Positions 1 to 64,000 of a stretch of DNA of 64,000 nt are shown here, one piece after another. The notes beneath the pieces were generated by a model. It made no database searches and had not been told where the DNA came from. It saw only the letters and a list, made by a program, of their open reading frames with translations. The DNA is from Antedon mediterranea (taxonomy: Eukaryota > Echinodermata > Crinoidea > Comatulida > Antedonidae), in contig NC_092673.1 in the NCBI RefSeq assembly GCF_964355755.1, positions 14,513,001 to 14,577,000 on the forward strand, written 5' to 3'. Both the position numbers and the translations under genes were made by a program. Each line of letters starts with the position of its first letter. The first letter of the stretch is position 1.

Positions 1-685
1 GTTTAAATCAATTGTGAGTATATCACCAAGCCTCATTATTGTTTGCCGGTTAAACCAAAATTTTCGATATAATTCGTCCTATTCTCTCTCGATAACCTTG
101 CACCGCGATAAAGTTGGCCATTTTTTTTGTCGTCTTCGCGGCGAATCCTAAGCCTGTTACGAGGCTTAGAATCTAAGACCGTGAAATGGCCTTTGTAGGC
201 TTTATTTTGCAAGAGGCTTTATTCTAAGACCCCATAGAAGGCAATATACTGTAAGGACCTTTATTGCAATCTGCCTCTGGTATTTTACTGCTGCTTGATC
301 ATGTGTACTTGTTTCATCTACAGTTAGATTGGAGGATGTTCTATAAATTGTTGAAATTAAAGTAGACTGATGATAGTTTGCATATATGTACAGAATTGTC
401 TTTCAGTATGTACAGTAGGTAACAGTCTAGTAATATAAACAATTAAATCAGTCAGCGCCATGAGCAATGACAGATTGAACGATTGATTGATTGTAAAATT
501 AATTTCTTTTACATGAATTAAATACATTGAATACAGTAAAATGTGATAAAAAACAATGAATTAAAAAATAGTATATTTCATGATATACTTCAGCATGTGA
601 ATATTTTGTTTGTTATTACGATAATAAAAAAAAAAATTTGCCTTCAAAAATAAAAGTTACAGAAAGAAAACAAATTTCAACTTAC

Positions 686-1746
686 TCCCTAGATTTAAAA
701 AAGGATCCAAAAACCCAAGAATTTTAGCATTCTTGTATGCTTTCGTTGGTTTGGCCTCATCGCCACTTTTTTGTTTTTCCACTTACTATTACAAAAGCAT
801 TTCTGATATTGCTCCATTTTTTTTTACCTCATCGCCTGTGAAGAAAACAAAATCCTAGTATAGTAGTAGTAGTTAATAATGTGGGCCTAGTATTGTATCT
901 AGCCTAGGCCTAGTAGTAAGTAGACCTAGAAGCCCCTCAGAACTAGCTAGGCCTAGGCTAGCTTTTCAGGACAGGTGGCCCAATCCAAAATGGAAAAAAA
1001 ATGTAATAATAGTAATACCTTCAATCTATCCTTTGAAGCTCTTTTTTAAAAATTAAGTTTGTTTATTTTATTTACTGCAGTATCTCACTTAAAGGAGAGT
1101 CAGCCAACACTTCTTTTAATAGAACAACATCTAATTTTGGGTTGAACCGAGTGCAGGTCACAGTGGCCATAATCTAAAGGAAAAAAGATTTAATATAACG
1201 CCAGATATTTTTTTACTCATCTAGACTTTATAGAAAAGTATTGTGCATTTCTGTGGCTTGATGCTTGACCAAGCTTGCTTTGCGTAGCGTTGTGCAAGGA
1301 ACTTGACTTCATACCATTGAGCCACTTTGGGCTTTTAGATTAAATTTCGAACACAAACTACTGAGCATGCCTGTTAATAATAGAAATAGTGATAAGTAAT
1401 AATAAACAGGAACAGGAAATGCAAAAGTGAACGGGTAATGTATTTTCCATTTTTGGGTAGTTGTTGTGCGGATTCGTTGACTGCATTGTAAAACTAAAAT
1501 ATGCGTTGAAATCCTAAACTAAAATATCCCATGTCGGATAATCTACTATTTGTTGATTAATTATATTAGGCCTACTTATTTATTAAATAATTTCAATTGA
1601 TTAACTCCTACTGTGGGCCAATACCGCTTTTTCCTTACCGCAGCCGAGCCAGCAGGTTGATCATCTTCACAGAAGATGCAGAACTTTGTTCTTCTTGCTG
1701 CTCATTTTGAGGAGGAGTTACCGACAAAAGAGTAAATTCCACCGAT
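686..1746 (-). CDS. exon-like segments of an unnamed gene, possibly Myb/SANT-like
   Basis: Three minus-strand segments look like exons. 1746-1639 has a TATAG acceptor, one open frame rich in Gln, Glu and Ser, and a GTAAGG donor. 1173-1076 follows a CTTTAG acceptor, contains ATG at 1170-1168 and reads MATVTCTRFNPKLDVVLLKE before a GTAAAT donor. 768-686 reads AKPTKAYKNAKILGFLDPFL and ends at a GTAAGT donor. The second exon resembles the start of Myb/SANT-like domains that accompany Harbinger transposases (a hydrophobic-acidic 'LDVVLLKEV' helix); this is from memory of the family and not a search. Whether the three segments belong to one gene is unknown, and reading phases between them were not all reconciled. 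The rest of 1-2000 shows no other gene. Confidence 0.33.
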
Positions 1747-2675
1747 CTATAGAGTCAATTAATTCAGACGATTTTTTTTGTTGTTGATAATATTTAATGA
1801 GGGTGGTAGCCAAGCATCATAACCACCAAGCCACAACTCCACTTTCCAGCCAACAGCAAATTCAAACTAGAGATCGAAAGAGAGACGTGGCGAAAGCCAT
1901 TATAACACTTTGTTACACAGCCTTTGTTTCTTGGCTTGCATCGTCGTCATATAGCGGTCATATCACATGTTTTATATGCATTATGCATGCGCGCCTCCTC
2001 AGCTCTAAAAAGTACCTGTTATTAACCTATTTTTAGATTGGTTGTGGTTGATATTTTTAAGCGTCATGGATATGGTTTTAGAGAGAGTTTTTGTAGAGAA
2101 CCCACGGTACGTGACGCTTCAAAGGCCTGGGGAGAACACTGTGTATTGCTGAGGAACTTGTGGTTGCCTCATGAAATATTAGACCAGTTACTCTTCAACT
2201 GTGTCTGCCTTTGGTTGTCCTCTCAAACATTTCATTTACACTAAACGATTTTATCATTCTATGACTCACGACAATATAATGCGGTAATCTTTTTTTTCGG
2301 TGTTTTGGCTGTTCAACTTCGCTTTAAATAATAGGTATTGTGGTGGTAAAATGCTAACACATTGACAGGTTTTGTTTTGCTTTGTCTGGCATGCTGCTAA
2401 CAAAACACTGTCTTTTGTTAAATACAGCATGTATAGCCTCACCACCTTGTTCTCCAAGACCAAAATGCTATCGTCTCATTTGCTCTTCAACATGAAATTG
2501 AAGCATATGCAATTTTGGGGATATGAGGTCAGATTTGGTTTTGTATGCCTCAATAAATAGGCATACTGTATGTCGGATTCTGAAAATAATTGTATGTGGA
2601 ATCTAGACAATTAATTAAAATTAATACATGATTCCATATTCTAGTAAATAAACAACACTAAATACCTGTACCGTG

Positions 2676-4182
2676 TTACTGTTGACGTGTTATTTTATTT
2701 GCTTTCAAGAAATGATCAAGCGCTGTTACGATAGAACCTGTACCAAAAGGTAGGTTTGCTTCAAGCTGTTTCTCCTATAAAACAAGACAAAGTTGTTTGT
2801 TGTTTAAGTTTATACAGAACATTTATAAATCGAAAAGTGTGTTCCTCACAATATTTGAGAACGCATCTTTTGCCTTGATAATGTTTTTATATCCTTGTCA
2901 ATTGATTGTCTGTCATGTCCTTTAAAGTTACTGAGTGGAGCTTTTCTTTCTTTATCTTTAATGCTTAAAATAGTAATAGTATAAACATTTTCAACCAAAA
3001 TATAATATAAAAAAAACGTGACCGTTAACAATTTGGTTAAATATTAATTTTAAGCATTGAATTGCAAATGATCATATCAATTTGATTTAAATTTTAAAAG
3101 ATTTTAAAAGATGTATGCTACACAATGTTACTAAGATAATACTAATTAGATGTTGGATTCTTGGGTTATTAGGATAAATGTTATCCCCTACCCCAAAAAA
3201 TATTTGAAGATAAAACACTGATGATCATTACAAATGACGCAAGTACATACAATGCATCCCTATATTTTTCTTGTTAACATCGATTTTTTCACTCTATATG
3301 TCCGTGGGAAGAAAATGATACCAAAGAAGTTTAACGGTAACCCCCCTCCAGCCCATGGACTATAGTGGGTTAATTGTACAATCCCATCGGGATCCCACTT
3401 GAATTCTCGCTGTGATAAAAAAATCATAAGTCGACATATTGCATTGCATATCGTTATTAATACTTCAAAGTATATTTGTTATTTTTGATTGCTCTAATTT
3501 TATCATTTAGTTTTTTGACAGTTTCGGTCCACACCTGCTCCCTTTGCTCAACTTGAATCTCTTGGTACCGTTTGAATATGTGAGCTGAAATAAAACAATA
3601 CGACGGTTAAATCACAGAATGTTGTGTTGTGTTTTTATTTACAGCGTTTAATTATTGTCCATGTATACAAGACGCATTGCAATGATACAGTAGGCCTATA
3701 GTGCTGCAACAGACGAGTTGTTTTAAAGAAACATTAAACATAAAGTTTCCACAGGTGGGGCTTGGAAGGGGATTGCTGCTTTCGTAACCAAAGATACTGT
3801 TAATTTACTCACTTCTAAGCGCCCGTCTTTTAACCTCGGCCATCGCCACCTTGTCCCGGCCAAATCCATAAATGCTTAAAGTGGCGCATTCTTCTTTGCA
3901 AACAACCAGTTCAAGAAGGTTAATTAAGGGCCAGCTTCATTATGTTGGTTGCCGACATTTCAGCCAGTCACCCGGTACCCAGGTATGTAAATTCTTGTAT
4001 AAATTGTTTCCAATCGATTAGATCAACATAATAAATAGCACATCAAATTCACGGCCGGCTAAACAATTATTTTCAAAACCTACCACTAGTATCAGAATCC
4101 TCTTGGGAAGGAGGAGGAGGAGGACATGATGATGGTGGCAATTTCGCCGCATGCCTGCTTTCACCAGATATATGATCAGCCA
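2676..4182 (-). CDS. four-exon gene fragment, unnamed coiled-coil protein
   Basis: Four minus-strand exons join in phase with consensus splice sites: 4182-4084 (donor GTAGGT), 3893-3813 (donor GTGAGT), 3584-3535 (acceptor TTTCAG, donor GTGTGG) and 2774-2676 (acceptor TATAG, TAA stop). The product goes from a Ser/Pro-rich stretch with five prolines in a row, through a basic segment (VAMAEVKRRALRTHIFKRYQ), to a charged helix ending LEANLPFGTGSIVTALDHFL. If the third exon is not spliced at 3535 it stays open to a TAA at 3458-3456, giving an alternative C-terminus. The start and upstream exons were not found. The tail resembles the C-terminal half of Myb/SANT or MADF-type partner proteins of Harbinger elements, but no domain is certain. 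It could equally be a host gene. Confidence 0.5.
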
Positions 4183-4251
4183 CTACAAATAAGTTAATAT
4201 AGAATACGGTATAATTAATGATAATTGCTTAATGATTTTATTGCTTGCGAT

Positions 4252-4333
4252 CACTTGCGTTGCGTTATTAACGATTCTTACGTAAAGTTGACTTGGAGTC
4301 AACTTTACGTAAGCGTAAGAGTCGTAAACGCAA
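4252..4333. repeat. inverted repeat, near-perfect hairpin
   Basis: 4277-4293 and 4297-4313 are exact reverse complements (17-bp arms, 3-bp spacer TGG), built from CTTACGTAAAGTTGACT. Weaker pairing extends out to CTTGCG at the left and CGCAAG at the right. The symmetry makes mirror-image open frames on both strands, which I do not consider genes. It may be a MITE remnant or a precursor-like hairpin. Confidence 0.7.
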
Positions 4334-5642
4334 GATATACAATGGAAAAGGATAGGCCTATTTTTAATACATACGAAAATACGACTTTCTTTAATAAAAG
4401 CAGCTTTTTTACAACATCTCTTTACCAAAAAAAAAAATGATAAAAATTAGCCCTATATTAAAGAAGTACTTTTATTATATTCAAGTTCTTTCTATTCATA
4501 CTTTTTTAAATTTTATTGACATATTCTCCTTCCGGTAATTAAGTTCGTTAACTTTTATTATTAGGAAAAATGATTCGATGTTTTTTTTTAAATTTATACC
4601 AGCACTTTTTACTCCATGTGAGTTTTTCTAATCAATGTCTTTGTTGTTTGTGTCTTATTATTGTATTATGTTTTGATGTTTTAATAAAGATTGAGGATGT
4701 GTGTACATGTATTGCTGTAAATAACAATAAAAAACTAAACAATTAAAACAGTACGTATAAAGATACTTTTAAATAAGAAAAATACTAATAATAATGTGCA
4801 ATAAAATTTAGCGCATACGAATTTAAGATGACCGTCTTAATATGGAGGAAAAATACAGGTAATTTTTTTTTGCTTACAGCCTTCCTTTACAAAAAAAAAA
4901 ATCAATATTAAGCCTAACTTAAAAGAAATATTATAGTTTTATATTACATTAACATTCTCTTTCGCAGGCATACTTTCTTTATTTGATTGACATAGTGTGT
5001 GCATTAGCATGTAGACCTACCGTGGTACTTTAATTAAAATAACAATAAGCATGCCGGGTCAATATAGAGAGGTACATCTTTTTGACGTTTTACCGCACTT
5101 AAAAATGACGGCAAAACAAAAGTAAATTAGAAGATTGCAAACAAAAAGTTACATTCCCAACGTGTTCTTGAAGATTATAAACTGTTTCCTAATAGAAGCG
5201 GCATGAACAAAGTAATTTGTTTAGTTTTTTGATTGGATAAAGCAATACGTAGTAAAGTAAACGAAACAGGGTTGGATGGGATGGATTGCATCCAGACAAA
5301 AAAAAACACAAAAATGTTCCGTCGTACAAAAACGGAAAAAGGGAGAAAAAAAACGCATGGGAAGCCGTACAAATACCAGTTGACGAATGTCAACGCATGT
5401 ATAATTTGAGGCGAACCGCATTTGCAAGGTAACAATTGTTAATAAATATCATAGAAATTTAGATAAAATAATTTCTATAGGTAACTTGACCATTGACTAT
5501 AATTTATCATACCAAAAGTATGTGACATATAAAAAATATGCATAGGTACAGTATAACAATTTGACGAAATTTTCAGAAATTGTTAATTGTTGATGATTAT
5601 CATTCAAATATTTATAAACAAAAACTTGCAATTATAATGTAG

Positions 5643-8600
5643 ACATCTCAAGAAGGTCCGTGCTTCGGTACGAAGTGGAGCGAAATACCGATAGGTATAG
5701 AATGGGACCACATGCGTTGGCTGATTACTCATATTAACCACAGAAAGACACAGGAAAGTGTGGAACAAGAGGTTGAAGAAGAAGAGGAATCTTGTATAGA
5801 AGAGGATGTTATAAGCATGCTATCAGACTCTGCCGCAGTAGATGTAACATTCAATACAGAAGGTAAGATGTTTAATGACAATTAATAATAATAAAGTTAT
5901 TAAATAAAATTGCCATTCAATATATCCTTTACACTTAAAATAAAAATGGGTACAGTAAATACTTGTTAAATAAATTTAAATTTATTAAATACATTCTACA
6001 ATGCACAATACTATATAAATTCTCAAAAGATTTTACCACAATAGATGCATACATCATGGCATACACAATATATAACAGCAGAAATCAAACCTTTAACTAA
6101 AACAATTTTACTCCTATGAATACAACTTGTGGATTATGCATTTTGTGTAAATCCTCAACAGATTTACTACTAAAATAGTCTTTAAACTTATCCCGTGTTT
6201 CTCGAGCACTTGATTTGTAGTTGTTAGAACCAACTCTTCTAACATTTTGAAAGCCTGTTTCATCATTACTAATAATGCTCCGCCATTCGCCTTCCTTAAA
6301 TTCATTATTACTGTAGCTGTCAACAAATCCATTTGGTAGATAATGAGCATTGTCGGTTTGCATAAGATAATTAGGAAGACATACTACAGTTTTCAATGGG
6401 AAAATATCATCCCCCAAAATAATGTACGGAAGCGTGTATCCATTCACATCTGATGCCGGTGGAATATTTAAACCTCCTACCTCATCTGCCTTCTTAAAAA
6501 AAGAAGATTGCCCAAAAATCGAAGCATCGTTATCTCGTCCATAGGACCCGACACTAACCCATATAAATGAATACTTCGCGTCACAAATAGCCATTAGCAC
6601 TGAACTGTGAAACCATTCTTCCTCAGTTGATGGTGTTCTGAGATATTTAAAGTTGTATTGTCCCCCAAAACATGAAAAATAAAGATGAAAAAAATCAAAT
6701 TTTGAATAGACCATTTTGTAGTTATAATAAAGTTATTCACTTTCGCCGAAAAAAAATCCGGAAAAAATATTGATTTCGCTTATAAAAAATCAAAATAAAA
6801 AAATAAGTTCAGAAATTCCAAAATAACGATGGTTAGCTAACAGCTCATAAATATGCATGATATGTTAATGAGTATCCAAACAGGGGAGATCCGATCTGTT
6901 CACCACGTAAACAAACATGTTAGTCCGGTCCCTAAGGGGAAATGATGTTACCATAGTGGATACAAGTGTGCCCTTTGGCATGTTGATAGAACAGGATATG
7001 GAGATACCAAAACAAAGTTACTGGAAATCTGATTTGACCTCTGTGACCTCTGACCTCAATTTTTATATTTCTATCTTAAACAGCCATATCTCCGCAACGG
7101 GTTTGACAATTGAAATAATATTGGTGTCAAATAGATCAGAGGGTACATATTTATATTCGCTCTAATAGAACTTTTTTCAAAAAAACGACCGGAAATGTAA
7201 TTTTTCAATGTTTTGACCTTTGACCTCGGCTTACTATATCTCAATAACTACTGGTCAAAATTTCTTGAAATTTATTTCAAATTGTTAAGAGCATACATAT
7301 TTATATATACTCTAATTAAACATGTTCTTCCAAATTCACAGGAAATGTCATTTACTGACCTTTGACCTTTAATGTTTAAATATGTCTGTATCTCTGTAAC
7401 CAAATGTCATAAAAAGTTCAACTTGTTGTCAAAATGTTCAGAATGTAAACATTTATATTAGCTCTAATAGAAGATGTTACCATATTTTTACTGGAAATGC
7501 CAGTTTATAACCAGGATATACTGTAAAGCGTGCGTGTGTCATACTTATAATAATATACCTAAAATATAGATTTAATGGACCAGAACTACATTCAATATCC
7601 TATTTAGCCTTTTACAATTTTCTTAAAACTTAATGTTTAATTTAATTTCAATATATAATTCCATCGCATGGTAGGCCTACACCGTAAGAGCAACACTTAA
7701 TGTCAACAAAAAATTAGGTAAACTTAAAGTTAAATAACATAAAAAAAAAAAAAAAATCAAGATCTTAAAGAAAGAAAAGAAGAATTAACCAATGCGATTT
7801 GATACTCATAAAACATAGAAATCTGAAAAGGATCAAAGACAAATTAATTACAAAGCTGATTTCTTTTCAAGAACATACTGTAGTGGTATATAAAAGGAAA
7901 AATTACCATCTTGGCTTGATGAGGCAATAACATATCCAGCTCATAACACTGTACAACAAAATCTTTGAAACCAGAAGAAATGAAGAGAAGCACTGCATTG
8001 GAAGAGGTGTTTAATCAAAGAGCTAATATAAAAAATAGAGTAAATAGAGTTTTTTGGGTATGCACTATATCATTTTTTTCAATCCAATTTTTGGTGAAAC
8101 TATTATGTATGACATTAAAATTGCATATTCAACAAAAATATTTGTCAAAATTACTTTTGTCAGGGGGAAAATAAGTATATCTTTAATAACATGTGATATT
8201 ATTAGCAAATATTTCAAATGTAGTTTTAAAACTTTCCAGTACAATTCCGGCCATTTTGCAGTAGCATTGGAAAAGCGAGAGAGGGGGAGGTGGTTGGGAT
8301 GATGGAGAGACACATATTTTTTACATGTTTGTCTACACTATAAACTAGTTTAACAAAAAAGGTGTGATGTGCCCAAATATGGTAGTGTCCATCACATTTT
8401 TTTGTCGCATAAAAATGTTATAGTGCAGACAGAGTTTAACATTTGTGTAACATGTAAAAAAAATATGTGTCTCTCCATCCACCCCAACCCCCTCCCCTCT
8501 CTCGATCTCTTTTTATAGATTATTAATTGCTAAATATATGCAATACAGATGGGTCATAGCTCAAAATGACATTTCCAATTGAATTCTGACAAAATATTTT

Positions 8601-11600
8601 GTTAGAGCAAATATAAATGTGTATATTCTAAACAATTTGACACCAAACTGAACTTTTTAGGACAAATAGTTACCGAGATATTGACATATTCAAACATTAG
8701 AGGTCAAGGGTCAAAAAAGCTTAATTTATGGTAGTTTTTTGAAAAAAGTTTCTATTAGACTAAATATTAGATTTATTTTCTTAACATTTTGAGCCCATTC
8801 TGAAATCTCTGAGATTGCGTGTTATTGAGATACTAGGCAATCAAGGTCAAAGGTCAAACTGAAAAATAAAGCCTTTGCGGCCATTTTTGTACAATTTTTT
8901 TCATTATAGCGAATATAAATATATATCTTCCAAGCATTTTGAAAAAAAAATTAATGTAAAATGTCCATGCGTTTTCAAGATATGGCGATTTTTTGTTATA
9001 TAATAGAAAAATATAAAAATTGAGGTCAGAGGTCACAGAGGTCAAATCAGATTTCCAGTAACTTTGTTTTGGCATCTCCACACTATACTCTACCAAACAG
9101 CTATATTGAAAAATTTGTATCCAGTCTGGTAACATCCCACCCCTTTTTCTCCCCTTAGGGACTGGACTATGTGCGAAGAACAGAAGAAAGTGCTGGGGTT
9201 TCCCTGATCGTATGATGTAAAAAACTCTGCCGTTAATTTGCTGGTAAGTAGAATTGTATTATAGGCTTAGCTATCTAGGCTAGGGCTATAATATAAGCCT
9301 ACTTCTACTATCTAGTAGGGCCTAGGCCTACCCACTTTGAGGCCTAGCTAGGTCCTATATGTCGTACTCACCTAGCTAAGCCATCACTCCACAACTAGCT
9401 ACAGGAAATAGGCCTACTATGTTGATGTACCACTGATATACATTTGGAGCTCGAATTAATTATTAATTATTTTAGACTTTTGTATTTATACATCATTGTT
9501 TTTCAATTTATAGACTTAAGCTAATGAAGACTGGAACAGAAGTTACACCCATACAGCATTTTAAAGGCAACTGGCAGTAGACTCGGTAGTGGAACACAAG
9601 ATAAATATTGGATGACTATCATAAAGCATTAGGCAAATGTGTTGGTTGTTTTCCAGCTTTTAAAATGTTGTATAGTTTTCATAATTAGAGCAATAACATT
9701 TGTATACAGCATTAAATAAATAAAAAATACTACTACAGTACATGAGATAAAATCACCATAATTTTAATGTGTGAAGATTTACAGTACAGTACAGTAAAAA
9801 ATGAGTGTCATAGTAAGAAACGTTCAAATAAATATTGTGAATGTTGCTACCACATTTTGTGTTGATTTCTTCACCATTTTCCACTACTTGCTGATATTGT
9901 TCATTCAAGTGTGTTAATACCTATTAAAAGAAAGACATTATTTATTAAAATATGTACATAAAAAGTTTAATTGTGTGAATGTTGGTTTGAACGTTATTGC
10001 TTTGGAAGAATTTTCAACATAACGGTACTAAGTACTGTAAAGTACACATTCCAAAAAATATTCAACTTAGATTATTTGGTCATTTTCTCTAAAATAATTA
10101 CATTATTGGATGTACAGTATAGGCCTAGTTACAATTTTCACAAATTTATATTAGCATTAAAATCTAATTAATCATGAAGGAAAAACCAAGCACCATAATC
10201 TCTCCTGGCCCTGGTGGTGACCTTATTTTCTATTTTTGGCAGCCATTCACAAGTTTTCGCTTTTTGAGTTTCGCTGCTGTTATGTATAATTTTTTTTAAT
10301 CACAAACTCTACATAGAAAAGAAAATTAAATGTTTTAAAATGAATGAAAAGTGATATGAATAATGATAAATTAAAGACTATTATTAATATTATAGTATTA
10401 TACTAAAAATAAGACGAGTTGGTGGTGTCGAAATTCACACAAGTCACAATAAAACCATGGAGGCTAAAACCTTATTCCTTACTCCATGCTCACAGATGAA
10501 TGTTATAGGCCTAATCCTATTTAAAGCTAGGTTGGCAATAACTATTAATAAGGCTTACAAGTTGTATCTATTAGTATTAGCTAGGCCTGCTACTCACTCA
10601 GGGTGAACCCTCACTCATGCCTACTACTAGACTAGCTACTACTCTAGGCCTAGCCAATAGATAGGGGATAGTACACTAGATAGCCATTACAGCTGTACTG
10701 GCTATCTAGTGTACTATCCCCTATCTATTGGCTAGGCCTAGAGTAGTAGCTAGTCTAGTAGTAGGCATATGTAAGCGATATTGTTCATTCAAGTGTGTTA
10801 ATACCTATTAAAAGAAAGACATTATTTATTAAAATATGTACATAAAAAGTTTAATTGTGTGAATGTTGGTTTGAACGTTATTGCTTTGGAAGAATTTTCA
10901 ACATAACGGTACTAAGTACTGTAAAGTACACATTCCAAAAAATATTCAACTTAGATTATTTGGTCATTTTCTCTAAAATAATTACATTATTGGATGTACA
11001 GTATAGGCCTAGTTACAATTTTCACAAATTTATATTAGCATTAAAATCTAATTAATCATGAAGGAAAAACCAAGCACCATAATCTCTCCTGGCCCTGGTG
11101 GTGACCTTATTTTCTATTTTTGGCAGCCATTCACAAGTTTTCGCTTTTTGAGTTTCGCTGCTGTTATGCCTATGCTCTTAACAACTAGGCTTCCTATACT
11201 AACTAACAAAGCTGCACCATAGAAACCATATCACGTCGTATTTTTTTTCTGATGACCTAAAGGTCACATACACGCACAAGAATCATACAATATGCATAAT
11301 TCATAAGCTAATTCAGGTCAAGGGTTAAATTAAACCGGAAGCCAGCTGGCTGCCAGCCAACCGACTTCCGGTTGACTATATTTTACTTTAAATTACGATT
11401 TTCTAAGGTAAATAATTTTTTTTTTGATCCAATTTTTTTTCAAAGTGAATAACTTTTATGTATCATTAAAATGGCCTTTAAAAAAAAAAAAATTTTTGTT
11501 CAAGGGGACAATACATCACAAGTTGATTAAACCTTTCTGGTGTCATTCTTGTATATCTATTTAATAAAACAAAACAGGAAACTGAATTAGTAAATGCAAC

Positions 11601-13845
11601 ACATACACTATCAATGCTGATACATTATATTTTGTTTAATTTTCAGTGGAACTAGTAGAAGCAGACTTTCTGTTCACAGGTAAAAATGTTAATAATAAAT
11701 AAGTGTGATATTTCCTATGTACTGGGCAGTATTTGGTATTATTACTGTGTAATCATTATACTTTTCTTGTTGAAAATTTGCTCTGTAAAAATATTTAACA
11801 TTTTAAAATTTGCAGAAAAAAATGTAAAATTGCTAGAATAAACCCTAACCCACAAACCCAAATACACTAAATCTAAATATATATTTTTGTTATTAAATAG
11901 AAAATACAGTGAACACAAGCAATGAGCTGGGAGATAGGGATGAGGGTGATGGCTATGAAAGTGACCGAGAGGGTGGTGGTGATGAAAGCTCGCAGGCAGA
12001 TTTAGGTGAAAGTAACAGCCAATCAGTATACAGACACTAAGTTTGGTGGTATTTTTTCTTTTTTTATTAGAAAAACTAAAAAGAGGAGTATGAGGACTGC
12101 AGATCCAAAAGACTGTAAGTACCAAATTCTTATTAATAAAATTCATTAAAATAAACCTTTCACAGGTAGCAAAATTATTTTAGTAATTTTAACAATACTA
12201 ATTATCAAACAGTTAAATATTGTAAGTGGCTAAATAGATTAATTTAAATAATATGTTGTAGAATTGGAGATGAGCAGTAAACAATTACTACAGTAGTCAT
12301 TTCAAAGGTTGGGGTAGGGCTAGAGTAAGGGGTACCATTAGAGTTGGTTTTTGTTTATTTCTATAACAATATTAGTTTCTTTTTTTCAACAGCTGTAACA
12401 AAGGCTTGGACAAAAAAGGCAAAAAAGAACACTATAGTAAACTGTACTGATAAAGTATGCTCAACCCTAAAATATTTTTTTAAATTAATGTACAAATCTG
12501 AAAACTATATAACAATAAATTGATAATAACTAACCATCTAGGTCGTGCCCACAGATGGTTCTTGAATACATAATAATTTCAGCGTTAAAAAACTGGCGAT
12601 TTCAAATGTACGTACCGCAGGAACGAATAAATAGACACTTTGATTTATGTACTCAACTAAAATTAGCACCCTGCGAATTCCTTCCGCAAGAGAAACTGTT
12701 TAAAATTGTTTAAGTCAAATTTAAACAAACTTAATAAGTTGTGTTTTGTATGTAACATTAGGGTTGAGGGATGGGGAAGAGGATGGGTGCAAGGAGGAAC
12801 AATTTTTGAATATATTCTTTATCCATTTAGTAAGGAAATATTACAAATAATATACCACTAAACACAGTAAAACATCGATGTAATACTTTGTTGAAACTAT
12901 CACCGTCCTAGTCGATTGAAAGTGTACAGTACATGTAACGATACATCACTACGACGTGTATATGTTTATATAATGTAAAACAATTTGTGAAAACCACCTC
13001 TATTCGGGGCAAATCATAAATTCGATTTAATCGCCAATAAATGTTGAATTATCTAACTTAACTTAATTAGTTACTACTACTACTCATGCCAGTGAGGGAA
13101 GGGTGATGATGTGGGTGGTTTAACTGCAATAATAAAGATTTGTACATAATATACGGCGACTGAAAACGCTAACTCATTATCCCTTTATAAAAATCTATAT
13201 CCAACCTCGGCAGTACAGATAGGCGTCGTAAAGGCAAGTACTGTATACTCATAACTGAAAAAAAAAATGGATCGAACTTGTGGAACAGAGAGAAACTTGT
13301 CGAACAGAGATTGGAATGTTCCATTCATCGCAAATCAATACATTTGTATAATCGTATATTAAATCTATCAAAATAGTATTTTTTTAAGAAAATCGGCCTG
13401 TCTTCAACATTATGATGCTGTACTCTAGCTGTTCAACCGGTTTTCAGCTATTAAAAACAATTATCGTAGGAGGAGATAGGAAAATGCGAAGCCTCCTCGC
13501 ATTTTTGTGGCGGGTATTTTTCAAGATGGACATCCATTAGACAGTGTATACCACGATCGGAAAACACCCCTATTTGGGCTAACTTAATTTAATTAGTAAA
13601 CAGGGTTACATCAGGTGTTTAAAATCAGTACCGAAAGTACGAACCAACTTTATATACCATCGAGTAAAAATTCTAGAAGTAAGGCGCGATTTACCGAATT
13701 TTGCCCTTACGTAAATTTATATATAGATGTTTCCAATTATTTATTATAGGACGACAAAAATATTGAACAGGAACTACTACAATTTATTAAAAGTCCGATC
13801 CCTGAGGAAGATGCCGATGAACTGTTCAGTAAAGTTAGATTTTAA
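5643..13845 (+). CDS. possible six-exon gene, acidic protein with BESS-like C-terminus
   Basis: Exon-like segments on the plus strand: 5643-5862 (GTAAGA donor), 11647-11679 (TTTCAG acceptor, GTAAAA donor), 11901 to 12005 or 12025, 12070 or 12083 to 12114 (GTAAGT donor), 12393-12454 (CAACAG acceptor, GTATGC donor) and 13750-13845 (TATAG acceptor, TAA stop). Phases agree for exons 1-3 and 4-6; the join 3-4 works only with the alternative sites. The protein would be acidic (DRDEGDGYESDREGGG), then basic, then end IEQELLQFIKSPIPEEDADE, which resembles the BESS-type tails of MADF proteins. The roughly 5.8-kb first intron contains several mobile elements. No expression evidence is available. It may be a transposon partner gene or a host gene. 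Confidence 0.4.
6097..6714 (-). pseudogene. HARBI1-like (PIF/Harbinger) transposase, internally deleted
   Basis: A 205-codon open frame matches the DDE_Tnp_4 / HARBI1 family. The first catalytic Asp lies in AICDAKYSFIWVSVGSYGR (about residue 45). The second lies in ILGDDIFPL (about residue 102). The family C-terminus is present as a GEWR motif followed by SSARETRDKFKDYF. Between LPNYL (about 116) and DNAHYLP (about 121) roughly 60 residues are missing, including the conserved block that carries the third catalytic Glu. The frame stays open across the gap, so the deletion is in frame, but the product could not be catalytic. The N-terminal DNA-binding portion is not in this exon. It sits inside the first intron of the possible plus-strand gene. 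Confidence 0.85.
7035..7368. promoter_or_regulatory. cluster of DR1/DR3 nuclear-receptor-type sites, left arm
   Basis: The left arm of the foldback element carries TGACCT half-sites at 7035-7040, 7044-7049 and 7051-7056 (spacings 3 and 1), and perfect DR1 sites TGACCTTTGACCT at 7214-7226 and 7356-7368. DR1 (AGGTCAAAGGTCA) is the established binding motif of HNF4, RXR, PPAR and COUP-TF type receptors. Only the motif is seen; binding in this genome is untested. Confidence 0.45.
8701..9044. promoter_or_regulatory. cluster of DR1/DR3 nuclear-receptor-type sites, right arm
   Basis: Mirror image of the left-arm cluster: AGGTCAAGGGTCA at 8701-8713, perfect AGGTCAAAGGTCA at 8844-8856, and AGGTCA at 9023-9028, 9030-9035 and 9039-9044 with spacings 1 and 3. 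The motif survives in both arms although flanking sequence has drifted. Confidence 0.45.
9893..10284 (+). repeat. 392-bp direct repeat, copy 1
   Basis: Matches 10777-11168 with no difference seen by eye, offset 884 bp. A 66-codon frame occurs identically in both copies and I do not regard it as a gene. Perfect identity points to a very recent duplication, or to an assembly artefact. Confidence 0.9.
10617..10768. repeat. 152-bp near-perfect palindrome
   Basis: 10617-10686 and 10699-10768 are exact 70-bp reverse complements. The 12-bp centre is itself palindromic (TACAGCTGTA) except for one T/C mismatch, so about 75 of 76 positions per half pair. It lies between the two copies of the 392-bp duplication. 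It would form a cruciform or a long hairpin transcript. Confidence 0.95.
10777..11168 (+). repeat. 392-bp direct repeat, copy 2
   Basis: Second copy of 9893-10284, in the same orientation. The left edge abuts the palindrome within about 9 bp. The right edge runs into unrelated DNA at 11169. Confidence 0.9.
11333..11373. repeat. short hairpin
   Basis: AACCGGAAG at 11333-11341 pairs with CTTCCGGTT at 11365-11373. The loop contains the palindrome GCCAGCTGGC. It may be a remnant of inverted-repeat DNA. Confidence 0.55.
13481..13505. repeat. short perfect hairpin
   Basis: AAAATGCGA and TCGCATTTT are exact reverse complements around a 7-base loop. It looks like an intrinsic terminator, but in this eukaryotic setting no such role is claimed. 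Confidence 0.5.
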
Positions 13846-14289
13846 TTTTATAGCATTTTCCTATTAAGCAGCTGAACACCTGTTATTAGTTATAGTTATG
13901 TGTACATTTCATTTCTTTATTCGACAACAAGCGGTCCAGGGATTGCGACAGCAACAGAGCGCCATAACACATTTGTGTCCGCAATCCCTGTAACATACAA
14001 CTTAATACAGATATTACTTTTTAGTTTAAAACATTTAGTTTTTGCACACATTCCAACCAAAGGGTATGTAAAAGAGAAGATTCACTGCAGATCATTTTTG
14101 TTTAGTTTATATGTTGGAATTATTGTGTAGTGTGTAGTGCCAATAAATTGAAATTTAAAATTTTTTTTTTATTTGGTTATTACTGTATTCACTTATTAAA
14201 TTTGACTGTACCAGTGTGGATAACCAAAGCCACAATCACAAACATCACCACACTAAATACATTCGGTAGCAAATACATTCCCCTATTTT

Positions 14290-14720
14290 AATACATACAT
14301 AGGCATTGTAGGGCTAGGCCCTAGGCATATAGCCTATCATAAAATAAAGTCACACTAACAAAAAAAAAAGAGAGATTTAATTCCAAAGTTATTGCCTAGG
14401 CCCATAGATGGTGGTCCACTTAATTGGGATAAGTCTACTTGTAGGGCATAGCCTAGTAGTAGGTAGACCTAGAAAAGAGCTTATTATAGGCCTAATATAG
14501 GCCCTTGGCCTAGTTATAGGGCCTAACTAGTAGTATAGCCTAGGGCATTTTTAGTACAGACCTATAACAGAGAATCTTGGCTAACTACTAAAATAGTAGT
14601 GGTTACGCTGTAGGCCTGACCAACCTACGAATGTTTTATGTAGACCGCCTAGGCCTATGTAGTATATGCCACGCAGCCTTTCTAGGCCCTACCTAGTCCT
14701 AGGTAGACCTACCTGAAAAA
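14290..14720. other. TAGGCCTA-rich tract
   Basis: This 430-bp stretch has many copies of AGGCCTA, GGCCTAG and CTAGG, with no open frame or splice signal I can support. Similar clusters occur at 880-965, 9270-9420 and 16130-16260. The motif is dispersed through the window and is enriched in the genomes of several marine deuterostomes, as I recall it. Confidence 0.5.
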
Positions 14721-14834
14721 CCATTCCCTGTCATGGGCAACCATTGTTTTAAACAATTCATTCAACTTAACGGAAGAGACGTAACAAACGCAACAATCGT
14801 AACAAATTACAAATTATATCTTATGTACTCACAT

Positions 14835-17674
14835 CGTCCATCATCCGCAACGGCGGTAGTCTTCAAATTCTGAAACGTTTGAAAATTCAAATTCTGAAAA
14901 ATATCAGATATTACACAAGCTAACATATATTACTTTAAATTGTGCATAACGGTTTACAAGCATAGCAAAAATGAACAATCGGAGTTGAGGGATACTGATG
15001 CTTAAAGCTCAGGTACAGGCATGAATTTTAAATATAATATCTCTCCATCTACCAAACTTAATGTTGAGGACACTGCATATTGTTCCCTCGCTTTTTCTTT
15101 TTGCTTCTTCTCAGCTGCCACGGCTTATTTTACCGTGATTGCCTGTAATTATATTTTAGCAAAAATTACGTAGGTCACGTTAATCAAGAACAATGGTAGA
15201 TTTAAAATCATGAAAGCTGGATATCATAAAATAAGTCGCAATGACTATTTATTATTATTATTTATCTATTATTTATTTATTATTTATTTATTTATTTATT
15301 GTATCAATGTACTTCTACGTTTTTCCTTTTTGATGATTTCTTTTGTTGTATGGGTTCTGAAGCCATCTGTAATTTAAAACAAGAACGTAATTATGCACCG
15401 TTAAAGGGGGGTTCCGGGTTTAAAATGAATAGTAAAAAATGTAAAATATATTTGTTTGTCTCTTGAACGGTAAAAGTTTCAATTTATATAAGCGCCCAGT
15501 GAAGCAGAACGAAGGTTGTGAAATGAGGCCAGATTACAAGTGCAGCTACGGCAAAATCACACTGTGGTTACAGAATACGAAATTCGTGAAATGGTCAATC
15601 TTCCGACGACTCGTTATCATTAACCATATCAATTACTTTTGTAAAATTATACTTATCTTATGTAATTTTAGTCGGTCTTCCCATTTATAAAATCAATTTT
15701 CTATGAAAATCCATCAAAACAGTGAAAAATTAGATAAGTTTGCACTTTACGTTTGCCAATTTTCGCACTGACTTAGGGAAAGCCTTCAAAATCAATGAAG
15801 CGTAACGTATACAATCCTGCACCACCTGCTGAGCGAGGAGAGCGAGACGACGATACACGTGCTCTCTCTGCCCATGCCTGGCATCGTCACGTGATAAGCA
15901 GATACAGTATACAATACCAAACTGGTCGGGTCGAGTATACCCCGTCTATATCACAACATGAACGATGTACAGTATTTGATTGAAGGTCGACTCAACCTAC
16001 CGGAATGGTATAGATAATATAGCTCGAATGAGAGAGTTGGAATATTTGTAAACATAAGTACAGTATTGCTAATTTTAACAAGTGTAGCCTATATAGTAAA
16101 AGGCCTGGTAGTATCAATTCGCATAGGGTCTACTACACTAGCTAGCTCAATTTTTAACTGGGCCGGATCGGCTAGGCTAGGCCTCCTTCCTACTACCGGT
16201 CTACTTGCTTGATGCAGTATCCGCTTTTTTGGAGAGTAAACTAACTAGGCCTACTTATTAGACGTGCGGACGGCGATCGGACCTTGTTTTGCCTCATTAT
16301 TTACAGCCGATTTTTGTAGAACGTTTTAGGTTTAGGCCTAGATTGTTTAGGAGTTTGGTTGATAAATATATGCTACTACTGTTATTATTACACTTTAGGC
16401 CTAGCTTAGCAAATCTACAAAAAAATGTATTTCACAATGATCGGGTGGTCATCGTTTGACAGAGGAGAGAGAACATAACGTACAAGCTTGACGTCGCGAG
16501 TTTGGAATCCACTGATGACGTGATTTTGTGAATATCTCATGAATATTAATGAGCTTCCCTAAGCTGCTGAAAAACAGACTTTCCATGAATTTACCCTAAA
16601 ATGTATATGAAATTTAATTTTTTTAATTTCTCGTTATTACTTCTTCATTCTGACATGTCTATATTGTTATAATATTTTTTATTTATAAAATAAACGATAT
16701 TTAAAAGCAATTTTAAACCCAGAATCCCCCTTTAATGTGAATGGCATGCACCCATGAAAGTTGGATTTTCACATGCCGTATTTGTTCGAATAAACTCCCA
16801 ATAATAATAATAATAATTTATTCGAATAAATACGGAACGAATGTTCCATTCAGTATCGTAAATTATTCATCACAATTGATTCATTCAATGAGAACAATTT
16901 ACCTCTACTATCTTCTTTGTTGGTGGAACCGAAACGGTTGATGCGGCAGCCTGTAAATGAAATAAAATGGTCACACAACATATATATAGACTATAAACAC
17001 AATGAACCCTACCTTTTTCTTTGGTGGTATTAGTATTATTCAATTTTTGTAGTTTAAAGTGTATCATTGTTTCATTTATTCTATTGATTGTAACTTTTCA
17101 TCTGCTTTAATAATGATAGTATTAGGCATAGGCCTAATTAGTATATGTATGTATGATAGTATTAGGCATAGGCCTAATTAGTATATGTATGTATGATAGT
17201 ATTAGGCATAGGCCTAATTAGTATATGTATGTACTCGCCTTTTGCCCCTTCTGGATATGTATCTCACTTTCCAGGACTTGGGAGACCAAATCTGGAAACT
17301 CTGGGCCAGAAAGTATTTTAGAGAATTTTTTCCGCATTGATTCATCTGCAAAAAAATAGTATAGCCTAAAAGTAAAACTAAATGTTGGCAAACAGGTATA
17401 CTTTTAAGGTTGAGAGATTTATCATAAGTTTATTAATAGGCCTATCACAAATTAATTTATGTGTTACCGTTGTCAAACCTAAGGCTATACAATGATATGA
17501 TATTTCTCCAATCAGTCCTGTCTGTATACCAAAACCTGGGCACTTTGCTTCAACACGGTCTCCTACTAAATAGTCATTCAATTCCCACCGTGGCTCTACA
17601 ATATTCTCTATTTTGATAACATTTCCCGTAACAGGATTGTCATTAATCCAAATCATTAATGTGATTAGACCCAT
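14835..17674 (-). CDS. cluster of small exon-like segments, unnamed lysine-rich product
   Basis: Minus-strand segments with good splice signals. 17674-17464 has ATG at 17674 and a GTAACA donor, and reads NDYLVGDRVEAKCPGFGIQ. 17345-17239 has a TTTGCAG acceptor and is open in two frames, one reading KFSKILSGPEFPDLVSQVLE; its donor would be a GC (GCGAGT). 16950-16903 has a TTTACAG acceptor and GTAAAT donor and reads AAASTVSVPPTKKIVE. 15366 downward has a TTACAG acceptor and starts MASEPIQQKKSSKRKN. A segment near 15130-15060 is Lys/Glu-rich. 14872-14835 has a TTTCAG acceptor and GTGAGT donor. Phases are not fully consistent, so this may be one gene, two genes or a decayed one. The GDRVEAKCPGFG segment recalls a Tudor- or PWWP-like barrel, but I cannot confirm it. 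Confidence 0.3.
15243..15300. repeat. ATT/ATTT microsatellite
   Basis: Irregular run of ATT and ATTT units directly downstream (minus strand) of an exon-like segment. Confidence 0.7.
17113..17232. repeat. 40-bp tandem repeat, three copies
   Basis: Three exact units, each containing ATTAGGCATAGGCCTAATTA followed by GTATATGTATGTA. The unit embeds the dispersed AGGCCTA word. Confidence 0.9.
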
Positions 17675-18763
17675 AATGATTAAACAAATTTACTAAAAAG
17701 ATGATGATGAACAGACAACCGAAGGGCGGAGAAGAAGAACAAGAGAAAAAAGAGGAGGATCGACCGCCAAATGATTTGAAACTTACGCGCACGGACGGAC
17801 GGACGGACAGATGATATGGGTAATTTTACGCACCCTTTTTATTTTCATCATTTGTTTCTAAATTACTGGAATTTATCCTTATTAAAAGCGAATTTGTTAC
17901 CATATTTACCACCCGTCATGGATATTGAATATCACCCTTTTCACACGATTTTTGAAAATTATCTGAAGACGCCTCCGCCGCGTGCCGCCCCTTGTTATGT
18001 TTGGTATGCCCTGGGCGTCGCGTGCGAGACGCGTTTAATATGACGCACGACATGTCACGTATATACGGCGTGTGTCGTGTCCGGCGGCTCCTATCGTCGT
18101 GACGTGTGCAAAGATACTATAGCGCCACGAAGTGACGCTATACGATCTTTGGTCGTGTGCCAGCAGAGAGCGGAACGCTACACACGCTAGATGAATAATG
18201 AAGAGCTAAACACTGTACACCTCAACAGGTCAGTAAGATACATACATAGATTTACATGATGAGTCCTACATTTTATTTTGGACATGTAAACTTATAACAA
18301 GACCCATTCGCCTAGCTAGCTAGTATAATAGGCCTATAGGCATATAGCCTATATATATATATATGTCTATCCGGAATGCCTAGCTATTGAATAGCCATAT
18401 TGGATTAGTTTCTACTTATACGTCAGTAAGCTAAATTTGTGCACAAGCTTGCATCGTCTTTCAAATTTCGCGGTAATATGTTTGGATTTGAAAGAACTCA
18501 ATTTAAATCAAGTACTGATTTTTCAATATAGGCCTAATATAACTTAACTTATATTATATTAAGGCTTTATATTCTTTATAAAAATCAATCAATATTGTGT
18601 CATTGGGTCCACCCGCAACCCCCCCCCCCCCCTCCCTAAATTTTACAAGGTGCCCTTTTTAGAGGGTAATAATTTTTGCTATATAATTACTTGCGTTTAT
18701 CTTTGATTTGTTTTTAACATTTTATTAATTTCGATACTGTAGGTAGTACTAGTAGTATGCAAC

Positions 18764-19660
18764 ATGGATTTAAGTGATACCGCCACAACAGAAGAGCAAA
18801 TTCTGGCAACACCGCAAAAGAGACGGCATGTACTATCAAAACGTCATGGGTTTAACCCTAGACGTGCTTGATATTTGAAAGCAGTAATATTACCTAAAAA
18901 AACACCTGGCCCCTTATTAAGGGAATCAATATTGACAAGTTCTTCGTCAAGCGAAAGTGAGTCTGATTTTGAATTAGACAGGATTAGCTCCATTTTTATA
19001 TCACCAGAAAATGTCTCAAATACTGACGATAGTAGTAGTAGTGATAGTACCATCTCAAGTCGGCCTACCACCGATCCTTCGATCATTAGTGACGCACCGA
19101 CAGATGATGAGTACGACAACATCGAAGGCGAGGAACCCGTCAATGGCAAACATCCTATATTTGACGGTTGTCCTCAGACACATATTTCTCTATATACATC
19201 TTTAATGCTATTCGTTTATCAAACATTCAACTTACATGGTCAAAGAGATTCTAAAGAAAAATACCCAATTTGAAACATCAACAACCCATTTTTACTGCGA
19301 AAACTGCTATAGAGAAGTGGAAACGTCATCCGATTCATGTAACTGTACGGACATGAGTGGGGGAAAGTGCTAGAGTACTTAAGCTTGGATGTCGAAAATC
19401 AGATTCAAAAACTTTTCCAAGGTAAGATGACGTTATTGTATACAACCTTTTCAAATACACAGTGGTATTATAAAATAACAGAGACGTTTTCTAACCTCTT
19501 TTTAAATAAATGTATTTTTCAGATCAACATTTTTGTGAGATGGTAATGGCAAGACGTCGGTACGCGGAAGCTGGTGTGTGGAAGGACGTATGTGACGGTG
19601 AAGAGTACAGTAGAATTGTTCCAAGAGAACCGATGATGAGGATGGCACAAACCTTCTTTA
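18764..19660 (+). pseudogene. N-terminal part of a tnp2/CACTA-like transposase gene, decayed
   Basis: From ATG at 18764 one frame runs to 19273, broken by a TGA at 18869-18871. It is basic, then Ser/Asp-rich, then contains GKHPIFDGCPQTH and LMLFVYQTF. After a frameshift near 19268 a Cys cluster HFYCENCYREVETSSDSCNC follows, then LDVENQIQKLFQ up to a GTAAGA donor at 19422. The next exon starts after TTTTTCAG at 19523 and reads MARRRYAEAGVWKDV and DGEEYSRIV. This order (DGCP, zinc-like Cys cluster, 'VENQIQ', 'YDGxxY') matches N-termini of widespread invertebrate tnp2-like transposases as I remember them. The catalytic part is absent; a dispersed repeat starts at about 19672 and a different transposase follows. 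Confidence 0.45.
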
Positions 19661-19671
19661 GGGTATATCTA

Positions 19672-19990
19672 ACTATCCTAGAAAGGGTGCCCAAAAATCT
19701 GAACAATTTAACGACGTCATTTGGACCACGCCCTTTTTTTAGTATTACGTAATGTATGTGAAAATAAAGCTTTCATATAGACATGTCATGTTTGGTATCA
19801 AATTAAAGCTTATGACATGTAGATTGTCATACACTACATTATGACGTAATATCGCCCAGGCGATGACCTTCAAACTTTTTCTACTCGCGGCAGTTTTTGA
19901 AATCATCATTAAAGGTCGGTAAAATCGAAAATAAAACATCGTAAGTCAATATTTTTCCTATATTTTTACTTTTAATGAAACTTAAATCGT
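19672..19990 (+). repeat. dispersed repeat containing an LTR-element empty site
   Basis: 19672-19750 is the reverse complement of about 32759-32835: both contain GGTGCCCAAAAATC, AACAATTTAACGACGTCATT and CCACGCCC. The continuation here (AGTATTACGTAATGTATGTG) matches, on the other strand, the DNA left of the LTR element at 31283. This copy therefore shows the sequence before that insertion. No coding capacity is seen. Confidence 0.7.
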
Positions 19991-20229
19991 AATAAAAAAA
20001 CAAATAAAAGTTTTTACAACCAATTTTCATTTTTTTTTTTTCAGGGGACAGAATTCATCATCTTTAAAGTTGGACAGCAAGAAATTATCATCAGTGGAAA
20101 CTTGATTTCTGAATACTTGCCAATGATCCACACAGACGATTCATTAAAAAATGAACATTACATTATATATTTATCGGAGGCTTGGTGGAAACCGGTAGTA
20201 ATTAATATAAAAATAATTATTTTATAGGC

Positions 20230-21878
20230 TTGACCTACTTACCTGGCATAACGGACAAATTCCCGTCTCTCAAATTTGGGTTAAAGTTGGCGGTGATAAG
20301 GGGGGTGGGAATTTTAAACAGATGATCCAGATTGCAAATGTTTACCACCCAAACTCCCTCCAAAATACAGTTGTGGATTGTTTTGAGGCAACAGACTACA
20401 CAAAACTTGAGGACAGGCCTACAAAGGCATCTGAATCAAATTCAAAACTTGCAATATGCAGTAATAAGGTTAGTACTTAATTGTATAATTATTCTTTTAC
20501 AACATGTGACCCATATTAAATATATTAAATGAGATAAAACTAAATTTGTCTCTATAAAATGAAACAGTCTTCATATTTGGAGACTACGAATATTTAACCC
20601 GCATATATGGGCTAACAGGAGCTAGTGGTAAGTAAAACCGGCCCCCAGCCTAAGGTTGCTCACAAAGTACTCATTTTTATACGTCTCATATTGGCACTTG
20701 ATGCAGTTCAAGATTTGCATGCAGAACCTCAATATACAAGACATGTTGAAGTACTTCGGGAAATTCACCAAAAGAATCAAAAGGCCGATGAAGTAGCCCA
20801 AGAAGTAACGTCTCTTCGAGATTACTTACATGTCTTCATTGCTAGTGAAATTCAGCTGAAAGAGGACCAAGAAAAAGAACTGGTAAATTTACCGCAACTG
20901 TTAAATGACTGTTTTCATGACAGCTTTACCAAAGAAATATATATATATTATGTATGTCCTTTCTACTGTATCTTTTGCAGAGAAACGCGGCTAAAACACT
21001 ATCTGATGACATAAACTTGCCAAAGGACGGACTCCTAAAAACCACTCTAGACACTGTGCTTCAAAAATGCGGATTCACCGACAGGCCTACCATGGCAAAT
21101 CATTTGTGGCCAACCATGTCCATAAATGTTGTAAAGTAAGTTATTTATTTATTCTTTGTCTCCTTAGTGGCCCACACACAGATTCTTTCCTTTTCTTGCG
21201 ACAACGTCACCAATTTATTTCTCGTCGCTACAGCACTGAGGGCCGTGAACAAAATACAGTTACCTGTAAATTTTATGTCCATGATATTGATGTTCGGTTT
21301 CATCCTTGAATAATAATGTTTTTCAATTATATTTTATTTTGCAGCCAGAAACCATCAAGAAAATGATGGATGGCATGATGGCATAGAAGAAACTGCAAAT
21401 AAAATTTGCCCACAGTTGGATGTTTCGGATGTAATCCATCTGTATGGAACCTTATTAAATACAAGTTCGGAAAATGCCACAGACAATATAATTCTGCCCT
21501 GTTCTTCACAGAGGAAATGGTAAAATCGCTAGGTAATGAAGTGTTTCTTGCTTGAAAAAAAAAGAGTAAAAGCACAGAATTCAAGAATATTTGGCATTCT
21601 TTCGCGCCAATTTTGATGAAACCGAACCCCCAAAATTACATATCTTAGAACACCATGTATGTGAATGGATTAGGAGGTGGGGGTTCGGTTTAGGATTTCA
21701 CGGCGAACAGGGTGGTGAATCTATGCACTCACAACTAAACTCCATCAAAAGAGATGTCAGAGGAATCCCAGATGACCTGAAGATCTTGGAAAGTGTTATG
21801 AAGACCCACTGGATAAAGACCTCTCCACAAATGATGGCAGCGAAGCCGAAAAAGGCAAACCAAAGAAAACACAACTGA
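20230..21878 (+). pseudogene. RAG1/Transib-like transposase remnant (copy A)
   Basis: Recognisable blocks in order: IWVKVGGDKGGGNFKQ with Asp at 20295, then YHPNS; FGDYEYLTRIYGLTGASG with Asp at 20582, ending at a GTAAGT donor; a coiled-coil stretch near 20690-20890; RQAYHGKSFVANHVHKCC near 21075-21135; and a final exon 21591-21878 with PPKLHILEHHVCEW, HGEQGGESMHSQLN and VMKTHWIKTS. Zinc-type His residues are at 21639 and 21654 and the putative catalytic Glu at 21717. Block order and spacing match RAG1, including the late Lys-x2-His-Trp motif; the His-to-Glu distance is 21 against 20 in RAG1. Frameshifts at about 20395 and 21065, and stops in the 21340-21530 part, make it non-functional as read, unless unseen splicing rescues it. 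It is followed at once by two histone-type stem-loops. Confidence 0.75.
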
Positions 21879-21891
21879 ACTCAAACTAAAC

Positions 21892-21968
21892 AGCCCTTTT
21901 CACGGCTACCAAAAAAAAAAAACCCAAACCAAACAGCCCTTTTCAGGGCTACCCAAAACCTTAAGAGA
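21892..21968 (+). terminator. two tandem histone-type 3' stem-loops
   Basis: 21935-21950 is AGCCCT-TTTC-AGGGCT: a perfect 6-bp stem with a TTTC loop, preceded by CCAAAC and followed by ACCCA, and a purine run AAGAGA at 21963-21968. This is the form of the replication-dependent histone mRNA 3' end (stem-loop for SLBP, then a histone downstream element for U7 snRNP). A first copy at 21892-21907 (AGCCCT-TTTC-ACGGCT) has one mismatched pair. Both lie 14-72 bp after the stop of transposase copy A. No histone gene is seen next to them. Confidence 0.6.
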
Positions 21969-22449
21969 TTTGTTTAGCTGGCTTGAATACATATCAATCA
22001 GTCTTGGATTATTATTTTAAAAATAAAACATTAAGAAATACAAAATTACAGGGAAACCCTTTATGAATTTAAACAAAGTAAAAACAATCAATAATATTCC
22101 ATCAATTACATTAAAATAAAATACAAATAGAAATTTTTCACCGGAATTTTTCATATGGAGAAGGCGCCTCACTGATGATGAGATGGTAGGCGCGACGCCA
22201 ACAACATGGTACTGTTATCAATTAAGGCTACCATGTCAATACCTCTAGCTATTACATCGGAAACCATAACCGTTTTGTATTCAAGAATCAAACCTCATGA
22301 ATATGTATGAGATAAATCTGACCTTTCAAAAACTTTTATTTTTAAATTAAGAAATAAGGAAAATTGACTTGATTTAAAATTTGAAAACTCTTCTCTTATT
22401 ATCGTAATTGGCTTTATAGTAACTCTTGTAGGTTCTCTTACATATTGAG

Positions 22450-22855
22450 TCCAAAATTGATCGTGTGGTAAGAAGGGTTGAGAGGATGTCTGGTTTGTGT
22501 CAGCAGTTGGTGAATTCAGTTTATTGCGAGAACCTGGACAGGCTTTTTGGGATGGTGTTGAGGGCTGAAAGTCATCCTGTGAATACCGATTTAGGCAGTC
22601 TCAGGAGTGCTCGTAGTGGAAGATTGCGATCCGCGGCTGTTGACACAAACCGATATCTTTTCTCCTTTCTGCCCACAGGTATCAGGAGACATCAGCGACA
22701 TTCATCCAGATGAGCACCATGAAATAATATGTAATAATATGTTCTTGTTGTGAGTTTTTTTTTTTTTTATATATTGTAATTATGATGTATTTGAAGACGA
22801 GCAATGTAATTTTCTCCTTGTGGGAACGAATAAAGATTATACTTGATACTTGATA
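22450..22855 (+). mobile_element. 3' end of a CR1/L2-like LINE
   Basis: The frame 22465-22713 reads VVRRVERMSGLC and HPVNTDLGSLRSARSGRLRS, then NRYLFSFLPTGIR, the usual end of CR1/L2-type ORF2 proteins. A short 3' UTR follows and ends with an AATAAAG signal and the short tandem tail ATACTTGATACTTGAT. The upstream part is missing, the normal result of 5' truncation on insertion. Confidence 0.75.
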
Positions 22856-22859
22856 AAAT

Positions 22860-23440
22860 ATGTCTTCTACAGTTTCCAAAAAAATCTCCTGCAAAGTATG
22901 AAAGGGAGAGACAATCAAAGCATCAAGCACACAAATTGGTTATGTGTTCTCTTTGTAATGGTTTTTATTCAAAGAGATACATTCGAAGACATATAAAGAG
23001 ATGTGAAAAATCAACTGAAGAAAGCATGGGAACTTGTCCTGTAAAAGAAGGAAACATTTCTAATATTTTCAGAAGGAAACATTTCAAGCACACAGAAGAA
23101 GCAATTAACAAACTACACAACTTCATGCACTGGTTCAATTAAAGCTGGCCTTAAACAAAGTAGGTTTAAAAATAAATCTTAATATGTTTAAACACCTAGT
23201 TCCTGTAGTCTTTCCTGAAGACACCCACAAAGCACTAAAACTTGTAGCAAGCACAGAAATACGAGAACAAGCTAATGTTTCGAGTGACAACATTTATCGA
23301 TTCTCGGATCCATTGGTTGATGGAAATCATGTCTCAGGATGGCATGCACTAAGTAACATATGTGTAAAGTTACCGTTGGAAAAACCAAGCAACTTAACAG
23401 CAACCAAAATCTGAGATAGAAATTCATTCAATTAAAAAGT
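22860..23440 (+). pseudogene. Crypton-like tyrosine recombinase remnant
   Basis: The frame 22843-23142 contains a Cys2-His-Cys finger, CSLCNGFYSKRYIRRHIKRC, after a basic segment. A second frame, 23184-23414, reads MFKHLVPVVFPEDTHKALKL and later NIYRFSDPLVDGN, HVSGWHALSNIC and NLTATKI. This last stretch matches the region before the catalytic Arg/His box of Crypton-type tyrosine recombinases ('NxYLF..., ...GxxAL...C..., LTATKxRH'). The frame stops just where the catalytic Arg-x-x-Arg/Tyr part should begin. Stops between the two frames show decay. Confidence 0.5.
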
Positions 23441-23639
23441 CTAATATCAATTTACAATCTTCAAAGATTGGTTTAAATTCTAATTTTTAACAATTAATTC
23501 TATATGGTAACACAATAACACAAACAAATTTTTTTATAGAAACTGAAGTAATTGACAGACAAGATGACGATGTTTTAAATAGTAGGTCTTCAGGTATGTA
23601 ACTTGAAATTACAATTGTATATGGAGTTCACATTTCTAG

Positions 23640-23750
23640 TTAAGGGTCTTTCACACCTGTTCCGGCACGGTTCTGGTCTGGCGATTCGAACATCTATGTT
23701 TCGTTTTCACGGATCGAAACTGTGCCGGAATAGGTGTGAAAGACCCTTTA
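23640..23750. mobile_element. Harbinger-type MITE with TTA target duplication
   Basis: AGGGTCTTTCACACCT at 23643 onward is inverted at the right end, AGGTGTGAAAGACCCT ending at 23747. Arms extend inward through TTCCGGCAC / GTGCCGGAA. TTA at 23640-23642 and 23748-23750 forms a 3-bp target duplication, the TWA type made by PIF/Harbinger transposases. The 105-bp element has no coding capacity. Confidence 0.8.
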
Positions 23751-24985
23751 GAGTAGTGTTACCACAAGAACTTCAAAAAATTCAAAAAAGAAATGAAAAC
23801 ATACTATTTGTTTGTATAGTGATATTTATTTATTTTATAAGAGAATTATATTGTATATATTTGAGAGAAAGTGTATTTAAAAAAAAAAAATTAAAAAAAA
23901 ATGTTTATGTATATTAATTTTATTTTAGACAGGTAGCCCTAATTTATTTATATAACTATTTATACTTCAATGTTTAGGGGCTGAACTAAACATTATTATT
24001 ATTTGTATAATATTACAATGTTTATAATTTATATTTATGGGTAAATAAAGAAAGAAAGAAATTGCATATGGAGTCGACATTATTGTTATTGCTCACAAAA
24101 GTTAAGCAATTATTTTGTTCATGTTTTTACGTGCTAGTGAAAGAGATGTTGGTTTTATAAATGCGCAACTATAAATTTATATGCACCTCATTACATTTAT
24201 ATTTATGATATACAACTTTTTCTCAACTTCCATTCCACGATATAGATTATTCTGATGAATTACATGCATCACATATACCTCCAGAAATAAATAGTGCTGA
24301 TTTTAATCCTCTGATAGATAACGACCTCAAATTCGACCAACAATCATATAAATAATTATCTAAATGTTATTTTATCAAATTCTTTTTTCCTACTATTTCG
24401 AAACCAACCAGAATTACAACAAATAGTGCGACTCTTATTGATTGTTATTAATAACACGAAACATAAATACAAGAGTTTGCAGTTTGTTTGTTTGTTTGTC
24501 AATTTAAAATTAAAAATCCTTGAACATAGTTAACTTTTTTTATTGGGTTACCATCGATTATAATATCAAAAGGAAAAGTATTATGGTTGTTCTTTTGTGT
24601 AAAGTAGATGAAGTTAGTTTTAGATTTAGAAAAAAAAAAAAAATTTTTTTAATATAATATTAACTTTACACATAATATGCAATCTACGATAATTTAATTA
24701 ATTGATATAACAAATTTATTAAATACATAACATCATTGGAATAAAAAGAACAAATCACATATCTACACATAATAATCATAACATCGTATACTCTATTTCT
24801 ATCTAACAATTTATTCAATCTTCTATCGACTAAAGCCGAAGTATAGTCGTTATCTCGGGACCGTTCTATGGCCACCACCAGGTAGGCTTACTTCATTAAG
24901 GCTTCTGTGAATGGATGTACTGGTTGGGAGCAGAAAATCTAGTAGACCATACCCAGTACCGTTTTGATTACGATCAATCGGGAAT

Positions 24986-25396
24986 TTACCTCACAAAGTT
25001 TAACAACAATTTGTTTGATTTAAACCATAAAGAAACTCTATCAAGCTCAGAATTAACAGTATTAACAAGAGTGTTTAAATTTTTGTGAGAAAAGAAAATA
25101 TTGCTGTAATCTGCGAATAAAATGAATTGGAGTAAATTTGAGACATTGGGGAGATCATTAACATAAATAAGAAAAAGTAAAGGGCCAAGTATAGAGCCTT
25201 GAGGTACACCACAATTAATAGGCAACATATGAGATTTAAAGGAATTAACATAGGTAAATTGGTATCTATTTGAAAGGTAAGATTTCAGAAGGTTAAGAGG
25301 AAGGCCTCTGACACCATAGTAATATAATTTTGATAATAATACATCGTGATCAATAGTGTCAAAGGCCAATACCAATACCATGATTGCCAGTTGCAA
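24986..25396 (-). pseudogene. LINE reverse transcriptase fragment
   Basis: 136-codon frame with RT motif A (AFDTIDHDVLLSKL), the YGVRG turn, motif B (GVPQGSILGPLLFLIYVNDL) and motif C. Motif C reads LFADYS where the family has F/YADD: the second catalytic Asp is replaced by Tyr, so the enzyme would be dead. At its 5' end the frame joins the endonuclease through a deletion or frameshift that removed the region between endonuclease and motif A. Confidence 0.85.
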
Positions 25397-25685
25397 GAGA
25401 GTTTGTTAATTTATCATACATGTGTAGAACGGCAAGGTCGGTCGAATCTGCTGAATAAATGTTAGAAAGAAAATCAGATGTTAGTTTATGATCATCAAAT
25501 TTTAGTAAGTCAATGTTTAGATCTCCACAAACAAAAACACTTTTATTTACTTTATTAACCTCATCAAAATATAAGGATAATTGGTCATTGAAGTAATTTA
25601 TACTTTTATCCGGTGGACGGTAAATAACTGAGAAAATAATATTCTTTGGCTTGGAATTGATTTCAATATTTATAGCCTCACAAAA
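25385..25685 (-). pseudogene. LINE endonuclease C-terminal fragment
   Basis: Reads IEINSKPKNIIFSVIYRPPD, then SVFVCGDLNIDLL and KLTSDFLSNIYSADSTDLAV. The YRPP and GDxNxD motifs are those of apurinic-like (EEP) endonucleases of LINEs; the GDLN Asp is part of the active site. A TAG at 25688-25686 closes the frame on its 5' side, and the N-terminal half is missing. Confidence 0.8.
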
Positions 25686-26119
25686 CTAGAGATGTTTTAA
25701 ACAATTTACGAGTTCTGATTGTTTATCTTGACACACATGAAAGGCCAGCTGGAGTGTGACAGACACTTCACTACAGAAATTGCTGAAAACCATGTAGGAA
25801 TTTTCATGAGCTGTCCATGTGACCTTGTTGTAAATGACATAATAGTACCCTTGAGTTGTATTTGATGGGCAGTTAATATAAGAGCATCAGCCCATAAAAC
25901 ACACATTTCTGCTAAGGGAGAGTTTTGCCTCATGAAGGGGAGATATTGGGGTTTTGTACATACCGAAACTCATCATCTGAGAGTTTATTGAAAGGAAATA
26001 AACAGTTGCACTTAAAGAACTATATTTGGGTCTAAATAATCAAGTACATTTCTGTAAGGCATAACAATTTATTTAAAGGTCAACCGGCTCACACTGTTAG
26101 TTATGGAATGTTATTCATT

Positions 26120-26729
26120 GTTATTAATTTATAGTTCAAGCTTTTAGATCGTTTAGGTTGCGAGATAGATCTAGTTGATTACTGATGGTAAGTTTTTTCA
26201 TGCCGTTGGTAAGAATAAAGATCTTGCCGTCAAGTGTCCATGTAGATTTAATGTCTAGGTTTGTTAGCGTCTGAGCCCTTACTTTGTCCTAGTCTACGAG
26301 TTCTATCTATGTCGGCAATTCCAACGCTGACATTAAGCTTTTTTTGAAGCACATTGATAATCTTGGTATCCGTACACTCGTTGCTTGATTCGGGAACGCC
26401 GTCATGATTTTTTCTTCAAGGCTTGCTATCTTATCGTTAGTCTTGTTAATATCAAAGTGTAAAGAATCTCTAATGAGATCGGTGAGCTTACCAATTAGAT
26501 GTTCTTGCACAGAATTTGATACAGCTGCAGCAATGTTCTTCATAAATGTAGAGTCTGATGCTAGGCATTTCGTAAGCTCTAGGTCGATCAGTTCTTTGAT
26601 TTCTGTTTTTTCAGTAGGCCCAATGGATTCAGCTTGGTTTCCAGCTCCGCCGGAGTCAGCTACGTTTTCTCCGGAATCTTTAGGAGCCGCGAGAGCCACG
26701 TTTAGGCACGTCCATTCACCATGGTGCAT
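26120..26729 (-). pseudogene. LINE ORF1-like coiled-coil protein, frameshifted
   Basis: The frame from 26729 holds a charged helix region (ELIDLELTKCLASDSTFMKN, later KIASLEEKI). After frameshifts near 26330-26290 a further stretch reads TLDGKIFILTNGMKKLTISN, the usual C-terminal nucleic-acid-binding end of CR1/L2-type ORF1 proteins in echinoderm-like genomes, as I remember it. The 5' end coincides with the head-to-head junction at about 26726. Confidence 0.5.
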
Positions 26730-27195
26730 GCAAATAAATAAAAACCTTTATAAGAAATATATTAAATCTCAGAGCCCAAATGACAAATATATTTATGATA
26801 CTAACTCTATATGTGATCACTTTAATAAATATTTGTCAGAAATCGGTTTAAAAACGCTCAACTCCATCCCAGATAATAATATTGATCCAATGTCGTATTT
26901 ACCACCCCCACCACTTTTTTTTTTTTTAGTCACTGAAAATGAAGTGTTGAACATGATCAACAGTCTAGACTCTAATAAAGGATCAGGACACGACTCCCTT
27001 ACACCTTCTGTTCTTAAAAAAGTTACTCCTTTTATTTTAATTCATCTTACTTATGTTATCAATTTATCTTTTACTACAGGAATCGTACCTGATCATATAA
27101 AATTAGCATATTTAACTAAACATAACATCCTAAATAATCATCAATATGGTTTTGTTAAGCACTTTTCTTGATCTATCAAAAGCTTTTAATGTAAC
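26724..27195 (+). pseudogene. LINE pre-RT and RT fragment, opposite orientation
   Basis: Reads ICDHFNKYLSEIG, VTENEVLNMINSLDSNKGSG, SLTPSVLKKVTPFI and YVINLSFTTGIVPDHIKLA, the standard region before RT motif A. Two internal jumps follow: HIKLA joins NILNNHQYGF directly (about 45 codons missing), and GFVKHFS stops before LDLSKAFN, where the motif A Asp has become Asn. A poly-T-coded Phe run at 26915-26927 may mark slippage. Confidence 0.75.
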
Positions 27196-27841
27196 GGTCA
27201 TTATAAAAGAGTTGTTGTTGTTGTTGGCAGTGTATAAAGCGGTGTTAACGTAGATAGAAGATTATAACCGGTACAAGCAGTGGTGTTGTGTATATAATGC
27301 ATATATATTACTTTTAAAACATTAAACCTGGTCATTCCTTGTCTTAAATGTACGTTATTGTAAACCGCGCACAATGCATGTTGAGATTTATAACGAGTCG
27401 CTACCATTATTAGAATCGCCTTATTTTTCACATTTTCAACGATTTAAAGACAAAAAAAGTTATCTCAATAGGACCATAGTATTTATTTTTTACATAAATG
27501 TATTTTGTGATCTTAAAATAGAATTAAAAACGTAGGGAATGGGGCATTAAAAAAAAACCCAGTATGGAATCTAGACTACAACCTCAAACACGTTTTATAA
27601 TTTCTTTAACGTAAATGACACATTCACCCCGGTGCTGTCAATAAAAATTTGTAAAAATAGTAAAATGTACTGCTGTCTGCGCGACGAGGATAATAACAAT
27701 GGAGTCGGTTAAAATTGTAATACTTGCATTACTTTTGAGTTATCAAGCGTTATGTTTTCAATACATATATATCAAGTTAACGATTTTTAGATTTTTAATG
27801 AATCTACAAAGGAAAAAGAGAGCAAATTCACGGAGTTGACG

Positions 27842-28560
27842 GCGAAGGCGTTTAGCCCTAACCCGACGTCAACTGGGCCTAGTCGTCGAAGTTTTGGAAG
27901 CCGCAACGCTTGGAGCGAACCTTGTTGATCGCAGAATCTGGGTACAAAACCGTGCCCATGGTCGCCTGTTTTTGGCTGTTAATGTGGAACTTTTCGCAGG
28001 GCAATTCCGTACAGAGAGAGAGTTGGGATAGTAATTTGGTGGTTGGCAACGCCGACAGAATATCGGTATGTAACGTTTTAAAATAATATGAATAAAAAAA
28101 AATTCATCTTTTTTTTTGTATTAATTTGTTAGATCATTAATAATTCTAAATTCTAAGGAGTTTTGTAATACTGTATATGTATTTTAGCAGACAGAAATAA
28201 CGGCTTGCTTTTTAGTAGAGATGTAAGATATCGAGATATTCCACTAATCTTAATTGTGAATTTTGCATGAGTGATTATTACAGATTTTGCTATGATTTTT
28301 TAACAGAAAAATGTTATAATTAATGGTATTGATATACCAGTGTGCCTAATTGGAGACCCAGCATACCCTTTAAAACTCTGGTTGATGAAATGATTTGTAC
28401 ACAATGCAAACCTTACTCCAGCACAGCACAATTTCAACAAAACATTAAGTTCTGCCCGAGTTGTTGTTGAAAATGCATTTGGAAGACTGAAGGGCAGATG
28501 GCGACGGCTCATGAAAAAAAACGACGTGACTGTGGTCTAGTGAAGTCAGTCAGGATGGTG
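27842..28560 (+). pseudogene. HARBI1-like transposase remnant 2
   Basis: Exon from 28307 (acceptor TTTTTAACAG) reads IDIPVCLIGDPAYPLKLWLM, a TGA at 28390-28392, then NLTPAQHNFN and SSARVVVENAFGRLKGRWRR. The second catalytic Asp (GDPAYPL) and third acidic residue (VVENAFG) of DDE_Tnp_4 are present; the first is in an exon I could not find. Another open stretch, 27852-28029, reads LVDRRIWVQNRAHGRLFLAV and could be an N-terminal exon, with low certainty. After 28535 the frame collapses. Confidence 0.7.
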
Positions 28561-29035
28561 TTGGAAGGCTGGATAATGGAGTAGTTATCAGGGATGCCAT
28601 TACTGGTTCTTTACAACATTGAATCCTGTATAGTGGATTAAATCAGATGCTATTGTTGTCACTAAAAAGTTACATTAGATCTTGTAAAAGTATAATATTA
28701 AGATGTTTTGTTCCCAAAAAAATATTAATAAGGCTTTGAAAAAAAAACCCCAAACAAATGTATTCACATATAATCAATATCAATATAATATAAAGACATA
28801 TCAGTATATACAGTAGCGTATGTACACATTTGCATTTGTAATAGTAATAATGCTATCTACACAGCAAGTCTTGGAATAGAAATACACATGTGTAACTGCT
28901 AGTTAATACTGAAAAACTTATTGTGGTAAAAATCAAACAAAAACTAATGTAACATTTCCAACCAATGGAATATTTTAAATATAACATAAATTAAATATCT
29001 ACATTGATTTGAAATGATTTTCATATAGGTCAAAA

Positions 29036-29588
29036 TCATGCCCAGAAAAGCATTACAGTATATACCATAAACATTTTTGGTAAAAAAACATTTTTTTTAA
29101 TGTAGAAAATGCAAAACCAATACTTCAAGTACAAAATTACTTTTAAATGGCTATCACTACTTGAGTTGTGTGGTGAGCTGTATGAGGCAGAACTATATGC
29201 AGGAGAGTGGTATGGGGGATGAAGTTCTACTGTTCGATGGGGGTGGTAATATTGATCTGGTGGTGGGCCATTTCTTGTCTGAAAAAGATTCATCAATTGT
29301 CTGCATCTGCATGTTTTGAAATGCAGACATCATGTTTTGGATACTAGCATTGTGTTGCCTGATCATTTCTGCATCAGAGCGTTCCTGTCTTTCTATGCGC
29401 CGTTCTTCAGCTTTTTCAAACTCAGCATTTTGGGTATTTATTACATCTTTCAGTGACCCTGTTACTGCCTCCATTGTCTCCTGGAATTTGGGATTTTTTT
29501 CGGCTTTTTTTTGCGTGCTGTAAAAATAAATGTTTAAAACTACCGCTATTATTTTAAGGTTTAAACTATGCTGTGATTGATGCAACAC
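29036..29588 (-). CDS. Myb/SANT-like partner protein fragment of a Harbinger element
   Basis: Frame 29588-29193 has a long charged helix: ETMEAVTGSLKDVINTQNAE, then FEKAEERRIERQERSDAEMI and MMSAFQNMQMQ. An overlapping frame (29296-29036) continues with a Pro/Ser/Tyr-rich tail (PPYHSPAYSSASYSSPHNS). This matches the C-terminal portion of Myb/trihelix proteins, the second gene of PIF/Harbinger elements. It lies 0.5 kb from transposase remnant 2 in convergent orientation. The DNA-binding N-terminus was not found. Confidence 0.5.
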
Positions 29589-29719
29589 AATATTATTAAA
29601 ATTAAAATATTTAATAATTGTTAATTATTTACACTTGCCTTGAGGTTGAGGCTCTTTTGCCTCCTCGATTTGTTTATCCTCTCTCCAACTACTCTTTCCC
29701 CTTCAACTACTCTTTCATC

Positions 29720-31125
29720 CCCAACTACTCTTTCAACTTCAATTCATTGATTTCTGCTTCATCTCTGATTACCCTTTTATCTCCGATTGCTATTTCATCT
29801 CCACATACTATTTCATCTCCAAATACTATTTCATCTCCAGTTCCTCTGTTCTCTTCTATCCTCGGTTCATCTGTAGACTGCTTAAGACTATCTGTTCTGT
29901 AAGTGTCCCACACTATATCAATTCTGTTACTATTCTGCAGCTGCTGTCTGGTCCACGGTAGAAAGACCTGTCATACAAATGATACAAGAATAACGATCCG
30001 CATATAGAAGTGACCAATTATGTGGTGGTTAAACAATAGATACAATCCTGAATGCAAAGAAATGTACTCACCTTATCACCGTAGTCATCAAATGTAAATG
30101 CATGATTGCTGGAAAGAGCATGGACAATAGCAGCTCCGTCAAACACCTTTACATCAAAATCTGTAGGAGGTTCAGGCTGGCCTTCATTCTCCAAATGCTG
30201 TAGCAACTCAGACTTCTTAGTTGGTAGTCGAAGCTTTCCATTTACTGCCAAAGAGGGTGGCCATGGCTGGTTTTCATGCATGAAGAAGTCTCTTAACTTG
30301 TTGCTTTGTTTTGGACACTGATTTTGACAGTGGTGTGTTGAACAACGGCAGCTTATTCTGTTTGATGGCTTGTTGAATTGCAACACTTTTGTCGAGAATA
30401 ACTTCCTTGAAATATTTTTGGTACTGGGTAGTACCTACATCCTGAATTGTACGAACTGTCACTACTGCACTTTCATTGGCACAATCTCGAGCATCCAAGA
30501 CCAGAAGTTCTGAACAATTATCGAGGAATGGGTTGCCTGCATTTGAAATTGTTTCGTGTAGCCTGTTGACCTGAACTTTAAATGTTTAAATGTGTAGACA
30601 GTCCTTGTTCTCGTTGCTTAAAGTCATTCGGATCATAAACCATGAACTGACTCTCGAACTCTGTAATCAGTCTCGCTTGTTCTGGCCCCGCCACCATCCA
30701 CCTCCTAAACGCTGTTGGATTTTCAGTAAGTCCGACTGCACCCCCAGTTCCTTTTACTAATTCGTTCTGCTCATGAGATTGGTCAATGTCCCTAATGTGG
30801 ATGGGAATCCATCGGGCATAGTTATTTTTTTTTTTTGTATTTTGTATTAATATTTTGTCCTCAGTGAGGAAATTCGGATTAGGCCCTCCACGGACCCACG
30901 GCAGCTACCAGATTAGGCAATGAGAGTAAAGATAACCTCGAACCCATGCCTATCACATGCTAGTCCGATATTACCATTACACCATCACTCTAGGACGATC
31001 CATAGCAAAAAACCAGGGTACCAGAGCTTCCAGTGACTCTACATATAGCGTGAAGTCCCTTGTGCGGAGGGCACGAACGAACATCAGAACAGTTAATTCA
31101 AATTCTAGAATAATATCCCAGTACT
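29720..31125 (-). pseudogene. multicopy invertebrate repeat gene, interrupted by a SINE
   Basis: Minus-strand blocks in order: YWDIILEFELTVLMFVRALR and VESLEALVPWFFAMDR (about 31120-31000); SINE (30996-30826); ARWIPIHIRDID (about 30815); GTGGAVGLTENPTAFRRWMV and GPEQARLITEFESQF; CANESAVVTVRTIQDVGTTQ; ENQPWPPSLAVNGKLRLPTK; VFDGAAIVHALSSNHAFTFD; and IDIVWDTYRTDSLKQSTDE. I recognise this block series from many unnamed proteins of corals, molluscs and echinoderms, probably transposon-borne. Its function is unknown to me. Frameshifts and the SINE make this copy non-functional. Confidence 0.6.
30826..30996 (-). mobile_element. tRNA-derived SINE
   Basis: On the minus strand the element starts near 30996 with TCCTAGAGTGATGG. 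It has a perfect pol III A box, TGGTGTAATGG (30984-30974), and a B box, GGTTCGAGGTT (30944-30934), 30 bp further on. It ends in an A-rich tail at 30837-30826. It splits a conserved protein block between FFAMDR and ARWIPIHIRD, which fixes the insertion site. Confidence 0.75.
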
Positions 31126-31286
31126 GAAAGGTTGCATGCATTGGCTGCTTATATTTTTTTAAGGATCATTTTTATAATTAGACAGCAGAATAGTTTTTTT
31201 ATTCTCACAATATTTATGATAATTTGCAGAGATAAACCTGTCCATGTGAAGGTAAATGACATTTTTTCACATAAATTATGTAATAC

Positions 31287-32754
31287 TGTTAGAGCCCTAC
31301 AGTTACTAGTCCTGTATATTACAATTACTACTGTATATAGATATATAATACAACCTATAATCCTACTACCCTAGATATAGACATTCCTAACCTATTGATC
31401 TCAGCTCCGTTTCCATGGTAATTGATGAGTATAATATTAGTGTCCGTGTGACTACCTGCAGACGGAAGAGGACGAAGAAAATACCAGCTACAAACCATGT
31501 TCCAGAGAGGAAGCAGTGAACGGCTTCCAGCATTCTGATGATGAGTCCGATGTGGAAGATTATATATTTACAGAGGCAAGGCTTCCTCCAGATTATATTC
31601 CAAACTCAGACTTGAATGCGAGTGCCCAGTCGTTTGTGCCAGAACTTGTAAAAATATACCAGATGGAGACCAACACCCAGTAGTGTAAGACCAAAATGCT
31701 ATGGATACTGTTCATGATACAGATACATTGGAGATACAATCAGACCTGACCACAGATGCAGATGATGTACATCAATTACCACCAAGGACCCGTAGGCCAC
31801 CAACTAGACCAATTTGCTAACCTATATTCATCGACTGTGAACTCAAATGGAAGGATCACCAATGGTTACCAACCTGCGATGTATTGGACCAATCCACAGA
31901 TGATGTATGTATCGTTATTAACAGAATATTATAGCAACAATTAAGATATTGACACTAAATATTTTTTTTATTAAACATAACTGTGTATCTAGAGAACGAG
32001 ATTTGGTTATATGGTCATTGAATTTAATTTATATATTATATTATTAGTACGATAGATAAAGTAGCAGCCAGCTTGGCAGCAGACATTATAAAGTTTAAAA
32101 TGTTATACGGTCATTTGTTAAAATATTGAGATTTTCGATTGAGGCTTGTCCTATTTGAGTTTATGTTCTGTAGCACGCGTGTTTAAGCCCTTTTTAGGAA
32201 GCGTGTATGGTGTAATGCACCAAAGTTTTATTCATTTTAATTAAATTTTGTTTTGTTTTGGTGTGATACACCAAAGTCATATACATTTTAATTACATTTT
32301 GTTTGAGTACCGCCCTGTAGGTGTGATGCACCAACAATGTGTTGAAGACATTGTGTCTTGATGTGGTGTGATCCACACACATTTTTTTTTTATATATATC
32401 TTTCTTTAAGTTACGACTTGAAAAAAGATTTTGATCCAGTTGATAGCCAGCCATTAGGTATGGACTGATTTGTATGTTTTCTTTTTATTTTAGAGTTTAG
32501 TGTTGAATGTCGGGACGACATTAATTGAAGTGGGGGGGAGGATGTTAGAGCCCTACAGTTACTAGTCCTGTACATTACAATTACTACTGTATATAGATAT
32601 ATAATACAACCTAACCTATTGATCTCAGCTCCGTTTCCATGGTAATTGATGAGTATAATATTAGTGTAAGGGGAGTTGGAATTATCAGATCTATATTCTG
32701 TTGTGAAATACTGAAACAGTGTACGAGTATTTATGTTTATACGACCCGGTAACA
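31287..32754 (+). mobile_element. internally deleted LTR retrotransposon
   Basis: The 3' LTR, 32543-32754 (212 bp), begins TGTTAGAGCC and ends GGTAACA; a polypurine tract, AAGTGGGGGGGAGGA, lies directly before it. The 5' LTR starts identically at 31287 but matches only to about 31443, so its last part and most of the internal region were deleted. ATAC at 31283-31286 and 32755-32758 is a 4-bp target duplication. The 5' LTR has about 27 extra bases relative to the 3' LTR (near 31357-31385). The internal remainder holds a short acidic frame (about 31463-31683, TEEDEENTSYKP, VEDYIFTEARLPPDYIPNSD) and no recognisable gag, protease, RT or integrase. A roughly 55-bp imperfect repeat with 'GGTGTGATGCACCAA' lies at 32200-32340. 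Confidence 0.8.
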
Positions 32755-32758
32755 ATAC

Positions 32759-32835
32759 TAAAAAAAGGGCGTGGTCCAAATGACGTCGTTAAATTGTTCC
32801 GATTTTTGGGCACCCCTTCTAGTAGGGATAACGAT
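32759..32835 (-). repeat. dispersed repeat, second copy, split by the LTR element
   Basis: Reverse complement of 19672-19750. The LTR element sits at the AGTAT position of the repeat; the other side continues (inverted) left of 31287. Confidence 0.7.
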
Positions 32836-33933
32836 GTAAAATTAAAAATTATACATTCCCTGTGATAGTACCGTACTTTAATATTTATTATATAAAAAAG
32901 TGTGTTTATTTAACCTCATTCGAAGAATTTCAATGCATTATTTTCCCGTGTAATTGGGACAGGCCTGACACCATGTGACTTCAAGGCACTAAAATACCAT
33001 TGAGGCTCTCGGAATTTTCCAAAAATTATTTTTAAAATGGACAAAACAGATATTTTTCATGGTATATGGGTTGTTACTATTAAATATTCGAATCATAAAG
33101 GCCTCATATCGGGATAGATAGAGTTTTTTTAGCACTTAAAATTAATATTTTTCTTAGTAACAAGCACATGGTATGTGGAACTATATTATCTTGGTGTAGG
33201 AATAAAATACATTTTGAGATCATAAGAGGCTCAACTACAAAAATAAGGTTGAAAATGGTAGGTCATTGAGCCTTCCGAGGGTTTCGTAGTAAACAAAAGC
33301 TATACGCGCTAGGCAATAACGATCTTTTAACCACTATATTCACATTTTTGGTTGAATGAAATGGAAATAAAAAATACTTGATCTTATAGAATAATAGGTA
33401 AATGAATATTTACTCAAAAGGATATTTTTATAATTAATTTATTTTCAGAATAATTACCTAATAAAAAGTGTTTACCAAAGTAAAAATCTTCATAAAAAAA
33501 TGGAAGTTAGCAACCCTGCTATTAGGAAAATCCTACAATTGACATGCTGAGACTACATCATCCAAGCAGAATTGTTTGTCTGGTAAAAAACTTTGCATAT
33601 TCAGGTGTGTTTCATATATTTGAGCAAATTGATTAGCTGCAAAAAATAATGTTTAATAGGAGTGCTTATCAATTCAGATACAGTATTACATTTTCTGCAA
33701 AGTAGAAACATTTCTTGAATTTGCGTTTTATTAATGTGTATCATTTCCATTTTGTAGTTTTGTAGAACTTTTGTGAACCACTTTGGAAATCAATATATTT
33801 GTATAAATAATAATTAATTATGCAAAAAGTGCTCAACAAATTTTCTGTTGAGCAAGAAAGTTTCCAATCGAATACGACAATTGTTTCCTTTTTTATAATC
33901 TGTTAACAGACATGACAATATTATTGGTACAGA

Positions 33934-36510
33934 TATAAAGACTCGGAAAAAAAGAAGACCTGCTGCAAAGACAACTTGGTTCCAAGATGTCCTGGGTAGT
34001 CAGTGTGTTGCAAAGAAGTTGGGCCTTTGTGTCATCGATACAGGACACACATCTACCAATACATGGTATCACTGTGTTTGTGCTGGTGTGGCCAGCAATG
34101 TTGTCAAGAAAGAAGTGGATTTTGTTTGTTGTCTATGTAGACAAGGATTTTGAGAAGGTTTAAATTATATTCTTTCTTTTCAATAATTTATGTATGATTT
34201 TAAATTCTTTTTTCTGTAAAAATATTATTTTACATTTGTTTTCAGCTTCTTACAATGGCCTCCCTTTTCAAAAAGAAAAGAGTCAACTGCTAGAAGCAAA
34301 TCTGTAAATCTAAAAATGACAGACATCAATTCAACAAACCTTAATGCTGGAATAAGCAGTGCCATTGTGGATTCTTATGTAAGGTAGGGAAGTGCTCATT
34401 TTCGAAACATGATCTCATTATCATGGTACTGAAAGTTTTTTGTTATTTGTTTTGTAAATGGTAATAAATGTGTCGTGTAGCACTATGTAAATTGTATATA
34501 ACAATACTGTCAAATGATTAGTTAGCAAGAGTCCGAGATAATAGAAAATGCGACTCTATGACACAAACGTGTTCGAACGTCGATGTTTTTGCATGACACA
34601 AACGCGCTACAACCGCTCCGGGTCCGTTTGGAAAGGCGTGTCGGGAACGTGGTCTTTCTCATGAATATTAAATTAGATGCACTAATTAGAACGGTTGATT
34701 GTCAAACACGTGTCAACAACGGTCAAAATTGAAACACGTTCTTGTTGTTTGAAATAATTTACCGAAAGCTACGAAATCCAGCAGTTGTGTTAGCAAAAGA
34801 ACCCTTAGTCGACGCACACATGAAACTTTAAAAAAAAAACAAACACAACCTTTTTTTTTTTGTGTTTTTGCTGAATTAATTAAATTTCTTTAAGGAGCAA
34901 AAAAATCTGTCTCTTTTTTTTTGGAGACTACGAGTTTTTGTTACGGGTGTATAAGCTCAATGGATCAAATGGTAAGATACAGTATCTTTTTAATATGCAT
35001 TTAAATGAGGCGATGTGCCAAAAGACCACAGGTCTATAAACACACTGTACGAATACTTTCAATTATTCGAAGCTTCTGGAATTGCAAACTCCAAGGAGTT
35101 AATCAGAAAAACAATGGTGCCATTTGACATCGATCATGTAGGAGATATATATTTTTGGTTAAATATTGTTGTCATAGTTATGCACTGAGTTATCAATTGT
35201 ATGACCTACCATATGAACACAGCCTTTGGGTGACCATGACACACAATATATCACAATACAGTCTGAAATGTATTAATAATAAAGTAATGCTAATTAGTAC
35301 TAATATAAAATCTTGAGGTTACATTTGAAAATGTGTTATTATTGCAGGTAAATGTATCAAGCCTCTATATTTCTTTGGGAGAAAAAAAATTGTATGACCT
35401 CTTAGAAAATGAAATGCACTCATTGGATTCCGAGATCTTCAGGTTGCGGCGTCAAAAATGTTGACCAAATTATTGTAGAGCAGGCTGCAACAAATTCAGC
35501 GTTGATCAAACAGATATCGGATATGCAAGCACAAATTTCTCACAATGAAGATGAAATTTCACTGGTATGTTAAGTACTAATAATATTATACTTTTTCTGG
35601 ATGCATAATTAATTATTCAAAAATAGTTTACACAGATTATGTATATTTTTTAGGAAACAAAATTGAACAAATACTTGAAATAGAGTTCTCCAACAAAACA
35701 ACATTCCTCGTCAAGCCTATCATGGGAAGGCCTTTGTAGGCACCTATGTACACAAGTGTTGCCAGGTGATTAAAAAAATAAACACTACACCATCTACTTA
35801 AGATAGTATACAGTAGCTTAATTCAAATTTAGTAATACTGTAATAATAAAAAGTAAGTGTTGTATGTTGTAATGTTTTAATATTCGGAAAATATTGTTCA
35901 CAGGTTGATATTATTCAACAACTAACAACTGCATCAAACCGGATTGTAGAGGAACAAATCTTAGATATCCAAATTGATCATCTTGGAAAATTACAAGCAA
36001 ACCTTATGGAACTTTTTACATCTTCCAACAATTTTCAAAAATACACAAGGCAATAAACCATACCAATACAATGACTGAGAATGAAATTGATATTGTTGGT
36101 AAGAAAAAAATGTTAACTATAAAATATCTAGTTATAAAATCTGAATTGAGTTTCCATCACTCAGCTGCTTAAGTAATGGACTTATTGAAAAATTAATTAA
36201 ATATTAATTTAATTACAGGTTCAAATATATCAGACAATTGCAGAAAATTGGAGATAAACATACCTCCAAAATTGCATCGAATTTCATGTTGTGGAATTTT
36301 TAAAGCGATGGAATGTTGGAATCAGTTTGTTAAATAAGCAGGGGGTGAACTTATTCGCTTGTCATTCAACAAAAAAAGAAGTCTGTATGGTGTCAAGTCA
36401 GCTCTGGCAAAAACCATGTCAGTGATGAAGAATCAATTAATTCTTACACAAGCTGAAGTACATGAAGCAAAGATAAAACATGCTGTGAAAAGGAAGAGCA
36501 AGATACAAAT
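33934..36510 (+). pseudogene. RAG1/Transib-like transposase remnant (copy D)
   Basis: Blocks of the same family as copies A and B: a PHD-like end NTWYHCVCAGV...FVCCLC at about 34050-34147; FGDYEFLLRVYKLNGSNGK at about 34918-34974 ending at a GT donor; a coiled coil (ALIKQISDMQAQISHNEDEI) before 35570; RQAYHGKAFVGTYVHKCC near 35715-35760; and PPKLHRISC, AGGELIRLSFN and MSVMKNQLIL between 36268 and 36440. The putative catalytic Glu is in AGGELI, and a stop precedes it where SEQ is expected. No GDKGG exon was found. The PHD-like segment precedes GDYE here, whereas it follows it in copy B, so the locus may combine two elements. Confidence 0.6.
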
Positions 36511-36652
36511 TGTCACAAACTAGGTCACTGCAATCCCTGAAAAGAAATATGGCAGATTTTGATGATGCAGGGGCTAAAAAAGATATGTAAATGGATGCGT
36601 CACAAAGTGTGATCAGGGAACCAATGATCGAAATTGACCAGGTTACTAATGC

Positions 36653-36655
<3 letters not shown>

Positions 36656-36689
<34 letters not shown>

Positions 36690-36690
36690 T
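36656..36690. repeat. (TA)n microsatellite
   Basis: Alternating TA run of about 34 bp. Confidence 0.95.
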
Positions 36691-37075
36691 TAATGTAAGT
36701 TAAATTTAATTGTTTTATTGGGATTTTAGATGAAACGATCAAAAGCCTTTCCTATCAATACAAAATTGAAGAAAGAACGGCGTCACAAACTGAACTGAAC
36801 TGAACTGAAGCCCTTACAATTGTCTTGAAAGATAGATATTTGAAGGTAAAAATAATGATTTTATAAATTTCATACAAAATGCTAATATTTTAATATCAAC
36901 CTCATCCATGCTAAAATCTTTCTTCTCACTCTTTCGCAAGGATATCGACGAGGCTAATCCCTCCAGTATTTCAATTTCCCAGATCTTCTCTTTGTTTACG
37001 AACGGAAATTTTTCTTTTCTTGGTTCGGGCTTTTGCGTTAGTTCAAACAATCCAAACACTGATAGCTGAAGCTGA

Positions 37076-37470
37076 ATGGAAGGACGTAGCAGCCAGCGAA
37101 CAGTGGATCCGAATTTTTTAATTTTTAGCGTCATTTTACTAGCACTTTATGTAGACATAGGAGCCAGTGGAAGAACTGGGGAAGCTGGAGTGTTTTCAGC
37201 TTCTTCTCTAAAAGGATCATTGGATAAGGACAATTTAAATTTTCCAGGCGCCAAAGATATTAATGGTCCTGTACAGTATCACATAATTGGCGATGATGCA
37301 TTTCCAATGTCTACTAGAATCATGAAACCTTTTCCTCACAGAAATCTGAACCATGATAAGCGCATATTTAATTATCGTTTGTCTAGAGCAGGATGCGTGG
37401 AAAAAATGCCTTTGGTATACTTGCCAACAGATTCAGAGTACAATTAATTTAGTGTTAGGCATTACAGCTG
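37076..37470 (+). pseudogene. HARBI1-like transposase remnant 3
   Basis: Frame 37076-37447 reads FSVILLALYVDIGASGRTGE, VFSASSLKGSLDKDNLNFPG, QYHIIGDDAFPMSTRIMKPF and HDKRIFNYRLSRAG. About eight residues that normally hold the first catalytic Asp are deleted between LLAL and YVDIGASGR. The second Asp (GDDAFP) is intact. After SRAGCVE, extra A residues in an A-run shift the frame; the other frame then reads AFGILANRF, the expected continuation. The element is therefore recent but disabled. Confidence 0.85.
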
Positions 37471-37659
37471 ATGAATCGCGACAAGAACCAGTTCTATAGG
37501 CCTTGCTCCAAATTGTCAAAAAAATACAAGTCAACAGGCTAAAGTCCAGAGACAAAATGTAGCTAATTTTTTTACTTCAAATAGGTCCTTGTCATGGCAA
37601 GAGAAGGCAATACACTAATCTTACCATTTCCAAATTTGACATTGTCTTTTAGCAACATA

Positions 37660-38120
37660 TGGTGCCATGAATTTTAGCTTCTCCAACAGCCATTTTGAAT
37701 GCTTTAGTGTTTTCCCGTTCAGATCCACTAGACAATTTGGTCGACTTTGTAAACGATTTCCTTAATTGTCTCATTTTTGTTTTCAGTCTCAACTGAAAAA
37801 AAAATTAATTTTAAACATTAATTGATTATTAATTGTATGTTAGTTTCAATGATATTCACCATTAAGTGTTTTTGTTGATTTACATTGTTTATATTTGTAA
37901 GTATACATTCCATTCCTACATGATCCATTTTGATGGAAAACCGGCATCATAATTACCAGAAAAAGTTTGCGAATACTGTTACAATTTAACTGTGTCAATA
38001 GACTTTAAAACTATGAATTTGTATAATTACCAGATTTATTACATTTTTCCGCAATGAACTCCAATGTCTGCTGATGCTTGTACGCTGTTCTGAATTCAAA
38101 AACCATCGTTTTCAACAAAG
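37660..38120 (-). CDS. exons of a MADF/Myb-like Harbinger partner protein
   Basis: Minus-strand exon around 38110-38030 reads LLKTMVFEFRTAYKHQQTLE and EFIAEKCNKS before a GTAATT donor. A second segment, about 37795-37660 after a TTTTTTTTCAG acceptor, reads LRLKTKMRQLRKSFTKSTKL and FKMAVGEAKIHG. The second resembles the middle of MADF domains. It is convergent with transposase remnant 3, the usual two-gene pairing of Harbinger elements. Joined phases were not verified. Confidence 0.35.
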
Positions 38121-38389
38121 TTACGTTTTCTCTGATGACCCGCTAATCAGTCACATGTGAAGTGTCATCATGAAAAGACATGTAAAGAGGAGGAGTCAAG
38201 AGTTTGGCTTCACGCGCGCGTGCCATGCAAAGACACGCATATCATGCATGCTTCAATTTTCATCATGCCATTCATTTTTATCCCGCGCGGACACTGTACT
38301 TTTTTGTCAAGGACACAACTTTCTTTTTTACTGCTGGGAAGACGTCATTGAAGCAATAGCAATTCAAGTAGGCCTATCATTCATTTGTT

Positions 38390-38690
38390 TCTGCAAGTTA
38401 ATTTGTTATGGAAAAAAGTCGATCTAATCATCCGTTTATACCTGCAGATAGACATTACGATCTCAAACTTTCACGTAATTTTTGGTTTTGAATGTCTGAA
38501 TAAAGTTCATATGAAAACCATTAATAACATTATAAATATTACTAAACTAGGTATCTCTAAATTTGTATATGGTAATATTAACGATATCTCTCAGATTGTA
38601 TACTTTGAACTAAGAATACGCAAATATCCAAGCGAAATAATGAATAGAATCTTCAATAAAAGATTACCTGACATTTTTGTTCGATGATAT
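38390..38690 (+). pseudogene. possible LINE RT C-terminal fragment
   Basis: A frame to 38687 reads NFHVIFGFECLNKVHMKTIN, NIINITKLGISKFVYGN and YFELRIRKYPSEIMNRIFN. The pattern resembles the end of L2/CR1 type polymerases (a hydrophobic 'ITKxxI' segment and a charged tail). A TG/TA-rich microsatellite follows at 38720-38880. Identification is tentative. Confidence 0.3.
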
Positions 38691-38914
38691 TTGTGTATAG
38701 CCTATTTCTTCATAAAACCTTAATTTGGTATGCTTATGTATGTATACGCATGTGTATATGTGGGTATAGATATATATGTGTATAAGTGTTTGGTACGTTT
38801 GTATGTATGATGTACTTGTATATATATATACACATATGTATGTGTATATGTATATCGACCTATATGTGTTTATGTATGTCTAATTTAAAAAGAAATTATG
38901 AATGTAAACAAAGA

Positions 38915-39235
38915 AAGAAACACATTTTAATTTGTATTTATTTTCAAGCAAAGCAAGAATTAAAAAGAGAAAAACATTTTTGTTAATTGATAATGTATTT
39001 ATAAAAAAAAAAAAGTATATTAAAGAAAGGAAATGAATTAATGATGACATGTATAAAAATTAATTAAAGATAAAAACGCATCTTAGTTGTATTTATGAAA
39101 AAATTGTTCAAAGAGTAAAAAAAACTGTTAATTGATAACGCATTATAAAATGAAGAAAATGCATTAACGTTAACTTGTGTAAAAATTAATTAAAGATAAA
39201 AACGCAGTTAAGTTGTATTTACTTTCAAGAACAAA
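38915..39235. repeat. AT-rich tandem repeat, about 150 bp
   Basis: Two full and one partial diverged unit share GTTAATTGATAA, AAAAATTAATTAAAGATAAA and AACGCA. No gene is seen. Confidence 0.65.
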
Positions 39236-40014
39236 CAAATAACAAAATTGCAATTGCATAAATATATATTACAGTTTTTATATGATGTTTGTTTGAAATA
39301 AAAGTGGGATGGTCCCACAAAAAAAAAAAAAAAAAGTTAATTTGTTTAAAATTTACAATGTCGGTACTGGTCCATTGAACAGAAACGAATCAAACCAGCA
39401 TATTACATGATTCAATGGTTCAGAAAAGACTGACAGATCCAACACAACTTGGTTGGTGACCCACCCCAGATAGGTCTAGGCTAAGCATGGATGGAAGGCA
39501 TCCTGCAAAGGTAGTCGCAATAAATGGTAGGTAAAATCTAAAAAATACCCAAGGCCTATATATTTTAGAAATGTTAGGATTGAATTAATAGTTTTATTTG
39601 TAACATCTGTAGTTATTGTTATTATGAACTAACGTGAACATTGTTTTATATTTTTCCTCCTTGTTTTTAGATATATATTATATATTTTGTTATTGTTAGA
39701 ATGCTCTCACTAACTTTGATAATGACATTTTTATCTTTTTTTATGTCTTTTCAGATTTCGTTTGTAAACAATATACTAGTATGACGTCTTCAATGGTACG
39801 CAGCAAAATGACGCTTAAGTGCAAAGACACTAGACATAGTGTAAAACGAATGGAACAAGAAATTTAAAACTATCATTGTTATTCTCGGGAATTTTAAAGG
39901 TTTTTCGCACCGCTTCTTGAGGCAGTTTCTTTATTATACGTATAAACTTGAAAATGTCTGTTGTATTCTATATTTACTGCCAACGTGATGTTGAATGTGT
40001 ATAGTATGTGATGT

Positions 40015-40230
40015 GACTTCTCTGTGAATATTCTGTGTTGACAGTGTGATCTTTTTGTGACCACTCTGTGCTGACAGTGTGATTACTCTGTGTTGACTGT
40101 GTACTGACAGTCATCACTGTGTGATCTTTTTGTGACCTCTCTGTGTAGACTGTATGCTAACCCTGTGTTGACAGTATATACACTCTGTGTTGAAACTGTG
40201 ATGACTATGTGTTCCACTCAGTGCAAATAT
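40015..40230. repeat. minisatellite of about 30 bp
   Basis: Imperfect units built from CTCTGTGTTGACAGTGTGAT and TTTTTGTGACC. A short frame through it is not regarded as a gene. Confidence 0.7.
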
Positions 40231-40659
40231 CACGAATTACTCTACTTACCTACTACTACTACAGTACTAATACTACTAGGCATACTACTACTAGTAAATA
40301 TTTACCTGTTTAAGTATTGAACTTGTTAACTTCCAAAAATGGTAAACATTTAGTGTTATGTTTCCGCGACCTTCCGTACCATTGTGTGTAAATATTTTTG
40401 AAAATTTTTGAAAATTTTTGTAGTTTTTAACATTTTTTAAATTTGTAAAAATTTTTTAAAACTTTTACATTTTTATAATGCAGGCCTATATCAATATTCT
40501 GATGTTTTCAGTTAAACTTGTTTTTAACATTTTAAATATATATTTATTGTTCTTATAATAAGTGATATTTAATTGTAATTTTGTTTTAATATTTTGATTA
40601 TTTTGAATTTCAATCTTTCGTTTGATTGCAATAAAGTTCTATTCGTATCGTATTCGTAA

Positions 40660-40890
40660 CTTGGCACGATCAACATATTCCGGAAGCAGAGTTTTGGGTG
40701 AAACTTGGAGGTGACAAGGGAGGCGGGTCATTCAAACAATGATCCAAATCACACATGTTGCACACCCAAATTCACTCCAATATACAATTGTCAGTTGTTT
40801 TGAGGCAATGTACAATTCTCATAATCTCAATACGGGATTGATTCGTCTGCTGCCTCAGGTGGATAAACTCCAAAAGTCTGTCATCAGGTA
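40660..40890 (+). pseudogene. RAG1/Transib-like transposase exon (copy C)
   Basis: Reads EAEFWVKLGGDKGGGSFKQ and, after a one-base frameshift, IQITHVAHPNSLQYTIVSCF and SHNLNTGLIRLLPQVDKLQK up to a GT donor-like site near 40889. It matches the first-Asp exon of copies A and B (GDKGG...HPNS). No GDYE or SEQGxES exon was recognised downstream, although 41000-42500 contains unassigned frames. Confidence 0.65.
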
Positions 40891-40999
40891 AATATTTTTT
40901 ATACTTCCCTATTAATATTCATAATTGCCTTAACAAAATTTAATAAAAAATAGAATGATTTTATTTTTTATTAAAATGGGTTTTTTCCCCCTTATACAA

Positions 41000-43160
41000 C
41001 ATTACAGAATTCAAGTCAGGAAAGTAGTCAGTCTCTTCATATCAGGTGACTATAAAATATATAGATATATGGATTGACCAGAGGACAGCGATTGATGGAT
41101 TTTGATGGATTGAGTATAATTTTGTTAAAAAATATTTCTTCTATATTAATTATGGATTCGGATCGCAAAGTGAATTTCAGACACTTATTTAGTGATGTAG
41201 AGAAAGTCGACTGTCCTTTATTTTTCGAAAATTGTGTTAATTGCAAGAGGGTTGACCGATAAGGTAAACAACATTTTTAAAATCAAACCATCTTATGGCA
41301 ATTGGGCCCATATGTTGGTCCAAACACCCGCAAAGGGCCAATGGTCTGCAACACTGAAATCCGAAAAGTTAACAAGAACGACAATAATTTAAGTGAAGAC
41401 TGTAGGGAGCTGACAGAAGAAAGGTTATTGGAAATGCTAGTTAAAATATGGGGATCTTCGAGCGAAATTTTGACAACACTGTACTCATGGTGTTTGTAGG
41501 GCATCAAGTTTGTCATTAGAGCAGAGAGCCCAAGAGACAAATTCAGTTCATGGAATACCAGCCTAATGTTGCTATGGATATGGCAAACATGAAAAAAAAA
41601 TGTAATTTAAAGCCAGAGAATCGTTTTTGGATAAAATAATTCGTTTTCTACAGAAGTGAATAACTTTATTAAACCTACAAAATGGCATATTCAAAGTCTG
41701 AAAATACAATGTTTTTTATTTGAAAGAGGAATTAGAACCAGATCAGAAGGTGTTGCTGTGACATGATTTAACATTTGTTGCGCGTGTTTAGAATTGTCTT
41801 CTTGAATAAGGGCATAAGGAATTGTAATTTAATTAAGTATTTTAAATGTTGTAACACCTACAATACCATTCTATATTAAAGCATCTAAATATCAAGAATG
41901 GCTAATTCATTTTTCCATTCCAGTATTACATGGAGTCATGCCTGAGGACTTTTTTCAACATTATACATTGCTGGTTAATGGAATATGAAAACGCTTTTGT
42001 AGTTTATTTCCTGATATATACTGTATATAAATTTTGAATTTAAAAGAATCAAGTAGGCCTATCTCGTCTTCTGGATGGGACCTATTAAAAAAAGAGTAGG
42101 CGATCGTTTCCTGGTGTGCTGATCTGGTAGGCCCTGCCGTAGGTCCATAGATGGCCTAATCCGATTTTGACACATCTCAGATGTTTGTGGAATATATGGC
42201 CCCTTATATGAGTGCTCATGCTTGGGGTTTTTAAATAAATGAATGCCAAATGTGATGATGTGCAGGTTGGGGAGGACAGGCAATATGGTCACGATTTTTC
42301 TCTTCCATGTGTAATCAACATTCAAACAGATCCTGTGGGCGATTCACATTATAACCCAGAACTAATTAATCTGGAACATACAGGTACTGGACACCATAGT
42401 AGTAGAGAGGCCATTGATGTTCAAGGCAAACTATCCACATTGTTTGATTCAGAAGCTGAAAGAGTTACATGGCAAGACCATGTTTGTTTTGGCCATGCAA
42501 ATTAAACAAACAAAATGAACATTTCATATAATACTAATAATTTTAATCACTTTAAAATGTAAAGTAGAAGCATGCTATAGTCATGGATGTAGCATCTGCT
42601 TACATGTGTTGTGTCAACACCTCCAAGAAGCATCAAAAGCAAAGTATATCTTAACACATTACATAAGTTGTCCTTAATTTATCATCTGCTGGCACCTTTA
42701 AAGTATTCATCTACAGTTGACAGATGTAAGGTTCTTTTATTGAACTATCTAAAGTGGATGAAACATTACCAGTAGCCTACTTTTAAAATGGGAGGTATAT
42801 TCATATGTCAGTATATGACGGTGAACTCCAAGACTATGCAAAGTTCAAACGTGTTATTTGTACTGGAAACAAATTTGAAAGTAATTGATTGCAAATGGTG
42901 TAAATGGAAAATCTCCCGCATACACAAAGGTATGTGTCAAGAAAATGTAATCTGCAACAACATAGATGAACAGCATTCCAAGCAGTCAAAGGTAGAAGAG
43001 GGGGTTAAATGCTGTAGAAGTGTTTATTAAGAACCTCTCTTAGAAAAAGTACAAAATAAAAGTCATAAGATCTGGAAGACAGCATCATGTTGCTATTGGC
43101 AGCTTTGTAAACCAACTAAAAGACACTTTAAGAATACATGTGGAAAATAATAATAAATCT
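41000..43160. other. region with unassigned frames
   Basis: Short frames, such as 41302-41499 (LSEDCRELTEERLLEMLVKI) and 42239-42505 (DVQVGEDRQYGHDFSLP), have protein-like composition but match nothing I know. Splice signals do not connect them convincingly. They may be decayed downstream exons of copy C or another element. Confidence 0.3.
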
Positions 43161-43162
43161 TT

Positions 43163-44395
43163 TTTACATTTTGGCAAAAAGAAGTTGAACATTGTAAATA
43201 AAGAAAAAATAAGCTATTCACATCAGTCAGAGAGTATCAACAATAAGTTAACTTGGGAAAAAGAAGCTGATCACTCTAAATAAAAAAAAAGATGCTTTTC
43301 AAATCATTCAGAGAGTATCAACAATAAGTTAACTTGGGAAAAGGAAGCTGAACACTGTAAATAAAGAAAAAAGATGCTATTCAAATCAGTCAAAGAGTAT
43401 CAACAATAAGTTAACTTGGCAAAAAGAAGCTGAACATTGTAAATAAAGAAAAAAGATGCTATTCAAATCAGTCAGAGAGTATCAACAATAGGTTAACTTG
43501 GGAAAAAGAAGCTGATCATTGTAAATAAAGAAAAAAGATGCTATTCAAATCAGTCAGAGAGTATCAACAATATGTTAACTTGGGAAAAAGAAGCTGATCA
43601 CTCTAAATAAAAAAAAAGATGCTTTTCAAATCATTCAGAGAGTATCAACAATAAGTTAACTTGGGAAAAGGAAGCTGAACACTGTAAATAAAGAAAAAAG
43701 ATGCTATTCAAATCAGTCAAAGAGTATCAACAATAAGTTAACTTGGCAAAAAGAAGCTGAACATTGTAAATAAAGAAAAAAGATGCTATTCAAATCAGTC
43801 AGAGAGTATCAACAATAGGTTAACTTGGGAAAAAGAAGCTGATCATTGTAAATAAAGAAAAAAGATGCTATTCAAATCAGTCAGAGAGTATCAACAATAA
43901 GTTAACTTGGCAAAAAGAATCTGAACACTGTAAATAAAGGAAAAAGATGCTTTTCAAATCAGTCAGAGAGTATCAACAATAAGTTAACTTGGCAAAAAGA
44001 AGCTGATCATTGTAAATAAAGGAAAAAGATGCTATTCAAATCAGTCAAAGAGTATCAACAATAAGTTAACGTGGCAAAAAGAAGCTGATCATTGTAAATA
44101 AAGGAAAAAGATGCTATTCAAATCAGTCAAAGAGTATCAACAATAAGTTAACGTGGGAAAAAGAAGCTGATCATTGTAAATAAAGGAAAAAGATGCTATT
44201 CAAATCAGTCAAAGAGTATCAACAATAAGTTAACTTGGCAAAAAGAAGCTGATCATTGTAAATAAAGGAAAAAGATGCTATTCAAATCAGTCAAAGAGTA
44301 TCAACAATAAAGTTAACTTGGCAAAAAGAAGCTGAACACTGTAAATAAAGAAAAAAGATGCTATTCAAATCAGTCAGAGAGTATCAACAATAAGT
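43163..44395. repeat. 82-bp satellite array, about 15 units, with higher-order structure
   Basis: Units of 81-82 bp share GAGTATCAACAATAAGTTAA, AAAAAGAAGCTGA and AAAGATGCTATTCAAATCAG. Units 1-4 (43228-43554) recur almost exactly as units 5-8 (43555-43881), with the same diagnostic changes (for example CACTCTAAATAAAAAAAAAG only in units 1 and 5), giving a 327-bp higher-order unit. Later units are more uniform. The first unit, near 43163, is diverged. Confidence 0.92.
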
Positions 44396-44399
44396 TGGA

Positions 44400-47300
44400 A
44401 TTTGTTTGAGATTTGTGGGAAGAAATGAATCGCCAACAGCAAATTGAGGTGGGTTTAGTGATATTTGGGCACCAGTGATGAGTATGAACTAGCAGAGATA
44501 AGCTACCTTGCAGTGGAACCTTATCGATTATTGATAAGTTCAACAAGTTGTCAATTGAAGGTGTTACAAGTAAAATTTCCCAATGTTGAAGTCTGACTTA
44601 ACTTGGTTAATCAAAAAAGGGTGGTGCAGCATCATACTTCAAGCTACTGTAACTGGTATACTGTATCCATTGAATTGCATGATTTTCTTGATAACACAAT
44701 TGAACAGATGATGTAAAAATTATCAATAATGTATTGAAATCAGTAACGTATACAACAACTATTTTGTTGAGTACACCAGTGTGCTACTTAGTGATTCTAC
44801 GGCTGCAAGAGATACTTCCTAACACCAGTTACACACAAGAATTCATAACCACAATATAGTATAGATGGATGAACAATAAAAGGAAAAATGTTAAATTTAG
44901 TGTTTGATTTAAATTGAAATTGTCTATAACCTATTTTGTTTCAATTTAAAAATTAATTTATGTTAACGCAATAATAAAATTTAATGTTAAAAAGTATGAA
45001 AGAAATCTTATTTCAAATTTTCTTTAGCAGGTGATCATGTGTGTTGTGCGAGGACGAAATCCGATCATGGAAAACAAACATTGAACTGAAAGGATTTATT
45101 TGGTTGATACACTCGAATAAAGTCATAAATAGAGGTTCTTTAATGCGCACATTCAGGTTTAAAAGTTTAAATCTAAATTGCGGACATGGAGGCCGAAAGT
45201 CAGAAAAAAAGATCGGAGGATAAGGGAGGGAGAAACTACCAGAATTGGTAGAAGACCTCAAATGCGAGAACAATCAACAATCAGGCAAGGTGTTGTTAGC
45301 TTCTAGATTTAGACATGCGCTGATGAGCCAAATGTATTTTACAGCATGTCATGAGATAAGATAACCTATCCGAAAATAATTAATTATGATTCTGAACAAC
45401 CTGTAAGATCATCAACTGAAAGAGAACAAACAGAAAAGGTAAAAAGCTGAAAATTATCTGAAAGACATTCATTCTAGAGAAGGTACTGTTCCATGAAAAG
45501 AAATGAAAAGAAAGTTTGCCAGCCAGTTAAAGTGCTTTAATCATTGAATTTGAAATATCTTGCCTTTAAACCGAGTTTGGTTAATCAATTTGTAGTGTAA
45601 ATGTTTTAGCTTGGAAATTGGATATAAACATCTTCGTAGGATTTACATCCAAGTCATAGATTTCCCCTAAATAATTCAATGAAATATGCATAATTATTTT
45701 ATAGCATAATTGTATTGTGGCAAAGCCTTTTAAACCCCAATATCTCATCCTGTTAACTTGTAAAAATTTTAATTTATGAGAGCAATGTATGTAGTTTTTC
45801 CACCAACTTGAAACTATTTTTATCAATTGTTTTTCGTTAATTCTGTAACATAAGCAGTTCTGGATATTAATGGTAGCAATTCTTGATCTTGTCCAGTATA
45901 TTTTGGCCATAAAAGTCAAATAGAATCGAATGCAGTATCTCCGACTGAAACTCTCAAGGTGGATACATTTTCTAAGTAAGTAAGTACTAAGTATCTGAAT
46001 TCAAAATGTTCATTTTCTGATTTTAAAATCCATCAACCTTTGTCCACGGCAATACGTTGATAGCCTGTCTGAAGGTTCTTGAAGGTTTTTCATATAAATG
46101 TTCCTGACCAGAAACAATATCACAAAAACAAACACATTTTCTTCTTACTTTTCCTCATCTCAATTCGTTTAGTTGAAAGATTGCGTTATGAAACAACTAT
46201 TCCTCATTTCACATATAATATTTTTCCAAATGTTTTTCTTTCACAGTTAGTTTCACTAGGTTATTCTCTTCTAATGCAATATTTGATCCTTGCTCTTGAT
46301 AAAACTTGCTGTTTTTAAATTTTTTTTTTTCTTATAAAGCATTTTTCTTGCTCTCTTCCTTCAACATTGCTTCAAAGAAGTTTATTCATCTTCTTGTCTT
46401 CTTTGTTTGCTAAACTTCTGAAGCTCACATCAGAAGGTTCTTGGCCTTCACCTGAAGTTTATATTGTAGTAATTCTTCACTCTCTTTTCAATGTTTCTTT
46501 AATGTATCCTTCCTCAAGCTTTATTCTAACAAAGTCTGTCATCAATTTTAGCAGGTTCAGTTTTACATTGCTTAACTCACTCAGTGGGATTACTTGCTTT
46601 GTATATAGTTTTTGCCTTTTTATGAGATAATAGGGTTTAACAGCAACACCATCAAATAATAAATATTATTACTTTTCAAAATAATTTTCAAAAATCTAAT
46701 CAAATTATAGAATATTTTCTAAATTTGGCCCTCCCTATATTATGAAAATACCAATAACATTTACACTCCTTCCTTTATAAATTAGAACCAATAGTAATTT
46801 TAAAATAATGATTTAGCATAGTGATTCCCAAACGGCACTCTCATTGGCAATGCCCTTAGGACAATAACAATTTATGGGAGCTAAGAATACAGAAAAAATT
46901 GTAAATATACAGTCCATATGGAGGTACTGGTTCTTTTGTAGTCCTTTAGCAGAAAGGTTCTAATCAAGTATCACATGGGCAAAGCTACTGCACAGTAGTC
47001 AGCAGTGTAACTCGCAAAATGTGATGGTCTGATGTATTAAAGCTCAATTGAAGAATATAATGATTATCTTACAAGAGAAGGTTTAACATAGAACCCTGAT
47101 ATATCATGGCTACCAGAACACACTGGAACACTGGGGCAATGTAGTGTTCCATCATGGCAACAAAGTTATTTAGAAAGGGATAGTTTTATTGGTCAATGGA
47201 AGAAACAAATCAAAAATTGGATGACCCGGAGAGAAATTAGGTTATTAGTTGAAGAGAAGGAGGTGTGAAAGAAGGCAACACTAAAGAGGAAATTTGACAA

Positions 47301-50300
47301 ATGTGACACATAAAGTAGGTGAGGTGATGGATGGCTGCTGTGGCAAGTGATATTTTTGGGGCAAAACAAATCTAATTTAGCAAATTTCATCCAACTTGAT
47401 TGCAAAATCTAAATAGATGAGAACGAAGGCAAAGTTGTGGATTGGAAAAAGAAAAATCAAATGTTAAGAGATGTAGGTGTAGGATTCGTGGAAGAAATGG
47501 TATTGGAACTGCGTAGTCTTTTCTAGATCCAAGATATTTTTCAAATATTACCTTACCTGTTCAATTTTTTTTTTCCCCATCACATTGATGGCAAGTAATT
47601 GTCATCGATTTCGGTCAAATTTACAGTCAATTCACATGGCTCCTCCCAATACTAAAGAGTGGAAAGATATCGCTATCCAGTTTGAAAAAAAAAATGGAAT
47701 TTTCAAAATTGTGTAGCAGCTATATGTGAATTGATAGTTGGAGATGAAGCATTTCTTTTCAGGCCTTTTTAAGGTAAATTAATATTTCAATATTGTTTAG
47801 TTAATATAGTATGGCAGAAAATGGTAGTGGATGACCATGTTTAAACCAGTTCATGCAAAGGAGATAGTGGGTGACCATAGGATAAATGATCATGGATTTA
47901 TGGTTCAACGTTTTAGAGAAAAAAGACCAATGTATGAACACTAGAGCTTCATTTAGAAGAGGTAGCATTGACATCATAAAATACAATGAGGGGACAAATT
48001 GAAAAAAATAAATCAGCAATGCAAATGTTTTCGGTTTACTGGAAGTAGAAAATAATGACCTATTCCTGTGTGATGTAAGAAATCAGATTTACCATACACT
48101 TGAGAGTAAGCTATGGTTTTCAAGTTTACAAAATCATAGCAAAGTAGGCATATAATAAATAATAATTTACTATATAATAAAAAAAAACTAAGGAGAAAGA
48201 TGATTGCACAAATGATAAAGAATATTCAAAGGCAGTGTATACAATTTTCGAATAGAATATTCAGAAAGGCTACCCTACTAAGTTTTTTGGACGCTGATAA
48301 TATCGATCCTCACCAAGGTGGCCTAGAAATAAGATGAGCTGAACGGATATTTTGAGATAGATGCAACCAGTTTGACTGCCTTGAAGCTACTTTCAGACAT
48401 CTATACTGTTTGCCAAAGAGTTGTAGTCATAAAAATATGTTGTGAAATTGGGCACTGCAGTTTGCGTACCACTTCAGGTTTGTCATTGACCATTAGAAAG
48501 TACTTTGAAATACGTTCTGGTTCTTTGTTTCAACAGTTTGTCTATCAATCACCTAATGAGCTGTCGTCACATAATTTTTCCCCGGTGGACAGAGAAATAC
48601 AAATTCCTATTCAGCAAAACTTTTTTGGGAAGTTTACACCACAAAAGAGAAAATATTTAGATAGCAATGGTCATTTAAGAATTATGGATCTTGATTCCTG
48701 ATAGGACAGAGAACATTTTAAAATTGGTTTGGTCAATGTACTTAAAATATGAATTAAAATTGAATTTAATTATTTTGACCTTTGACCCATTCTTAAGTGG
48801 ACTTGGCCTCGGATTTTAAACTTAGAACGATGAATCCTTAATAAGTATGTTCATAAGTGTGATGCTAATTAAATTATTATTATTATTATTTATTGCCAAA
48901 AACCAGTTACAAACAAACAAAACACAGAAACTAAGGGAGTAGGCAGGAACCTAAAAGTGAACCTAATTTCAGGGGAAATTTGGGTGAATCCCCCCTTAAA
49001 ATTGAACAGGACCAGTCACTTAAGAATTGACATTTCTGGGTCCCATAGACCATATCTATGTATGTAGGTATTAGTATGACGTCATCAGTTGGACGGGACG
49101 GCAGGACATATTAGAGTAGAGTATTTTGTATAAATAAGAAAAATATCAAGTGGCAGATTGGACACTAACATATTAAACCATAGAGAGTTTACTATATGTT
49201 CAGTATGTTAAGCAATGTATTATCAAGACGTCATATTGTGGACAGGACGGTAGGACGGGTATACAAATTATTCTCATCTATTACTAACTACAAAGAAGGC
49301 GTATCGATTGATTGTGCCTAAACGGAGAATGTTGCAGCTGTCACAGTTATGCAAATGAGAAAGTTCTATTGTATAAAACAATAACACCACTACACTGTCA
49401 CCATTATACTTGAAGTTTGTAGACCGACAAGGTAAATATGGCTGTCCACCAGATTGCTGGTTTCCCAGATGTAATTGATAATGATATATATATATATGAT
49501 TTAAAAGCATTTTTTCAAGTTGCGCAAATTATTTTTTTTTTAAAATGGTGAAAGGTTGGTGCTTCTGAGAAGAATTCAGTCGCTGAATGATGACGACTGG
49601 CTAAAACTATCTAAATTCAGCATCAACAAAGAAGAACTGTCCACTTTGGAGAGATCAAAGTGAATTAGCGATGCTGTAAGTAATACAACTGACTTTTCTA
49701 GTTACGCAATACTGGAGGTTTACATAAATTTATATTACTTAAGATACTATCTTATATTATATATATCCGATAAAAGGGGATCTCCTTACTCAAGCTATAG
49801 ATGCATCTTCTACAGAACAAGATATGTACCAAAGGACAATTTACCTTTAAATGTTGTAAGTAATCTCTCATCATCATGAGTTAAACATCTGCACGTCTAA
49901 ACAAAATATTTATTGCAAGACAGTGCTTATTGGGTAACCACATTCATAAAATGTATATGGTAAGCAATCTTCAACATTTATATTATTATTTAAAATTAAT
50001 TACCTCATGAAAGGGATATGTGGTATTGTTCATAATTGATTCTAAACACGGATTAAAGATGCAGACGAAATTGCCTCCAGATACAATTCACCAACTTTGG
50101 CATACACAAGAAGTCAAAATGTTGAGTAGCTGTTGATGAAAGTCTGAGACATTCAGTTTCTTTTCAGCAGTCTGTGGACTGTATGTTTAATGTGCTAGTC
50201 ATTTTACCATCCCATAAGGAGTTATATGTATTATTATAGGTACACATTGGCCGTAGATTTGTTAGGCGATTAAGTAACAGGTATGTTACACCCCATAATA

Positions 50301-52260
50301 TACCAATTTTAGCCATACTTATCTGCCCTTTCAACAAGTAATGCCTGGTTCACACTAGCAGACTGTAATCCAGATCGGGAGGTAATGTTAGCTTATCTCA
50401 TCGCAGCCTGCTGCTCTCACATTCTCCATAAAGGGCATTGGAATACACTAAATTTTTTTTGGAACTAAATCTGCCACATCATTGGTGAAATTACAGTAAA
50501 CTTTTTTCAAACTTTAGTGATAATCTAGGCAAAGGCCACAAAAAATAATATAATCTTGTACAGTCTTGAAAGTAGTCATATAGTAATCTTTCCATGTTGC
50601 TACCCATATTAAAAAATTAGTAAGCACTTGTAGCAACTATTAAGTGTCTGTCACATTTGTGAGGGAGAGTGTTTGGGTATGTACTGAAGAAGCTGTACAC
50701 AATTATAGGAAATTAAAAAGAGCAGTGGTTGTGGCCGCCATCCACCCATTTCCACCTATGTCGGAGACGGTGGGGGAACTGGTGACGCATTTCCTGCAAA
50801 GAGAAACAACCAAGACGACATTTGCGTGCCAGGACATTCGTTTGAACGTCCCGGCTAACTCTGTACAAGACACCAGGGGGCGGCTAGTTGCTCGGGCGAC
50901 AGGTTTGTCCCGGCCATCGGCAGGTTTACAGTGGAGGTGAACAGTGCTAATCTCTATAAGAGGAAAAAGCCATTAAATGAAGCAGCTGTTATTTTGCTTA
51001 ATCAAGTTATAGACTTGGTGTTCAGTATGGAGGTATTAGCCAATTCATGTGGGCTAGGTCTTCAGAAACAAAAAAATGAATCCAACAGAAGTGTATTGGA
51101 CAAGTCATATGTTAATGGCAATAGATTTTTAGAGGTATAAAACTATAAATGTTTATAAGTCACTGTCACTGTGAATGCACTGTTTATTTTAAATACATTT
51201 TATTTATCGTAATTTTAGTCAATTCCAAATTGCCCCGTGAAATGGAATCCGAAAAGCTTGACGTCCCAGTTATGCTTAAACCACAAAATTCCGATGGCGC
51301 GCCTGTCCACGGAATGTGCCCTTATAAAAAGGATAATCCTTTACCAAAGCGGACAAAACGTAATTCTACATACCAAAATGATGCCATTTACTTTAGATTC
51401 CTTAAAAAGAGTGCTATTCTTTCTCTGCAACATCAGTCCAGCAGACCAACTGACTAACATCAAATTAAATACCCTATTGCACTTGTTCTGCTAAGTACTC
51501 ACCCACAGTCTGTCTTTCCCAGGAAGGCCTACGCCATCCTAGGAAAAGTAACTCGCCTTGTAAACAGAAAAGTATAATGTGTGCCACTTATCCATGTGAC
51601 CTGTGTCAATGTGTACAGCACTGGGTCTCCCACCCCGCACAAACATGCCATCATCACCCAACTATTCTTAGCAAAGGGTAATTTGAAAAAGTAGGGAAGA
51701 TACTTACTATTAAAAAAAATTAGTCTTGTGTCCTGTTTTGCATACCAATATGATATTGCGAGTGACATGACATATCATGAGTGACACGACATTGTGAAAC
51801 GACAGGACTTTAACTATACCTCTTACAAGTTGGACAAAGATTTTTCATATAATAAGGTACAGGAAAACTATTTGCTTTGAGATCATTTCATTTTTTAAAT
51901 ATACAGCTCTTGAAAACTTCTCTTGAAAAATTGTTATGCTTAAATCGTCGGTGAGGCAACCATTTTTTAAATTTTAAAGTTCTCATTTATTTTAAATATT
52001 ACTTCTGAGAATTAAGTATAATGCTAAGGTACTCTTCAAATACAAATGGTGTACTATGCTTTGCCATATGAATCTTTTCAAAGACATTTAAAAAATAAAC
52101 AACTAACCAACCAAGGCATCAACCTTTTCAAAGACATTAAAAAAAACAAACAAGGCATGGACCTTTTAAAAGACATTAAAAAAAAAAACAAATAAATCTG
52201 AAAAATAATAACTATGGATCTTAGAAGACAAAATTTGGTCAGTTTTATTTTAAAACGTTT
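44400..52260. other. gene-poor region
   Basis: No coding region can be supported. Frames at 45581-45919 (-), 48372-48701 (+) and 50644-50940 (+) have some protein-like composition. The last contains TFACQDIRLNVPANSVQD and RGRLVARATGLSRPSAGLQW, but no domain is recognised. Small direct repeats with GACGGGACGG / GGACAGGACGG occur at 49090 and 49240. Three copies of CTTTTCAAAGACATTNAAAA lie at 52075-52190, just before the foldback element. Confidence 0.4.
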
Positions 52261-52264
52261 TTTG

Positions 52265-53958
52265 AATTTTGTTTTATTTAGAATTTTATGTTATAAGCTC
52301 TACAGACTTTTACAAATCCAAAACGTTTATAAACGTTTTGTTTGCTTGTTTGTACTTTGTAAAACTACCTCCTCTCCGACTCCTGTACATCCCCATGCTT
52401 TTTGTTTTGTTTTGGTTGTTCTGCCCACTAAGAGGCAAACCGAAAAGGCCAATTTGGTTAGACTTTGGAGTTCTCCAATGATTTGACATGGAATTACCTA
52501 TGGAAATTGGTTATTAACCACTGGACAAATGCATGTAGAGTAGACTCTACCATTGTTAAAGTTCGTCTACTGGTGTTAGCGTTTGTCTACTGGTGTTAGC
52601 GTTTGTCTACTGATGTTATAGGGGATCTACTTCACACTCTTAATAGCGTTAGGCTAGCACTCTTGGTAGCGTTAGGCTCGCACTCATAATAGTGTTAAGC
52701 TTGCACTCTTACTAGTGTTAGATTCACACTCTTAATAGCATTAGGCTCGCACTCTTACTAGAGTTAGGCTTGCACTCTTTAATAGCAGTAGGCTCGCATT
52801 CTTAATAGCGTTAGGCTCGCATTCTTAACAGAGTTAGGCTCGCACTCTTTAGCAGCTGTAGGCTCGCACTCTTTAGCAGCTGTAGGCTTGTACTTTAGCA
52901 GTTGTAGGCTCGCACTCATAATAGCGTTAGGCTCGCACTCTTACTAGAGTTAGGTTCGCTCTCTTAATAGCCGTAGGCTCGCATTCTTACTAGTGTTAGA
53001 CTTGCACTCTCATTAGCGTTAGGCTTGCACTCTTTAATAGCAGTAGGCTCGCATTCATAATAGCGTTAGGCTCGCATTCTTAATAGCGTTAGGCTCACAT
53101 TCTTAATAGCGTTAGGCTCACACTCTTTAGCAGATGTAGGCTCCCACTCTTTAGCAGCTGTAGGCTCCCACTCTTTAGCAGCTGTAGGCTCGCAATTAAT
53201 AGCAGGTGTAGGCTTGTACTCTTTAGCAGCTCTAGGCTCGCACTCTTTAGCAGTGATAGGCTGGTACTATGTAGGCTGGTACTTCTGTAGCAGCTGTAGG
53301 CTCGTACTTCTCAGCTGCGGTTGGCTTGTACTTCTGAAGCAGCTGTAGGCTTGTACTTCTTAGCAGCTTCTTCAGCAGATGTAGGCTCGTACTCTTCGGT
53401 AGGCTCGCACTCTAATGTAGGCATGTCCTCTATGGTTCGATCGCACTCTTTGGTAGGATCGCACTCTTCGGTAGGATCGCACTCTTCCGTAGGCACGCAC
53501 TCTTCCGTAGGCACGCACTCTTCCGTAGGCACGCACTCTTCCATAGGCACGCACTCTTCCATAGGCTCACACTCTTCAGTAGACTTGCTCTAACATTGGT
53601 AGGCGTGCTCTAACATCAGTAGGCGCACTTTAACATCGGTAGGCACACTCTAGCAATGGTAGAGTCTACTCTACATGCATAGTCTGGTGGTTAGTATCCA
53701 ATTTCTGTGGGTATTTTCATGTCAAATTGTTGGAGTACTTCATAGTAAAATCAAATTGACCTTTTTGGTTTGTCATCTTAGTTGGCAGAACAACCAAAAC
53801 AACACTTAAGCATGAGGATGTACGGCTCTTGGAGAAGAGGTGGTTTTTGTTTTGATTGTATTCATTTTTTTTCTCTTTTTTTTTTCAAGTTTATAAACGT
53901 TTTGGTTTTTTAAAAGTCTGTAGATCTTTGTATTCTAAATATTATGTTTTTATAATTT
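52265..53958. mobile_element. foldback element with minisatellite core
   Basis: Two inverted arms of about 290-310 bp, 52265-52556 and 53648-53958, flank a 1.1-kb tandem repeat. Paired landmarks include GTAGAGTAGACTCTACCATTG at the inner edge (quoted in part), TTTGGTTGTTCTGCC, CTACAGACTTTTA and CCAAAACGTTTATAAAC. Arms are about 80 percent identical by eye. Sea urchin TU elements are established examples of foldback transposons with tandem-repeat arms; this one has single-copy arms and a repeat core. No transposase or clear target duplication was found. Confidence 0.8.
52557..53660. repeat. minisatellite, 18-24 bp units
   Basis: The left part has about 23-bp units around GTTAGGCTCGCACTCTTAATAG. 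The right part (about 53450-53590) has 18-bp units, GTAGGCACGCACTCTTCC. Because 18 is a multiple of 3, long repetitive frames appear on both strands (for example EECVPT repeats); these are artefacts of the array. Confidence 0.9.
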
Positions 53959-54335
53959 GTTTACTGGTATGTTGGCATCAGCTAATGTGCATCTATATGC
54001 AGATAACATATTTTATAGATTCTGTTATTTATTAGTAAAATATCATACAGTAAAATATACTGCAGTATAACAAACCAGGACAAAACATCTGACCATAACG
54101 ACCCATAATATTGCAATTTGTTACAATAGCTAATTCCATTTATTTATATATGTATTTTGACTATATTGCATTTTCAGTAACGTGTAGTACTGCAACTAGA
54201 AAACTTTACCATCTGTGTCTATGGCAGTTTTACAAACACTACTTTTCTGTCATAACAGCTTTTACTAATAAGATATTGGATCTGTAACAAGACCTGACCC
54301 TAAACCCAAGTCACAGCATTTACACTTCCGCTCTA

Positions 54336-54620
54336 CGCCCCGCCCATTTTTCTTAATAAAAATACACGGCGCTGATTGGACTGTTCGATGACGTCACGCA
54401 CACTTCAACTCGTGGCCTTGTGTTAAAGAGTTGCCGATTCGCTAATTTGTGATGCAAAATAGCATTTCGTAGCGCTTAAATATAAAGAAATTGTCCAATC
54501 AGATCTCTTCTTTGATAGAAGATTCGGATTAATCATATATTGAAACCCCTAGCAGACTATAAAATAATCATTCTGGAAAGTTCGCTAGTTGTCGGCGGGT
54601 GTCAGAATCAAAAGTTTTTG
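54336..54620 (+). promoter_or_regulatory. promoter-like region and noncoding first exon
   Basis: In order: GC box CGCCCCGCCC at 54336-54345, inverted CCAAT (ATTGG) at 54375-54379, cAMP-response element TGACGTCA at 54389-54396, CCAAT at 54495-54499 and TATAAAAT at 54558-54565. A transcript starting about 25-30 bp later would run into a strong donor, GTAAGTGAGG, at 54621. The first coding block of transposase copy B starts 1.1 kb downstream. The link to that gene is inferred from position and strand. Confidence 0.55.
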
Positions 54621-55760
54621 GTAAGTGAGGGTTATTTACCTTTATAACTCGCTTATTTGAATATAAACATATTATTTTAAAGAGTCAGCTAGCTTCATTA
54701 TTTATTTAGGATCATGTTGATATATAAAACCGTACTATTAAGCGAATTTAAGTTATTTAAATATGAGCGCACGTCTAGGCCCTACAAACGGCTAGCTTGT
54801 TAAAACTCAACAAATGATTGTATGACGCGTCGTTGAGCTGATTGTGGCCGCGTACGTACAACATGCGCTGCGCAAGCCGGCTAGGCCTAAGCTGGTGGTG
54901 TGGCAAGCACGGTTGGTGTGGCCTAAAACTGGCATGGCCGAGTAGCTTTTTTAGGCCTGAACCTACAAAATGGTGCGTAAACAAGGCCTTGTTATTTTGG
55001 ATAACAAATAATACTTTAAATTTAATACAGGTGGCCCGATATATTAAAGTTTAAAGAAAATGTTAATATTAATGAATAATAACTAATAGCCTATATTAAT
55101 TTTTATTAGTCTTCATTAATTGTGGGTTTTTAAAGTAAAGTTTATGTGATTTAAATTAAGTAGTACCCCCCCCCCCCAAACTTCATCATATATATATTAT
55201 TTTATTCTCTTTTGCTTGTAAACTCCTATATTAATAATTTATATTTTATTCTGCAATGTGCGCTATACATTGATGTTTATAACTTTATACATTTTTATAT
55301 TGTTTTTATTTATTTATATTTCAGATTAATTGGTGATTCTGTTTACAGACGTTATATGCATGGCATGACAGTCACTGATCTGGCTACTTACAGAACATTT
55401 TACTAACTACTGTATTCATAGGCCAACAACATAGATAAATAAACAATTCAGAATATAAACAATTACAAAAAATATACCGTAGATTGACAGGCATTTCATC
55501 TAATATTGATTTGTATTATTTTAAAGCAATTATTTTGACTGTTTAGGCAATAATTTCTTTATATATTTTTACAGTTCTGTATTATTTTATAATTTAACTA
55601 CAATTATTATTTTCATTTGTACTTATATTAAGTTGTGAATTAAAAATCGTATATTACAAATATAATTTTGATTGATTCCTCTTTTTTGTTTATAATTTCT
55701 ACATTTTCTTTGTAATAAGTGTGACTATTCAATACATTGTTATTTGGTAAACAATTCATA

Positions 55761-58700
55761 ATGGTTAAAAATACAACATGTAAATCCGGTGGAAAAAAAA
55801 AAAAAAAACGTTACCATGGGGGTATGTCTTCTTCCCAAAAGAAAAAAAGACGACAGGCATATCGGCGTAATATGGATGGAAAATCAACGGAGATGGAAAG
55901 TCAACAGTTTCAAGAACCATTGAAATCCCAATTACCCCCAAAACTGCAGGCAAAAGGACCAGGAACACAATTGGTACCAGAAACATTTCCAGCAGTACCA
56001 TTACACGAAGCCGATGACATTCACACATTAAAGAATGAAATAATACACTTAAAACAACATAATCAAAATCTAACGGATCAGTTGACTGCCATGACCCAGC
56101 AAAATGAATGTCTACAGAAGAATGCAAAAGATCAAACAACAAAACATAACGCGACACTTTCTGTTTGTCTTGAAAAGGGTGAGGGTCCCCTGGTAAAAAA
56201 GGGACTTCTTTTGACTAAGCCATTTGGAAGTGATGAATGATAAAATTGTACCTGACTATTCCAAATAAAGATAATCCGAGTTCTGTTGCCAGTAGCAGAA
56301 TTCTGAGGGCCAGGGCAATTGAATTGAAGCAGGTATTCATTCTTCTTTTTTCCTAAAATGTTTTATTACAGTACGCTGGAAATCGTAATTTCGATTTTAA
56401 CTAAGATATAAATCATAAGTCTGATTTAAAATTGGAAATAGGCCTATGTTACTCTCCTCCTCATGCATCAAGCAAATACGTAAATGCAAATAAAAAAGGA
56501 AAACAATAATTGTATGCAAATGAGACTGGTAACAATTTCCGTGAATTCGAATTGGAAGGCAAAACTTTCTCGATGGATGGTAAAAAATCAATAATAATCC
56601 ATCCATCACTTTGTTGTGAAATAATATTCAGTTCATAATATGTAAATCAAAATGTTTCATTATGCCCAATAATGTCAGGCTCTTGAAGTAATATCATCTA
56701 GGGAAGAATCAACAGATGAAGATCTAATTGCAACGCTAATGGTATTTGTTAAGCAAAATCCTCGTATTTCGTTGGAGGCATTCAAACGGGCTGGAATCAA
56801 CTATATTAATAGTAAGTCGAAACATAGAAGGATTCGAATTGAAACATTCCGGCCGAATTGCATACGTATTTCTTTATACTGTGAAACTATTTGTATATAA
56901 ACCATATAAAAATAATTGGTAAATTAACGTGAATCTATTTCAAGCATGCCCACATGGTTGAAATTACAGAAAAGCATGCGTATTTTGTTATGGTCGGCGC
57001 GTGTGTGTAAATGAATTAAATAAAATGAAAACGATTGACAGACACCAATAAGCATATCATTTATTTGCAAGAAAGACACTGGTTAAGTAGCTCATACCAT
57101 GTCTTGTAGAACTCAGCACAAGTGAAACTCTCGATCTGAAGCTATTGCTGCGTTTACCAATGCAGAAACTACGCCAGCTCCGCACTTTCCTGACAAACCA
57201 TGGAATACCAGTACTTGCAAGCGATCGAAAACTGTACAAAGAATTGAAAGGTATTGCCCGAAAAATCGCATTATTAATTGATCCAATTGATGTTATCGCA
57301 TATACCGTAATCTATCGCTCCACATAACATCACATTCTTTTAATAGGACGGCGAAATTTGTCAGACATCAAGGTAGGTGAGATGGTAATGCAAAAAGCCG
57401 CAAATGCAAAGGAAAGCAAAATCGCATTTGTTCGTGTGAACAATATCCACGACTGGATCAAGGAAGTTGTTCACATTCACGAGCAAAACGATAATTTATG
57501 GGAACATCAATGTTTCCATAACGAAGCATGGGTTAAAATAGGTGTAAGTACATTAAATTATCGATTTTTTAAAGTAAAAGAGTATCATACGAAAAAGAAA
57601 ATCATAAATCTTTTGTTAGGGTTATTCTATCATTTCTGGCGTAACATTATTAATGAACGCTTACAATGCCGCACAAAGTTAACGAATTATATACTGGTTG
57701 TTCTGCAATAGGGTGATAAAGGCGGTCCGTCAACGAAATTGGTAGCACAGATTGTCAATGTAAACAAACCAAACTCGGCAACAACAACAGAAATAATTTC
57801 GATGTATAACGCTTTTGACAACTATTCGAACATGAAAGCTATGTTTGATGTGTACACTGAACAGTTCGTTCATTTGCAGAATGAGTCAACACTACAGATA
57901 GGGGGATGTGAAAAACCAGTCCGAGTATTTCTCTTCGGAGATTATGAGTGGCTCACGAAGATCCTGGGCCACCTCGGACCGGTATCTACCTTCCCCTGTC
58001 TGTGGTGTTATATCCATCGTGACGACTTGTACAGGCCTGCAAATGAACGAACCATTCGTCCACATTCACCAATGATAACATCTGAAGATGGCAACTGGTG
58101 TGAAAACGCCTTGTGGTATGCCGAAGAAAGAACGCCAGGGCAAATGGCAACAGACCTCGCAAACTGCAAAGAAGACAAAAGAAATAAAGGAGACAGCAAG
58201 AAAAACAGCAAGTTCCATCACTCAATCTTCGAGGTACCAATACTGCCAATGGGAAGTGACATGGTGCATGTAGTGCCACCAGTACTACATATCATGTTAG
58301 GTCTCACGGTTCGTTTTTATAAGCAAATCGAAGACATTGCGAGAACAGCAGATGGTAGCAAAAATGTTGAAGAGAACGCAACGTTCGTAGAATGGAACAT
58401 GAAAACAGAAGAGGTTAAGGAAATAGAAGAGAAGACAGAATTATCAAAAGCCGACTTAAGGTATCAAGTTTCGCTTCTGGAAGGATTCCGTAAGTGTATG
58501 AATGGTAATCGTGGAAATGGTCTTTCAGACAAATGTGCCCTAGCCACTTGTGCCCTCGCAAGGAATAAAGTAGAAGGAGTAGTGGCGGGGGACATTTCCT
58601 GGATTAGATGTGACAGCTGTGATGAGGAGGTAGAGGAGGATAGGAAATGGTTTCATGTAGATTGTGTGGGCTTGAAGGGTGAGGACTATGTGAATATGGA

Positions 58701-59436
58701 ATTCCATTGTCCTCAATGTAGAAAGCAGCTTGAAACACCTGCTGATATTATGGAATGGCAAACTGATAGAGTAGAAAGTTGTAAGGAAAGCTTAGAAAAG
58801 ATGGAAAAGGAGAAGGGTGTAGCAGAGAAGGAATTGGCGGAAGTATATGAAGAAGTGAAAGGGATAATTGGTCCAAGAGAAAAGTTGTTAAATTCAATTC
58901 TGGATGGCGAGCTGCACGTCAAAAAGCAAGCATACCATTCGCAATGTTTTGTTGGGAATCACTGCAAGAAGATTTTGCGTAATTCGGTGAGAGTCCTGGC
59001 ATGCTTAGAGGGACTTCCCGATCACCAGAGGTATGTTGATTTGCTGGGTAGGTTGGACCATGTTTTTTCTTTCACAAGTGCAAGATTTTTATGCGACAAC
59101 GAGGTTGAAGATGTTCGCCAAAGCTGTTGGGCATTGGGAATTTTCTTTTGCAGTATCTTTCCTGAGCAGAACATTCCGCCCAAACTGCACATCTTAATAT
59201 CTCATGTTCCTGAATGCGCACTTTTGTTTAGAACTTTAGGTCTGTTGTCCGAACACGGCATCGAGTCACTCCACGCTCAAGTAAATGCAGACGCCAGGCA
59301 ATATGCCCCAGTTCGCGATAATATTGAAAGGCTAAGGTTAGTATTTAACCTACATAGTCAGAGAGCACTTGTTGGCACTGAAGGGTTGAACACGGGGAGA
59401 AGAAAGTGCCAATGTGGTGGATGGTTTTCGGCATAA
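55761..59436 (+). CDS. RAG1/Transib-like DDE transposase with internal PHD finger (copy B)
   Basis: Exon blocks: 55761-56178 (Lys-rich start, coiled coil), about 56237-56332, 56679-56811, 57091-57250, 57347-57543 and 57712-59436. The last three join in phase; earlier joins are unresolved. The junction WVKIG|GDKGG gives the first Asp (57715). In the 565-codon last block, counted from 57739: GDYE (Asp68), CLWC (87-90), VVPPVLHIMLGL (178-189), a C4HC3 PHD-like finger (Cys266, 271, 291, 294, His306, Cys309, 324, 327), a coiled coil (about 340-375), KKQAYHSQCFVGNH, KLHILISHVPE (His484, His489) and SEHGIES (Glu509). The spacings Asp68-Cys87 (19) and His489-Glu509 (20) equal RAG1 D708-C727 and H942-E962. 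Function inferred: metal-dependent cut-and-paste transposase in the nucleus. The open frame suggests a young or conserved copy. Confidence 0.75.
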
Positions 59437-59495
59437 AGTGACGGGGAAAAATATTGCAAGACATGTGGCGATCTTCAATCTCTGTAAATAGTAAC

Positions 59496-59554
59496 CTGGC
59501 CCCGAAACCGCGACATAGAAATACCGGATTGGTGTCCGGCGGGAAATAGTTTAC

Positions 59555-59589
<35 letters not shown>

Positions 59590-60419
59590 GTGTATAGAGA
59601 GAGAGAGCACAGCTTTTGTTCTTGTAAGCCTGTATAAATAATGGCCCCGAAACCGCGACTCAGAAATACCGGGTTGGTGTCCGGCGGGGGATAAAAAAAA
59701 AATGTATATAGAGAGAAAGCACAGGCTTATTTATGTTAACATTTTCTATCGTACGTTATTTGTAATTTTTTTTTGTTCTTCTAGGCCTATATAAATAATG
59801 GCCCCGAAACCGCGACTCATAAATACCGGGTTGGTGTCCGGCGGGGGATAGTTTTACTATTAAAAAAAAAAAAAAAAAAACACTGTATATAGAGAGGAAT
59901 CACAGGCCTATTTATGTTAACATTTTGTATCATACGTTATTTGTAATTTGTTTTTGTTCTTGTAGGCCTATATTTAATCATGGCCCCGAAACCGCGACTC
60001 AGAAATACCGGGTTGGTGTCCGGCGGGGAATAGTTTACCATAAAAAAAAAACCACTGTATATAGTTTAGAGAGAAAGCACATGCCTATTAGTATTTATGT
60101 TAACATTTTGTCTATCATACGTTATTTGTAATTTGTTTTTGTTCTTGTAGGTCTATATATAAATAATTGTATAAATTGTGTAAATTATATAAAATCATGG
60201 CCCCGAAACCGTGACTCAGAAATACCGGGTTGGTGTCCGGCGGGGGATAGTTTCACCAAAAAACACTAAATGTATCAATGATTTTTTTTTTTAAAGCATA
60301 TGCCTGTTTATGTTAAAATAATTTGTATTTAGTTTAGTTGTATTATACACTTTATATATACAATAATGGCCTCGAAACCGCGACTCAGAAATACCGGGTT
60401 GGTGTCCGGCGGGGGATAG
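59496..60419 (+). repeat. six copies of a 54-bp GC-rich unit with ATG-to-stop mini-ORF
   Basis: Units at 59496-59549, 59641-59694, 59798-59851, 59980-60033, 60197-60250 and 60366-60419 are all exactly 54 bp, with substitutions but no indels. Spacers vary (about 90-165 bp, poly-A plus 'GTTAACATTTTGT..GTTCTTGTAGGCCTATATAAAT'). Units 2, 3, 4 and 6 read from ATG to a stop, 17 codons: MAPKPRLRNTGLVSGGG or one-residue variants. Unit 1 has CTG for ATG and unit 5 has TGA for CGA. CCCCG and CGGGG at the ends can pair, as can CCGG with CCGG inside. GGTTGGTGTCC resembles a pol III B box. It may be a small-RNA repeat, subterminal transposon repeats or a satellite. Confidence 0.85.
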
Positions 60420-61300
60420 TTTCACCATAAAAAAAACTAAATAAATTGATATAATAAACAAAATATACCGTTATGTTTATTAAAACAAAGCACGTACCGT
60501 ACCAAACAAACAATAGTTTGTGTGTATTTTGTTTCAGTCATGATCGGATTAGACCACCTACAAAATAGTTATGTTAAAATGTTATGCCCTTACTAAAATC
60601 AATCATATCAATTCAGTAAATAAACAAGTACATAAAAAGATATCAAATGAAAAGACAGGTAGGTATATTTTCAACTTTATTCAGTTTTTCAACAGTTGCT
60701 AGCTGCACATAATATTTAACACATAACAGCACAGTCTGAGCTGTTGAATTGTCTGTGCCGCTGGCCGTGTGCATGTCGTTGCAAAACTACCATGTCACAA
60801 ATGCTAAACGATGGTTTTTGAAACCGCTGTAAAATAATTAAAAAGACATTAAATAACAATATGAAGTAGATATGTACACATTTATATTATTCAAGATATT
60901 AACTGTACTTTTCAAAAATTGTTGAAATTAAATTAAATATGTTTAATAGCTTTACAAAGTCCGATCAAATTTCATAACATCTACAGCTTCTGAATTGTTG
61001 ACGCGCGTATCGAACGCGTTTTCGTGTGTAAAAGTTCAGTGCACTTTGTTTGGTCGCGTAGCAGTGCTATGATTGGCTAGAATTACCTGTCATTTAAGGT
61101 CCGCACATACACGCGCCAGGTACGCGCATATACCATACCGCTAGGCGGCGGTACAATTTATAACACAGTGTAAATGCTGTGAAGTATGCTGGCTTCACAT
61201 ACTGTTTGTATGTGGTCAAAATGTGGCATCTTGACTTGCCACTATCTTTGTTTGCATGGGCCAATGTGTTGTCAAATCGTGGCAGCTTGGCCTGCTAAAT
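60420..61300. other. intergenic region
   Basis: No gene is seen. 60990-61145 is richer in GC, with ACGCGCGTATCGAACGCG and GTACGCGCATATACC, and may be promoter-like DNA. CACAGTG occurs at about 61165 without a matching nonamer at 12 or 23 bp. Confidence 0.35.
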
Positions 61301-61516
61301 CATTAGGCTAGCTGCACACTCTTGCAGCATTAGGCTAGCTGCACACTCTTGCAGCATTAGGCTAGCTGCACACTCTTGCAGCATTAGGCTAGCTGCACAC
61401 TCTTGCAGCATTAGGCTAGCTGGACACTCTTGCAGCATTAGGCTAGCTGCACACTCTTGCAGCATTAGGCTAGCTGCACACTCCGGCAGCATTAGGCTGG
61501 CTGCACACTCCTGTAG
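61301..61516. repeat. 27-bp minisatellite, eight units
   Basis: Units of CATTAGGCTAGCTGCACACT plus CTTGCAG. The period is nine codons, so the minus strand shows a repetitive frame (QECAASLML) that I reject as a gene. The core TTAGGCT...CACTCTT is shared with the minisatellite at 52557-53660. Confidence 0.95.
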
Positions 61517-61539
61517 CTTTTTGATCATTCAGTGCAGTA

Positions 61540-62830
61540 ATCATTCTCGTCATTTCCTTATGGTTCACACCAGAAACCTAATAAATTGAAGTCCATAGAA
61601 TGAATTCAAAATATTAAATCAACTATTACTTTTATTATTTCAATGCTATATGTCTTTACCTAATCTTTAAAAATTCTTAAACCTTTGCTTGGTATAGATT
61701 GTTGTATAGTGCTGTTATATGCAGCACTAGGTCTTAAAAACAATCTTTTTTTTTAAACCTGCCCATTCCCATTCTTGGTGCTATAAGCTTCTTGCTTAAA
61801 TACATTTGTACCAATATTAGGTATACTGTGTTTCCTTTTTCTTTCCTTTTTAATTGCTATCGACCATTGATCGTAGATTGTTGTATTGTGCTCTTATATG
61901 CAGCACTAGGTTTTAAAAACAATCTTTTTTTAAAGCACTGTTCCTTTTCTTACAACCCGTAAGGCCTAGCTTGTATAGTGTTTATGAATTGCCTTTATGC
62001 AATATAATCAGGCATAGTTCTAATTGAAATCTTTAAAAAAATATCTCCATCAAAAATATCTTTATCAAAGCCATGTACATTTTCAAAATGGCCAATTCTG
62101 TGGATGACTTGTATCCCTTTATTTTCAACTATATCCCTGCATCCTTTTGAACATTCAGTGTAATGATCTCGTCCTTTCCTTATGGTTTAGTCACTGCTCT
62201 GTTGACATGACCAGAAATTTTCATTTACCTTGATTATTTCAATGTTGTTGACTAAACAAAAATCCATACTGTTCTTAAACCTTTACTTGGTATAAGACAT
62301 AATGGTGATATTGTTTCACCTGTACCAAAACATCACTTTTTCAAAAAGCAACCATTCTGCATGCTTTAAGAGCTTTGCACACTACCCTCTTGCATCTACA
62401 CTTTGATTATTTCAATGCTATATGTCTTTACCTAACCTTTAAAGATTCTTAAACCTTTACTTGGTATAAGACATAATGGTGATATATTGTTTCCCCTGTG
62501 CCCAAACGTCACTCCTTTTGTAGTCCTATTACCTAGAACGCTAATAACCACTTTTGCATGCTCTAAGAGCTTTGCATCTACATCTTTTTCTCATTTCCAT
62601 TTTAATGCTATAAGCTTCTTGCTTAAATACACTTGTACCAATATTAGGTATACTGTGTCTCTTCCTTTTCAATTGCCATCAACCATTGATTGTAGATTGT
62701 TGTATATAGTGCTGTTATATGCAGAAAAATAATCTTGTTTTCAAAACCTTATTCCTTTTCTTACAAGCAGTAAGACCTAGCTTGTATAGTGTTTATGTAT
62801 TGCCATTATGCAATATAATTGGGCATAGTT
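61540..62830. repeat. diverged direct repeats of about 800 bp
   Basis: Blocks recur in the same order: ATTTCAATGCTATATGTCTT at 61639 and 62409; AAGCTTCTTGCTTAAATACA near 61786 and 62610; and GTAGATTGTTGTAT followed by CTAGCTTGTATAGTGTTTAT near 61873-61985 and 62692-62790. A third partial copy with CTTGGTATAAGACATAATGG is at about 62285. No gene is seen. Confidence 0.8.
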
Positions 62831-63227
62831 AACATTAGGGTTTTAAACTTCGTTTTGTTTTCCAAAAGAATTCCAAAATTAAACAGAATCTGCAGTTCAC
62901 CATTTGGTAAAAATTAAATTTAAATTTACTATTTGCTAATTGTCTTATATCTTTTGAGATTTGTACAAAGAGAAACAAATTTAACTACCATTTATTTAGT
63001 ACATATTATGGAAAATTGAAATAATTTATGACAAGATACTGTACATTTTTCAATGCCCTTGTGTTTTTTAAATGACATATTGGCAACCAGGGATATTTAG
63101 ACTGCACCTTACTATGCAGGAATTTAAGTATAGTATAAATGAGTTGTTTCCTATTACTGATCAGGAGGCAAAGTAGCCTATGTTATATATATCCACATCC
63201 AATAAGTTTGAATCATCATAAAGAACA

Positions 63228-63830
63228 ACAACAAGAATATGGTTTGGTAACATTGTTGGCCAGTTCACAAAATAGCTGTACCAAACACTACAACGTACCA
63301 GTTAGAGGAAATGGAATGGTTTCACAGGAAAACCATATATTTTTAAATGTTGCACGCAGAGGATAAAAAAGAAAAAACATGAAAACCAGAATATGTGTAA
63401 ATTAACAACTCTGGTTGATGGGACAAAGAAGAAATACGAACTAATTGGTATTGACAGAAATCATTGTTGGATGAACTAATTGGTATTGGTAGAAATCATT
63501 GTTGATCAGTTCACAAAATAGTTGTACCGGAAACTACAATGTACCAGTTAGAGGAAATGGAATGGTTTCACAAGAAAACTGTATGCTTTTGAATGTTGCA
63601 TGCAGAGAGCATAAAAAGAAAGAAAACCTGAAAACCAGACTACTCTGGTTGATGGGACAAAGAAGAAATACAAACTAATTGGTATTGACAGAAATAGTTT
63701 GTTGACCAGTTCACAAAATAGCTGTACCGGAAACTACAATGTACCAGTTAGAGGAAATGGAATGGGAAAAAAACAAGAAAACAAAAGGCTTCTAAATGTT
63801 ACACGCAGAGAGCATAAAGAATAAAAACTG
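63228..63830. repeat. three direct repeats of about 200-245 bp
   Basis: Each unit has CAGTTCACAAAATAGCTGTA, then GTACCAGTTAGAGGAAATGG and CACGCAGAG/CATGCAGAGAGC, at about 63256, 63501 and 63699. A frame at 63139-63366 crosses the first unit and is not regarded as a gene. Confidence 0.8.
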
Positions 63831-64000
63831 TCTGTGAAAAACACTGAACACAAGTAAATGGATGGTTAAATTTTAAAAGCATCTCATACAATCCTCAAAC
63901 GATCTTGGCATTTCTTCAAACACGCAACGAGATCTATAATACCATTAGTAATGGTGAATTGTGGGGTCAATTTGAAATTTTAACAACAATGATATCGCAT

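Follow-up and report, generated by a model that had tools for sequence, protein, structure and literature searches.

Chapaev is already known as a distant cousin of RAG1, with which it shares a catalytic and zinc signature. PMC3985635 equates the Pfam family DUF1280 with the Chapaev transposases and groups RAG1 with DUF1280 in a single clade, PMC12730594 gives C(2)C and H(3-4)H as common to CACTA/EnSpm, Mirage, Chapaev, Transib and RAG1, and PMC4411706 treats Chapaev as a clade within the Transib superfamily, describes its Chapa and RING domains and gives a 5-bp duplication as typical of Transib. PMC4079192 lists as Chapaev hallmarks a target duplication (TSD) of 3-4 bp, 5'-CAC/GTG-3' ends, DDE, C(2)C, LH and H(4)H, and attributes TWA duplications to Chapaev3. 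RAG1-like geometry was therefore already known for Chapaev-type elements from published shared motifs.

We analyzed a stretch of 64,000 nucleotides of the genome of the crinoid Antedon mediterranea (contig NC_092673.1; hereafter the window), in which an original prediction had proposed an intact and unnamed Transib/RAG1-like transposase, possibly a divergent branch outside the known groups. We assign the element with high confidence to a named group, the Chapaev superfamily (CMC/CMCT group), as a cut-and-paste DNA transposon of autonomous type with a six-exon gene for a transposase of 891 aa. This assignment is indicated by its Pfam family DUF1280 (E=4.6e-24), its termini and its 4-bp target duplication. 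Each of the Chapaev hallmarks listed in PMC4079192 was found in it (4-bp TSD, CAC...GTG ends, DDE, C(2)C, LH and H(4)H).

Boundaries, target sites and copies of the transposon

The complete transposon spans 6870 bp (54312..61181, plus strand). Its right end was located by comparison with another copy of the family, L023, whose homology to the window element stops exactly at 61181. Reading inward from this position gives the 18 bases CACAGCATTTACACTGTG (right TIR, 61164..61181, read on the minus strand), and a scan of the 64-kb window with this sequence, allowing up to 3 mismatches, returned 2 matches versus 0.10 expected. The second match, in inverted orientation, starts at 54312 and defines the left TIR CACAGCATTTACACTTCC (54312..54329, plus strand), which matches the right end at 15 of 18 positions. 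The same pair was also listed by a similarity search (16 bp exact, E=0.009), amid many chance rows. The termini of the element read CACAGCATTTACACT...GTG, as described for Chapaev, and the tetranucleotide AAGT lies on either side of them (54308..54311 and 61182..61185). When the two flanks were joined with one AAGT, the resulting sequence matched four places on contig 9 (C9) end to end with 92-96% identity; two of these four paralogous empty sites are continuous across the junction, where AAGT occurs once, and 17 bp are missing at the junction in the other two. Since the joined flanks match places that lack the insert, 54312..61181 represents a 6,870-bp insertion into repeated sequence.

Four shorter relatives share parts of both ends of the element (72-73% identity), their own ends lying 1.74-1.87 kb apart. 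The 15 bases at the right terminus are identical in these relatives, and those at the left terminus differ at 1-2 positions. These relatives are bordered by the exact 4-bp duplications AAGT, GCCT, GTGC and GTGC. The two GTGC relatives have common flanks and were counted once, which gives three independent sites besides the window; an exact 4-bp duplication was thus present in 5/5 of the examined elements for which both ends were located, at 4 independent sites. As far as can be judged by comparing sequences, the empty sites and the duplications demonstrate past movement with a 4-bp duplication. The length of the duplications argues against Transib, and their sequences (AAGT, GCCT and GTGC, not TWA) against Chapaev3. 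Another sibling family of the same genome (family A: L027, L028 and L029) was considered as a source of termini and rejected, its common block having neither a target duplication nor a GTG end. A fifth left-end match was also observed at C4:11547493-11547754 (69%).

Downstream of the gene, a 46-bp unit occurs six times in the ~181-bp tandem array of the 3' subterminal region (59498..60413, plus strand), and similar units are present in the copies L023 and L024. A 49-nt piece containing the tandem unit folded no better than its shuffles (z 0.45), and a search of the window against Rfam yielded no match above gathering scores.

The family comprises at least four copies, all of them on contig 4; the one weak match on contig 10 belongs to another family. 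The window holds the one open copy, the other three (L023, L024 and L025) being broken, which makes recent activity of the family doubtful. The dN/dS values of the window copy against L023 (0.285), L025 (0.258) and L024 (0.117) were calculated with broken copies, and in the last case dS is near saturation (1.95); they indicate that the coding sequence was maintained over a large part of its history. One could propose from this constraint (dN/dS <0.3), and from the survival of one open copy beside three broken ones, that the locus is a domesticated host gene retained after transposon mobility was lost. However, constraint is equally expected for a transposase passed on by transposition, and the open copy lies between matching termini and a perfect target duplication, with paralogous sites that lack the insert. 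We consider domestication very unlikely and retain the reading of the locus as a transposon.

Gene structure and catalytic residues

The transposase gene was modelled on splice signals, phase and homology as six exons starting at the ATG at 55761, the five introns being all GT-AG with the phase kept. Exon 1 (55761..56178, plus strand, as are all exons) begins at the first in-frame ATG and encodes a basic, coiled-coil-like N-terminus without a RING, for which the Pfam matches were of coiled-coil type, weak and below cut-off. Exons 2 (56271..56332), 3 (56679..56811) and 4 (57110..57250) are supported by similarity to L024, and exon 5 (57347..57543) by similarity to L025. Exon 6 (57712..59436, stop codon 59434-59436) encodes the DDE catalytic region with its zinc motifs and a helical insert. 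The original prediction had taken 57347-59436 as a single open frame, which in this model corresponds to exons 5 and 6 separated by a GT-AG intron, with four more exons upstream. Among the ORFs of at least 80 aa between 55500 and 61500, the listing contained the transposase exons and two antisense frames, and no second gene was noticed in it. The earlier description of the transposase as intact is correct in that the frame of 891 aa is open, but its stop at 59436 directly precedes the C-x2-C that completes a C-x-C...C-x2-C tail kept in L024 and L025. This tail was absent from the six sibling families examined.

The spliced protein matched DUF1280 with E=4.6e-24 over profile positions 43-218 of 220 (176/220 positions), compared with E=1.4e-10 for exon 6 alone, which supports the six-exon model. 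DUF1280 matched 57 times in the genome, 54 of the matches being above cut-off, and the window protein shares 25-32% identity with further Chapaev families in this genome. In a midpoint-rooted comparison of 14 genomic rows, it formed a very long branch outside the 13 others, a position that might reflect long-branch error. The element could in principle belong to another CMC lineage, either Chapaev3, Mirage or CACTA, as C(2)C and H(3-4)H are common to all of these (PMC12730594). We give this assignment a very low probability: the TWA duplications ascribed to Chapaev3 (PMC4079192) differ from AAGT, GCCT and GTGC, and no Pfam match at E<=1 was obtained for Mirage (DUF1258) or CACTA (Transposase_21), with the family assignments taken from PMC3985635.

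Within the Chapaev transposase, all of the predicted motifs were recovered in order on the plus strand. The first catalytic Asp lies in GDKGG (57715..57717; RAG1 D600 equivalent) and is invariant in the alignment A1 described below, and the second lies in GDYE (57940..57942; Asp68 of the prediction, RAG1 D708 equivalent). They are followed by the C-x2-C motif CLWC (57997..58008, Cys at 57997 and 58006; RAG1 C727/C730), the LH motif at 58288, the H-x4-H motif (59188..59205, His at 59188 and 59203; RAG1 H937/H942) and the catalytic Glu (59263..59265; Glu509 of the prediction, RAG1 E962). The claimed window spacings were confirmed (D-19-C, C-x2-C, H-x4-H and H-20-E), counting on the letters of mouse RAG1 gave the RAG1 residue numbers as predicted, and HVPE is indeed common to both proteins.

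We compared these spacings among 14 genomic rows, of which 12 could be scored from His to Glu (L038 and L048 lack the H/E region). A distance of 20 residues between the second His and Glu was found in the window only, the other 11 of the 12 scorable rows having 21. This spacing, which belongs to the RAG1 match, is a one-residue difference special to the window among these rows, and we rejected its interpretation as a trace of ancestral RAG1 kinship. For the distance from Asp to Cys, 6/14 rows had been joined by script with intron residues kept between the D708 and C727 equivalents (22-27). Because the choice of junction could itself yield 19 in spliced rows, this spacing was tested on sibling loci: an in-frame GT-AG junction giving 19 is available in 11/11 of them, 8 of which also permit other in-frame junctions. 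Scans of viral contigs and genome contigs detected no relatives and consequently provided no outside sequences for fold prediction. AlphaFold2 applied to exon 6 alone, without relatives, reached a mean pLDDT of 35.4, a low confidence with which the RNase H fold can only be inferred.

Relationship to RAG1 and to the sibling Chapaevs

The window protein alone retrieved no RAG1 chain from the PDB at E<=10. We compared two profiles, A1, made from eight Chapaev families of this genome with the window included, and A2, made from ten rows with the window excluded. With A1, zebrafish RAG1 was the top match among 177,635 PDB sequences, albeit with a weak E-value (0.026), and the alignment covered two stretches in order, from C(2)C to LH and then from H(4)H to E. 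Among the matches listed there was no mouse RAG1 construct. A2 detected no RAG1 at E<=10, and the HzTransib chain (6pqn) was absent from the PDB matches listed for either profile. When mouse RAG1 was scored directly without speed filters, A1 gave 13.8 bits and A1 minus the window row 10.0, A2 gave 10.0 and A2 plus the window 15.7. The window alone scored -1.1 bits, a value reached by 120/2,000 composition shuffles, whereas none of 2,000 composition shuffles reached the score of the mouse RAG1 core against the four multi-row profiles. With corrected rows, the four profiles gave 13.5, 10.7, 10.4 and 13.5 bits, again with 0/2,000 shuffles, and hhalign against RAG1 returned a probability of 8.1 with E=0.0043. 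A search of the genome with the RAG1 Pfam model produced no match and is uninformative, as control genomes gave none either. On balance of the profile, shuffle and hhalign results and of the absence of a hit with the window alone, a genuine kinship with RAG1 seems likely, although it is weak at the sequence level; the window row strengthens it.

The original proposal of a divergent transposon, RAG-like or Transib-like but lying outside the named groups, would accommodate the spacings of 19, x2, x4 and 20 and the HVPE identical to those of RAG1, the rise in mouse RAG1 score that the window row brings (10.0 to 13.8 or 15.7 bits; 10.7 to 13.5 and 10.4 to 13.5 with corrected rows) and the very long window branch among the 14 genomic rows. 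We nevertheless regard it as extremely unlikely. Zinc motifs are common to the CMCT groups, and zinc residues at RAG1 spacing are therefore not diagnostic of a Transib/RAG-like element; the protein matched DUF1280 at 4.6e-24 and the RAG1 Pfam model not at all at E<=1; the duplications are of 4 bp, compared with the 5 bp typical of Transib (PMC4411706); and the 25-32% identity to Chapaevs of the same genome compares with a pairwise search without any RAG1 chain at E<=10. The prediction of a DDE-type transposase is supported, within the broader grouping to which Transib and RAG1 also belong; placement in an unnamed branch outside known groups, or in RAG-like or Transib proper, is not supported.

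The Chapaev transposase of the window differs from its siblings at the N-terminus. Its 317 N-terminal residues contain four Cys only and gave no Pfam RING match, and the RING exon of the sibling L026 found no match in window positions 50001-62000. Judged by this cysteine count, the Pfam search and the L026 exon, neither the Chapa zinc domain nor the RING that follows it in two subgroups, domains that are not universal in Chapaev, was found for the window family. Sibling Chapaevs (e.g. L026, L032, L033, L034 and L036) possess an upstream exon with a RING and a zinc finger. The L026 RING exon matched L033, L034, L036, L037 and L038, and a zinc-pattern scan located a RING and zinc-finger exon in L026-L029, L031-L034 and L036. 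With a profile of five sibling RING exons, the top 13 rows from the PDB were all RAG1 (best E=2.3e-6), ahead of BRCA1 (4.2e-4), in agreement with the RING described for Chapaev in PMC4411706.

The PHD-like finger and comparison with known systems

The helical insert of the catalytic region contains a putative PHD-like finger (58534..58719, plus strand) with the zinc pattern C-x4-C-x19-C-x2-C-x11-H-x2-C-x14-C-x2-C, the PHD arrangement being C4HC3. It matched the ING2 PHD in the PDB (E=1.5e-5) and, below the cut-off of 24, Pfam PHD (E=5e-4, 20.5 bits). AlphaFold2 modelled the finger with low confidence (pLDDT 57.6). The first two Cys are doubtful as zinc ligands, as this low-confidence model places them within or close to a helix and one of them is lost in L023. 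The finger is present in L023 with the second Cys changed and a frame break and in L025 with a deletion; L024 retains only its beginning. The pattern C-x2-C...H-x2-C...C-x2-C was found in the catalytic region of none of 23 sibling loci (L026-L038 and L042-L051), some of which are copies of one family and some of which fall short of the last exon. No Chapaev with a PHD finger was described in the papers listed by the literature search, among which PMC4411706 alone contained the term 'PHD finger'. Going by these alignments, the one unusual feature of the window Chapaev would be a PHD-like zinc finger, similar to those of chromatin readers, within the catalytic region.

By analogy with its family, the D-D-E residues of the transposase would sit in an RNase H fold, where the zinc residues would form a structural site, and the enzyme would bind the termini, excise the element and insert it at a target with cuts staggered by 4 bp. 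Hairpin chemistry operates in RAG and Transib, and excision might possibly proceed by a hairpin here as well. More tentatively, the 3' tandem units may serve as extra subterminal binding sites, and the PHD-like finger in the helical insert might contact chromatin or a partner and steer the enzyme, a role that is a guess. A bolder and rather unlikely scenario is that this Chapaev lineage lost a RAG1-like RING/zinc N-terminus and gained a histone-reading PHD finger in the helical insert. A single protein would then combine in cis the two tasks divided between RAG1, which cuts, and RAG2, whose PHD reads H3K4me3, and would thereby aim integration at active chromatin.

The window element illustrates the reach of RAG1-like catalytic geometry outside RAG and Transib. 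It is complete and well bounded, with an accessory zinc domain unlike that of its siblings in the same genome. The siblings share its catalytic core and have an upstream RING/zinc exon, whereas the finger pattern within the catalytic region was found in none of the 23 sibling loci scanned; the two offer a natural comparison of how one catalytic core is complemented by the N-terminal domains of RAG1 or by a PHD finger. With Chapaev (DUF1280; CMC/CMCT) in general, the element shares the DUF1280 region, D-D-E, C(2)C, LH, H(4)H, CAC...GTG and the 4-bp duplication; it differs in being very divergent, in the N-terminus, where no Chapa/RING was found, and in the PHD-like finger of the helical insert. 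According to the published CMCT signature, the catalytic and zinc motifs are the same in Transib, but its typical duplication is of 5 bp, compared with exactly 4 bp in 5/5 elements here. RAG1 is matched in the order and spacing of D600, D708, C727/C730, H937/H942 and E962 and in the LH that A1 aligned with it, and the termini of the element begin with CACAG, as does the RSS heptamer, CACAGTG. In contrast to RAG1 and RAG-like elements, the window transposase shows no pairwise match to RAG1, has no RING and is associated with a 4-bp duplication where 5 bp is typical, and its PHD-like finger lies within the transposase itself, whereas in the RAG system it resides in RAG2.

Subterminal repeat, empty sites and shorter relatives

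The 34-bp core of the 46-bp tandem unit carried by the complete Chapaev transposon was matched 74 times genome-wide with no more than 3 mismatches, 6 of these matches lying within the element itself and 68 elsewhere, and a control search with the reversed core returned 0 matches. Several of the matches were paired, approximately 105 bp apart. The unit, whose array occupies window 59498-60413, can also be read as ATG...TAG, preceded by the acceptor-like TTTTTGTTCTTGTAG. Of the four paralogous empty sites, two (L053 and L054, both on contig 9) lack 17 bp exactly at the insertion point, either as the scar of an ancient excision or through an independent deletion. Four elements of 1.74-1.87 kb (L056-L059) display ends resembling those of the complete transposon and are probably non-autonomous partners. 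Upstream of the broken copy L023, at reverse-complement position ~2604, we observed a separate and more regular PHD-type pattern, CDYCDVWYHGAC...CANC, which probably belongs to another element.

Other repeats and transposase-related sequences in the window

A relic of a different Chapaev family lies at window 20200-21300 (+), where GGDKGGG, GDYEYL and RQAYHGKSF fragments are found in shifted frames and a DUF1280 match is located at C4:14533268-14533375 (contig 4). An ORF on the minus strand at 6097-6714, which we take to be of PIF/Harbinger type, matched DDE_Tnp_4 (E=1.1e-6). Two tandem arrays were also mapped: one at 43171-44396 (82-bp unit, 15 copies, 94%) and one of ~18-25-bp units at 52635-53662, stopping about 650 bp ahead of the complete transposon.

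Sibling Chapaevs and their RING exon

A Chapaev-bearing block of 6.56 kb occurs in three copies (L027, L028 and L029, on contigs 7, 3 and 6), which are mutually 99.95-99.97% identical and start near CACG; a target duplication and a GTG end were looked for at these copies and neither was found. The sibling L026 carries a RING plus zinc-finger exon at ~2800-3270, which is also present in L027-L029, L031-L034 and L036-L038. When a profile of five such exons was searched against the PDB, the top 13 rows were all RAG1. This comparison is a test, at the sequence level, of the published N-terminal link between Chapaev and RAG1.
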